Assembly: GCA_032622095.1 (NCBI GenBank)
Contig: CP136067.1
Location: 128,127,030 to 128,191,029, forward strand
Source of the DNA: Siphonodentalium dalli
Taxonomy: Eukaryota; Mollusca; Scaphopoda; Gadilida; Siphonodentaliidae
Length of the DNA: 64,000 bases
Direction of reading: 5' to 3'
This document shows positions 1 through 64,000 of the stretch, one piece after another. How positions within the stretch are numbered: position 1 is the stretch's first letter; every line of letters starts with the position of its first letter. The notes under the pieces were generated by a model that was not told where the DNA came from, did no database searches, and saw only the letters and a list, made by a program, of their open reading frames with translations. Both the position numbers and the translations under genes were made by a program.

Positions 1-1179
1 CATACAGACGAAACCCGTAGTATGTGGGTGACATCCCCCAACCTGTGCTATCACCACACCAAATAACATTCAAATCGATGAAGCATGACAGAGTTACAAG
101 TGAAATGTTCTTTCGGACACAAAATTCAACAATATCCAAGTCAAACGAGGGCCGTCACTCTGGTAAACATTAATGGACGATATTATATGTGTATCCTTCT
201 CCATAACCATGTCGAAGGACAACGAAATCCGACAATCAATACCCTAGTGGCAAGGTGATATGTTGGTACGGACACATTAAATTTTCAACACTCGCCGTGA
301 TAATAAACCATACACGAATGTCGTAATGATGATTATACTGTAACCAGATCGAAGAAACGGTACATCGTGCATTTTATTTAAGACTAATTTCCATACTGCT
401 ATACCAAACCGGTTTCCCAATGGGCAATTTTGTTCAAATTATTTCAGTCTGCAATTTACAACGGGAATATGCTAACACGCAATGCACACTATAAGTTTTC
501 AGTATCATTTTGTTTGAAAATATCTTATCGTTGCCACCACGTACTTGGGATAAATAGCAGATAATCAGCCCTTAAAGATACTATTTCTGCATTGACATTC
601 AATCAATGTTGCTATTTATTACACCCTCTTATGGTGTATATTGGCAAGTAGAGCTGACCCTACCGTAGGAGGTGACGGCGTAAATGTGATTAAAACGTAC
701 TCAATATTTTACTTACTTGGACAGTGATTAGAAACGTATTCGGTATTTGCGTACTTGACCCATGTAACGAAGATCAAGAGTATTTGGCCTGATTATTATT
801 CTGCATGCTATTTCATGCATTATTCATACATCTATTTCAATCGAAATTAGAACAAATAACAACGAAAAGATACATGCAGGCCCAAAACAATTCAAATGTC
901 ATATAAGAGAACCCAGAATGTATCTTTCGCTAGCTGGAAGCGCGTCAACATAATAACGTGTCAATCGTCAAGGCGTTCGTCACTTTTTTTGGAAATGGGT
1001 GTGTGGTTATTAGTGTATAAAGGGATATGGCCGTTGCATGTTTAGCTATGAACATTTCAACCAATTGGAACGTATGCGCCCTGTGTGAACACATTTACAT
1101 ACGTTTATGGTGTGTAAATATTTAAAATTAAACTTTAGTTTGGCACGTCCAATTTGTATAATGTGTTGACATCCTTCAC
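1..1179. other. Unassigned AT-rich stretch
   Basis: No frame with recognisable protein character, no RNA gene and no clear repeat structure was seen on either strand. Short open frames here are no longer than chance allows in AT-rich DNA. Confidence 0.5.
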
Positions 1180-1450
1180 AGACTGTTCTCCCGAAAATCC
1201 GCACATTATCTGCTTACAATGGAACTTGTTTTAGGTTGAAAATCTGCTGAGAATCACCTCATTTTCAGTCGATAATGTACTGCAAATGAGCGTTTTAGCC
1301 ACATTATCGACTCATAATGAGGCGATTCTAAGCAAATTATGTGCGCATTAATGACAGATATAAGCCAACTCACTACTTTTCAGGTGTACATCTCTTTTAC
1401 GCCATATAATGAAATAATGAACATGACTCCATTATCTGCTTATTTCAGAC
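1180..1450. repeat. Dispersed palindromic repeat, single copy of the 24-28 kb family
   Basis: The segment holds an inverted pair: GAGAATCACCTCATTTTCAG near 1249 against the complement of CATAATGAGGCGATTCTAAG near 1312. The flanking words CTGTTCTCCCGAAAATCCGC and CACATTATCTGCTTA recur at about 25,445-25,610 and, reversed, at about 26,455-26,640. It is therefore a lone copy of the unit that builds the large palindrome at 24.06-28.28 kb. No coding content. Confidence 0.7.
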
Positions 1451-1465
1451 TCAAATAATCACATT

Positions 1466-2187
1466 ATGTACCCGTTTCACTTTATAGGTCTATTGTGTGC
1501 ATATTTGCGCGAGGATATGTCCTTTCTCACCATGTTTACAGTACACACATACACAATTATCACATATAATCAACTACATAGCCGTTACCTGTATACACTT
1601 TCTCACAATCACCACATTAACACTCCAATATATTTTATATATGCCTAATAATATGATCTTGAGGGCGTAACTATTTCTTACTATGGTTTTCTTGTAGTGT
1701 GTGGTTCAGATATGAGTGTAACATTGCGGAGACGGTGTAAACGCAGTTATGTGGTTGCATAAAACGTAGCACGTTTCGCATGTATGGGGCCTTAGTGAAT
1801 ATAAGCAAATTAATTTCCAGATATAAAGACACAGAGTATATAGGCAATTTTGGTTAAGTTGAGAATTTATTTAAGATAGTCTATGATACTCCTTTGTATT
1901 TTGATAAATTTCATTCATAATATACCACCATGCATTATTGTGATCGAAGCGAAATTTTCGTGATTCATGACTTTACCGGAGTCAACTATGACTACTATTT
2001 TAAGACAGTAGCATCTACATATGTTACCAAGTACTCTATGAACAGGTCTCATACTATTATTTGGTTGTGAATGTTGTCAGATTTGATGTTGTAGATATAA
2101 AATTAAATGATCGGTCACATTCGTGAGGCAGCTCTGAATACATATATTTCTGCTTCAAGAAAAGGTCACAGAAACAACGAATCCCTA
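1466..2187. other. Unassigned stretch
   Basis: No recognisable gene, repeat or RNA. One 60-codon frame starts at 1466 but its composition (Tyr/His/Ile-rich) looks like chance. Confidence 0.4.
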
Positions 2188-2436
2188 TTAAATCACATTT
2201 AGCTGTTTAATTACACATATCACACGATTCAAGATTATCAAATAAAACTGCGTTATTTTTGCTTGTTCTGGGAGCCCAAAGGGTGCAGATTTAACCGTTG
2301 CTTTAACCGTGCTTTCACTTGATCTCTCGCGAGATACACTATAGAGAGAATTCGTACATCTCTTATCAAACGTTTCCCTTATACTCTGAAATAATTTTTT
2401 CTCGGCTAATTGTAAATTTCTTTCGATTTTGTCCAT
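2188..2436 (-). CDS. Candidate N-terminal coding exon, unrecognised
   Basis: The minus-strand frame begins MDKIERNLQLAEKKLF. Its ATG has a favourable context (A at -3, G at +4) and lies just after an AAAATGGCCGCC motif whose own frame stops at once. The first 60 or so residues are charged and helix-like, with a Lys/Arg/Ser mix unlike neighbouring chance frames; the last 20 become hydrophobic and look like read-through into non-coding DNA. No consensus splice donor is obvious at the change. I do not recognise the family. It could be the 5' exon of a host gene or of an unknown transposon. RNA evidence would decide. Confidence 0.3.
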   Translation of the reverse strand: MDKIERNLQLAEKKLFQSIRETFDKRCTNSLYSVSRERSSESTVKATVKSAPFGLPEQAKITQFYLIILNRVICVIKQLNVI

Positions 2437-2439
2437 TTA

Positions 2440-3345
2440 GGCGGCCATTTTTGGACAGACATTCTACCGATATGGTTTACGACTAAGCATTTCTTGTGTG
2501 TATTTTATTTTATTACCAATTAGGTACCACTGTGTAAGTTTTTCCTGGATTCCATGCGTTTCATCAACTCTATTTTGATACATTCTCATTTGTCATTCTT
2601 TAAGGTGTCCCGGTTTTGCAGTGGGATATTGGGGAAAACAATTAGTTCTTTGAGTTGATAGGCCATACCTGCTTAACTGCCAAGTCGCTGTGTGTAATGT
2701 GATTAAATATAAACATAGGTTGTCATATTTAACACATGGTATCTAAATCCTTACCTGAATTAGATGATTTACCTACATGTTATGGGTTCCATCACTTATT
2801 TTGATCCATAATTTGATCTCATGTTCATTGTTTTATTAAAATTTAGTCTGCATGGCTGGAGTGTTACACAGAATATATCTAATGTTCATTGCAAAACACA
2901 TGATCCATCAGAAAAATTTTGGAAATTAATTTAGTCTTTAGTCTCATTCTCAATGTGATATGTAAATAATTGCCTGCATTCCATGTGTTTCAGAAAATTA
3001 TTTCGATACATTTTTTAAAACTCATTCTCAAATGTCATGATCATTTAGGTATCTCAGGATTATAGTGTAAGGTTGAAACAATTAATGCTTTGATTTGATA
3101 TGGCCCCACCTATTTAACTGCCAATTCCAAGTGAGGGTGTGTGGTGTATGTGTGTGAATATGATTTGGTTAAACATAAAACTTTTCTGAGAAGATGTTGA
3201 ACATAGGTGCTATATTTAACATATGTCACCTCATTCATACTGTGAATTACATAACTGCAGCACATGAACGTCTTATGCAGACGTTCCCAACATGCCCTGA
3301 CGAAATCACTGATACATTAATTTTTATAAGAAATCGAGTGACAAA
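2440..3345. other. Unassigned stretch
   Basis: AT-rich. Two loosely similar passages (about 2520-2660 and 2960-3090, both with ATTCCATGCGTTTCA- or CATTCCATGTGTTTCAG-like words) suggest an old local duplication. No gene seen. Confidence 0.4.
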
Positions 3346-3346
3346 T

Positions 3347-3590
3347 GTCAGAGGCCAGATACTGGAAGCCTGTTTATATAAACAAGCGTGTACAGCTATG
3401 CTCTAACTAATCAACGCTCCTTAACAGTCACCGAGGCCATATACTTGAAGCCTGTGTATATAAACAAGCGTGTACAGCTATGCTCTAACTAATCAACTCT
3501 CCTTAACAGTCACCGAGGTCAGATTCTGGCAGCCTGTTTATATAAACAAGCGTGTACAGCTATGCTCTAACTAATCAACTCTCCTTACCC
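3347..3590. repeat. Tandem repeat, three copies of 80-82 bp
   Basis: Copies start at 3347, 3427 and 3509. The core, TATAAACAAGCGTGTACAGC followed by TATGCTCTAACTAATCAAC, is nearly invariant, whereas the first 25 bases of each unit vary. A 70-codon plus-strand frame at 3194-3406 runs into the first copy and is not supported as a gene. Confidence 0.9.
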
Positions 3591-3789
3591 CAGTACTCAA
3601 CGGCATTCATGTGATCAACTGCGGTCAATTATACCGTGGACGAATGAGGAACCACCTCCTGTTCGTGTTTAGACCATTTACGTCAGTTATAGTTTACTAG
3701 AGACAACGGCAACGATAGAATTTCCCGGATTTACAATCATTCGGAAATCTGACAAATTTTGCCCATTTATCCGAACAATGTCATGGGCG

Positions 3790-4130
3790 TTGCCACGGGT
3801 GTGTCGGTGAAGGATTCCACTTTCATTTAAAACCGTAAATGTCCGATAATTCCATTTCTATCCATAGCATTTAATATTTTTTTTACCACCGAATATTGTC
3901 TCCCAAGACGTCAAATATCCAGGTTGATTCTGCTCAAACAATGTTGCCATCCTATTTTTTCAAAAATCCACTCCATCAAACTTATTAAAAATCAATCAAC
4001 AATCAACTAAAATATCTAGCGCTCAATTCCGACTTGTTGGCTGATAATCCATGCATAACGATCAACAATTCGTCATTATCTATTTTATAATGACTAAATT
4101 AGAGAGTAATTCTGAAATCATGTTTTTTTT
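3790..4130. repeat. Dispersed repeat shared with 46.1-46.4 kb
   Basis: The ordered words TAGCATTTAATATTTTTTT, ACCACCGAATATTGTCTCC, ATCTAGCGCTCA and TTGTTGGCTGATAAT match those at 46,134-46,330 in the same order and spacing. This is a diverged direct copy of part of the foldback at 45.86-46.88 kb. Non-coding. Confidence 0.75.
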
Positions 4131-4368
4131 ATGAACTTACCTACATATGGCTCAACCGGGATTATGAAGCCCATTTGTCAGAATAAGCATGGTGTCTAAT
4201 ATATTTATGAAAATGAGAATTTAAGCCGATGTATTCAATGCAAAATTTACAGGTACCTTCCTATATCAAATATACTTGTACCTTCCTATATCAAATTTAT
4301 GCAGTGCCAAATGACAAAAAACTCACATTACTCAACTCATCAAATGTGTTAAAATTAAGCCTATTAAG

Positions 4369-4546
4369 TGTATAATCACCCTGATCTATAATGATAAGCA
4401 TACTCAATCATTGCACTCCCATGGTGTGTAATCACCCTAATCTATAATGATAAGCATACTCAATCATAGCACTCCCATGATGTATAATCACCCTGATCTA
4501 TAATGATAAGCATACTCAATCATAGCACTCCCATGATGTATAATCA
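4369..4546. repeat. Tandem repeat, three 56-bp units plus a partial fourth
   Basis: Units begin at 4369, 4425 and 4481, with a 10-bp partial unit at 4537. The core TGTATAATCACCCTGATCTA is followed by TAATGATAAGCATACTCAAT. Units differ by only one to three bases, so the array is young. Confidence 0.95.
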
Positions 4547-4855
4547 CATAATTTGTTTAGTGCAGCTTCGACCGAGTGTGGACCGTGTACGGTATGTTGT
4601 AACTTTTTTATCAGGTTTGAGCAAGGGCAAGGGGGGGGGGTATTTTATTTACCTGGTCTGAATCGGGTAATAGGCCTATGTGTCATGGGTTTCGTGACTA
4701 TTTTTTAATTCATAATATATTTTCATTTAGATTCGTAAAATTTGACTTTATTCCATTTATTTCATAAAACTATGTTGACATAGTAGAAACAGTTAGTGCG
4801 GAGTTGTCAGATCAAATATATCTACCTGACTATGTCATGTATATGTTTATTTTGT

Positions 4856-5340
4856 TTAATCCTTTCAGTGCCAAGTCCAATTTTTGTATCAACCCATAGA
4901 CCCTGTGCCAATGCATTCTCTTATACATGTATATGCCTGTCGACCATAGGTCGCCTCGCATATATAAGAGAATGCATTGGCATAACAATTTTTCATCTTT
5001 TGTTATTATTTTTTACAATTTTTTACAATTTTAATAATTTTTTCTTATATTCTTTAACAGACTTATTTTGTAGGTTTAGTGCCAGGGAATCTTACGTTTT
5101 TCATGGGCATCAAAATTATTACTATGAATACTTGGTGATAGTTTTGAGTTATAACATTCCCCTAAGGTTTTATCCAGTTTGTTTTTAAATTCGCTATAGC
5201 ATGCTTAAGCATGCCCAAAAAAATTCAACCCAAACAAATCGATAAAAAAAACAAAACAAAAAAACATTATTTATTAGGGCCGATTTTACAGACCGTAAAT
5301 TAGGGCCGATGAGATCGGCCCCTGGCACTGAAAGAGTTAA
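4856..5340. mobile_element. piggyBac-like MITE with TTAA target duplication
   Basis: TTAA flanks the element at 4856-4859 and 5337-5340. The termini are TCCTTTCAGTGCCA and, read inward from the right, CTCTTTCAGTGCCA, matching at 12 of 14 positions. Flanking TTAA with a CCTTT-type terminus is characteristic of piggyBac transposons. Inside, 4901-4983 forms an almost complete hairpin (GCCAATGCATTCTCTTATA against its complement) around CGACCATAGGTCG, followed by T-rich DNA. A 130-codon plus-strand frame crosses the element but shows no protein character. Confidence 0.7.
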
Positions 5341-5344
5341 ACAT

Positions 5345-5725
5345 ATAAAGTTTTTCAAAGGATTGAACAGTATGTGTTATATTTGCCATATGTCAGCTAA
5401 ATCCTTCTGTAGTCTGATTTATGAGTTTTCACCTAAGGTGCTGTCTGATAAAAATCAGAACTAAAGAATGTCTTTGTTAATTGTGCACATGAAAGATTCT
5501 TATTTTATGCTGGTCTGTTTCGTTTACAAATATATTTTAATTAAAAAAAAAAAATGTTTTCAGTATTTGCTCCATTTGATACCGTGGGTCTATTTCGTCT
5601 ATTTTGCAATTTTAGTTTGTGAATATCTCTGGAATATTCAAAATCTTGTTTGATTCGCTTGCATGGTCACAGTAAACATTTAAACTTCTGTTCACATATG
5701 TCCACCATCTTACACGTCATGCTTA
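5345..5725. other. Unassigned stretch
   Basis: AT-rich with an A9 run near 5545. No gene or repeat recognised. Confidence 0.4.
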
Positions 5726-5866
5726 ATTTCTGGATATATCTTAATCTGTATGTAAATATATTCCAGAGATGTATAGCATATCAGAACGGTATTTTGTATA
5801 ATGAGAAACGTATGAATTGATGGTCTGGAATATATTTACATACATAGATAAGAATCTCTTGGAATT
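5726..5866. repeat. Inverted repeat (hairpin, MITE-like)
   Basis: TATGTAAATATATTCCAGA at about 5749 pairs with TCTGGAATATATTTACATA at about 5824, separated by roughly 55 bp. Weaker pairing extends on both sides. Confidence 0.75.
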
Positions 5867-5969
5867 ATGCAAATGTTCCATCCGATATGATCGATATGTA
5901 ACCGCTGTGTTTACAACACATGGTTGGAATGTTCGGTCGTGTCGCAGTATTATAACATTCCCTACTACT

Positions 5970-6050
5970 TATTGTGGGTTTCCTGTATAATATTGTGGGT
6001 TTCCTGCATGATAATATGGGTTCCCTGCATGATATTGTGGGTTTCCTGAC
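5970..6050. repeat. Short tandem repeat, four units of about 22 bp
   Basis: The unit ATATTGTGGGTTTCCTGCATG is present four times with small changes, one copy having TTCCC in place of TTTCC. Confidence 0.85.
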
Positions 6051-6080
6051 ACAGGTTAGTTTGCGAAACTTAATATGCAC

Positions 6081-6505
6081 ATGACGATATAATCACGATG
6101 AGGTACAGATGGTAAGCCAAGTTAGTCAATCACTATTATTAGTTACAATGTGGCCTACTAAATTTAGAATGTTACTTTTTGTAATCGTATACAATACCCG
6201 GAGAACATAAGAACGCAAGCGATATACAGTATTTTCACATTTCCTCGCTGAATGCAAATAAATTCGTCATTGCGGAATTGAACTGAAAACATTGTTGACT
6301 AAAATTTCTACTCAACACGTTAAGTGATAATTTGTTGAGCGAATTGTATTCAGCAGTGGATTAACGAGTACTCAACAATGACAAATAAGGATATCAGATT
6401 TAATCACACGTTTATCTATAATGGTACATTTTAGCCATTTCGATGTGTTTAATCTATTTAAACCCTATCATGTTCGGTATCGAACTGTACGTTCAGATGA
6501 AAAGT
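6081..6505. other. Unassigned stretch
   Basis: Contains a loose inverted pair around ACTCAACACG and TTGTTGAGCG (6300-6380) but no gene or confident element. Confidence 0.4.
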
Positions 6506-6510
6506 TGGTG

Positions 6511-6640
6511 AACGGAAATCGGCCGCTGGGGGAGTAAATATTGCAAATGTTGCCCTCTAAGGCGAAAAGTTGGGCGAAAAAATCGGCCGCTGGGGGAGTA
6601 AAGAAATAGACATTTCGGTCTCTAAAGGCGAAAAGCCGGC
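6511..6640. repeat. Two-copy tandem repeat of about 64 bp
   Basis: ATCGGCCGCTGGGGGAGTAA occurs at 6518 and 6582; each copy is followed by CTCTAA(A)GGCGAAAAG. It is locally GC-rich. Confidence 0.85.
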
Positions 6641-6657
6641 AGGGGCTGACCGATCTG

Positions 6658-7072
6658 GATACTCAGTTTAAAGACATTAATTCCCTAACCACAAACGTTT
6701 ATAAATCGCTTCGCAATTTATCAGATTGTGATTATACGAATGTCTGTGTGAGTAACCTGTGATTTGGAAACCGCCACCTTTATAAATATACTATAAAGAT
6801 ACTCAGTTTAAAGACATTAATTCCCTAAACACAAACTTTTATAAATCGCTTCGCAATTTATCAGATTGTGAGTATACGAATGTCTGTGTGAGTAACCTGT
6901 GATTTGGAAACCGCCACCTTTATAAATATACTATAAAGATACTCAGTTTAAAGACATTAATTCCCTAAACACAAACTTTTATAAATCGCTTCGCAATTTA
7001 TCAGATTATGATTATACGAATGTCTGTGAGTAACCTGTGATTTGGATACCGCCACCTTTATAAATATATATC
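6658..7072. repeat. Tandem repeat, three copies of 140 bp
   Basis: Copies begin with GATACTCAGTTTAAAGACAT at 6658, 6798 and 6938. They are almost identical; the third copy lacks a GT and changes GGAAACC to GGATACC. Non-coding. Confidence 0.95.
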
Positions 7073-7510
7073 TCACATTTACTACCTGGACTCACTGGAT
7101 ATGTTTTCAACTATATATCATCTACTATGTTCAACTAGTTTTTTTCTCAACTACAATTATAATATTATATTTACATAGTAAGTGTGATCATCACTAAATC
7201 CAGCATTCCGATTGGTCGGCGCCCACGTGGCTAGTTGCAATTATTTCTCGGTGAACGCGCAACAGCTCATAACTGCAGCCTCATAATTACATCGATACAT
7301 CGTCAGTTTCGGAAAAAAGAACGCGTAATCTTTTTGGTGCATTTGGCCTCGCGCAGGATTGACTTAATACATCATCGGGTTTCAATATAAAGAGAAATTG
7401 TTCCTGTTAACTTTTGCCATGGGTGCTATGGGATATTTTGGCTTGTTTTGTCACGATACACTTTTCGATTTAAATACATTTACAAAAGTGGCTTTTTCGC
7501 TAAATGTATA
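7073..7510. other. Unassigned stretch
   Basis: No gene seen. Contains a CCCACGTGGCTAG stretch with an E-box (CACGTG) near 7224, not otherwise supported as regulatory. Confidence 0.4.
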
Positions 7511-7513
7511 TAC

Positions 7514-7680
7514 ATATAAGGATTAACTGTCATGTGGACTGTTTTTATGGATATGTAACCGTGAGGTAAGTGGTCATAACTTGTATGTAAAACCCTCTTC
7601 GGGTTTTACATACAAGTTATGACCACTTACCTCACGGTTACATCTCCATAAAAACAGTCCATGACAGTTAATCCTTATAT
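7514..7680. repeat. Near-perfect hairpin with arms of about 80 bp
   Basis: The two arms meet at AACCCTCTTCGGGTT (near 7597). Over about 80 bp they differ by one substitution (GGATATG against GGAGATG) and a 2-bp insertion in the left arm (ATGTGGAC against ATGGAC). This degree of match indicates recent origin or conversion between arms. Confidence 0.95.
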
Positions 7681-7867
7681 AACTACTTGACTGATAACTG
7701 AAACTAACTATAGATCCTTCGATTCTCATAGGCTAGATTCATAAATTGGCATACTTATTCATACTACATAATATATTATGTTTAACTATTTTATTTTTAA
7801 TATATTTTATTGGATTTTATTTTATATTTTAAATTCTCTTTTGTAAAATAAAATACTTTATTATATT

Positions 7868-7988
7868 TGTTATGATGTTACGAGTAGTAACGACCCGCTT
7901 CATTTTGTTATAAATGATTCCTAGCTTTGTGTATCTTTTCAGGTCAATAAATATCATCATGGACTCGTATCTCGACTTAATCACGACA
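7868..7988 (+). repeat. 5' LTR
   Basis: 121 bp with TG...CA ends, bounded by the ATATT duplication on the left and the primer-binding site on the right. Contains AATAAA (in GGTCAATAAATATC), which can act as the polyadenylation signal. Unusually short for an LTR. Confidence 0.95.
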
Positions 7989-8006
7989 TGGTGTCAGAAG
8001 TGAGCC
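7989..8006 (+). promoter_or_regulatory. Primer-binding site of the gypsy element
   Basis: TGGTGTCAGAAGTGAGCC follows the 5' LTR directly. The TGG start complements a tRNA 3' CCA, and TGGTGTCAGAAGTG-type sites are common in Ty3/gypsy elements. The exact tRNA was not assigned. Confidence 0.8.
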
Positions 8007-8019
8007 ATTTCTAAACGAA

Positions 8020-8760
8020 ATGGACAAGTTTGAGCATCCAGAGGTAATGTCGTTTGAAGGGAATATATCAGACAACTGGACGGAAGCAAGAGCTCCAATT
8101 CTTGACAGCCAATGAGAGATGGCAAAAGTAACCAAATAAAAACGTCAATCATGCTGACTCGAATTGGTAAACGGGGACTTGAAATTTACAACTCTTTTCA
8201 GTTGGGCGAAACTACAGGTGAGAATATGAACTTTGTTCTGGAGAAATGGGAAACCTATTGCAAACCCAGAAAGAATTTGACTCACTTATGATATGTATTT
8301 TCCACTTGTAAACAAAGTGAAGGTGAAAGTTTTGATGACTTTGTTACTCAACTGAAACAAAAAGCAAATGATGGCTGTGAATTCGGAGGACTCAAAGATT
8401 CTGTAATTAGGGACATCTTAATCTGCGGTATCTCGGATAATAGGCCCAGGGAAATATATTCTCCCAGAATCTGAGCTAAGTCTTGATAAAATTCGAACTT
8501 GGGCATGCTGCTGAAGAATCTCGAGTTCATGCGAAAATGTTGGAACGAGCTAATTCTACAAATGCGCATGCCAATGTTATTACTCAAAGAAGAAATCACA
8601 TGTGCATATTAGTAAAGGTGTTACTGGTTATTCGACAACTCCACGGGACATGATACAGAAATGTCGATATTGTTCAAAATCACATAAACGTGGTGACTGT
8701 TTTGCGTGGGGGAAACCTGTAGAGACTGTAGAAGAAATAATTATTCAAATTCTCTGACAT
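8020..8760 (+). pseudogene. Gag pseudogene of the gypsy element
   Basis: A start codon at 8020 opens a frame beginning DKFEHPEVMSFEG that soon meets stops (for example TGA at about 8112 and TGA at about 8288). The later frame carries the conserved Gag word CKQSEGESFDDFVTQL, and the region ends in a zinc knuckle, CRYCSKSHKRGDC (about 8662-8700, CX2CX3HX4C), as in K02A2.6-like Ty3/gypsy Gag. Gag packages the element RNA in a virus-like particle. At least three frameshifts or stops make this copy non-functional. Confidence 0.85.
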
Positions 8761-8799
8761 GTACGAAGTCGAAGAACACTCGTAAAACTGTTCACGAAG

Positions 8800-11772
8800 T
8801 TGAAACATAATTATTCATCGGTAAAGTTGACTGTAAAGTGCAAAATGGTCCAGAAAATGAAGTGCAAACAGATGACTTCTGAAAACAACAATTCGGTATA
8901 TTCAGTGCAACGATCTGAATGGATGGTAAACATTCGATCGAATAACAGTGATGTTCACTATAAACGTGATACAGGGGCTCAATGTAATGTTATGCCAACG
9001 TCTACATTCAAGAATATGTCTCACTCCAATCTCCATCCATGCATAGTGAAACTAACTGCATATAATGGAGGTGAAATGCCTGTTGGTAAAGCACTCATCC
9101 GACAAGATGACGACAATTCTAAAGTTCCAGTGTTTGTTGTTGCCGAGACTGACTCTCACCTTTGATTGGACTGGAAACATGTGAGAAGTTAGATGATGAT
9201 CAAAATCGACAATAACATCCCAGATTTTGTTCAATGACTATGATGAAGTTTTTGGTGAAATAGGTTGTTTGGACAAAATTCATCGAATTGAACTGAAACA
9301 AGATGTTATACCAGTAATTCAGGCTGCCAGGAGAATTCCACAATCTATACGAACCTCTCAAAGAAGCGATGAACAGGGTGGAAACAATTGACATCGACAA
9401 AGTGACTGAACCAAGTGACTGGGTGATCTACAGGAAACATTCGTGTTTTCCTCGACACAGAGAACTTGAATAAAGCTATCAAGCGTCATTATTACCAACT
9501 GCCGATCACTGAAGAAATCGTTGCAAAGATGTCAGGTGCGAAGATATTCAGTAAAATTGACGCATCTTCTGGATACTGCATTTTGCAAGTTGATGAGGAA
9601 TCGTCAAAATTATTATAACATTCAATTCAACATTTGGCAGATGGCGTTTCAAGCGAATTCCATTTGGAATCCTATCGGCGAGCGAATTATTCAAACGGGA
9701 CATTGCATAAATAATCCAGGGACTACCTGGCACAGCAAATTCGCAAGATGATATTATATGGACAGATAATCAACAATTACATGACGCACGACTTAAAGCT
9801 GCTCTTGGCATGGTGCGATCTTCTGGACTGAAGTTAAATAAATCAAAATGTGTCTTCAGTGGAAATGAAGTTACATATCTGGGACATATTATTTCTTCAA
9901 AAGGACTGAAAGCTGATCCTAGTGAAATAACAGCAATCTTGGAAAGCCTGCTCCTGAAAACAAAAAGGACCTCCAAAGATTATTGGGTGTGGTGAACTAT
10001 CTCGGAAAATTTCTTCCGAATCTTATCATTGACATATCCTCTTAAACCTTGAATAAGAGGTAGAATGGAACTTTCAAGCTGAACAACTTTATGATGTAAA
10101 CCGTGTAAAAGTTGATGTTACAACTACACCAATTCTTCAATAGTTTGATACAACTTTACAAGTAAACGTGTTATGTGATAGTTCAAGCACAGGCCTTGGC
10201 GCTCAATTGGAACAAAAACGTGACGACAAATGGATGCCAGTTGCATATGGAAGTTCGTTAATTAAACGCAAATAGAGAAAGAAACACTCAGCATCTTGTT
10301 CGCGTGTGAACAATTTCATGACTAGAATATGGTCCTAAATTCGTTGTTGAAAACGATCATAAAGTATCTTCACCAAGAATTCAACGATTCTTACTGCGTC
10401 TCCAGAGATATGATTTCGGGATGAGTTATGTGAAAGGGTTTCCCCTACATGTTTCTGATGCATTAAGTAGAGCTTCACTACCAGAGTGCGATTCAGAAAT
10501 TTCCAGATAATGATGTGTCGTATCATATTCATTCTGTTCTTGAAATGCTACCGATGAGTTTTGGAAGGTTAGAAGAATTCCGTGATGAATCTCTCAAAGA
10601 TCCAGTTGTATGTGCTTTAAAGAATGCCTTAAACTAGGGCTACCCAATGTTCTCCCTGAAGAATTGAAAGTGTTCAGCCATGTGTGGGATGAGCTGACGT
10701 GTGTTGGTGGCCTTGGGGTGAAAGGGTCGCAAATTGTTGTTCCGAAACCGATGCAGTCAGATATGAAAAAACGTATACAGGAAGGTCATTTAGGCATTGA
10801 GCAGTGCAAAGCTCGTGCGCGAGAATGTTTATATTGTCCTGGCATGTGTGGTGAAATTTCTGAGTTGGTTTCAAAGTGTCAAACTTGTATTCTCTATCGG
10901 AACAATCATTCTTCATAACCATGTATAAATCATGAATTTGCAAACATTCCTTGGTCAAAAGTAGGGTCTGATTTGTTTATTTTCAGAAATAAGTGGTAGT
11001 TTCTTGTTGTTGACTATTCCAATTATCCGGAAATAATGCAGTTAGACAATATTTATAGTGCCAATGTAATTTCTCATACGAAAACAATGTTCGCATGTTG
11101 GGGCAAGCCTGAAATATTAATCAGTGATAATGGTACCCAGTATACCAGTGCTCTCTTCAAAACATTTGTCAATGAATGGGAATTCAAACATGTGATTTCT
11201 AGCCCATTGCATTCACCTAGCAATGGACTTGCAGAAAGGACAATACAAACTGTGAAGAAACTCTTGAACAAAGCGCTTGATTCCAACTCTGATCCACCAT
11301 TAGCGCTGCTGAACTTTCGAGCAACTCCAGGAAGTGATGGACTATCCCCTGCGAAAAAACTATTGAATCACAACATTCGCACTAGACTGCCTACCTACCA
11401 GGAAATTCCATCAGTCGGTCGAAAGAAGAACATACAAATTTCATAAAAAGACAATATCAGATTTGCCAAATGATCACAGCGTGATAATTAAATACACTGA
11501 TAGCACACATTGGGACAGACGTGGTAAAGTGATAAAAAAGGACATTAACCCTCGTTCCTATCACATACTCAGCGAGGATGGCAATACTGTACGTCGCAAT
11601 CGAAACTAATGAACAATTCAAGAGTGAACCAGATTCATATATATTTGATGCTGTACCAGTGCGTGATACAAACTCTGCCGACAACTTGAATAATGCTGAA
11701 AGTGTGTCAATGCCTGTCAATCATCCACCCGATTCATTTACAACGAGATCTGGAAGAACAGTTAGAAAATAA
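8800..11772 (+). pseudogene. Pol pseudogene of the gypsy element (PR-RT-RNaseH-IN)
   Basis: Protease: the DTGAQ active-site word is intact at 8968-8982. Reverse transcriptase: pieces from about 9200 include SKIDASSGY (9550) and a catalytic Asp pair in SQDDII at 9741-9758, where the family normally has a Y-x-D-D box; codons before it appear lost. The thumb-side word NKSKCVFSGNEVTYLGHII follows at about 9840. RNase H: from about 10,150, ending LRLQRYDF and DALSRA. Integrase: zinc-binding HLGIEQC...CQTC at 10,780-10,890, then the DDE triad as Asp 11,012, Asp 11,125 and Glu 11,233. A C-terminal tail ends TRSGRTVRK. About ten frame breaks separate these pieces, so no working enzyme is encoded. Confidence 0.9.
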
Positions 11773-11812
11773 GTGAGGTTAAATGATTATGACGCATTGT
11801 ATAAAGGAGTGA

Positions 11813-11932
11813 TGTTATGATGTTACGAATAGTAACGACCCGCTTCATTTTGTTATAAATGGTTCCTAGTTTTGTGTGTATTTTTTCAGGTCAATAAATA
11901 TCATGGCCTCGTACCTTGACTTAATCACGACA
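11813..11932 (+). repeat. 3' LTR
   Basis: 120 bp and a clear match to the 5' LTR, with about eight substitutions or small indels (for example ACGAGTAG against ACGAATAG, and one ATC repeat lost before ATGG). Ends CACGACA, followed by the ATATT duplication. Confidence 0.95.
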
Positions 11933-11937
11933 ATATT

Positions 11938-13745
11938 TGTTCCCGTCCTATTGTTATATGGACACACTGCGACCGTTGATTTGATTTAAACGGTATAATT
12001 ATATTAGCAAACCGGGATTAGTCCTTACATAATGATGCCATAAGCTGTTGCTCGTTTTGTTTTTTCTTTCTTTGTTATGGTTTCGGCAAGAAGAATCTCG
12101 GGGAATACATAATAATATATATAATAGAATCGGTCAATTTTCAATGCGCTTTACATCAATTATTTTTCATATCTTTACGAATACGACACCGTTGTCACAC
12201 TCATGGGTTGCAACAATCGAAACATCAATATATGTATAATACTTACAACAAATAAACTTCTGTCTTGGAATCGTGACGACAAAGTAATTCAGTGGAATTA
12301 CATTGGTCCTCAAAACACCACGAGATTTTATAGTATGGTCGGTTTCCATTCAAATCGATATAACAGCCACACGTTGTGTTGTGAGTTATATAGGTAATAT
12401 ATTGACCATGCCTGAAAAAGATAAGGTCGTACCATTTGAAATTGTCGTAAATTATAATATGAATCGTACGTGACACGTAGTGGAGCAACCACACATGATG
12501 TGCCTCAAATTTGCCTTTTTTCGGCGGCATAACGCTAAGAATAATTTATGTCACATCATGCAGTGGTCACGACGGAGACGATATGCCAACTTGACAAGAC
12601 ATGTCGTGTGTCTGGATTCTCGTGATGACTTCTTCATTTTTCGTTTTCATTAAGCGAACCAACGAAATTGGTCTAAATGAAATTAATAGACCTAAATCAC
12701 ATGTGAATTCTTCGTATGTTGTGAAGTAGTTACTTTCACTTTTATCGCGTTGCTTCATTTCCAATTCCGCGTTTTTGCAATCTCCACACGGTTGCTAATC
12801 GGAAGTCACGTGACAATTTCTCCAAAATCTATGCCCGCGATCTTGACAAATCACTGATGGATATAGAAAAAATTATATGACGTCATTCACCTGCCTTAGG
12901 TATAAGCACCCTTTGTGGTTGCTATGGACACAAGACACTCGCAGTGGGTAAATGTGCGAAAGAATGTTTGTAAAAACATCACTACTAAGAAGAACGTGCT
13001 GATATTTATGCTCTTCATAATCTCAATGACTATGTATAGGGACAAGAGGGGATCTCAGAGGATGAGCTTGTTCATTGACAACAAACACTGTAGTTCAGAT
13101 TCAAATGGGATGTCTATTGTTATAAACATAAACAACCAATAATCAACTTAAACAAAATATATTGTCAAGAAGGTGGAGGCCAATAACCACCCTCCCACCT
13201 GCTGATATATAACTATGTTCCATAAAACATACCTAGCATCAGTAACCTAGCTATTGCCTTAGTAATAGTGGTAACATATATGTAGCCATAATAAAAAGGT
13301 TTTAATTTCAAGAGACAGATTAGTGTGAGATGAAACATAAATCTCAAGCTGCTAACATAATATTGGGGTGGGAGGGTGGGAAAATGAATCCTGATAATCA
13401 AAGAAATATGGGAATTATGTTTGCACAAAAAAGATTTTTTTTTCTATTCCCGTGTAAAATGGATTACCAATAGACCGCGCATGTCCGTACATAAAACGTC
13501 ATGCTCTAAAAGCGGAACCACCCATTCTAAATTAAGTTTGATTGCTTTGAAAATAAAATTGATTATAATAATCAAGGTTATATAAACTTTGATCTTATCG
13601 TACATGGTATTTACAACTTCCGATATGTTATAATGGACAATTGAAGTATGTATTTATTAATTAACAGTATATTGTTATGAATAGCAAATAGGTTCATATT
13701 AGACCAGTTTCGTTTGATACATGTATCTAAATGAAAGAAGTTACG
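11938..13745. other. Unassigned stretch with weak coding hints on the minus strand
   Basis: No recognised gene. Two minus-strand frames, 12,764-12,567 (within it TTYEEFTCDLGLL) and 12,530-12,243 (starting MPPKKGKFEAHHVW), have start regions with some protein-like character but no family match or splice support. An inverted pair, CCACCCTCCCACC near 13,185 and GGTGGGAGGGTGG near 13,366, suggests a MITE-sized element at about 13,140-13,440. Confidence 0.35.
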
Positions 13746-13749
13746 GTGT

Positions 13750-13853
13750 CAAATGTTTGTCTTTGCGAGCCAGATTCCAGACAAGACTGCAACAGGCCAG
13801 GTGGAAGATGAAACCCATTCCCTTCTGGTCTGTTCAACTTACAACCTAATTTG
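13750..13853 (+). pseudogene. Tiny LINE C-terminal remnant
   Basis: The plus-strand frame reads EDETHSLLVCSTYN, resembling the last zinc-knuckle region of CR1/jockey-type LINE proteins (E-D-E-x-H-x-L-L-x-C-x-x-Y). The usual preceding CxxC is not in frame and a stop follows at once. Too short to place in a clade. Confidence 0.35.
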
Positions 13854-13859
13854 AGAAAA

Positions 13860-14455
13860 TTGTGTTACCCCCCTTTTACTCGAACGATATATAGATACCA
13901 GGTGTCAAATAATAACCCTCGATGCTATATTGAACCCAAAAAACATCGGCACAGCCAGACAAGTGAGAACATTTATTCAAAAGCTCTAAAACCCAGAATT
14001 AATTCGCAACATAGCCTACTATCTTTCAACTCAAGTATAAATTAATTAACATAACCTGCAGTAACTTAAGAATGTGAGACCCACACCAGTCAACCTCTTT
14101 ATTCACCTGAATACTACCGTCAATTAACTGATTAACAACTCAACTCAACTAAATCCATGCATTATTATATAACAACTCAACTCAATTCATTGGTATAACT
14201 AAACTATGACTAAACTATATCAAAGGCTGATATCTGAACAATACGACTATAGGCTATATATATATATGCGTATATAATTATCGACGTCTACTCGCATCCA
14301 AAACGATTTGCACGCGTGATGAAGAATTCGCGTCATTGTGATGCGTCATAGGCTTAAATATATATTCAGACTGTGGGCCAAGTCTGAAAATTAGGCGATC
14401 CAGTCTATCGTGTTTTAAGTACTTCAATATCTTGTTTTCAAAACTAAGCATGATA
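13860..14455. other. Unassigned stretch
   Basis: Repeated AACTCAACTCAA words near 14,128-14,180 and a TA microsatellite near 14,256. No gene seen. Confidence 0.4.
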
Positions 14456-14460
14456 GACCT

Positions 14461-15060
14461 CTAAATTTTGGTATGCATACACTCCAGACAAGATGGCGTC
14501 CAAAATGGCCGCCGTTTTTCAGACGGGTCCCTAAAACAGTTTGATCCAAAGTGTAGTGAGACAATCTTTTCACATGTATACAAATGTATATATGTGTGTA
14601 AAACTAAGATATAATACCACGTGTTTATAGCAAAATCGGGACTCCCGTCCAAGATGGTCGCAAAAAAGGCAGCCAGAATTAGAAAATTTGACGTTTTTTC
14701 ACTAATATCTTTAAGATAGGTTTCTGCTGTTTGGAACTGGTTGAGAATTGTGACTTTATTTTTGCATTCATGTTGACTGACCAGTATAGCAATTATATAT
14801 GCCATGCATGTTGACCCCGCTTCTCCCTATGCCTCAAATGTTATATTTTACAGAACGTGGTATAAAATTTCACCAAAAATCACCATTGGGATTCTAGTCA
14901 TATTTTATCAAGAACTGAACAGAGTTATGCAACGTAAGTGAGGCATTCCATTGCTTATGAATACTCCAACTCAGTTGTACTTTGGCTCAAAATGGCGGCC
15001 AAGATATGAAAAATGGCAAATATTGCACCACGGTGCCATGCAACCGCTTACAAGTTGCGA
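14461..15060 (+). repeat. Diverged copy of the AAGATGGC module (54.3-55.0 and 57.9-58.6 kb)
   Basis: The ordered words ACAAGATGGCGTCCAA, ACAAATGTATA, CTAATATCTTTAAGAT, TTACAGAACGTGGTATAAAA, CATTGGGATTC and AAAATGGCGGCCAAGAT recur in the same order at 54,490-55,030. The module is rich in AAGATGGC/AAAATGGC motifs. A 114-codon minus-strand frame at 14,805-14,461 is a by-product. Confidence 0.8.
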
Positions 15061-15640
15061 TTGATGAAACAATTGACTATTCTGTATCATTTACATTGAA
15101 TACTAACATCACTGATGCACCTTAATTTATTGTTACCATTTAGCCACTGACATTACCAGAATTATTGGATTTTGCTATCACAAACTTGGCATCAAAATCG
15201 GCAAAAAAATAACTTTTCAAGTTTTGACAATTTTTTCAAGTAAAATGGAACTATCTGGTATCAAAGGTGTTTATTGTTTTTGACTTGTCTTAAATATGTC
15301 ACACTGAGGTGTTTTATAGACAAAATTATTCAAGATGGCTTACAGAAATCAGAATAATTTCCGAAATTATACCAGAATACTTTCGGAATGAAGTACCCTC
15401 CTGATATTTCCGGAATAAAAATCTTCAGAATAAAGAACTTCACACATACCATATCATCCTCGCCACGTAAGTTTTCCGGAAACTGAACAGACCCAAATGG
15501 AACAGGTCCCCCTCCTTCCTACGAGGAAGTTATGAGAACAGAGCGCTAAGGAGATACACCCTCTCCCAACTTTGGGACATGTTTAGCTGAACTTGACGAA
15601 GTCAAGTATGAGCTATTGCCATGGGTTTTGGGTCCGTCGT
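15061..15640. other. Unassigned stretch
   Basis: Contains TTCCGGAAT/ATTCCGGAA-like words (15,355-15,480) that look like part of an inverted element. No gene seen. Confidence 0.4.
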
Positions 15641-15644
15641 CCAT

Positions 15645-16505
15645 CCGGTTGTGCGTCCGTCCGTCCTTCAACAATTTCTGTGCCTCACCCTACAGACTAC
15701 ATATTTCATCCGAGCATCAGCAAACTGCTGCATATGGATCTGCGAGGTGAGCTCTAGATGGAAACCATCAATATTTTCCGAAATTCGTTAAAAACATGGC
15801 CGCCAGCAGCCATCTTGGATTTCAAATTTGAACCCATCGCCGCACCCTGCATCATTTGTTGGAAAATTATTTTGACAATTTACAGGCATGTTTAGGATCA
15901 CCTCTAGATGGGAGCTATCGACTTTGAACGATTTTCTGTGAAAGACATGGCCTCTGGCAGCCATCTTCTATATTACTCTTTGCGAGAGTCATTGGTTTGG
16001 CACACCCTATAGACCACATCCCTCATCCGATCGTTACCAAACTCAAACTTCATATGGATCTTTGGGATGTTTTGGCATGTTTTGGATCATTTGAAAGATT
16101 TTCGATGAAAAACATGGCCGCCGGCAGCCATCTTGGATTTTACTCTTTGCATGACTAATTCCTTAGGCGCACCCTTTAGAGCACATCCCTCATGTGATCA
16201 TCACCAAATTTCATTTGGATCTTTTGGTGGCCACGAGATGGGAGCCATATATTTTTTCCGTATTTCATTGAAAAAACATGGCCGCAAACGGCCATCTTGG
16301 ATTTTACTCTTTGTATGACTGAATCCTTCGGCACACCAAAGAGGCCAACTACCTCATCCGATCGGCACCATCTTTCATATATGTCTTCGGGGTGACTTTA
16401 TTGTTTCTATTTGTATTACTGCATCCTTGCAAGTTTGGTACTCCCTACAGCAAAACTTTTTCATCCGATTAATTCCACAAACTGTTTATAGATCTTCAGA
16501 GTAAC
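15645..16505. repeat. Diverged tandem array, units of about 150-170 bp
   Basis: The words ACATGGCCGCCGGCAGCCAT and CTTGGATTTTACTCTTTGC recur at about 15,794, 15,945, 16,112 and 16,276, with CATCCGATC, CACCAAA and TCATATGGATCTT between them. Spacings are 151, 167 and 164 bp. The array starts after a CGTCCGTCCGTCC run. Each unit carries a CCAAGATGGC-type motif on the minus strand. Confidence 0.9.
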
Positions 16506-16744
16506 CTCTAGCTACTTAAGCATATAAACTGTCCGAGTTCCCTGTCGCTCTATAGACTATAATATATGACATGATCCAGTTTCCAACTTGAGCTACAGTG
16601 TCATTGACACTTTCATTTAATTTTGGTCTTTTAAATACCAAGAAAAATAATGATAAAGATATACTGTCCCATGTATGACCCCTAAATTAGTATTTTGTTC
16701 GGCTTCAGGTTTAAAAATAATTGATTTGAATTCGAGGAAATATG

Positions 16745-16895
16745 GAATACTTCCTAATGGCGCCGAAAGCGCCAAAACATGCGCCATTAGTAACGCGCCG
16801 ACAGCGACAAAATGTGCGATATTAGCGCATGTTTCGGCGCGACGAAAGCGGGAAAATGTGCGACTAGTGGCGCATGTTTTGGCGCTTGTGTCATA
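16745..16895. repeat. GC-rich hairpin in AT-rich surroundings
   Basis: GCGCCAAAACATGCGCCATT (16,769) pairs with AGTGGCGCATGTTTTGGCGC (16,866), with a further GCGCATGTTTCGGCGCG inside. CpG is frequent here, unlike the neighbourhood. Confidence 0.85.
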
Positions 16896-16919
16896 AAAAT
16901 TGGGGAATTGCCAGGGGCT

Positions 16920-17118
16920 TGCTTCACTCATATATGAATATACTGGTACTTATTTACTTGAAATTGGCCCCAAAACACATATTTTCATGTCATCAGCATC
17001 CATGTCCCATGAATGTGTCTCCATCCCGGATCTCTAGTATATTTGAGTAACGGGACATCTCCGGCACATATATATACATATCCACGGTCATAAAAAGGGA
17101 ATTAGGGGTCCCTGGGGG
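16920..17118. repeat. First unit of the 190-bp array, upstream of the hAT insertion
   Basis: Carries the array words TTTTCATGTCATCAGCATCC, GAATGTGTCTCCATCCCGG and GGGAATTAGGGGTCCCTGGG found in the units after 18,180. The hAT element interrupts it directly after GTCCCTGGGGG. Confidence 0.85.
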
Positions 17119-18178
17119 TAGGGCTGCACGGTATTTCGATAATACACCGTTTATTCGATATCGTTTTGAATATTGATAGAACCCGAATTGATTTTTGGAT
17201 TATTCGATATATCGAGAACGTCGGTTTCCATTTTAAGATATCGAATAAAGATTTTGAAAAAGTAAAATTGTCGTATCTATCATTGGAAATCAATGTGGCT
17301 TGTAACGAAACTCACAAAAGGAAATAAAATGTTATGGGATATAATCCTTGAAGAGCTATGGGGTTTCATTAACAGCTTGCGACAGTCAGTCGTGGCGTCG
17401 CTATTGCATATATATAATCCCGGGAATAAAACAAAGGGCACCCTTGGTCTGCATTCAAAGGCTGGTGTTAACCGACTGCCACTGGTTTGAAATTACATCC
17501 GTCGCACCTCATGTGCATATAAGCTGCACACACCGGAGTACGGCTTAAATCAATACAATGGCGACTTTGAGTATGATAGCACTATGTGGGAGTCACGCAA
17601 CAAACATTCAACACAATACAATGGCGACTTTGAGTATGATAGCGCTATGTGGGAGTCACGCAACAAACATTCAACACAATACAATGGTGACTTTGGGTAT
17701 GATAGCACTATGTGGGAGTCACACAACAAACATTCAGCTGTGCAACAAGTGTCTGACTCAACATCTGATAGGAACAGTGTCGATACTGATGTCCCAATTC
17801 CGAAGAGAAAAAAAACCCTAGGTAGTCTCCACTTCTAGTGATTCTAAGGTTAAACGCACTGAATGCATTCAGGGTGAGATAGACGAGTATACATCGACTC
17901 CGACGATTGCCAAAGACTCAAATGCATTGATGCGGTGGAAAATGAACTATAAAAACTTTCCTATTCTCAAAGAAATATTTGTGCGTGAGCGCCACAAGTG
18001 TACCATCGAAAAGACTATTCAGCAAGTCAGGGCACATTGCCGCGGCTAAACGATCGTGCCTCAGGCTAGCCAATATTAACATACTGACATTCCTTGCATG
18101 TAACATGTAAAAGTGAAATGTATTCTTGTTGGTATGATGTTATATAATTATGTAGTTGATATCCTTGTTAATTAAGTA
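17119..18178 (+). mobile_element. Truncated hAT transposon
   Basis: The left end TAGGGCTGCACGGTATTTCG, followed by TATCG-rich DNA, matches the style of hAT termini (TAGGG/CAGGG start). It splits a unit of the surrounding array. The interior encodes only the last part of a hAT transposase. No matching right terminal repeat or 8-bp target duplication is visible before the array resumes at about 18,180, so the right end is lost or deleted. Confidence 0.75.
17551..18110 (+). pseudogene. hAT transposase C-terminal fragment with a 21-residue triple repeat
   Basis: The first frame (to a stop at 17,838) contains three tandem 63-bp units at 17,551, 17,614 and 17,677, each coding QYNGDFEYDS-MWES-NKHS, then a basic PIPKRKK stretch. 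After the stop, another frame gives EIDEYTSTP and ALMRWKMNYKNFPIL, the start of the hAT dimerisation domain. After a further shift near 17,985 the domain continues ATSVPSKRLFSKSGHIAAAK, then NINILTFLACNM and a stop (18,108-18,110). This domain pairs transposase monomers and holds part of the catalytic fold. The N-terminal DNA-binding and most catalytic regions are absent, so the copy is dead. Confidence 0.85.
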
Positions 18179-18179
18179 G

Positions 18180-19015
18180 GCTTGCTACCCTCATATGGTG
18201 TACTTATTGACTTCAAATTTGGTTTTAAAAAGCACAGTTTCATGTTATTAGCATCCCTGACCCACGAATGCGTGTCTCCACCCCGGAGTTCTAGTAAATT
18301 TTAGTAAAGGGACATCTCCTGCACAGATATATAGCTTTCCGATGGTCATCAAAATGGAATTGAGTTATTGGTGGACTACTTCCCGCATATGGTGGCCCTA
18401 TATAAACTCGAAAATTGAAATTTTTCCGAATGCCTATATAGACTCGAATAAAAACATTTCCAAATGCATATCAGCATCCCTGCCCCATGAATGTGTTTCC
18501 ATCTCGGAGTTCTAGTAAATTTCAGTAAAGGTACATCTCCTGCACATTTATACAATTTGCATGGTCATAGATATGGAATTAGGAGTCCCTGGGGGCTTGC
18601 TTCCCTCATATGGTGTACTTATTGACTTAAAATTGGGAAAACCCCATATTTTCATATCATCAGCATCCCTGCCCCATGAGTGTGTCTCCACCCTGTAGCT
18701 CTAGTGTATTTGATTAAAGTGGCATCTCCTGCACAGATGCAAACAATATCCATGGTCATAAAAATGGGTCCCTGGGGGCTTACTTCCCTCATATGGTGTA
18801 CTAATTTACTTAAAATTGGGTAAACAAATTACCCATAGTTCCATACAATCAACATCCTTGCCCCACGAATGATTGTCTCACCCCGGATCTCTGGTATATT
18901 TAAGCAAATACATCTCCTGCACAGATCTGTACCATAAAATGCTATTTAGGGGTTACTGGGTGCTTGCTTCCCTCGACCCTCATATGGTTGGCCTATATCG
19001 ACTCGAATATTGAAT
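18180..19015. repeat. Tandem array, units of about 190 bp
   Basis: The word CAGCATCCCTG(C/A)CCCA followed by TGTGTCTCCA occurs at about 18,250, 18,470, 18,660 and (diverged) 18,850. Each unit also carries CATCTCCTGCACA and CCCTCATATGG. Together with 16,920-17,118 and the diverged 19,905-20,110 segment this was one array, later split. Confidence 0.9.
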
Positions 19016-19904
19016 AAAACCCCTCTTTCCTTATAGCGCCCACTCTCCCGCGGCGAAGCCACGGAAGCGAAGCTACCTAGGGTATAAGTATGCGGATATG
19101 AGATATACTAATCGAATTTTTCAGCCCAATCTAAAAATAGATTGAACTTACCTAAAATAAAATTATTTATTCATAATTCAAGGGTCCAAAAATTATTGTT
19201 GGCGACGGCCGCCATTTTGTATTGATTAATACCACCTCGAAATGTGTAATTGGACAAAATGCTCCAGGGCAAAAATAAAAAACTTTGTTCCGGTAATTGT
19301 TAGCTATACTTCATCATACGTAGGAACATCATGCTCCTAAAGCTAACGATATTTAAAAGATTGAATGTAAATTAAACCAAAGCCCTGGTTAACAAAAACT
19401 GAAATTACAAAACTGAAAGTTTTGTTTACATATTTTATAAAATTAATTAAAATATTTGCACCGAAAGAGGATTCTAGAGGCCTTACTGGTCGTTTAGAAT
19501 TGATCTTCCATTTTCTAACGGTATTTCCGCCTAAAAGATTGAAGAAATATTCTCAAAGTTCAAGGCCGACAAACAGAAACTATAAGTTCCGATTGAAAGA
19601 TCACAGAATCATTTTAAGATTGCTTCTTGTGAAACCAGTAAAGGCGTCATGACATCAAGACGTACGTCATGACGTCACAACCTACATCGGCGCTCAAAAT
19701 TAGACATGACTGCGTAGATGGCCAGACAGCTGAGACCCGTATTACACGGGCAGGTTCAACATCCACATTTACGTTATATGTCATTATTTACATACATTGT
19801 ATATATTTTTTCTTGTGTCCCATTAGGGTTTATCATCACATCCTTCTAAAGATAAAAATTCATCCGATAATCCCATGAACAGTAACAAGCGGGTGCAAAT
19901 TACG
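19016..19904. other. Unassigned stretch
   Basis: Includes a GC-rich passage CTCCCGCGGCGAAGCCACGG (19,049) and clustered cAMP-response-like ACGTCATGACGTCA words near 19,660. A 76-codon frame at 19,422-19,652 is not recognised. Confidence 0.4.
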
Positions 19905-20110
19905 TTTACGTATGACCATATTATATATGCATATTATCAACATCCTGGTCACAAGAATTGATGTATCAATCCGGGAGCGCTACTATTTTTGGCATTGAAG
20001 TGACATAAATAACGTTCACATACCTATACCATTGCTAATGTCATAAAAAGGGAATTAGGGGTCGCTCGGGGCTTTCTTCCCGCATAAGGTGTATGAGCAT
20101 ATATAAATAG
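19905..20110. repeat. Diverged unit of the 190-bp array
   Basis: TTATCAACATCCTGGTC and TCATAAAAAGGGAATTAGGG match array words; the rest has drifted. Confidence 0.65.
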
Positions 20111-20214
20111 ATAAATATGTTAATATTGGACTTACTTGACTCTGAACTAAGCCGTCAGTGGACGTAAACACGTTATTCCGTCGCAAGGCTCCGTCCACAA
20201 TGAAAACCCAGTAT

Positions 20215-20375
20215 AAAGACCGTCATAATTATGGTAGGCCGTGAGTTGGTTTATTCGTGTTATTTTCCAGTCTGTTTTCTTAAAAATAAGCACAATACGT
20301 GCTGATTCCAAATGCCAAAATACTAATACCGAAGATATGGGTCTGGCGTGAGAACAGCCAACTCACCTATCAGAA
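20215..20375. repeat. Fragment of the 24-28 kb palindrome family
   Basis: GTGAGTTGGTTTATTCGTGT, TATTTTCCAG and AAAATAAGCACAATACG match words at 24,830-24,890 and, reversed, at 25,980 and 27,200. Confidence 0.7.
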
Positions 20376-20990
20376 TAACAATAGCACTTTATTCAGTCTA
20401 TCGATTGAAACATAATCTAGCGCATCACGCAGTCACCAATGGAATGCAGTAATATTCTATGTTTTATATGTTAGCCCTGATACAACTTTAAAATAGAGAG
20501 GTTGAGGTATAGGATACACGAATGTTCCAGACTAACTTTTGAATATTCATATATAATTAAGATAGAGTAATAATAGTGGTCCTTAGTTAAGTAATACATG
20601 AGTAAATTACATGTAAAGATACGTTCAACCTTCCAGACCAATTCTTTAAAAAAAATCAGTTTTTCTACTATTGTCTCGTATGTAGTTTCATGACTCCAAA
20701 GAAATATGGATCAGGTGATAGTAATAACATATACTTAATGTTGAACCGGACCCAGGGCGGTCGCTAATAACCTCAACCATGGATGTTTCGTACCGGATTT
20801 CATTTAGTTTTGTTTTGTTTTTGTTATATATTCAGTATGTTTGTATGTCAGTATGCATGATCTGTATCATGATTCTTATTCCAGTGGCGTAATATACTAT
20901 TGTGCTTATTTTCCAAATATATATACATGATCTTCTACTAGTATGTTTTTCTATGTCGACGTTTGGGTAGTCTGCATGCTAGTTGTCGAT
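20376..20990. other. Unassigned stretch upstream of the Tx1-like LINE
   Basis: No gene or repeat recognised; may include 5' sequence of the LINE. Confidence 0.35.
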
Positions 20991-20995
20991 TATGT

Positions 20996-23700
20996 CTATA
21001 AAAATACTGTCTTCAAATTGCCGAGGTCTTAATCAGTCAGAGAAACGCCGCGACGCATTCCGATATTTACGATAACAAAGTGCCTCAATATACTGTCTAC
21101 AAGACACGCATTTCACAAAAGAAATGGAAAGATACATATCTACATAATGGGGATTCAAAACAATATTGGCACCCTTCTCATCGCAATCGCGTGGTGTGGC
21201 AATTCTATTTAACCAGAACCTCGACTTTCAAATACACAATTCTATCAAAGATGAAAGACTTTAGTTAATATATATGCCAAAATGAAGATAACCCTGATTT
21301 TTACATACAGCTGAAAACTAAGATTATGGACATGGGTAACACCCAAATAATAATATGTGGTGATTGGAATATGGTACAAAATCAGTCCGCTGATACTTTA
21401 AATTATAAACATGTTAACAATCCCCGGGCTAAATATGCGGTGGGCGACCTTTTCGACAGACTCGAACTGGTGGATGCTTGGAAAATTAACAACAAAGACA
21501 GAAAACGATATACATGGAGAAACAAATCTCCAATAAAAATGGCTAGACTAGATTACTTTATGATATATGAAGATCTTCTAAGTCTAGTTGGGGCAGGGAC
21601 AGATATATTACCGGGATACCGCTCTGATCACTCCATAATATCACTCACATTAAAATTAAATACAATTGTGAGAGGTCGAGGTTATTGGAAATTTAACACC
21701 TTACTTCGTGAAAATGAATATGCAGTATTGGTGCATTCTATAATAGAAAGAAATAAACTAAGATACGAATATAACTGAATATATGTGAAGAAAATACAAG
21801 TCATGTTACCTGTAAAATTAGTAAACGTTTATTTTTAGACACCCTTTTATTGGATATAAGAGGTGAAACTATAAATGTCCCAGCAAAACGAAAAAGAGAA
21901 CGCAAAAAGAAAGAGGACGAATTAAACAAATCTTAAGTAATATTGGAAACAAAAGTTGAAAACAACGCCCAAGGTTTAACAGAAAGAGATGAATTATTGG
22001 AAAAATTAAATAAAATAGACTCTGAGCTCTAAGAAATTAGAAAAGAAGATACGAGGGGGGGGGGCAATGATAAGATCTAGAGCCAGGTGATTGAAAACGG
22101 TGAAAAACCCACAAAATATTTCTTGAATCTCGAAAATGACATTTCTAAAACTCCATCGATTCTCACGGACTCCACTGGTAAAAACATTGATAATCAGTCC
22201 GACATAATGAACGAAGTAAGAACATTTTACAGTACTTTATATGCATCTACAAAAACAACCGACTATTAGCTGGACATTATGCTTTATCATTTTCTATGGA
22301 ATTCAAAGCGCGATCGAGTGAAACGCAGAGTTGTATGCCAAGATTACAAAAACGGTGGCTTGAAAATGGTTGATGCCAATAATGTTATGCTGTCAATGAA
22401 AATAACTTGGGTGAGACGCCTCATAACAAAGAGCGCCAAATGAATGCCCCTCACAGATAGTCCATTATGTAAGGACCCCATGGTCCTTAAATATGAACAT
22501 GGCTATATTTAGAGAAACAGGCAAATAAATTAACTAGTCCATTCTGGCATGACGTTTTGTTATCATATGTAAAATTATGTACGCTGTGGAATAATCCAAT
22601 ATTAAACAATATGGAAAGGTAATATACTTCACTTCTTGGCGCGAAAAGGGGATTATGTATATAAACGATATGCTAGACAGTAAAGGTTCTTTTCTTTCAC
22701 AATGAGCCATACATATGACATTTAATATACGGACAGACTTCATCACTCTAAACACTATACAGCATCAGATAAAATTAAGTGCAAAAAAGCTTGGCCGCCA
22801 ACAGATAACTCGAGTTTCCTACCCCATTCTACCCACTAACTTCAGCACTTTGCTTAACAATTCGCGGGGAGGACAAGATTTTTACAAAGCTTTGAACGAT
22901 ACTCAAATTACGAATAAAGCGCGCACAAAATGGCAATCACAGATTCCTGATATGGGAAGTGCAGTATTTACATATGATAAACTACCCTTTCTCACGACGC
23001 CTGACACCAAGTTACAATGGTTACAATTCCGAATGAATTCTAGAATATTATCAACTTATAACTTTCTACACATATCTAATATAAGACAAGATGATAAATG
23101 TGATAGGTGTAAAAGTGAAAAGGAAGATATCAACCACAGTTTTGTGGGATTGTAGTCATGCATATGTGCAGACATTTATTAGATATATCTGTAATTGGGG
23201 GGGAAATATTGATATAAATCTCTATCCCACAAATATGACAATGATTATTGGCCCATCACCCATTAGTAACAACTATACTACAAACTTGCTATAGCTCCTA
23301 ATTAAACAATATATATATCGGTCTAAATTTAAACAATCGTTTTGTCTGTTAATGTGTTCCTCAAAGAGTTGGCATATAGATACAATTGCGAGAAATATAC
23401 AGCACGATGTCAATCGAAATTTCCAGAATTCTTGAAAAAACTGGTTCCTTATAGAAATAGTTTGAAATGCTCCTAATTAAACAATATATATATCGGTCTA
23501 AATTTAAACATTCGTTTTGTCTGTTAATGTGTTCCTCAAAGAGTTGGCATATAGATACAATTGCGAGAAATATACAGCACGATGTCAATCGAAATTTCCA
23601 GAATTCTTGAAAAAACTGGTTCCTTATAGAAATAGTTTGAAACAAACAGGCGACTTAATCAGAAATCGACAAAGTTACCTGAATTGTTTAGATCGCTAAG
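20996..23700 (+). pseudogene. L1/Tx1-type LINE, internally deleted
   Basis: The N-terminal apurinic endonuclease starts ILSSNCRGLNQSEKRRDAF (20,999), with CLQDTHF in place of the usual LQETH. Later come ICGDWN (21,350), RYTWRN, RLDYF and the catalytic SDHS (about 21,625). The linker contains GEKPTKYFLNLE (22,101), typical of Tx1-like L1 elements. The frame then jumps near 22,270 straight to a late segment (FLWNSKRDRVKRRV, CQDYKNGGLKM), so the reverse-transcriptase core, including the catalytic Asp pair, is missing. The C-terminal part (KLQWLQFRMNSRIL, then CDRCKSEKEDINHSF with its zinc-knuckle cysteines) is present to about 23,700. Several stops and shifts occur. The encoded protein would nick DNA and copy the element RNA; this copy cannot. 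Confidence 0.88.
23294..23643. repeat. Recent 175-bp tandem duplication inside the LINE 3' region
   Basis: 23,294-23,468 is repeated at 23,469-23,643 with about one internal change (AACAATCG against AACATTCG). Both copies encode the LINE C-terminal word KQYIYRSKFKQ, so the duplication arose after insertion or in the source copy. Confidence 0.95.
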
Positions 23701-24062
23701 GATTATCACCCAGTCAGTTAAAACAAATACTTTCTACCACGATCTCCATAATAACATCTATGTTGAGAATTGAGTTTATCCGTAACATCCGACGTATTTA
23801 TAATACATTATTATATACTATACACATGCATATATTGATTTATTATATAATTTTATAACACTGGTGAGCGAATGTCGTGAGCAAGAGAGTAAGAACGATA
23901 TATGTGTGAACGCGAGGAATGTCATACCTGTATATAAATATAAATTCCATCGACAATTTTGTATATGACATTCCTCACTGTGATTGATTCTTCTATAAAC
24001 ATTTTTTTTTAAAGAATTGTGGTTATTTTCTCGAGAACAGGCTTGATTTTAGAGCCTATCCT
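23701..24062. other. Unassigned stretch with a short hairpin
   Basis: GAGGAATGTCATA (23,915) pairs with TATGACATTCCTC (about 23,965), and GAACAGG (24,036) with CCTGTTC (24,060). No gene. Confidence 0.6.
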
Positions 24063-27000
24063 GTTCTTGTGAAAAGAAGTATACATAACGTGATTATTTT
24101 GAATGATGCGTTTTAGCCCCATATATAGAGTATTTGAGAAAAAGACGCTCGTATGGTTGTAAAACGCAGTGTTCAATATACAATGTAAGCACGATATGGG
24201 CTTATTTCAATACGAAATAAGGCCATATTGGTACTATTTATTCTACTTTTTCATCAATACGACTTACCAGATGCGCGCTAGCTCTTTATGTGTGTGCTCC
24301 AGAGAAATAATTCCAATATGAACCTATTTGAATATATAGGTCCAATTTGAACCTATTGGCACGATGATATGTTAGTTTTTTATAGATGGACTGGTGGCAC
24401 AATACGAATTCCCAATCATTATGTAGACTCGTACCTGTTGTGATTATATATGTCCACAGAGGCGATTTAGCAACAAAACTTACATATTATTCAGCCATAC
24501 ACGACCTTTGAACATGCAGCTGCGTTGGTGTACATGACATTCTTTGTGATGATTAAACGGACTATAACTGCAGGCACAGTAATAATCGACAGGGATAGCA
24601 CCGTGGTTGTATTGGGTATGCATACAGAGGCGATTTAGTAACATACAGAGGCGATTTGGTAACGAAAAATTATTTTTCACCTCGCACGACTTACAAATGC
24701 ATGGGTTCATATTGGACAGAATTAATCTCATAGGTTTATTTTGAATTTATTTGATTCTCAAATTATGCCGTTGAATGGCACGGGCCACAGTGAATACGCC
24801 ATAAAACGAATGTACACATAGTAAGTCGTGAGTTGGTATATTAGTGTTATTTTCCAACGTGTTCTCGTGAAAATAAGCACATTACAAACTTATTTCATAT
24901 TGAAATAGTCCCATATACGGCTGTTTTAATATTCGGAGTAATTATGCCCATATAGAGTGTATTTCAGTTTGCAAATAATGCAAATATGAGCTTATTTCGC
25001 GCAATTATAAAAATAAGCCCTTTTTGTGGTAATTTTCGCAAGAACAGTCTGCTCTCGTGAAAAGAAGCACACTACGGGCTTATTTTTAATGTTGCCCATA
25101 TAGAGCGTATATAATTGTGAAAATATGCTCTTTATCCTGCCTATATGCGGGCATTAAACGCGGCGTTCAAAATAAGCATGGTATGCTTTAAAATTATGGT
25201 ATGCTTATTTCAATACGAAGTAAGCCCATATTGACACTATTTAATCGACTTTTTCATCGATACGACTTTTGCACGCTCCTCATATAATGTATTCTCAGTG
25301 CGACCCGCGACCCGCCCCATTCAACGGGTATAAACTTAATATAGGAGTATTTCATAAAAATAAGTCCAATATCAACCTATCTGAATCGATAGGCCCAATT
25401 TGAACCTATTGGCACGAAAATTGTATTTTTAGACGTAACAACTGCAGCCTGTTCTCTCGGAAACCGCACAGTATCTGCTTATAATATAATTAGTTACATA
25501 ATCTGCTTAGAATCGCTTCATTTTGAGTCGATAATAACTGAAAATGAGAGAGTTTTAGTCATATTATCGACTCATAACGATTCGGTAAATCGAGTTGATG
25601 AAAACAAGTAGATTAAATAGTGTCAATATGGGCTTATTTTCGTATTGAAATAAGCAAATACCGTTCTTATTTTGAACGTCGCGTTTACGCACATAGTATA
25701 TATTTGTTCTCAAATAGGCCCTATATGGTCCTAAAATACATCAAAATAAGCCCGTATTGTGCTTTTTCCACGAGAACAGGATGGAAAATTTCGAGAAAAT
25801 AAGCATAATAAGGGCTTATTTTTAATTGGGCGAAACACGCTGATATTGGCATTATTTGAATCTCAAATACACACTATATGGGCCTAATTACTCTGGTTAT
25901 TAAAACAGCCATATATGGCAATATTTAGATATTAAATAAGCCAGCAGTGCTCTTATGATCACGGCAACACGCTGGAAAATAACACGAATAAGCCAACTCA
26001 CGACTTATCAGATCTATGTTCCTTATTTTGCGTTTTAACTGTGGCCTTGTCATCCAACGGAATAGGTACAATATAAACATATGGGAATATTTAAGACCAA
26101 TGTGATCCTAAGTGGATATTTAGGTACAATATGAACCTATTTGCATGTGGATATGTTGAAAATTATGAACAATGTCATGTACAACTTTACAGCTGTTTAG
26201 AACATTGGGCGTATGTCGCAAGTTTTCGTTGCTAAATCGCACTTTTTGGCAAAACCACAGCAGCCGCGAGGCTTTCATTGTGGATTATTCTTGTGCCGCC
26301 ACTAGTTCATCTAAAATTAACAAACTATAGTCATATATGTCCATCATCTGTTGGCATAACCACAGCAAGGTGCTATCCTTGTGGATTCTTCTTGTGCAGT
26401 CACTAGTCCATCCATTAATTAAAAAACTCTGCAACACATCCTCGTCCAAATACGCACATAATCAACCTATAATGTGCAAATAGATTCATATTGGGTTAAT
26501 TTATTCTGAAATAAGCAGATAATGGACTAAGACGCTCTCATATTCAGTTTATTATTGACTCAAAATGAGACGATTCTAAGCAGATTATCTGAGACCAATT
26601 ATATTATAAGCTGATAATGTGCGGATTCCATCTAAAAATCCAATCCTAGTGCCAATATGTTAAAATTTGGCCTAACTATTCACATAGGTTGATATTGGAC
26701 TTATTTTTATGAAATAAGCCTATATTAAGCTTATATCCGTTGAATGGGGCGGGTCGCACTGGAAATACATTATATGAAGAACGTGAAAAAGTCATATCGA
26801 TGAAACATTAGATTAAATAGTACCAACATGGGCTTACTTCGTATTGAAATAAGCATACCATGGTTATTTTGAACGCCGCGTTTTATGCCCGTATATAGAC
26901 AGGATATAGAGCATATTTTTTCACAAATAGGTACGCACTATAATGGCCTCAACGCAACACTAAAAATAAGCACGCATTGTGCTTCTTTTTGTGAGAACAG

Positions 27001-28280
27001 GCTATTCTTGCAAAAATAAGCACAATACGGGCTTATTTTATAATTGCGCGAAATAAGCTCATATTTGCATTATTTGAAAACTGAAATATGCTCTATATGG
27101 GCATTATTACTGTGATTATTAAAACAGCCGTATATGGCCGTATATGGGACTATTTCAATATGGAATAAGTCCGTAGTGTGCTTATATTCACGAGGACACG
27201 CTGGAAAATAACACGAATAAGCCAACTGACGACTTACTAGGTGTACGTTCGTTTTATTGCGTGCCATCCAATGGTATAATTCGGTCCAATGTGAACCAAT
27301 TTGTACGAAAATATGTTGAAAAATACACAGTACTATCTGTGCCGGCCCAGCTGTTTAAAATATCGGTCGTAAGTCGTTCGTTGTATCAAAATACTGGGGG
27401 GAAATGCAATTGTCCTTGCAAAACCGCACCCTTACCCGGAACCATAGCAGCCACGAAGCTCTCCCTATCGATTTGTGTTGTGCCGCCACTAGTTCATCGA
27501 AAAATCCCATATATGCCCATACAGTTGTTCAAACATTTATCATAAGTCAGTTGCTGAATCGCCTATTTATTCATATAACCACAGCAACGACGGGGTTATC
27601 CTTGTGGATTCTTGTTATGCCACTGTTCAATCTACAAACTGGTCATTTATGCCCTTTCAGGTGTTCACAAATTGAGCGTAACTCGTGCGTGGCAAAAAAT
27701 AATTTTTCGTTACTAAATTGCCTCTATATGCATACGAATACAACCACCGTGCTATCCCTGTAGATTATTATTGTGCCTGAAATTATAGTCCCTCTAAACA
27801 TCACAAAGAATGTCATGTACACCCATGCAGCTGCGTGTTCAAATGTCATGTGTGGCTGAATAATATGTATTTTTTGTTGCTAAATCGCCTCTGTGGACAT
27901 ATATAACCACAACAGGCACGGGTCTACATAATGATTGTAGATACATATTGTGTCACCACTCCATCTAAAAATCCTAACATGTCATCGTGACAATAGGTTC
28001 AAATTGGACCTATATATTCACATAGGTTCATAGTGGACTTATTTCTCTGAAACACACACATTATAAAGAGCTAGCGCGCATCTGGTAAGCCGTACTGATG
28101 AAAAACTAGAATAAATAGTGTCAATATGGGCTTATTTCATATTGAAATAAGCCCATATCGTGATTATATTGAACGATGCGTTTTAGACCCATATGCGGGT
28201 CTTTTTTCTCAAATACTCTCTTTATGGGCCTAAAACGGAACATTCAAAAGAATCACGTTATGTACTTTTCACAAGATAAA
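24063..28280. repeat. 4.2-kb imperfect palindrome built of AATAAGCCCATAT-type units
   Basis: The outer arms pair: TTGTGAAAAGAAGTATACAT (24,070) against the complement of ATGTACTTTTCACAAG (28,260), and TCTTTATGTGTGTG with AGCTAGCGCGCATCTGGTAA (24,265-24,290 against 28,070-28,095). Inner segments pair in order: 24,480-24,750 with 27,670-27,900; 24,790-25,150 with 26,870-27,260; 25,260-25,430 with 26,650-26,800; 25,440-25,610 with 26,455-26,640. The centre is near 26.1 kb. Direct copies are nested inside (25,610-25,990 resembles 26,820-27,250; 26,160-26,430 resembles 27,310-27,640). Arms are diverged by eye. No coding frame with protein character exists in it. Confidence 0.88.
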
Positions 28281-28745
28281 GTTGTGTCAAGTCAAGTCGA
28301 CAAACACCGTCACCATCCAGCTTTCCCCATTGACCGAATTCACGTTAAGCTGTATGTTATCTTCTGCATTGTTCATAACTGTATGTTCCTTGTCGATTTA
28401 AGAAAATAGAAGTATATATGTGGATTAACAGATTCATGTATTTACTGTTTAGTAATATGATAATATGCAAAGCACATAGAACAACCCGGCATGTTGTTAA
28501 AAGGAAGGCCTTTCGGGGGATCGTCATGAACATATATGCATATTTTGGCCTAACGCATGATAACGACTCGAATGTTCGAATATTTTTTGTTGATCATTTC
28601 GGACGGGAGTAGGTCTAGACTTCGATAATTTTGCCTACAAAAATTAATATAGCTTATGGTTTACACATTTCAATGGTGAGATTTACGCCATCTGAGTCAA
28701 GAAATTTACACGATCCTTTGCAATGTCATTCTTCTGTACCATTAT
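28281..28745. other. Unassigned stretch
   Basis: 28,452-28,494 resembles 29,097-29,136 (ATATGATAATATGCAA-type word), a partial copy of the next inverted element. No gene. Confidence 0.4.
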
Positions 28746-29136
28746 GCAGGGGTCGTTCTATATGCCTTGCATATTATCATATTAACTTTTAAAGAGAAGC
28801 CCTTCAGTTGAAAATATGATTATTCAACAAAAAGAGCTTACTGATGAAATGTTGCGAAAACCCTGTGCATTATCTTAAATCTGCCATAGGGAGAATCGAA
28901 TATATAAGAGAATACATTGGCCTAACAATATTTGCAATGGCCCTGTAAGCCAGTGCATTCACTTAAATCTGCGAGGCTCCCTATGGGAGATTTAAGATAA
29001 TGCACAGGGTTTTAGCAACATTTCAGGTCTCCAGTCATGGAAGAAATTTTTTTGAATAATCGTAATTTCAACTGAAGGGCTTATCTTTTAAAATTTAATA
29101 TGATAATATGCAAGACATATAGAACGATCCCGGCAC
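28746..29136. repeat. Inverted-repeat element of about 390 bp
   Basis: Left arm words GGTCGTTCTATATGCCTTGC, AAGCCCTTCAGTTGAAA and ACCCTGTGCATTATCTTAAA appear as complements in the right arm (from 29,136 back to about 28,980). The arms are about 145 bp and roughly 85-90% matched by eye. The centre carries a copy of the AGAATACATTGGCCTAACAA word of the TTAA-type MITEs. Confidence 0.85.
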
Positions 29137-29144
29137 AATAAGAT

Positions 29145-29205
29145 AATACACTGCCATGGGATCTTCAATGCTGCACCAGCGCAGCTCCCGTCACGAAAGG
29201 GTTAA
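29145..29205. mobile_element. Right end of a TTAA-type MITE
   Basis: GCAGCTCCCGTCACGAAAGG then GTTAA (TTAA at 29,202-29,205). The same terminus, GCAGCTCCCGTCATGAAAGG, occurs at 34,724-34,743. Confidence 0.6.
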
Positions 29206-29640
29206 TTTCCCCCAGTTGCTCATGCTATTCATTAAGGGACACTTAAATGAATTTGGAAAACTTTTTTTCAATAAATCGTGATAAATTAAATTATGCACGT
29301 TCCAATATTGTTACTCAGTAAAACAGCAATGTGTACAATGGATACACCCCTCAGAGGGAGATGTGCACCCAGATGAATAATCCTCCACGTGCACTGATGC
29401 CAGCGCCCCACCCCACCCCCTGCTCCGCTCCTGAGTTAAGTAGCTCGTTCCCGGTTACTCTTGATGCACAACTAGATATGTCCAGATTTGGTGCAAGAAA
29501 TATACATTATACATTTGTAACCGGGTTACAGAGGATACAAGTCAAAAATATCAGGATGGGTGAAATATTTTCATATTTGGTAACTTTGTGACAAAAAAAC
29601 ATGTCGCGTTTTTGAAGCGACTTCCTAATGTAACTCCAAA
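29206..29640. other. Unassigned stretch
   Basis: An 86-codon plus-strand frame (29,331-29,591) with a Pro-rich start is not recognised. A lone GTAACCGGGTTAC word lies near 29,517, a single copy of the core of the following tandem array. Confidence 0.35.
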
Positions 29641-29654
29641 TGCCAAAAACAATA

Positions 29655-29791
29655 GGGTGCATTTGTAACCGGGTTACTGGTCGGAGCTAACACATTTGTA
29701 ACCGGGTTACTGGTCGGAGCTAACACATTTGTAACCGGGTTACTGGTCGGAGCTAACACATTTGTAACCGGGTTACTGGTCGAGCTAACAC
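29655..29791. repeat. 33-bp tandem repeat, four copies, palindromic core
   Basis: ACATTTGTAACCGGGTTACT plus GGTCGGAGCTAAC repeats four times at exact 33-bp spacing; the last copy lacks one G. The core GTAACC-G-GGTTAC is a hyphenated palindrome. Because 33 is a multiple of three, the minus strand stays open as an 11-residue repeat (SNPVTNVLAPT), but there is no other sign of a gene. Confidence 0.95.
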
Positions 29792-29815
29792 ACGAGCAAA
29801 CGTTGAGCCGATTTG

Positions 29816-30064
29816 TTAACCCTTTGCCCAAACAGAAGGGCCCTGTGCCAATCTATTCTCTTATATATGCGAGTCGACCATAGGTCGCCTCGCATATATA
29901 CGAGAATGCATTGGCTTAACACATTAAAAATTATAAAATTGTTAAAGAATGTAAGAAAAAATGGTAAAAAGTTTTTTTTTTTTAGGCCAATGCATTCTCT
30001 TATATATGCGAGGCGACCTATGGTCGACTCGCATATATAAGAGAATGCATTGGCAAAGGGCATA
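29816..30064. mobile_element. Nested-hairpin MITE with CCCTTTGCC termini
   Basis: The left end is TTAACCCTTTGCC (29,816) and the right end GGCAAAGGGCATAAC (30,052-30,066), an inverted pair with an imperfect TTAA on the right. Each end carries its own hairpin (29,841-29,917 and 29,985-30,060) of the CCAATGCATTCTCTTATA-type word around CGACCATAGGTCG or its reverse. The element is thus an inverted repeat of two hairpins around T/A-rich DNA. Confidence 0.75.
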
Positions 30065-30599
30065 ACTGTAACTATCACAATGTGGTCAATGAGCCGGTTC
30101 CAATGATATCCATATTTGTATGGTTCTATTTATTGAGACAGACCGAAGATATTTTAGGCTGTTGAAGCTTTATTTGGCCGGTTTTGGCCGGTTTGTTGAG
30201 TAAAGGGTTAAAAAAAACACGGGTAGTCACACGGGTAATTGGCAACTTGTCAATATTCTTGGGCTGGTGATATGCGATTCGGGGCTGGTATAATACGATT
30301 CCATATGATAACAAAGAAAACCAATGCTATTTTCTGATTAACATCTACGCGTGTTGATAACCCGCGAGACCCAGGAGAAATCTACTGACATAGCGCAAAC
30401 GATAAGTTGCAATATTAATTACATCCTTTGGGTGAAATAAAACGGACAATTTATGGGGACAACTACATATGACTTAGTGTCATAATTAGTTTTGTATGGC
30501 GCCAGCTGTCTAGTTTTGAGCGTGACAGTGTGCTGGCGACTCGGTGGTTACGGTGTTCTCGGGAAATATCAAATTTCAAAAATCGATATATGTTCACTC
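30065..30599. other. Unassigned stretch upstream of a LINE fragment
   Basis: No gene recognised; 30,480-30,600 may be LINE 5' sequence. Confidence 0.35.
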
Positions 30600-31160
30600 T
30601 GAGCTTTGATGGATGGGTTTAACAAACTAGATACGATATCGGTCGATGGTAATGATTTTGACGTTTGCATGTTCACTGAAACTTGGCTTAGTCCATCTGT
30701 TGATCACACGGAGATATTTGTTGACGGTTTTAACGAAGTTGTGAGACATGACAAAATAGGCAGGGTAGGGGTGGGGCGGCAATTTATGTTAGATAATATA
30801 CCATTGCATTCAAATTTCTTGGCGACTTAGCTATCCACCAACCTGGAATATGCATGGGTCGAGCCCTTAACGCCTCATCATATCCTATAGTATGTTGCTT
30901 TTCTCGATTACCGAATGCTCTCATTTCTCTCACATGATATTGAAGAATCCATTGGTGCGGCACGAGATAGCGGTAAAGAAATGATAATCGCGGGAGATTT
31001 TAACGAAGACCACAAACTAGAAACTGAATCCTCATGGACATATTTATGATATATGTAGCTTATGTGGCGTAAACAGATAATAGAAGCAACACTAGAACTT
31101 TTGCTAGTAAGCAACCCCAACAGTCGGATCCCTCAAGTTTTGAATCGTGACTTTAGTGAC
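30600..31160 (+). pseudogene. LINE endonuclease-domain fragment (CR1/jockey type)
   Basis: The plus-strand frame carries DFDVCMFTETWLSPS (30,657) with the catalytic Glu of the ETW box, then GFNEVVRHDK and a GR-GVG stretch normally reading GRGGGV. After a stop at 30,830 and frame changes come IIAGDFNED (30,985; GDFN catalytic box) and SNPNSRIPQVLNRDFSD (31,111), aligned with the region before the final SDH motif, where the His is lost. This domain nicks target DNA during LINE insertion. The rest of the element is absent; the fragment ends near 31,160. Confidence 0.8.
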
Positions 31161-31193
31161 TAAAGCATAAAACTTCAAATATATGTTGCTTAC
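31161..31193. other. Short interval between LINE fragment and candidate exon
   Basis: Contains the GCTTAC complement of the splice donor of the minus-strand candidate exon. Confidence 0.4.
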
Positions 31194-31250
31194 CTTGCGA
31201 AACCTTTTGGAGGGGGTGCCGGGTGAGTGGTCCCGTTTTCCTGTTTCCAT
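31194..31250 (-). CDS. Candidate first coding exon (19 codons) with consensus donor
   Basis: On the minus strand GCCATGG starts a frame METGKRDHSPGTPSKRFRK, exactly 19 codons, ending AAG|GTAAGC, a near-perfect splice donor in phase 0. The start context (GCCATGG) is ideal. The peptide is basic with Ser-Pro and Thr-Pro sites and a KRFRK nuclear-localisation-like end. Such starts occur in nuclear proteins and in some LINE ORF1 proteins. No following exon is identified within the minus-strand DNA below 31,190, which is occupied by the oppositely oriented LINE fragment. Could be chance; the combination of start, open frame and donor is what supports it. Confidence 0.4.
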
Positions 31251-31780
31251 GGCAACGGCATCAAATATTTGGAGAAAAGTTGAAAATGGCCACTGTTGAG
31301 AACCAATAAGTCTTGAGTTTGCATAAATTGTGTTAAGGTTACAACACACCAAATACAAATTAGTAGAGTGATTTCCCCTGGGACCCCCCAAGCTAGGATC
31401 AGCATAAAAACAATTCTGGCAGCTGAATGGTCAATGATACATGGATGAAAATTGCACGAAAAAATGCACAAACGTGTTTCCCGACGAGAAACATCAAATA
31501 TAGTCACATAGTGAACAGTTACGGCTGTCAAATTGGCGAATAATTTATGGGAGGGGTTGGTGTTTTTTTCGATGTCATTTTTTTCTCAATTTTAAGGGTA
31601 GTGTGACGTTTGTCAAACTGCAGCGAGATCGAGATCGTTGACAAGTACTTTTGAGCACATTTTCTTGTGTCTAAAAGGGCGATCTGCAGGGTCAAAGCTT
31701 TCCTGTGAATACAGGCCAGCGGGATTTGTTAACACTGAGGCCTATGCAAATCATTTGGTATATTGTAACCTATACTCGTA
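31251..31780. other. Unassigned stretch
   Basis: If the minus-strand exon at 31,194-31,250 is real this would be its 5' flank. No repeat or gene recognised. Confidence 0.35.
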
Positions 31781-31784
31781 GTGC

Positions 31785-32470
31785 ATGTCTGCCTTTTTCT
31801 TTGAGTAATGGGTGATTACTAATCCGAAAGCGAGCGAATGCGGTGCTATCCTCTATTGTACTAGTGTGAATAAGGTAAGGTTCGATATTGTAGTCATGTT
31901 TAAAAAGTCGATACGTTCTCAGTTTATTTCTTCCTGTGGGTGAGGCTTCGTCGCTGAGACTTCTTTGGAAGTCAGAAACATGGTTCGCCTTCGTAGTTAG
32001 TTTGAATTTGCTTAGTGTTGGACTCGTGTTCCCTGGGTTGCGCGGTAGGTAGAGTCCTGACGCCTTTAGTGATGCAAATGGGGACTTACATACAGATCAT
32101 ATTCGCTGTTCTTCGACCGCTTCGTTTAATAATTTGCTGTCGTTGCGGGACGATAACTTTATGGCATACGACGCCATTCGACTAATCACATCAGTGTATA
32201 TTGGATATATACCTAATTCAGCACGCACAGCGTTATTCGACGCATTTCGCCCTGCATGTAGTGTTCGTTTACAAAATATAACCTGAAGCTTTTCACATGA
32301 CATACGTTCGTGATTCAAAGGTGTTATTTCAAAGCTCCACATATGTGTATGATAGCGACATAAAATTAACGCATTTTCAAACCAAGTCCATGTTTGCTGT
32401 AGCTGACGAAACTCGACCCCGCATCTCTGAACGCGATTGAAGAAATAATTCAACACTGTACTCCTAAATA
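31785..32470 (-). pseudogene. LINE reverse-transcriptase C-terminal fragment
   Basis: Read on the minus strand from about 32,456: the words CEKLQVIFCKRTLH, ASNNAVRAELGIYP and YAIKLSSRNDSKLLNEA, then in another frame LRTYRLFKHDYNIEPYL and TAFARFRISNHPLLKEKGRH. These follow the post-RT region of a LINE in the correct order and resemble the element at 48.4-50.0 kb (CEQTHLKFCKRAL, ASNHASRAELCRF, KLRTYRIFKDEYK). The catalytic domain, 3' zinc knuckle and tail are missing, so it is cut at both ends. At least one frameshift near 32,090. Confidence 0.8.
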
Positions 32471-32810
32471 CACTGACTCAATATAATCGGTCTATCACAT
32501 ATGTCGTTTCTGTTGAGTGCCAGATGATAATATGTTGGGGAGAGATTCACCACAGCCTGACAATGACAAGTTTCATATAAAATATCAACATGTGGGCCGA
32601 TTTTACATGACAGTGACCTTTATGCATGACCATGACCCATACACGTCGTATTCCATATATGTAGCAATGGTGTGTGCTATTGGTCGTAGTACATATGCAT
32701 ATACATAGACAAATGGGACCACATCCAGTCGGTCAAAAACTCCTCAGAGCTTGTGTTGTATAAATTAATATTGTTTAACCTTTGACTTAACTATTTCATG
32801 AGCTGCGTTA
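32471..32810. other. Unassigned stretch
   Basis: No gene or element recognised. Confidence 0.4.
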
Positions 32811-32811
32811 A

Positions 32812-33060
32812 AATAGAATGTATTGGTCTAACAATTTTTTTTATTATCATTTTTTCTTACATTCTTAACAGGTTTTATCATTTTTTATAAAAAAAATTTC
32901 TTTCATTCTTTAACAATTGAAATAATGTTTTTATCATTTTTTTTACATTCTATAACAATTTTTATAATTTTTTCTTACATTCTTTAACAATTTTATCATT
33001 TTTTTATCATTTTTTCTTACATTCTTTAACAGTTTTTTTTATAATTTGTTATCATTTACG
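32812..33060. repeat. T-rich expansion of the interior of a nested-hairpin MITE
   Basis: Begins with AGAATGTATTGGTCTAACAA, the arm word of the TTAA-type MITEs, then repeats TTATCATTTTTTCTTACATT plus CTTTAACA five or six times with drift. The same T-rich unit occurs once in the MITEs at 4.99 and 44.57 kb, so the MITE interior expanded here. Confidence 0.8.
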
Positions 33061-34095
33061 TCATAAATCATTTCTTGAATCAACTCACTATTAAATATGC
33101 CAAGAAACAAAAATGTACTCACACGCAATTCGTTATTAAATTTTTCGAACATTGAAAAAGAACGCCAAACAAATGTGTGTTAACTAACATTTGGTCCTCC
33201 TTGGCTGCCATTTTATTCAAAGTTTTCAACAACCACCAACAGTAATTTATATGCCCTATGATTTCTTAACAAATCAGCATAGTTAACACAAAAACAGTTT
33301 AGTTACTTTTGACTTCTAAAATGATCGCTAGTTGTGAGAATGAAACATTTCATAAGTTTTGTCTCGGAGCCCCCTTACTATTGTCTGCCTTATGTATCCA
33401 AGTGGCTGGACCTTTGAAGTTAATATGAGTTCACCACTTCATTTATTCAAACAAAAGGTTAATCGGGTTTCCAAAAGTTGACTTTTTCAACTTTTCTCCA
33501 AATGGTTTATACCATTGTCATAGAAATAGAAATATGCTATCCAGACACATGACCCATCATCCGGGCACCCTATATTAACTGAATGTGTTCCGGAAAACAC
33601 AATAAATGGCTTATCATGAATAGAGTTTTCCATCAAACACAATAACTGCATGGCTTACCGTGGAGAGAATGTTCCAGCAAACACAAAAGGCATCACTGTA
33701 TACAATATCACTTACCTCCTAAAAGGTACACAAACATTACTAATAACAAAAACAAAATAATATTTGCAGAAGTTCAAAAATATATAGTCTTCTACAAACC
33801 GCTTTACCAGTTAACAAATTTATTACCTCTGGATCGTGACGATCGCCATCATTAATACACCAAAGCTACTAAACTAACTAACGCATCTCTCCAATGTCAA
33901 CAATAAGTAATCAAACTAAATGAACTCACATATCGAACCTGGATCTGGTAACACGTAAAACAATTTAAACATATTATATACCATCTTGTTAATATACTAA
34001 CGTGTTGTAATTGTATGGGGAGAGGAGCTATCTAAGTTGTATAACTTGTGCCCCAACCCCAATTGTACATTAATGATACAATAAAATATATTTAA
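33061..34095. other. Unassigned stretch with an outlying part of the 40-bp array
   Basis: 33,585-33,690 carries three diverged units (ACACAATAAATGGCTTATCA and similar) of the array at 34.1 kb. Otherwise no gene or element recognised. Confidence 0.5.
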
Positions 34096-34100
34096 CCTAA

Positions 34101-34360
34101 GCAAACACAATAACTGGCTTATCGCGGAGAGTGTTCCAGCAAACACAATAACTGGCTTATCATGAAGAAAGTGTTCCAGCAAACACAACAGTTCTGGCTT
34201 ATCGCGAAGAAAGTGTTCCAGCAAACACAATAACTGGCTTATCATGAAGAAAGTGTTCCAGCAAAAACACAATAACTGGCTTATCACGAAGAAGGTGTTC
34301 CAGCAAACACAGTAACAAGCTTATCGTGAAGAGAGCAAACACAATAACCGGATTATCATG
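34101..34360. repeat. Tandem array of about 40-bp units, seven copies
   Basis: Units start at 34,101, 34,139, 34,179, 34,221, 34,261, 34,303 and 34,334 with GCAAACACAATAACTGGCTT, then ATCATGAAGAAAGTGTTCCA. Lengths vary from 31 to 42 bp. Minus-strand frames through it are a by-product. Confidence 0.95.
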
Positions 34361-34484
34361 ATAATTCTCTGAACGTAGTGTTTCTAAACTGTTTATAACT
34401 ATCTTCTGAACCATAACACAAATCTTAACCACATTGTCAGTATCTCCCTGTGTTCTACTTCTACACTCACATACACATTCTTTG

Positions 34485-34845
34485 ACCCTTTCATGACTGG
34501 AGCTTACATATTTTTTGGCGCCTCGCATATATAAGAAAATGCATTGGCCTAACAATATTTGCTTTGATCTTGCAAGCCTCGCATATATAAGAAAATGCAT
34601 TGGCCTAACAATATTTGCTTTGATCTTGCAAACCAGCGTATTTTCTTATATATACGAGGCTCCCTGTGTGAGACTCGCATATATACGAGAATACAATGTC
34701 ACAGGGTCTTTAATGCTGCACAGCGCAGCTCCCGTCATGAAAGGGTTATATAACACTATCATAGGAAGCCTCGCATATCTAAGAAAATGCAATGGTTCAA
34801 TGTCTTTAATGCTGCACCAGCGCGGCTCTGGTCATGGAAGGTTAA
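34485..34845. mobile_element. TTAA-type MITE with CCCTTTCATGAC termini, plus a duplicated half
   Basis: Left end ACCCTTTCATGACTGGAGCT (34,485); right end AGCTCCCGTCATGAAAGGGT (34,727-34,746), an inverted pair. A further end of the same kind at about 34,815-34,845 finishes GGTTAA. The interior has three direct copies of CCTCGCATATATAAGAAAAT and inverted forms of it. Flanking TTAA is imperfect on the left (TTGA) and on the inner right (TATA). Confidence 0.7.
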
Positions 34846-34860
34846 ACCGATGAACTGTTG

Positions 34861-35630
34861 ACATACTTTGCACCATCGTGAGTAATGTAATGCCTCATAT
34901 GGGTTGTTAAGGTACAACTATTTTGAGAGTCATTTGTGGTTTTATGTGAATTTTATGCATAATATAATGCCTTAAGGGGGCAATTAGAGTGAAATGAAAC
35001 TCTCGCATCTCTCCACACATGATCGGAGATATGGCGTCTCAAACTAACCGTTGCATTTCTGCAGCAATATAAGCCATCAACACGCTGGTCATCCTATAAT
35101 CCCAGCTGCGGACAGTAAACCCCGGTGCGGGCGACAGTAAACCTCACCAGGGATAGTATAATTAGTTAAAAGTAGTCAATTTTGAAGTTATGCCAACCAA
35201 TGGTAGACGTTTATGATAGGCAATGTCTATTTATACTGTGACAGGAGTTTCGAGGAAATTATGACATCAGTTCTCGAGAAAAACACAAACTTAGTCGAAC
35301 GCATTCGGAATTTCGGGGTAAATTTAAGTTTCATTCAGCAAAACTTTCACTGCAGACATTTCTCGGGAATTTGTTTTGAAAACGTGGAGTAATATATGGG
35401 ACACTCTACCCGTGACGTGTTTTGATAATAACTTGAAAAAAGATATAGATCTTTCAAAACATACCGTACATCGATAAAGTAAAACGTAATGCGGGCAGGA
35501 GCAAACTGCGATGCGAGCAAAAACCATGCCCGCGTTGGGGTTTATTCCGACACCGTGGAGTGTCACATGTAATTGTCAATACTTTCTTACTTAAATGCAG
35601 CAAATTCCAATGTAAATGTAGATTTAGATT
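34861..35630. other. Unassigned stretch
   Basis: Carries GCGGGC(G/A)-type words (35,115, 35,495) that recur near 35,908 and 35,945. No gene recognised. Confidence 0.35.
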
Positions 35631-35637
35631 CCTAAAC

Positions 35638-36023
35638 TATCTATATAAATGGAACATTGACAACGTTGTCCAAATTTATCTCCACGCACTCATCTTGTTG
35701 CTGATAGCAAACACAATTGAAACCTGGAAGCTTATTCTCACCATTCATCGAGAATTTCGTCACTTTATGGAGCTTTATTCGTCGAACTGTTGACATTTGG
35801 TTGAAGTTTGGTTCATCAAGCACCTCGTGGATCCGACGTTGTGTCCCAAGAAAAACAATTAATGACAAAATTTCTCTCAAAACAAACCTACAGCATGTAG
35901 TCTTCACTCGTGCCCGCAACGGGATTTACTCAATATTTGCCCGAAGCGGGTATTATAAGTTGACCAGCGTGATCAACTCCCAGATTTACGCAGGCAATTA
36001 CGCCGGTAGCTTGACGTCGCCAT
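35638..36023 (-). CDS. Candidate two-exon coding region, unrecognised
   Basis: On the minus strand an ATG at 36,023 opens MATSSYRRNCLRK in an AAAATGGCG start context; a GTAAAT within it could act as donor. Downstream a long open frame (about 35,880 to a TAG near 35,638) contains RRIHEVLDEPNFNQMSTVRR and NKLPGFNCVCYQQQDECVEI, with the acid/basic balance of real protein, and could begin at an acceptor near CTGTAG (35,893). I do not recognise a family. The frame lies opposite a 127-codon plus-strand frame (35,717-36,100), which looks less protein-like. Splicing is inferred only. Confidence 0.35.
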
Positions 36024-36384
36024 TTTGTAAGAAATATTATCTTCCTATATATTTTGTGACGTCACTGCCTCGCTTGGTTGTGATTATCTGTTGTGAGTAA
36101 ATTATAGCTCAATTCGCGAAAGGTTGTTTCGTTGTCATATTTGCACACATACATGTAGAAGTCATGTGAGTTATCTGTAGACCGAGAGTGTCACATTCAA
36201 ATTTATGCGACTTTAACTATATATGTTAATTAGTTGTTCAAATTATAACGTAAATCAGTTTGGTTTATAATACATATAATTATATAGTCTTTGATAGGCA
36301 TTGGTTGCTTGAATTACGCGCATTATACTACAAACGAACACGCCGAAATGATTTAGTGTTATAGCCGTCTCTAAATATATTTAC
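36024..36384. other. Unassigned stretch between two possible divergent starts
   Basis: No repeat or gene recognised. Confidence 0.35.
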
Positions 36385-36391
36385 TAAGGAT

Positions 36392-36497
36392 GATGATTAA
36401 CACCGTAAGTGCGGCTGTGATGTCATGATCTTATAAATATAAACGCACCGTAATTCGCAGGAATTGTGTGGATGTGACGTCATGATGCTATAAATAT
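36392..36497 (+). promoter_or_regulatory. Duplicated CRE-plus-TATA promoter-like segment
   Basis: Two direct copies of a roughly 45-bp passage: TGTGATGTCATGATCTTATAAATATAAACGC-like (36,415) and TGTGACGTCATGATGCTATAAATATGGACGC-like (36,473). The second has a perfect cAMP-response element core (TGACGTCA) about 10 bp before TATAAATA (36,489). The next favourable start codon, GCACCATGG, lies at 36,587 but opens only 10 codons. Promoter function is inferred. Confidence 0.4.
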
Positions 36498-36820
36498 GGA
36501 CGCGCCGTTACTAGCGTTTTGGTTTATGCGATGTGATATCGTTGTGTTTGAGTGTAACTGAGAACTGAGAGGTATTTTCTCGCACCATGGCTGATATACT
36601 AAATATATCTACTGCCTGATTTGCTGATGGTTTCCTTCCCCTTTAAGATAGAGCTATTATGAAAGAGCTTTGTCTTCGTGACTATAATTGTTTTTTTAAA
36701 GTCACACTTAAACCCGTTCTATACTAAAGCATCAGTGGTGAGTAGTTATCCAATACGCCCTGTTACACTACGCGCGGCCATATTGGATCCACCAGGTCCG
36801 GTTCCGTGGTTTTGGTACTA
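36498..36820. other. Possible 5' leader, unassigned
   Basis: Short frame at 36,587 (MADILNISTA then stop). No spliced exon can be drawn with confidence. Confidence 0.3.
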
Positions 36821-36822
36821 CA

Positions 36823-36917
36823 GGTCAAAGTTGTGGAGTAGCATTCCATATATGGAAGTCATGAATAATTCCAAAGATCCATATATATGGAAATGCTACT
36901 CCAAAACTTTGACTTGT
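36823..36917. repeat. Hairpin, arms of about 34 bp
   Basis: GTCAAAGTTGTGGAGTAGCA then TTCCATATATGGA pairs with TCCATATATATGGAA then ATGCTACTCCAAAACTTTGA across about 20 bp. Confidence 0.9.
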
Positions 36918-37016
36918 ATAGCATTAAAGTCGTCGTCGCGAAGTTCATATTTTACCCATTTCCCCGCTTATTAGACCAACAGAGTCGTTCTGAGAACGAA
37001 ATTAATCGTCCCAAGA

Positions 37017-37061
37017 TTAGCCGCTATCGATTCGCATTCCAGGAAACCCCCCTGGCATGCG
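37017..37061 (-). pseudogene. Last 15 codons of the reading frame split by the foldback element
   Basis: Beyond the foldback, the minus-strand frame continues in phase as RMPGGFPGMRIDSG and stops at TAA (37,019-37,017). The Val codon at the junction lies in the 8-bp target duplication, so the frame is continuous when the element is ignored. See the partner entry at 39,349-39,732. Confidence 0.5.
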
Positions 37062-37685
37062 CACAGCAGTTGTATGGGAGGCTCGTTACATCCACATCTA
37101 AAAATAGATTTTTTTGGGTCTAAAATTGTTTGTACTAAAATCTTCCCAAAAAAAGTTTTCAAAACCCAATTTTTTTTTTTAAATTTAAAAACAAAAAAAG
37201 TTTTACAAAATCTCAAAAAATTTATAACGAGTTTTCGGTCTCTTACCCAAATATCGGCCGACTATTAAATGTCGAATGTTTTTTTAAATATTTGCGTGTA
37301 ATATCTTTCGTTATTTTTGTTCAAACAAATTTTAAATATTTTTCATGAAACTCTGTTAATTTTATTAATCGATGTTTAGAAATAGCTTTATACCAATTAT
37401 ATGTGTATGGACAGGTCCGAGTCGCTGTAATTTTGGACATTGTGACCATCGGTATGAATGCATACATTCCAGTGTTTATCAATCAGACGCAGTCCATGCA
37501 TCATATAATTGTCATACCTGAAATAATTTGACACCATTACTCTTACATGAATAATAAAGAGCGTTTATTCTTTACTTCTCTATCCCGATGAAGTTATTGA
37601 GTATATGACAGGTGTGCATTATCGCGAATTATTGGAAGTATTGAGATGTTGTACTATTTTGAAAGCAGTCACGATATTTGAGCGT

Positions 37686-37893
37686 GTCCAAAAAATTTCA
37701 AAAACTTCCAAAACTTCCAAAACTTTCAAAACTTTCAAAAATTTCAAAAATTTCAAAAACTTCAAAAACTTCAAAAATTTCAAAAATTTCAAAAACTTCA
37801 AAAAAACTTCAAACATTTCAAAAATTTCAAAAACTTCAAAAACTTCAAAAATTTCAAAAATTTCAAAAATTTCAAAAAACTTAAAAAATTTCA
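37686..37893. repeat. (TTCAAAAAC/T)n simple repeat in the left arm
   Basis: About twenty 9-bp units of TTCAAAAAC or TTCAAAAAT. All six frames are affected, giving spurious Lys/Ser or Phe/Leu-rich frames on both strands. Confidence 0.95.
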
Positions 37894-38025
37894 ATATATA
37901 ATGAAGATGACGAGCAACCAATTTTCGACTGGCCTGAGACATTACGTTATGGAATGAATAACGACAGCGGATCAGAATGTGATCATACACGCAATAATAG
38001 AAGTTACTTTGATGTTGTTATGAAT

Positions 38026-38371
38026 GAACTGAGTCTTGACATTTATATTTCACATCTTTCTTAAATGTTCCATCACATACATACATAGACATAGTGTTAT
38101 ACAGTCTTATATGTACACACGCTACGACACCATTAAAGGTGGACAATACACATGGTGATCGAATTTGATAACTATTTTATTGGAACAACTAAGAGTATTA
38201 TTTACGTGAGATAAATGAGTCCAATTATTATAAATAATACATTGCAGGCATCGGTGGATACCCGATTGCCACATTTAGTGATCACGTGATAAACTGATAA
38301 AATGTCCAAGTGACGTACTATATGTATGCATAACTCAATAAACTGTTAATACGTAAGGTTGATAAAATTCT
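38026..38371. other. Loop of the foldback element
   Basis: 346 bp of AT-rich sequence with no coding frame or further inverted repeat noticed. Confidence 0.6.
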
Positions 38372-38504
38372 ATTCATAACAACATCAAAGTAACTTCTAT
38401 TATTGCGTGTATGATCACATTCTGATCCGCTGTCGTTATTCATTCCATAACGTAATGTCTCAGGCCAGTCGAAAATTGGTTGCTCGTCATCTTCATTATA
38501 TATT

Positions 38505-38736
38505 GAAATTTTTGAAGTTTTTGGAAATTTTGGAAGTTTTTGAAATTTTTGAAATTTTTGAAGTTTTTGAAGTTTTTGAAATTTTTGAAGTTTTTGAAAT
38601 TTTTGAAATTTTTGAAATTTGTTTGAAGTTTTTGAAATTTTTGAAATTTTTGAAGTTTTTGAAATTTTTTTAATTTTTTTAATTTTTGAAAGTTTTGGAA
38701 GTTTTGGAAGTTTTTGAAATTTTTTGGACACGCTCA
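38505..38736. repeat. (GTTTTTGAA)n simple repeat in the right arm
   Basis: Complement of the left-arm 9-bp repeat with a different number of units, showing that it has changed length since the arms were made. Confidence 0.95.
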
Positions 38737-39348
38737 AATATCGTGACTGCTTTCAAAATAGTACAACATCTCAATACTTCCAATAATTCGCGATAATGCA
38801 CACCTGTCATATACTCAATAACTTCATCGGGATAGAGAAGTAAAGAATAAACGCTCTTTATTAGTCATGTAAGAGTAATGGTGTCAAATTATTTCAGGTA
38901 TGACAATTATATGATGCATGGACTGCGTCTGATTGATAAACACTGGAATGTATGCATTCATACCGATGGTCACAATGTCCAAAATTACAGCGACTCGGAC
39001 CTGTCCATGCACATATAATTGGTATAAAGCTATTTCTAAACATCGATTAATAAAATTAACAGAGTTTCATGAAAAATATTTAAAATTTGTTTGAACAAAA
39101 ATAACGAAAGATATTACACGCAAATATTAAAAAAAACATTCGACATTTAATAGTCGGCCGATATTTGGGTAAGAGACCGAAAACTCGTTATAAATTTTTT
39201 GAGATTTTGTAAAACTTTTTTTGTTTTAAAATTTTGAAAAAAAAAATTGGGTTTTGAAAACTTTTTTTGGGAAGATTTTAGTACAAACAATTTTAGACCC
39301 AAAAAAATCTATTTTTAGATGTGGATGTAACGAGCCTCCCATACTACT

Positions 39349-39732
39349 CACAGCAGTAAACGCGAACTGCAGATTGGGTGTGACGTCATTAATCACCTTG
39401 CGGCATTCTGTTAACATTGTGTTATCGAAATCGGTTTCTGCGTGGTTTTGTTTTAGTTCACAAACAAGGTTTCGTTTTCGTTGGAAATCGTGAATTCGGA
39501 ATGTATTTATGTGTGTAATAAAATATTGAATAATACGACATGAATTATTCGCGTGGCCAAAAAACTCCGGAGTAAATTCGTACATATTTGGACGAAGTTC
39601 GTGTGTCACTGTGACTGTCAGAATAGGACCACAGCAGATCATGCCATGAATCTCTACTCCCGTGCCGCTGGAGTAGGTATTCGTGGCATGATCTACATGT
39701 AGGTCCACGGGAACTTCGAAATTTATTAACTT
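39349..39732 (-). pseudogene. Unrecognised reading frame split by the foldback insertion
   Basis: On the minus strand a frame opens after a stop at 39,735-39,733 and runs to the right-hand target duplication. It reads FEVPVDLHVDHATNTY, GVEIHGMICCGPILTVTVTH, FTPEFFGHANNSC and VINDVTPNLQFAFTAV, with the composition of a genuine soluble protein. Upstream, in another frame (39,930-39,735), CRYVDSIATQEALLIVQPE and LVLFLWDLKAEICESGHVSH continue the same character, so one frameshift or an intron lies near 39,730. Left of the foldback the last 15 codons remain in phase (37,061-37,017). I do not recognise the family; it may be a host exon or an unknown transposon protein. Confidence 0.5.
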
Positions 39733-39935
39733 TCAACCTATTGTTGATATGAAATGCATGGGATACGTGACCGCTTTCGCAGATTTCGGCTTTCAAGTCC
39801 CACAAGAAGAGTACTAATTACGTTTCTGGCTGAACTATCAGAAGGGCTTCTTGGGTGGCTATGCTGTCTACGTATCTGCATGTATCATCTTTGTGAAAAT
39901 GATTTTAATATGATCAAACAGTGAAATACAGATCT
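39733..39935 (-). pseudogene. Upstream part of the split unrecognised frame
   Basis: The minus-strand frame gives WDLKAEICESGHVSHAFHIN then RLKVNKF, joining the 39,349-39,732 frame after a 1-nt shift; before it, one in-frame stop (TAG near 39,812) follows QEALLIVQPE. The breaks suggest decay, or exon boundaries I cannot place. Confidence 0.35.
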
Positions 39936-40085
39936 ATACAGTATACCATGGCTTCTTCCATTCGTTGAGTTGAAAAAGTAAATACTGGAGTGTTATTACG
40001 CTGAATAATATAATATCTATGTTCAGGGTAAACACACCCGCCCCTCCCAAAATGGGCCGCATCCTCAGCATTGTATGGGGTTCAA
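39936..40085. other. Unassigned interval
   Basis: No feature seen. Confidence 0.4.
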
Positions 40086-40089
40086 GTTT

Positions 40090-42700
40090 TGTTTCTCCAA
40101 TTTTCCTCTGACTCATTCTTTTTTATTATAATATACAAAAATGTGACAACAATAACGACCATAAAAAGCGTTTGCTTTAAAAATAGTGAACCAAAATCAT
40201 TATTTCATCATTTTATGCAGATTAGTTCCATACATCACCTTCTCAGGAGAAGTCTATTTCTTGCCATTTCATGACTATAAAGCAAAATAATCAATAAAAC
40301 CCCCAAGATGATTTTTTGTCATGTAGGTCCTGGACTTCTTCCCTTCCTAGCCTGGATATCTTACCCCCACCCAAACCCTGACTCAAACAACATTTTCTCG
40401 GAAGAAGTTAATTTCTCATTGTTTCGTGACTATATAAAGCAAAATAAGCAATAAAACCATGATTTTTCTCAAGTAGGCGCTGGTGTTGGGGGGGGGGGGG
40501 CTACATCATGTTCTGGAATCTTCGTTTCATGACTTTATAAAGCAAAATAAGCAATGAAACCATGAGACAATTTTTTGTCATGTAGGTGCTGGGTTGTGGG
40601 TAGCTATCCAGACCTGGACATTTGAAAGAATGAAATTAAACAAAAACAAATTTAAATCTCAAGTCATTTTTCTCGCCATTTCAGGATCAAATAATCAATT
40701 GTGTGATTAAAAAAATATGTCGCTTGGAAAAAAATATATTTTAATAAAAAAAAAAGGGAATTATAAAAAAAAACATTTTTCTGGCAATTTCAGGATCAAA
40801 CTATGAAAAGTGGGGGGAAATTTGTCACTTGAAAATAAAAATTTTTTAAATAAAAACAAAGTTAAATATCAAACAATTTGGCCATTCCAGAGTCAAACGT
40901 TATCAAATGAATGAAATTATTTTCAGTCATATATGGGAGATGAAGATTAGGGAGATACATTGTAACAAACTATTAAGATTTCATTCATTTATTCATGCAT
41001 TTCTCCAGCTCGGGCAAACGAAAGCCCCTGTAATTTCCACCATCATTTGGGAAAGCATACTGAAATTACTGATGCCATTCACAACACACGATGGAAGAGG
41101 TCTGCAGTTATGCAAACCATGGTAGCCATAGCACCACCGAATAAACTGTCTATGCGATATGCCTGTATTTGTTGTGCAGAGGTCCATTAAACGGATGACT
41201 ATACTGTTGCTGGTATCCTAACCATGCAACTTCAAGTAGCCATGGGTCCAGGCACACACTCCTGAAGGGGACAGTCTCTGTGATACACTTGAAGTGTCCT
41301 TCTTCCTATGAAATCGCTTTTGTCACTTCCTTTAGCTTGGTCTCAACCTTTTCAATCTCATGGCAACATCTGCACTCACAGGTACATTGTAGTCTCCATC
41401 ACATACATAGGTGCATGAACACATGAAATGACAAGGGAAATACATTTATTATGGAACAACTCAGAGTTAACATTCAATTCCTCAATTTTGTTGATGCAAA
41501 CTTTGACAAATTTGTAACAAACTCGACATACAGTAATGCCCTAAATAATCGACCCCTTAACCACATCAGAATTATAGGTATAGTTTCAGGATTCAGTTTG
41601 AAATATGGCTTGTGGAAATTCAACGGAAAGCTCTCATGAAGGCAACAAGTCATATTTCGGACTAAATCCTGAAAAGTTACCCACAGTTCTGCTGTGGTTA
41701 AGGGGTTGAATGTTTAGGTCATTGCTGTATGTTCTGATGAATGACAGTGGGCATGCGTCTGTCCGTCCACTTGTTATCATGGATACATGCATCTTGGATA
41801 AGTTCCGCACAAATTTGTTATCAGAAGTTATACCTGCTGAATTGTTTACCAGGTGTCTATTTCATTATCCAGTTTTGTTAATATCCTGTTTTAAAGATTC
41901 ACAGCTTATACTATAGTAGTTTGTTTACCTGGTGTACATGATATCTCCCCCAGTGCATCCCCCCTTTTTACTATTTTCAGTCTGTCAAATGCTCACACCC
42001 ACCGAGAATTCAACATACGACAAAATATAAATGTACACGTTTTAATTTATTGCTTATTTATTTTTATGTTTATATAGTCATTAAATGGCGATAAATTAAC
42101 ATGTTACAAGTTGTTTGAGTCAGGGTTTGGGTGAAGAGGGGGAATTAGATACCCAGGTCTCAATATCCCCCACACCCAGCATCTACATAAGAGTATATGA
42201 CAAAAATAAACTAAATATTTTATTGCTAATATTGCCCTATAATGCTATATATCCATTAAAATTTTGATTGAGTCAGGATTTGGGTTGGGAGAAATTACAC
42301 AGGCCTGAATATCCCTCCCCCCCCCCAAAAAAAGAAACCAGCAGCTGCATATGAGACAAAAATATCTTATTATTTATCACTTACATTTACCGGTATATCG
42401 CTTTATATAGTCATGAAATGGCGAGAAATTAAAATTAATCGAGAAAAATTTCATTGAGTCAGGGTTTGGGGTGTGAGGGGGGAATACCGAGGCTTGAGTA
42501 TCTCTCGCCTTTTCATGAGTGTATGAAGCAAAATAAGCAACTTATAAAATAATAAATTCATTTTTGTCATAAGTAGCTGCTCGGTGGGGAGTGGGGGCGA
42601 TAAGAAACCCGGGTATCTTTCTCCTGCCCCAAATACTGACTCAAACAACTTTTTCTTGGAAAGTTAATTTCTTTCCGTTTCATGACTATATATTCAGAAA
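40090..42700. repeat. Orientation-switching tandem array around the P2X7-type exon
   Basis: Units of about 160 bp carry TTCATGACTATATAAAGCAA, AATAAGCAATAAAACCATGA, TGTCATGTAGGTGCTGG and AACCCTGACTCAAACAA. Direct units occupy about 40,230-40,620, inverted units about 42,050-42,500 and direct units again 42,505-42,695. A second set of about 110-bp units (TCTCGCCATTTCAGGATCAA) fills 40,660-40,900. The inverted and direct groups lie on both sides of the exon at 40,985-41,422. Confidence 0.85.
41549..41709. repeat. Small inverted-repeat element inside the P2X7-type intron
   Basis: CGACCCCTTAACCACATCAG (41,549) pairs with CTGCTGTGGTTAAGGGGTTG (41,688), and TTCAGGATTCAGTTTGAAAT with TCGGACTAAATCCTGAA inside. 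A 161-bp hairpin, MITE-like. Confidence 0.85.
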
Positions 42701-42980
42701 TAGCATACATTGGCATGTATAGACCAAGTTTTCTCAGTCCACAACAGCTTGGGAAATTGGTTGGGTTGATGCTGTTTTGGACCGAGAATCCGAGATGCCT
42801 CCTGTTGCTCTTCTATACCAGTACCGTAACAGATTTTCATTCAAAAGACATACTACATGTACATGTATAGTACCCCGACAGTCATGTGAACCCATGAATA
42901 TAATCATCTCACTTGGACCACAATGAATCTGTCTTCAAAATGATATACAATGTACCATATACTGTTATAGAAAATATCCA
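42701..42980. other. Intron interior, unassigned
   Basis: No further element recognised. Confidence 0.4.
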
Positions 42981-42984
42981 CACC

Positions 42985-43165
42985 AAGATATTATCTCGAC
43001 TCTCTAGAGATTTCGAGAAAAGAATCTTGAGATATTAACATATTTTCTCGAGATCATACGGCAAGATCTCAAGAAAATATCCAGAGATCTCAAGATAATA
43101 TCGCGAGATACTAGTAATATGTTCAGAGCTTGAGATGCGCATGTCAGGATCTCAAGATGTGTCGA
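42985..43165. repeat. Cluster of TCTCGAGA/ATCTCAAGAT words
   Basis: Within 180 bp at least ten variants of ATCTCGAGAT or ATCTCAAGA(T/A) occur, many followed by AATAT. The whole is an imperfect inverted repeat (AAGATATTATCTCGA near 42,984 against AGATAATATCGCGAGAT near 43,095). Confidence 0.8.
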
Positions 43166-43817
43166 GATAACAATTAACATGTTGAATATTCAACTTTCAA
43201 GACACTTTTTTTTTCTTGGACAATGTCACAAATCAAGAGTTAGCTAATTTTTGGCAAATTATTATTTTAGCCAGTGCAAACACTGTCTCTGATTGTCATA
43301 GTACTGATACTATAAATAGCTGAATCCAATGTCAATCCGTGAGCAGCCATGGACTGGCAGTGGTCGAGTCCAGAATTTCAATACATCAAAAAATTGACAT
43401 TTTTAGTAAAAAAAAATACTACTGGTATATTTTAGACTAACATTTCGGCAGACACACAACTTTTCCTTGAATTATATTTCATATTTCGATGTATTGAGTA
43501 TGCGTAATGATTATTACACATGTCCGCTCGTATAAACGGGGTTTTAGCTAGTATTTACATCAATTTTATTTTCACATGTTTTGCCAGTGACCGCGATATT
43601 TTTAATAAGAGACGCTCAGTGACTCACCATTTTCGTACGCGATTTTCATCTCTTCGCCATCCAAGGTCTGGATCGTTTGGTGGTCTCACACTATGGTAAT
43701 TTTGTGGTAATTCCGGCTCGTGCATGTACGCTCCCGTTGTCAAATTTAAAGTGTCTTCTGACGAATCAGACGAGGAACAATCAGATCGCAAAAAATGTTT
43801 CTGTCAGTGTCAGCCAT

Positions 43818-44420
43818 TGTGGGAAATACCAAAGGTCCTTAAGTACGTCACACGCTTTCTCGCAAATAACTGTTTCCGTCAAAATAGATAATGAGGTGAT
43901 GCATCAGGCTATCACCCAGACACACACAGTCGTAAACACTCGTATCTTTCAGACAGCGGGGGATTGTTTTCTTAAATAAGTGTGCATAACTTGATACAAA
44001 TATGAATAAATGAACATATATTGAGAATTTTCGCGACGTCGACTTTAAAACCGCGGAACCGAGGCTGGAGCATCTCTGAAACCACGGAGCTGGGTGAATC
44101 CAATACGGCCATGACCCAGTGATCTTGCTTATGGGAAATATTCTGATAGTAAGTTCAACTAAGGAATAACATATTATCTAAACATTTCCCTCAATAAATA
44201 GGCCTCCTTTTGTATCTGCTTAGTTTTCCTGAAACACTCTCCACACGAATAATAGACCGTCCCATTGTATACCGGTATAACTGAATGGAAGAATCCATTT
44301 AGAATAGAAAGGATTAAATGAATTTCTTAAGTGAAGCTGAATATCCAAGCTGGTCGGGGTTGACGTTTATATTAGATGCATACAGGGAGGATGCGCATAT
44401 AGTGTAGCTGCGTGAATAAG
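43818..44420. other. 5' flank of the P2X7-type gene, unassigned
   Basis: Would hold the promoter if the minus-strand gene was once active; no TATA box is evident. A 100-codon plus-strand frame (43,677-43,979) overlaps exon 1 and is taken to be its shadow. Confidence 0.35.
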
Positions 44421-44421
44421 G

Positions 44422-44896
44422 TATATGTGACCCGCCATATCAAATCCAGTCGTAAGTCGGGATTTGTTTTACCCTGTGCCAATGCATTCTCTTATATATA
44501 TGCGAGTCGACCATAGGTCGCCTCGCATATATAAGAGAATGTATTGGCCTAACAATTGTTTACAATTTTAATAATTGTTTCTTGTATTCTTTAACAATTT
44601 TATAATTTCACCCATACAGAGCCACCAGACAAACATGAGCAGACGACACTCTTCTATAATTATGCTTCTATATATGTGTGGGGCTCCCTGCAGGGTAATG
44701 GATGTTTTTTATTTTATGTCCTAAAAATTCTAAGAAACATTTATTTAAAAAAAATGATAATGTTTTTTTAGGCCAATGCATTCTCTTATATATGCGAGGC
44801 GACCTATGGTCGACTCGCATATATAAGAGAATGCATTGGCACAGGGTAAAAAAATCCCGACTTACGACTGGATTTGATATGGCGGGTCACATATAT
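44422..44896. mobile_element. TA-flanked MITE enclosing nested hairpins
   Basis: Termini TATGTGACCCGCCATATCAA (44,424) and its complement ending at 44,894, flanked by TA on each side. The terminal repeats run 48 bp to GTCGGGATTT, then each end continues as a hairpin of CCTGTGCCAATGCATTCTC type (44,471-44,550 and 44,772-44,847). Total about 470 bp. TA duplication suggests a Tc1/mariner-like or similar source; no transposase inside. Confidence 0.85.
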
Positions 44897-45420
44897 TACT
44901 CGTTTTAAAATTTGCCCAGAGCTATTTTTGATCAGTTTTTAATAGGCGCACTTTAAATTCGCGCACATATCTGCGCGAATGCATCTGGGTTTGCACAGAT
45001 GGCACGAAACGCATTTTGGTATGTTTGTTCACCCCTGGTCAAGTGGTCCTGCAGAATTGCTATGATGCTGGTGGGGCCTGCTGTTTTGCTATGATCCGGT
45101 TAGAACAAAGCGATGCTGGTGACCGCGTGCGCGTTCCGCCTCGTGTTTACATCGAAATTACGCAATTACAACACGATGTAAACATTCTGATGATCACACA
45201 TGAATGCACTAAAACCTCCGGTATTCATACATTCTGCAACTCCGCGGACGTTATTTGTGGAGTTTTAACCGAGTTATTGTTACACCAAAAATCCCAAGTT
45301 TAGTCGCGTTACATGACTGAAATCATCCCAGATGAAGCGACTGCTGATTTTAATAACAAAGACACACATTCATTCAAAAGATATATAACGTACGCTTGAA
45401 ACAAGCCCAATTTGGTATGC
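44897..45420. other. Unassigned stretch with one unrecognised 95-codon frame
   Basis: The frame 45,016-45,303 (starting MVCLFTPGQVVLQNCYDAGG) is the only long one; base composition here is more balanced than around it. No family match, no splice sites noted. Could be a chance frame. Confidence 0.3.
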
Positions 45421-45424
45421 TAGG

Positions 45425-45512
45425 GTCCACACTGATGTTGGTGCGGGACCAAGGTGATCTTGGTGAGAATCCACAATGATGTTGGTGAGGATCCACCCTG
45501 ATGTTGTTGAAA
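45425..45512. repeat. Short tandem repeat of about 28 bp, three units
   Basis: GATGTTGGTG(A/C)GGATCCAC-like units at about 45,432, 45,476 and 45,499 with a variant (GATCTTGGTGAGAATCCAC) between. Confidence 0.7.
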
Positions 45513-45720
45513 TATTTTTCTTCCATATTACTGAACTAAAATCATGAACACATCGATTTCAAACCCTACGAGGAGAGAAAATACAGTCCACCGTGAAGTC
45601 AGAAAGATCTTTAGAATCGAGAATCATGACCCACATATCACAAATTGGGCTATACCGTGACATTGGATACTTATTCCCAGTTACTTATTCCTTATTCGGA
45701 AACATGCAAACTTGACCAAA
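45513..45720. other. Unassigned interval
   Basis: No feature seen. Confidence 0.4.
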
Positions 45721-45724
45721 TAAA

Positions 45725-47950
45725 CGGTGCGGTGTGGTGGATCACCCCGTTATGTTAGAAAAACCGAAAACCGAACCAGTATATAGCCCGTGCGGTTGCA
45801 ACAGAGGTGGTAAAAAGGGCACCCATTGTCGTTTCCGTATCTATGGATCGATTTTAACAAAATAAACCACAGGGGCCTGTAACGCGCTCCGCTGCCCCCC
45901 CCCCCCTTGTGCTGTCCATATACGCCGCTTCTGTATACGAGCCTGCTTCACGTTAATGGTATATAATATAGACAAGGTTAACTGTAGAAATTCACATTTT
46001 TACCATCGCTCGGCGATCGATCAAATTTAGCCCATTCACACCAGTAATGCTAACGATATAGGCACGGATTTATCGGCAAAAATTAATCTTTCAATCAATA
46101 CCACAAACTCCCATCAGAACATTTCATATACATAGCATTTGATATTTTTTTAACCACCGAATATTGTCTCCGAAGACCGTAAATTTTCGGATTGATCCGG
46201 CTCAAAATACAATGGACGATATCTTCCTCTAACTTCACCCCCGCACGGCTTACTATAATTAAAATCGGTCAAACGATCAACTGAACATCTAGCGCTCATG
46301 GAGTTCTTGTCGGCTAATAATTTATTTACTCATACAAATCAACAGATCGTCAGTAATAAATTTCTATAGAGGAGAAATCTGTCGATAATTCCAACTTTTT
46401 TTTCATTTTTTCTTTACGAATCACGCAGCGCCTCATTTTAATATTCATTATGACCTGACCTTTCCATGACTGCTATAGTAGAAACAGCCAATCACCGCTC
46501 AGTATTAGAATCGAGGTCAGGTCATAATGAATATTAAAATCCGAAAATTTACGGTCTTCGGAGACAATATTCGGTGGTACAAAATGTATCAAATGCTATG
46601 TATATGAAAGGTTCTGATGGGAGTTTGTGGTATTGATTGAAAGATGAATTCTTCGCTGATAAATCCGTGCCTATATCGTTAGCATTACTGGTGTGAATGG
46701 GCTAAATTTGATCGATCGCCGAGCGATGGTAAAAAGGTGAATTTCTAAAGTTACCCTTGTCTATAGTATATACCATTAACGTGAAGCAGGCGCGTATACA
46801 GAGGCGGCGTATATGGGCAGCGCAAAAAGGGGAGGGCGGACAGCGGAGCGCGTTACAGGCCCCTGTGAAATAAACGGTGCAACAGGGTGGCCCACGCCAT
46901 GTTATACTACAAAAACTGAAAACCGCGCGGTTGCAACAGGAGGTGGCAAACAGGGCACCCATTGTCGTTTCGGTATTTGTGGGCCGATTTTGACTAAATA
47001 ACTGTGCAGTGGTGTGGCCCACCCATACTAAACTATGAAAACTGAAAACCGCACCTCTCTAGCCCGTGTGGTTACCACGGGAGGTGGCAAAAATGGCATC
47101 CATCGCCGTTTCGGTATCTATGGACCGATTGAGCCCAAATTATTGGTGTGGTAGGGTGGCCCACCCTATGTTATGTTAGAAAAACCGAAAACCGCACCCT
47201 TCTAGCCCGTGTTGTTGCCCTAAATAATAAAACTGCAATGGGTGTTCTTTTTGCCATCTCGTGTGGGAACCACACCTGCTAGAAGGGTGCGGTTTTCGAT
47301 TTTTGTAGTATAACTTGGTGTGGGCCGCCCTATCGCATGGTTTATTTGGTCAAAATCCGTCCATAAATACCGAAACAGCAATGTGTCTCCTTTTGCCACC
47401 TCCTGTGCCAACCGCGCTGGCTAGAGGTGTGCGGTTTTCGGTTTGTATAGTATATCTTGGGGTGGGCCACCCTACCGTGACGTTTATTATCGAAATCGGT
47501 CCATAAATACCGAAATGACAATTTGTGCTACCATACCACACCGTTTATTTTGTCAAAATTGCATGGTACATGAATACCGAAAAGGCAATGGGTGTCCTTT
47601 TTGCCAGCTCCCATGTCAACCGCACGGGCTAGAGGGGTGCTATTTGCGGTTTTTCTAGGATAACTTGAGGTGGGCTACCCTACCGCACTGTTTATTTTGG
47701 ATGACAATCGGTCCATAAATGTCGAAACGGCAATGGATACCCTTTGTGGCAACCGTATACGGGCTAGATGGTGCGATTTTTGGTTTTTATAGTATAATTT
47801 GTGGTGGGTCACCCTACTGAGCCGTTTATTTGATAAAAATTGGTCCATAAATACCGAAACGGCATTGGATATCCATTTTGCCACCTCCCGTGACAACCGC
47901 ACGGGCTAGAAGTGTGCAGTTTTCGGTTATTCTATCGGTTAATCTGTACC
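45725..47950. repeat. Array of about 165-bp units in both orientations
   Basis: The unit carries GGGTGGCCCACCCTATGTTA, AAAACCGAAAACCGCAC, TCTAGCCCGTGCGGTTGC, AGGTGGCAAA and GTTTCGGTATCTATGGACCG. Direct units: 45,725-45,880, 46,870-47,000, 47,000-47,150 and part to 47,220. Inverted units: 47,230-47,370, 47,340-47,510, 47,490-47,700, 47,680-47,850 and 47,800-47,950. The switch point near 47,222 makes a palindrome of about 1.1-1.4 kb. All frames here are by-products. Confidence 0.9.
45860..46885. mobile_element. 1.0-kb foldback inserted in the 165-bp array
   Basis: Arms 45,863-46,196 and 46,540-46,881 are complementary (CACAGGGGCCTGTAACGCGC against its complement, then TACCATCGCTCGGCGATCGA, then CCACCGAATATTGTCTCCGA). 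A second hairpin lies within the spacer: ATTCATTATGACCTGACCT (46,442) with AGGTCAGGTCATAATGAAT (46,516). The array unit before it resumes after it, so it interrupts the array. Confidence 0.88.
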
Positions 47951-48124
47951 ACACGATTTAACACCGGTACCCATGCATAATATAAAAGTGGTATTTGAAG
48001 AAGAATTGAGTTGATATTCTATAATGCCATTCACTGTATTTATATTCTATTTTAATTCTACATCCTTGTATTTTGAAGACCGAAATATTTGTCCGAGTTT
48101 CATTTATGAATGAATTAAAACTTA

Positions 48125-48312
48125 TAGCGCTATCACGGCGTAATTAAGCCATAGTACGGCGCACTTACGCTTTATATAATACGGCATATATACGCCGCAT
48201 ATAATACGGCATGAATACGCCGCAATTAAGCCCACAACAACGTACTTTATACGCTCTATAATGCGGTGTATATCTGTAATACAGCGTAATTACGCCCTCT
48301 TATATGACGTAA
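48125..48312. repeat. Degenerate short repeats of ATACGGC/GCCGTAT words
   Basis: Words such as AATACGGCATATATACGCCG and GGCGTAATTA recur at about 17-25-bp spacing in alternating orientation. Confidence 0.75.
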
Positions 48313-48439
48313 TAGCACAATTTATCAAGATATAAGATACAATAATTGCAAAACACATCAATGGGCAGTTGCAAGATACCGATGAGTATCATATACATAA
48401 ATATTCAATACATAAACAAATTTTATAACATTCACAGCT

Positions 48440-49995
48440 CTTATCAACATTCCCTCAACAATTTCTTCAAGTTTTATTATTCCGCCGAAGGAAGAATAGC
48501 CGGACTATATTGAAACCTTTGTTAATTAATTTAATATTAACATTTCTCATAATCATTGCAAGTTTATCTGCGTCATTCAAATTATTGAATTCACTATCGT
48601 GTTTTTCAATTTCGCTGAATAAATTAGATCTTAAATCATCGTATGCGTTACATTCAATGATAAAATGAATTTCAGATTCGACACATTGTTTGTCACACAT
48701 GGAACACAGCCGATTTTCTAATGGTATTATACTGGTTGCCTATGCCTCTTTTTTCTACTGTCAATGTGTGGTTGCTCCCGCGCAATCTAGAAAACATTTC
48801 GCGAACAATTTGTGATCGTGTGTGAATTAATTATGGCTAAATTTTGTATTCATCTTTAAATATCCTATAGGTTCGTAGTTTATTTTTCCCTGTCGGTCTA
48901 TCGTCATTGAATATATCATTGCGAAATACTTCCATGTGTTCTGATTTCAATGTCTTAGTCACCATCTGTTCACGCTCCCCTGATAGTTGGCCTGCTCTAT
49001 TTATTACAATGTTATAACGCGACAATTGGGTGAGCCATGTTAAAGGCAATTTACAATTCAGAGATTCTTTGTAGCATGCGGATAAGATATTATGGTCATC
49101 TACTTTTGATAGTTTTAGCATGTACCTGAAGAGTTGTAAAATGTCATCATTCGCGATAGAGAAACGGCATAACTCTGCTCTAGAAGCGTGATTTGATGCC
49201 TTTCTATTCAAACATAGAGCCCGTTTACAAAACTTTAGATGTGTTTGTTCACATGGTATGGTATCGTTGAACGGCAAATTAATGTCAGTGGACCATATCT
49301 CACATCCATACAATAAAATAGACTTAATTAGTTTATCAAATAATTTGTCTTTAATGGCGATAGGCAACACCGGTATTGTTTTTGTTAAATTTGTTAAAAA
49401 GAACATGTCTTTTGATGCATTTTCGCTCAGGTTATCCTGTACTTTTTTCATTTTTCCATTAGATGTGAAAATTAGTCCGAAATATTTATATTCACCCACT
49501 ACTTCTATTGGCATATCATCAATATTAAACACATGACCATGTTTTGTTTTTCTTGAACGAAAGATCATACATTTTGTTTTGCTTACATTAACAGACAGTC
49601 CGTTGTCAAGCGCATATTGCTCTAACTTCTTAATCCCCGATTGTAAACCTGTTGGTGATTCAGAAAACATCACCAGATCGTCTGTGAAAGTAAATGATTG
49701 AGGTTATGATCATGAACGTGTACGGGGTCACATGTTTCGTCAAAAATATTAGCTATATCATCAATTAAAATCTTGAACAACGTCGGGGATAGAGAATAAC
49801 CTTGACGGACACCTATTGTAGACAATATCAGGGGGACCAATTCCCGCCGTTGTTTAACAGAATAGTAGCCTGATTTGCAAAGAGAAGATAACGCGTCATA
49901 TATATGACCATTAATTCCTACACGTTGCAATTTTTCGAATATTAGATTGACCAATGAGAATGGAGTTCTACTGACAGGAGATGGTGGCATATTAG
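48440..49995 (-). pseudogene. LINE, 3' half (reverse transcriptase to zinc knuckle)
   Basis: Read on the minus strand from about 49,990: SLVNLIFEKLQRVGINGHIY, VKQRRELVPLILS, GVRQGYSLSPTLFKILIDDI; after a frameshift near 49,690 the catalytic box reads FTDDLVMFS (about 49,690-49,664), with Thr in place of the usual Ala. Then GLSVNVSKTKCMIFRS, SILLYGCEIWS, LKFCKRALCLNRKASNHASR and KLRTYRIFKDEYK, and near the end RLCSMCDKQCVESEIHFIIE with the zinc-knuckle Cys and His. The element is cut at its 5' end in the RT palm region. Two or three frame breaks and a stop near 48,838. CR1/jockey-superfamily style; the clade is not assigned. Confidence 0.88.
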
Positions 49996-49999
49996 GTTC

Positions 50000-50221
50000 A
50001 CCTTGATTAACACCGACCCCATATTGAAAGCCACAGGGGGTATATGGATTCATATGGGGCCGATAGACGCCATTTTGTTTTTCCTGGAACTTTGCCGCTT
50101 CGGGGATATTTTCGGTGTATTTGGCGCAAAAAAGGGATATCTGTCGAAAATAATTTTCTGTGAATTTAAAAACATAGTACCATGTACCAAAACCTGCATG
50201 TGATATATTTGGTGTAAACAT
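50000..50221. other. Interval between two LINEs
   Basis: Contains AGACGCCATTTTG and GGTGTATTTGGCGC words; not recognised. Minus-strand frames that span it (from 50,221) join it to the LINE by chance. Confidence 0.4.
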
Positions 50222-52366
50222 ATTTTATTCCAATCAAAATAATAACACATTTAAACATTGGACAAACATTTTACAGTAAGATAGAATAATATAAGTAATC
50301 GATTGATTGGAAAGGGGATTAAACAACAAGCCCAAGGGCTTTTATTAAGTTTGCTCCCCTTTTGTTTCGCGCCCGCTCTTCATTAAGTGTAGAGGGGGTC
50401 GGACGGGAAAGAGATGGGACGAGAAAGAGATAGAGAGGATGAGAGAGAGGGAGAGATATATAAAGGGGATGAGATGATGGGAGAGGGGGTAGTGGTGAGG
50501 AGTTTTCAATAATTGAGTTGAGTTGTTGCGTAATAATAATAATAATAATGATGCTCGTCGGTAGTATTCTTCGTGCGTCAGGCGCCATGGGAAGGGATTA
50601 AGCTCAGCTATTAATTGGTTGCATTGGTCACTATGTAATTAAACATATGTAGTGTGGAATATCATGCTGCCGCAAAACTCGACCAGAATCCAAAGCAATT
50701 CGTTATCCGTACAGGTGATAGAATCATGGGAATCTTTTTGTTCTCATGCTATATGTCTGAACTGCATTAAATATTTGTTTGTTTTCGCGAAGGCTAAGCT
50801 CCCTATATCCCCGCAATAGAGTGTTCTCAGATAAGGCAACATTGGGTAGGGAGTCATACAGTTCTCTGCTGGGCTCTTGATAAAATGTACATTCAAAGAG
50901 ATAGTGGTAAGTTGTCTCAAGTTCCCCACATAAACAGAAGGGGAATTTTTTACATGATTATCGGTCAGGTCACAACTCAGGTGGCTACATTTCAGTCTTA
51001 ACCGGGTATGAAGGATATGAGATTAACGGCATTTACTATGATAAAAATGGGCAGGTGGACGCATATTGTCACTGTTTCCTTTTTAAATTCTTCGATTGTA
51101 CTGCTGCCCTTTGTAGATTCCGGCAGTTTGTTCCATTCAGTAATTGCCGCTGGTAAGAACGAATCCATATAATAGCCATAGTTAATATCCGAGAGTAGTC
51201 TTATATGTTCAAATCTGAAGTTATATCTGGAATTATTTGCCTGGATTGGTCGTACATAGTTTCTTAAGATTGATGGGGCAGTTCCACGTATCATTTTACA
51301 AAATTGGCATAGCTTGTGTTTTCTACGACGTGAGGAGAGGAGTTCCCAGCCAGAAAACCTGTTACTATTCGGGCCATTTCATACTGAACCTTTTCAATGT
51401 CATCACTAAGATAATCAGGGTAGTTATCCCAAACAGGGGAGGCATATTTCAGTATTGGTCGGATAAATCTATAATTTATTTTTTCAAGCGTTACTCTGTT
51501 TAGCCTGTATCTGTGTTTACGTACTATATTTACTCGACTCCATGCTTTGTCAAGCATAGATCTGATGTCGATACCCCATGAGCCCATGTTGTCGAAAGTA
51601 AGTCCCAAATGCTTATGGCTGTCAACCTCAACAATTGTCGCAGTTCCCATGGTCAGGTGTGGATGATATACTGGTGTTTCTTTCCTGGAGATTAAGAGAG
51701 CTTCCGTTTCCAGGGGATTAAATGTTACAAGCCATTCTGATACCCAACACATGAGAGTTTCGAGGTAATCGTTGACTAGTTTTGCGGCCAGAGTGGGGTC
51801 TTCGATAGTAAGGAAAGACGAATGTTGCACCGTATATTTTCGGTTATATCATTAATATAAATTAAAAACAGAAGTGGGCCTAATACTAAAACTTGTGGGA
51901 CACCGGCTGTTACATCGTGTAAATCCGAGTGTGTGCCGTCTATGACAACTTGTTGTTGCCGGCATTCCAGATACGATTTCATTAAGTTATACAAGTTTCC
52001 TCTTATACCAATTTTCGTCAGTTTGTTCAAGGGGCCACGGGGCCAGACTTTATCGAATGCTTTACTTATGTCGCAGAATATACACCGGACCTCTTTTCCG
52101 CCGCCCAGTGATCGACATATATTGTCATATATTTCGGTAAGTTGGAAAACTGTTTAGTCATTGCGCATAAAACCAGCTTGATAAATGATAGGAGTTTGTT
52201 TTCATCGAGAAATTCCCATAGATATTTATAAATGAATTTTTCATAGACCTTTGAGATGCAGCTTAGTAGGGAAATTGGTCGATAGTTTGATATAAGACTG
52301 GGATCACCGCTCTTGAATATAGGTGTAACATGGGAACGCTTCCACTGGGTGGGTAGTAGCTGTTTT
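50222..52366 (-). pseudogene. CR1/L2-like LINE, 5'-truncated, with (ATT)n-bearing 3' region
   Basis: Minus-strand order: WKRSHVTPIFKSGDP (52,345), SNYRPISLLSCISKVYEKFI, AGFMRN, FCDISKAFDKVW, LTKIGIRGNLYNLMKSYL, AGVPQVLVLGPLLFLIYIND, then ENIRCNIRL joined directly to SFLTIEDP, so the F-A-D-D catalytic box is deleted at about 51,830. Next WVSEWLVTFNPLETEALLIS, HKHLGLTFD, FRFEHIRLLSDIN, SFLPAAITEWNKLP, then C-terminal FCLCGELETTYHYLFECTFY (about 50,945-50,880). After the stop the 3' region holds an ATT run at 50,530-50,550 and ends TTGGAATAAAATATG near 50,224. Several shifts. Elements of this kind insert by target-primed reverse transcription; this copy cannot. Confidence 0.9.
50395..50470. repeat. 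Purine-rich (GA)n-like tract in the LINE 3' region
   Basis: GGGAAAGAGATGGGACGAGA followed by AAGAGATAGAGAGGATGAGA; low complexity. Confidence 0.8.
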
Positions 52367-52645
52367 CGGAAACGGGTGGAGCTATCGACTTGAAATTTGG
52401 TATGTGAATGTATCTTGCTCCGGGTACGAATTTTATCGGGTCGCCGAGCCCGTGCGACGCCCGTGCAGCGCGTGCGCAGACGAGATCTCGGAAAAGGGTG
52501 GAGCTATCGACTTGAAATTTGCTATGTGAATGTATCTTGCCCCGGATACGAATTTTATCGGGTCGCCGAGCCCGTGCGACGCAAGCTTCGCGCATGCGCA
52601 GACCAGATCTCGGAAACGGGTGGAGCTATCGACTTGAAATTTGGT
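52367..52645. repeat. GC-rich 122-bp tandem repeat, 2.3 copies
   Basis: CGGAAA(C/A)GGGTGGAGCTATCG starts units at 52,367, 52,489 and 52,611. Each contains ATCGGGTCGCCGAGCCCGTG and GCGCGTGCGCAGAC-type CpG-rich DNA. It abuts the 5' end of the LINE exactly. Confidence 0.95.
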
Positions 52646-52699
52646 TAAATTAAAAAAATGTCCTGGTTCTCAAAAAAGCCATGAGACGAATGCCGCCGC

Positions 52700-52738
52700 C
52701 TGCAATATATATATGTGTGTGTGTGTGTATGTGTGGGT
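52700..52738. repeat. (TG)n microsatellite
   Basis: ATATATATATGTGTGTGTGT run, then TATGTGTGGGTA. Confidence 0.9.
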
Positions 52739-52744
52739 ACTTCG

Positions 52745-52992
52745 TGGAATCGAAAACGGTTGGACAGATTGAGCTCAAATTTCGCATATAACTGTAACAT
52801 CCCACGGACACCGCCGTGATCGCGTTTTGGAGAAGCTCAGAGCACCGTTCCTCCATTCCCAATCATCAAAATCACCGCAATCGGCACTTCGGGGTTAATA
52901 GCGTTGATATATAAAGAGCGTTCGTTTTCCGCAGTGTCTATATAAAGAGCGTCATTTTCGCCATCTACTTATCTGTATGACGGGAGTCTGTA
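52745..52992. repeat. Direct copy of the 54.09-54.33 kb segment
   Basis: GAGCTCAAATTTCGCATATA, ACGGACACCGCC, CGCGTTTTGGAGAAGCTCAG, TATATAAAGAGCGTTC and CTACTTATCTGTATGA recur in order at 54,107-54,313; by eye over 90% identical. Confidence 0.92.
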
Positions 52993-53070
52993 GCATGTCG
53001 CTAATTATGCAGAGAGATTTCACGACGGGAAGCGTTTGTTTTCAATTCAATGCAATGTTATCGCTCGAAA
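52993..53070. repeat. Partial copy of the terminal-repeat subunit
   Basis: TTATGCAGAGAGATTTCACG, GGGAAGCGTTTGTTTTCAAT and GCAATGTTATCGCTCGAAAT match the right terminal repeat at 58,730-58,850. Confidence 0.9.
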
Positions 53071-53486
53071 TATTCTAAAGAGAAGATGTGACAAAATAAG
53101 CCCAGATCAGCTGATTCTCCCATTTTGAACCCCAACGTACAGTTGCGCGTGCAGTTACGCGGACGGACACATAATTTAAATAATTGTGACGTAACGATAC
53201 CGATTGACCTCAAAATTTGATGCGATTCATTTTTTAAAGTTTCGGAAATTCTCTGTAAAAATTGTGTTTATTCTGACCGAACAAGCATGGCACTTGGAAC
53301 GGAATATTGTGAAGATGCTGATGGTGTGTGTAAATAATGTTGGTTCATACAGGAAATGTTTGGAAATCGTGCTAAAAGTAGAAAGATAAGTTTCGAAGTG
53401 ACGATATTTTAATCATCGACGTAAACAAACTCTCGAAGTGCAACACGTGGAAATTCAGCTCGGAACTGGATAAATGTAATGTTCAC

Positions 53487-53556
53487 ATGGAATTGTTCGT
53501 AGTTCATTTTACTGGAATATATATGACATCGTCCGAATCATCGGAGTCGATAATAG
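53487..53556 (+). CDS. Candidate first coding exon with consensus donor
   Basis: CACATGG starts MELFVVHFTGIYM, continuing TSSESSESII, then AG|GTAAGATT, an excellent donor leaving one base of the next codon. The upstream 350 bp is unique sequence. The peptide's acidic Ser-rich part resembles many protein N-termini and cannot be assigned. An internal Met before TSSESSES could also be the start. No second exon is identified; the 5.2-kb inverted-repeat unit begins 225 bp downstream. Confidence 0.38.
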
Positions 53557-53781
53557 GTAAGATTCTTCTTCATTTTACCACTTTATTAACTGCTTCTGCA
53601 TCATCGTTAGCAGTTCGTTTCTGTTCAACCATATTTGAGCCGCAGAAAGTGAAAATAGTTCCGGCTTAGACGGAACTGTCTAAAATCGCGTGCTCTCACC
53701 CGTGACGTAATTCACAGGTGTGACATTATCACTTTTAACTCACCAAGAAATCCTTATAAATCACGTCTAAGTGTGTAATAA
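53557..53781. other. Unique interval before the inverted-repeat unit
   Basis: No feature beyond the candidate donor. Confidence 0.4.
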
Positions 53782-54094
53782 ATTGTTTTAATTAAATTTT
53801 TTGTTTCTGGCGGAAAACATTACCCGATGAAATCCCCCCTTCCTAGGAACGACAGACAACGCATTCTTTGTTTTCTTTTTTTTAACCTGCCCGTACCCGT
53901 CCTAATGTCGTGAAATCTCTCTGCATAATATTTCGAGCGATAACATTGCATTGAATTGAAAACAAACACTTCCCGTCGTGAAATCTCTCTACGATAACAT
54001 TGCATTGAATTGAAAACAAACGCTTCCCGTCGTGAAATCTCTCTGCATAATATTTCGAGTCTGCCGTACCAGGCCTAATGTCGTGAAATCTCTC

Positions 54095-54330
54095 TGCCCC
54101 ATCGAGCTCAAATTTCGTATATAAGTGTAAAATCACACGGACACCGCCATGGTCGCGTTTTGGAGAAGCTCAGAGCACCGTTTCTCCCTTCCCAATCATC
54201 AAAATCACCACAATCGGCACTTCGGGATTAATAGCGTTGATATATAAAGAGCGTTCATTTTCCGCAGTGTCTATATAAAGAGCGTCGTTTTCACTATCTA
54301 CTTATCTGTATGATACTATGACGGGAGTCT
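54095..54330. repeat. Segment duplicated from or to 52.75-52.99 kb
   Basis: See the 52,745 entry. It sits between outer and inner left arm and is absent from the right arm, so it was gained on the left or lost on the right after the inversion formed. Confidence 0.9.
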
Positions 54331-54339
54331 GATTGCCGT

Positions 54340-55400
54340 AGCCTGTAGTGTGGTCGTGGTACGCAAAAAAAGGGGTCAACCCAGAAGAAATTGGTATACA
54401 AGCGATCTCGGTGTCATTCAACGCGGGAGAATCTCTGCTACAACATATCCAAAATCCGCTAAAATCCGCTTTGGGCAAAATCCAGGATACAAGATGGCGT
54501 CCAACATGGCCGCCTTTAGTCAAAAGAGATTCTGACTGAGATTAATTCGACATAATGAGAACAAATGTTGCCATATTAATACAAATGTATACATTTTTGC
54601 GAAGGTAATGTATTATGCCACATATCTATAGAAAAAATGGAACCCCTCGCCCCAGATGGCTGCCAAAATGGTGGCCTAAACTCGAAAATTTGAAATTTTT
54701 GCCTAATATCTTAAAGATCAATTCCTGTTGTTTCATAATTGTTCAGACTGGCGACATTGATTAGTCATATTCATGTTAATTCATCATCGGAGCAATGGAA
54801 GATACCATAAATGGGGTCCCAGTCTCATATACACCCTCAAAAATTTGATTTTACAGAACGCGGTATAAAATTCCACAAAAATCGCCATTGGGATTCCAGT
54901 TGTATATCAACAAGAAATGGACAGAACTGCACAATGTAAGTTGGGCATACCATTATCTATAATTACTCCAATTCAATGAAACCCAAATTGGCGCTTTGTC
55001 TTAAAATGGCTGCCAAAATGGCGGTCAAAATATGGAAAATGGCAGATATTTAGAATGGTCGTCAGAGGGTTAGACCCAGAAGAAATTGGTAAAGAAACGG
55101 TTTTGTTGTCATTCGACGCGGGAGAATCTCGTGTATAACATATCCAAAATCCGCTAAAATCCGCTTTGGGGAAAATACAGAATTCAAGATGGCGTCCAAC
55201 ATGGTCGCCAATAATAATGAAAATGGCAAATATGTAGTTATTCACGAAAACCCATTCGACAAAACGCCAATTCGGCACCAATACACATCATTGATTGAAA
55301 TCAATGTTTTGTGTGGGTATGAGTAGCCAATCACGATTCAAAATGCTAAGATGGCTACCAAAATGGCCACCGAAAATTGTCGAAATTTAAGTTCTGCTCA
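54340..55400 (+). repeat. AAGATGGC module, left arm, with internal duplication
   Basis: GACCCAGAAGAAATTGGTA, GACGCGGGAGAATCTC, CATATCCAAAATCCGCTAAA and AAGATGGCGTCCAACATGG occur at 54,380-54,510 and again at about 55,065-55,210. Between them lie the TTACAGAACGCGGTATAAAA and CCAAATTGGCGCTTTGTCTT words shared with 14.5-15.0 kb. Confidence 0.9.
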
Positions 55401-57924
55401 GAGGAAAGCCGAAACAACACTTCGGTTGTGAGCTAACGATGACAGACCTATTAATCATGTTGCCAATAATCTACTACCACAATCAGTTCAGCCCGAAATG
55501 TTCCAACTAAGCAGTATCTACTGCAGGATCCAACACGATGTCCAATTATTACGAGGGACTATCTGGAAATTAATTAAAAAGAAATTAAATTGCTACGAAT
55601 CTGGATTATTTGAAAACACAGTGTCAACATTTCTACTTATAACGACTATTCGGAACATCAAATATATGGGCATCGGTGGTAGTCCGGAAGCATCAGGCTA
55701 TAATAAGTTTTCCAGTGCTGGCGAAAGTGAAAAGGACAGGAGGGAAAAGCGAATAATCTGGGGTTTATTTAATTGGTGGGCAAGTTGGTTATCGGAGCTG
55801 GGGAGTTTCAAAGTAAAATTATTTTCTTCAATATCAAGAGGAAAAATGAAAATTCGCACGTACATTGTATACCCTTCACACTTTATGTGACTTTATGCGA
55901 TTGTGGGTATATACATGTCGATAGAAACATTCTAGTACATATATAGACGCACCTATATCTTCTACACATTTAGTGAATTTCATCAATGATATGTAGACAC
56001 AATGTGCGTCACGGCTGGATCTGACCCGTAGGCGTAAAGGTATCAACCATTTAGCTTGATTCATTGGCATTTCAAGGTTGTCATTGGATAGAAATGCCAC
56101 ATGAACATGGTGATTAACAATATGTTTGTCTAAGAAATGTGAACAATGAACATGTTATTTTCCGGATGTTAGACAATCAAACTGCCACATAAGGCGTTCA
56201 TCCATGCTCATCAGAGCACGAAATATGTGCAAATTAATGACACGAAAACTATTTCATGCGGACGACGTACTCTAGACCTACATCCAACGTCATTTCCTAT
56301 TAACTTTTATTGTTTGTACGGACTGTTTCGAGGTTTGAAAATCCCGCTTGTCCAAGAAAACCTCCACATACTTACGGAGTCGATGTGTAAACAATGTATG
56401 GGGATAGTTTCTTCATACATATATGTATTTGGCACACGTATTTTCTAGAACATAAGAGATCACCATTTACCGGAGAGTTGATATCTGGGAAGAGATCAGA
56501 GTAAAACTACTTTTCTTACATGTCGAATGGGGAATCCATGGGCTACATTTAGTTCCAGCTTGAAACTTGAAAATGATGGCCGAGCCCGAATAGTTAATAT
56601 TTCGTCGCATCAGTGCTATAATGTAACCCACATTTTCAACTTTCCGAGAAAATGAAGGTTGAAGTTTTTAGACAACATTTCTCCTAATGTTGACAAAGCA
56701 TGACGTATTGTTGAATTTATCCCAATGAAAACTGACATTAGCTGTTCATTGAACCACATATTGTTTTCTGTTTATTCCCTCGTTTTCTTTTAAAAAGCAA
56801 TAGCTTGTTTGGAGATATGACATGCCAGCGACGATTCGTTTCCGTGCTATAATGAAGTTGTGTTAATAAATGCAGATTAAGCTATATATGGTGGCAATCG
56901 CATGTGTCTATGAACTAAAAAGTGCCTATTCTACACTATGAAAATTCACCCATGTGCATCATCATACAGAAATGTGTGGAACAATCACAAAATTTGAATC
57001 ACCAAATGATCACGTGACTAACATGGAGATACTGCCATATAGCACACATTTTAGAATTCACAAACACAAAACAGAAGTCACGTGGACAACCTGAAGCGTC
57101 CGATTGGCTGCTGTTGGACATACGACCTCATAGCACGAATAATTGTAAAGATCACTGGAGATACGACATTTGCTTCACTGGTTTGTGCGAATATTTGTCA
57201 TCCAATGCAAGGACAGTTTGGCCCATCGGATTGGATTTTTTCTCACGATTCGAATGGTATCAAATACTCATTTCCCGCCAAAATGGATATACGACAGTAT
57301 AGCACTGATGAGTCGAGATTTTGTCAACCCGCGGGAAGCCACCAAAAGATTGAAAATAAATAGTTTTGATGTATATGAGCCACATACATGAGCCAACTAT
57401 CAACTGCATCCACCACTCACAACTTCCATTATGTGATAAGCTGGGCAGAGTCTACCATTTTCGTTTTGGAACCATATTAGATAAAATGTATTGTTTCTTT
57501 TTGTCTATTTGGTCTATTTGATCAATTATTTTGTAGACAAGATCTGTTCATCCCTAAATATCAAATGTGACCAGAACCCCAAAGTCGATTTTGGTTAAAT
57601 TTCATACCACATTCGTTATAACTTATTAGTGAAGGACCAGAGTAAACTATGATATAATCTATTAGAAATTCATTGCTGTAATGATCAGTTGACACGATCA
57701 TTGAAAGAATATACCCATTGTTTCCCAGTTCAGAGAGCAACAAGTGATAAACAGAAGTGATAGAAAATAGTATTTTTCACATCGGGTGGCCATTTTGGCA
57801 GCTATTTTTGGTACTGATTTTTAAGTTGTTACATAGAGCTAGCATAATGGCATCTTAAAGAGGTATACATTCGTATTTATTTAGTCAATTTTATTCATCA
57901 ACCACTACTTATAATGGATTGAAT
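55401..57924. other. Unrepeated core of the 5.2-kb unit; no recognised gene
   Basis: A plus-strand frame of 130 codons (55,498-55,890; contains CRIQHDVQLLRGTIWKLI and WGLFNWWASWLSELGSF) is the best candidate but is not recognised. Three overlapping plus frames at 57,082-57,391 also lack family signs. No transposase motif was found on either strand. Confidence 0.4.
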
Positions 57925-58640
57925 GACACTGTGATCAATATCCGCCATTTTCCATATTTTGACCGCCATTTTGGCAGCCATTTTGAGACAAAGCGCCAAT
58001 TTGGGTTTCATTGAATTGGAGTATTTATAGATATTGGTATGCCCAACTTACATTGTACAGTTCTGTCCATTTCTTGTTGATATATGACTGTAATCACAAT
58101 GGAGAGTTTTGTGGAATTTTATACCGCGTTCTGTAAAATCGAATTTTTGAGGGTGTAGATGAGTCTGGGACCCCATTTATGGTATCTTCCATTGCTCCAA
58201 TGATGAATTAACATGAATATGACTAATCAATGTCGCCAGTCTGAACCATTATCAAACAACAGGAATTGATCTTTAAGATATTAGGCAAAAACTTCAAATG
58301 TTCTAGTTTAGGCCGCCATTTTGGCAGCCATCTGGGACGATGGGTTCCATTTTTGCCATAAACAGGTGGCACAACATTTTACCTTTGCAAAAATGTATAC
58401 ATTTGTATACATATGACAACATTTGTTCTCACTGTTATCGAATTAATCTCAGTCAGAGTATCTTTTGACTAACGGCAGCCATGTTGGACGCCATGTTGGA
58501 TCCTGAATTTTGCCCAAACCGGATTTTAGCGGATTTTGGATATGTTATACACGAGATTCTCCCGCATCGAATGACACCAAAACCGCTTCTATACCAATTT
58601 CTTCCGGGTCGAACCCTCTGACGACCACACTACTGTCGCT
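57925..58640 (-). repeat. AAGATGGC module, right arm
   Basis: Complement of 54,340-55,045, including GGATTTTAGCGGATTTTGGA and TTTATACCGCGTTCTGTAAA. Differences are scattered substitutions plus small indels. Confidence 0.92.
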
Positions 58641-58993
58641 CCAATTTAATGCAATGTTATCGCTCGAAATATTATGCAGAGAGATTTCACGACATTAGGA
58701 CGGGTACGGCAGACTCGAAATATTATGCAGAGAGATTTCACAACGGGAAGCGTTTGTTTTCAATTCAATGCAATGTTATCGTAGAGAGATTTCACGACGG
58801 GAAGTGTTTGTTTTCAATTCAATGCAATGTTATCGCTCGAAATATTATGCAGAGAGATTTCACGACATTAGGACGGGTACGGGCAGGTTAAAAAAAAGAA
58901 AACAAAGAATGCGTTGTCTGTCGTTCCTAGGAAGGGGGGGATTTCATCGGGTAAATTTTTCCGACAGAAACAAAAAAAATAATTAAAACAATT

Positions 58994-59165
58994 TAAAATT
59001 AAAAAAAATAATTAAATTATAAAAAAGTAAAAAAATTCAGAAAAAAAATATATTAAATTCAAAATGCACATTTAACTCATGTTATAAACAAAAAAATAAT
59101 ATTAACTCATTGAAAACAAAATTAAAATTAAAATATTAATTCAAAATTAAAAAAAATTGTCATGT
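58994..59165. repeat. A-rich low-complexity tract
   Basis: Runs of AAAATTAAAA and similar to the right of the inverted-repeat unit. Confidence 0.85.
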
Positions 59166-59209
59166 TTCTGACGAACGCCGCCAGTGGCGGGCTAACCTGC
59201 TAGTGTAAT

Positions 59210-59560
59210 ATAAACGTAAAACCATGGTTTTAATTTTCTATGAATAATCTTACCATGGCTTCTGTGAAATTTGCACACCATGTTTGGACTTACCATAGTT
59301 TTTGTTGTAACTGTAGTTTTTGTTGTCAAACTGTGATGAAAGTGAACGATCTCACAAATGCACTATAGTAAAAATATGGTTTTAATTTACTATGAATAGT
59401 TTTACCATGGATTATGAGTTAATTGCACACCATGTTTGTATTTGACATAGTTGTTTTGCTGACTGTAGTTTTTGTTGTAAAAGTGTGATGCAAGTCATCA
59501 ATCTCACAACTACACTATAGGAAAACCATGGTTTTATTTTCCGTGTAAACCGATTCATTT
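59210..59560. repeat. Two tandem units of about 165-175 bp with AACCATGGTT words
   Basis: CCATGGTTTTAATTT(T/A)CTATGAAT, TTTTACCATGG, TTGCACACCATGTTTG, CTGTAGTTTTTGTTGT and CTCACAA(A/C)T(G/A)CACTATAG occur in order twice. AACCATGGTTT is self-complementary. Confidence 0.88.
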
Positions 59561-59885
59561 CCATGTAAAACGGACACATCGCGTGTACTGTTAAACCGAA
59601 AATTATACCACACTTTAGTTATGTCACAGCCGAATCAAACTTATGTTTTATTCAATAAAACGATAAATTACGCTATATTCTAATAGTATGTACATAGTTT
59701 TATTATTTTATAGTACATTAAAAACAAGGAGAAGCAGTCTGGGGGTATTCTTATTTATTTTCATTTTTTTAGCAAAGTTGTAAATAAAATGAAAAAGTTA
59801 AATAAAAAGAAAAGCCATCCTATCCCACACCCCTATTTTTTTTCTTGCATATCAACAGAAAAACGGGTATATTTTTTTGGCCTAA
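59561..59885. other. Unassigned stretch
   Basis: AT-rich; no feature seen. Confidence 0.4.
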
Positions 59886-60225
59886 TTTACAGTTACTTTG
59901 GTGGTGAAACCATGGTAAATTAACTACTATTTTTTACTATTGTTTTACCACACAAATAACCGTTGTAAATTTACCATCCAAATCACTGTTGCAAATTACA
60001 TGTAACTATAGTTTCAGATAACCGTTATAAAACACTATGGTTTTCAGCACACAAATAACCGTTGTAAATTAACCAACCAAATAACCATAGTAAATTTACC
60101 ACCCAAATAACTGTTGTAAATTAACTATAGTTTCAGATAATCGTTGTAAATTAACTATTGTTTTTATTATGGTAAACCATGATTTTACTGTGCTAAAACA
60201 ATAGTAAATTTTTATAAGAGTTGTA
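59886..60225. repeat. Degenerate repeats of AACCGTTGTAAATT/ACCATGGTAAATT words
   Basis: ATAACCGTTGTAAATTAAC, ATAACCATAGTAAATTTACC and CTATAGTTTCAGATAA(C/T)CG recur at about 20-50 bp; the block ends in an inverted AACCATGATTTTACTGTG, a partner of the GTAAAACCATGGTTTTA word near 59,215, so 59.21-60.22 kb may be one element. Confidence 0.8.
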
Positions 60226-61298
60226 TAAGTGTAAACAATATGTATTCTAGCTCTCACATATACATGAATATATAATAATTACATCATGAGAATCTTAATA
60301 ATTACATTTTTTTTTGCTGAGTTTTTCAATTGTGAGATATGGAGGATCTGACAACCAGCAATATGCACTTTAAGAACATCTTATTATTTCATTATGGTTA
60401 CATGTCAATTAGTATGTGCCTAGTTAGGTTATTTTATGTTCTAGGTGAGAATTAACACATGGTCATCTATAAACGAATGCCATGTAAATTAAATTTCTCA
60501 TGAACTGTATCTATACGATACTCTTATCAGTCACTTGTATATGACTAGGGTGTTGTAAAGAGAAACTATAATTATTTAATATTAATATATAAAAAACTGA
60601 AAATCCCGCCTGACCTGTTAAACATGTATGTATATACTTATGGTGCATATATCATTGAATTTGTCAGCAGTACAGTTGCAAATCTATAAGTATATAACTA
60701 TTATTTTGAACAAGGGGCGTATTCGCGAAATGTTAGTCATTTGAACAGTCACGTCCTACATTATTTATCCATGTGATTTGTAGAAGTTAAATTAAAAGGC
60801 TGCATATCTACATCTTGTGGTTTATCATCATGAGTAATCATACGCATCGGAAGCTAGAAATTTTAATCTTACCCCTATATCGGAATCGGGAAAAAAAGCT
60901 CCAACGATCACAACAGATCAACATTAAATGCACTTCTTGTCCTCAGAAAATTTCACGTTCCATTTCCTTCTTCGCCTTTTGTCACGTTATCGGAAAACGA
61001 CACGATGAATTTTGTACCTATAAATAATGTACTTATCCCGGATATCCCAGCGTCGCATATCACTTCCAAATATTCGAGAAGCTGAAAATAATTATATTCC
61101 ACTTGATTGCGGACCAGACAGTGTGACACGAACATAATTATGACTTAATGTGTCGACATTGAAGACAGTGGTAGCGCAAACATAATTACGTGGGTAAGAT
61201 TTTTATTGTGTAGCCGTTCTAAATTAACGGTGCTCTACAAGCCGGAACACGATTATCAACAATCCTCTGTTAGTTTGAAGATGCATTATCCGAATTAT
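60226..61298. other. Unassigned stretch
   Basis: No recognised gene. A 70-codon plus frame (60,815-61,027) has no family sign. Confidence 0.4.
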
Positions 61299-61365
61299 TT
61301 TTTCTCTCTCTCTCTCACTCTCTCTATCTCTCTCTATCTCTCTCTTGATCGATCGATCGACCGAC
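61299..61365. repeat. (CT)n/(CTAT)n microsatellite with GATC run
   Basis: TTTTCTCTCTCTCTCTCACT then CTATCTCTCT units, ending GATCGATCGATCGACCGAC. Confidence 0.95.
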
Positions 61366-61595
61366 GAAGGCACATATAAGGGTTAGGCCTACACCTGAAA
61401 AAGTATCAAACTTGCCCACGTGGGAAGACGTACAAATACAAAACGGGCCTTATAAAAGGCACGGGTGGTGTTCATTGCAGAAATATTAATATTTGTCATC
61501 AACAGAAGGAATATTAAAGTATATATAGTATTGTGCATATGCCAAACATAATCAGCGCGTAAATAGTATATTGTCGTCAAGACGTACGGTGGTGA
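61366..61595. other. Unassigned interval
   Basis: No feature seen. Confidence 0.4.
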
Positions 61596-61596
61596 A

Positions 61597-61815
61597 CGTA
61601 AACAAGAGCCAGGTCGTGTTACAGAAGTTTTTCTTCTGTTTACATAACACAGCGCAATTATATTGGTTAATCACAAACACATCATATAAACGCTCTTTAT
61701 TATTTCCATATCAGGAAAACAATAATAAATAACGCTCTTTATGTTTACCATATCCGGATCTAAACAAAAGCCAGGTTCTGTAACGTTTTTGGCTTTTGTT
61801 TACATAACAAAGGAA
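61597..61815. repeat. Duplicated hairpin-like segment with CGCTCTTTAT words
   Basis: GTAAACAAGAGCCAGGTC (61,598) and CTAAACAAAAGCCAGGTTC (61,761), each followed within 40 bp by CTGTTTACATAACA or TTGTTTACATAACA. Each half is itself an inverted repeat (AAACAAAAGCC against GGCTTTTGTTT). Confidence 0.8.
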
Positions 61816-62904
61816 AAACATTTGACAATAACATACTGTTTATGCCATATTTCTGTTTGGTTATAAGAACAAAGTCTGTCTATATTTTACTATTCTTTCT
61901 GTTTATGGCGGATTTTGACGGAGGTTAATATTTTAACAGCATACCCACCACCGACGCCGCCCGTATCTTTGACCACACAAAGAAGACTGGACATTGAAAC
62001 TGTTACCCACGTACGCATTTGTGTCACTATGTGTGTATTAATTAGCCATAATTTTGTTACTGTATAAATTATGTTACAGAAAACTGATATCTATACTCCA
62101 TGTCGACCATTTTATGGAGGAGCTAATAATTGTTTCTAATATTCATGAGCGGTGTGCGTGATATTAAATATGTTTGCTTGACCTGAGTGCGTGGTATTCG
62201 AAACCGTTGTTCGAGTTCTTGCAGAAATAACACTAGATTCAAAATGCATACCGTATATGTGCTTTAATCTTGACTGATTTGTCACGGTTCTTTATGATTA
62301 AAAATTATCATCTTCGGGACAAAATCATGTATAATTATATATATCTTAAATACATTAAACTTTCTTGAACGAACAGAGGCTGCATAAGTGTCGTTTTACC
62401 GAAACCTAAACTTTAGATCACAATTAACTCGGATATAGCGAGTTAACGTGTAATTATCAACATGTAATCACTAAAAATCAAGCCATGTATACGTAATTTC
62501 TCTGTTTTCGGTGGCATACCGACTGTGAAACGCATTCTGAAGACGAACACTGAGTATAAATTGTATCTGTGTTAATCTTCTGTAAAATAGCTGAGGAAAT
62601 ATCCCGATGTGTGTCGATAATTTGGAGTATTAGCTTCCTAATCACAACTTATGAGTGTTACGGTTCTATTTCAAGGTAATCACGGCTGTGACGGTTCTTT
62701 ATGTGATATTTATTCGAACGAATTCTGCACTTTGGGATCATTTAGTTGTGTGTAACAAATGTTTTAAACCCGATAATGGCTGCAGCTGATGTTACCTACA
62801 TAATCCAACAAGTATATTAAGAAATAAGAGTATAGCTATCTAGTATAACAGAAGATTAAGTGGCATTACCTTTACTTCGAGTGCCAAATAAAACATATTG
62901 AAAT
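61816..62904. other. Unassigned stretch
   Basis: One plus-strand ATGGCGGATTTTGACGGAGG (61,904) resembles a coding start (MADFDG) but stops after seven codons unless spliced. No other feature. Confidence 0.35.
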
Positions 62905-64000
62905 AGTAGTAGTAGTAACATATTTATTGTGCCATGAATATATAGGATTAGATTACAAATTAGATATATTTATACATGTGATGTGGCAACAGGGGATTGC
63001 AGTACAAGTTATGCAACTTATGTACGATCCTCTCCCTTGTTCATAAGCTCTCGTGAGGATATATAGTAAAGAGATGGTAGTGCTGATCAGAAAAGGATAT
63101 ACCAAGTTTAAGTGGTTAAAGTAGTCAAAGATATATACATGGGTTCGGACCTCAAAATTTAAAGAAAAGGATAATATCCGGGTTGTTTCATTATTATCTG
63201 GGGAAATGGTGGTTGTTCAAATGCAATCTGTGAAATATGTTTCATGCCTTACACTAGACATCAATTGTTATTAAGGTAAATTTCCTCACAATAGGTCCGG
63301 AGCATACACCCTTAAGTACATGATGGCGGTGTTGTTGCTGCAATGGCATCAGAAAACGGTGTCGTAGACATAATATTCATAGTAGTACGCTCGTGTTAGG
63401 CCTCAGATGAAACGACCAGATGTCGAAATATAAGATTGTACTATTTCAAATAAACGACTATTTAATTCATTGCTCATCTGCGGTATACCGAATAAAAGGT
63501 CGATTACAGAAGTAACATGGATATTCGATCTAGTAAATTTTCCCAGCATTAATTGCCTGGCTTGGTTGTATAAAGAACACTGAAAAACATAATGATATGC
63601 GTCTTCACAATGATGACTGCATTGGCAAAATGAGTTGTCGGCAATATGATTCCGTTGTTTATCGAAATTTAGGTCACTACAATTATTTCGTAATCTACAT
63701 TGTAATACGTTCAATTTTCGTTGTCCTGTTTTATAGTATGGTGGCGGTTTCGGAATATCTACTGTAGCTCTACAAGCAGTATACATTTTGGCAAGCACTG
63801 TGTTTTTATTGAGTTCGCCCTCTACTTTCGTGGTGGCAGTGTTCCATTCCGATATCATAGACGGAACACAGGAGGATCTCATGTGTGCACTTCTATTATT
63901 GTCATGTCTCATCCATAGATGGTTTCTAAGTGGGTAATCGGTCAATTCACCAGATGTTTTAGGTATCAAAGATGTTAGGTATTTTGGAGATTTCCCATCA
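62905..64000 (-). pseudogene. 3' end of a CR1/L2-like LINE, continuing past the window
   Basis: From 64,000 downward on the minus strand: SPKYLTSLIPKTSGELTDYP, SSCVPSMISEWNTAT, QRKLNVLQCRLRNNCSDLNF, then FCQCSHHCEDAYHYVFQCSL with the final Cys/His cluster, and ISTSGRFI before a stop at about 63,405. The frame 63,969-63,403 is uninterrupted for 189 codons, unlike the other LINEs here, so this copy may be younger. The 3' region ends GGCACAATAAATATG followed by a TAC microsatellite (minus strand, about 62,930-62,907), the usual LINE tail. RT and endonuclease would lie to the right of the window. Confidence 0.9.

Follow-up and report, generated by a model that had tools for sequence, protein, structure and literature searches.

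Duplications of the target site TTAA are produced by piggyBac as well as by Kolobok elements, the latter being told from the former by the combination of TTAA with 5'-RR/YY-3' termini (PMC9587614). Within Kolobok, the Kol0 lineage was reported to encode an accessory protein, KolX, which was identified as a homologue of the ballast domain of P2X7 (Kojima and Bao 2022, PMC9587614). The authors of that work concluded that P2X7 acquired its ballast domain from a Kolobok element (PMC9587614), and the stand-alone ballast proteins of invertebrates were assigned to Kolobok elements (Kojima and Bao 2022, PMC9587614).

The locus described here lies in a stretch of 64,000 nucleotides from Siphonodentalium dalli (the window, to which all positions refer) and is identified, with high confidence, as the inactivated KolX gene of a non-autonomous Kolobok element, a DNA transposon of the Kol0 (KolX-bearing) lineage. 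With Kol0 (Kolobok-1_XT type) the window element shares the TTAA duplication, 5'-RR...YY-3' termini and a KolX with a ballast domain, and its relatives share the transposase that bears a DxxH signature and a zinc finger; unlike Kol0, the window family lacks autonomy, and its KolX, dead in the copies examined, is divided between two exons. A homologous zinc-coordinating Cys domain (PF20478; PDB 9e3m, 6u9v) is found in P2X7 and in stand-alone invertebrate or Nanor-like ballast proteins (Rump et al. 2020, PMC7016195), from which the window domain differs in being transposon-encoded, broken in the window copy and not joined to a P2X channel. The TTAA target and a partial KolX similarity are held in common with piggyBac elements carrying a KolX-like C-terminal piece (PMC9587614), with which, however, neither the terminal bases nor the linked transposase fit.

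Ends, size and copy number of the element

The element occupies positions 36,928-44,044 on the minus strand, and at least 40 aligned copies end sharply at 36,924 and 44,048, at the outer edges of TTAA target-site duplications on the low-coordinate (36,924-36,927) and high-coordinate (44,045-44,048) sides. Read inwards from TTAA, both ends carry AGTCG-N-CGTCGCGAA, whereby the inverted repeats comprise 15 bp, namely AGTCGTCGTCGCGAA on the plus strand at 36,928-36,942 (the 5'-RR end) and AGTCGACGTCGCGAA, as read on the minus strand, at 44,030-44,044. The termini adjoining TTAA, AG...CT, are hence of the 5'-RR / YY-3' kind. When TTAA and the terminal pattern were counted together, 338 exact sites were found in the genome and 0 in the reversed control, many of the terminal-pattern sites being inverted pairs about 4.8 kb apart. 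The 4-bp TTAA duplication flanks both ends in the window copy and likewise in L080, a copy with about 97% identity. In its present state the window element measures 7,117 bp, which is reduced to about 4,830 bp when a nested insertion and its 8-bp duplication are subtracted, and this latter size agrees with the genome-wide terminal spacing.

DNA searches with exon 2 and exon 1 of the KolX gene as queries yielded 229 and 247 candidates, respectively, the best 40 of each being 96-100% identical and distributed over many chromosomes. Near-identical copies of the window element were found on all nine chromosomes, and the family occupies well over 100 places in the genome.

The nested insertion (37,070-39,348; 2,279 bp) is flanked by an 8-bp duplication, CACAGCAG, at 37,062-37,069 and 39,349-39,356, and is composed of 750-nt inverted arms that are 95% complementary, together with two 9-bp tandem arrays; possibly it is a fold-back or MuDR-like element. 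The corresponding site is empty in two other copies (L037 and L056), and the insertion postdates the surrounding Kolobok element. Mobile DNA is plentiful across the window: retroelement remnants were located at 11,000-11,443 (+), 21,269-21,775 (+), 48,840-49,703 (-) and 51,779-52,153 (-), with matches to integrase core, reverse transcriptase and endonuclease, the endonuclease match being below the cut-off.

The KolX gene and its domain

The relic of the KolX gene comprises two minus-strand exons. Exon 1 (43,628-43,817), covered by an alignment of 18 sequences, starts with an ATG at 43,817-43,815, which is followed by a frame shift in a T-run, an open frame of 59 aa and the donor GTGAGT at 43,627-43,622. 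Exon 2 (40,993-41,422) bears the P2RX7_C/ballast domain. Between 40,229 and 42,692 the element contains short sub-repeats, about 50-110 nt long (around CATGACTATATAAAGCAAAATAAGC) and of either orientation, most of which lie in the intron that separates the exons (41,423-43,627) or downstream of exon 2. Exon 1 is tied to exon 2 because many copies have both of them on one strand, and the relatives keep the same exon order as the window copy.

A single piece of exon 2 scored 12.5 bits against PF20478 (P2RX7_C), for which the cut-off is 23.5 bits, while the pieces arranged in order, with X at the breaks, reached 34.6 bits (E 2.3e-8). Uninterrupted relatives gave 61.5 bits (L076) and 52.7 bits with their exon 2, and one relative with an uninterrupted exon 2 matches the P2X7 ballast domain in PDB 9e3m, residues 477-594 (E 3e-7), a similarity which settles how the relatives' domain is folded; the broken window pieces alone returned no match among solved structures. 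The Cys clusters typical of the ballast domain (WCxCxxC, CC and CIT, LPSC) are represented in L076 by RCSCGLC, CRCC, KCIT and LPSC, and in the window copy the first Cys cluster is disrupted by an extra 7 nt and substitutions. The exon-2 pieces of the window are thus homologues of the C-terminal ("ballast") domain of P2X7, PF20478. No Pfam match to a P2X channel was found in the pieces and open reading frames scanned. The original prediction, which had read the minus-strand pieces as a P2X7-type C-terminal domain to be sought with PF20478, encoded by a decayed two-exon gene and devoid of a P2X channel part, is borne out on each of these points.

Exon 1 by itself gave no Pfam match to P2RX7_C. 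It was found in at least 150 copies, which are 81-98% identical and nearly all stop-free, and divergent copies differ from one another by in-frame changes of 3 nt and 6 nt. These in-frame indels, together with frames that stay free of stops down to 81% identity, suggest that exon 1 was coding in the ancestors. A weak Pfam match of exon 1 to Metallopep (E 0.016, under the cut-off) was taken as chance. In L020, exon 1 also gave a weak tblastn hit (E 0.03), which lies between the KolX exons of that family and was set aside.

Lesions and their history

Exon 2 of the window copy is interrupted by a TAG at 41,308-41,306, a loss of 2 nt near 41,154 and additions of 7 nt near 41,385 and of 8 nt near 41,060, and the AG of its acceptor reads AT at 41,424-41,423. 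The stop, the 2-nt loss and the altered acceptor had been recorded correctly in the original prediction, which missed the two frame breaks caused by additional nucleotides. The TAG and the three frame breaks (the 2-nt loss and the additions of 7 nt and 8 nt) are common to 30 of the 30 close copies aligned, these being the best-scoring ones, with more divergent copies under-sampled; likewise, all aligned copies in which exon 1 is preserved, L076 included, have the same T-run there. Assembly error, which had been put forward as a possible cause of the lesions, is therefore ruled out, as the exon-2 stop and frame breaks recur in 30 separate copies and the T-run in all aligned exon-1 copies. Being common to the copies, the exon-2 lesions and the exon-1 T-run must have been present already in the copy that multiplied. 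As clear private changes of the window copy in the exon-2 region only those at 41,348 and 41,423 were identified, the latter being the lost acceptor.

The order in which the gene decayed can be followed in the relatives. In the divergent copy L080, exon 2 bears the stop, the 2-nt loss and the 8-nt addition but lacks the 7-nt one, and neither L076 nor L077 has any of the exon-2 lesions. The succession of open (L076 and L077), partly broken (L080) and fully broken close copies thus indicates that the gene broke stepwise along the multiplying lineage. The average divergence of the copies from their majority sequence is 0.53%, that of the window copy 0.55% (25 of 4,559 columns), and from this low divergence it follows that the last burst was recent. 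Of the 25 substitutions private to the window copy, no more than 7 are transitions, which is an unusually low share.

Uninterrupted relatives and the linked transposase

The uninterrupted relatives L076 and L077 are about 88-92% identical to the window element at the DNA level. L076 starts with TTAA-AGTCGACGTCG, the same terminus as that of the window element, and possesses an open KolX exon 2 of 146 aa. On its opposite strand, pieces with TDMH, DCWH, a zinc-finger-like Cys/His stretch and RLENFNG follow each other, an order which fits the published Kolobok order of second D, C/DxxH, zinc finger and last E. As the L076 transposase piece matched no Pfam model, it was identified via a 531-aa transposase frame of another KolX family, in which GDGRCDSPG, STDRH, DPWH, a zinc-finger-like stretch and RLEVYH are found; two L076 pieces align with this frame (E 1.8e-7 and 8e-5), and the piece with the catalytic D was recognised by eye, without a significant alignment. 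The 10 kb read at L076 did not reveal the opposite end of its element, and no complete autonomous element with these exact ends was seen end to end. The window element gave no tblastn match to the 531-aa transposase and hence is regarded as a non-autonomous Kolobok element retaining a KolX relic.

Other KolX families were identified in the same genome, and some of these adjoin TTAA-AGGGG ends; the AGTCG ends of the window family contrast with AGGGG in two other KolX families. In another such family (L023, L025 and L078, the latter at C7:27290650-27297649), the ends read TTAA-AGGGGAACGAAACCC and KolX is a complete frame of 188 aa contained in a single exon, hence KolX exists in both intron-bearing and intronless form in this genome. 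In at least 8 places, KolX and THAP-domain exons face each other at a distance of 3-31 kb (e.g., C1:11938559 and C1:11943018; C2:162810716 and C2:162813909; C4:58098784 and C4:58092457), and these facing hits suggest that in several KolX families a THAP domain stands at the start of the transposase.

Presumed transposition in trans and alternative explanations

Judging from the anatomy of the elements, a transposase provided by related full elements would recognise and bind the common ends, would excise copies of the window family and would insert them at TTAA, i.e., by cut and paste in trans. KolX, if needed at all, would also be supplied in trans, and, not being needed in cis, the gene could have decayed while the family spread. 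There is a slight chance that a short exon-1 product or a truncated KolX still helps or regulates transposition in trans, an idea which derives from exon 1 being stop-free in most of its copies, of which there are 150 or more with identities as low as 81%.

KolX hits located within 12 kb of a match to a transposase piece form 14 pairs genome-wide, all 14 of which are convergent, with 0.03 pairs expected by chance. Several different KolX families share this arrangement of KolX facing the transposase, and so does the full-size relative with the same end sequence as the window element, from which it follows that KolX belongs to the lineage. It is this layout which makes a Pack-type origin very improbable, i.e., that a non-autonomous transposon captured a fragment of a host ballast-domain gene instead of being a deletion derivative that always encoded KolX, even though the window family is without transposase and ballast genes occur in animals (PMC7016195).

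The TTAA duplication might equally be expected of a piggyBac element, and KolX-like C-terminal pieces are known from a few piggyBac families (PMC9587614). Yet the window termini start with purines (AG) and not with pyrimidines, the relatives have Cys clusters that are mostly absent from those piggyBac proteins, and the linked transposase bears the DxxH signature and the zinc finger of Kolobok, so that an assignment to piggyBac is most improbable.

Originally the stretch had been taken for a decayed host gene that encoded a stand-alone ballast-domain protein and had no tie to mobile DNA. Such a gene would account for the two exons, the plausible start and donor and the P2RX7_C homology without a P2X channel, but this extremely improbable reading is refuted by the presence, on each of the nine chromosomes, of nearly identical copies that share sharp ends and TTAA, and by lesions common to separate copies. 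The high-copy mobile element had gone unnoticed; the comparison drawn with stand-alone invertebrate proteins was a fitting one, but such proteins themselves belong to Kolobok elements (PMC9587614).

Meaning for KolX and the P2X7 tail

The element in the window, read as a Kolobok element with a dead KolX gene, adds a new non-autonomous representative to an established type of transposon, the link of which to P2X7 has been published already. A genome rich in KolX elements backs the published claim that the tail domain of P2X7 is a Kolobok transposon protein, and it serves as a warning that genes annotated as "P2X7-like" in invertebrates in many cases belong to transposons. Finally, the series of open, partly broken and fully broken KolX genes within one genome could be used to test whether transposition requires KolX and, if so, whether in cis or in trans.
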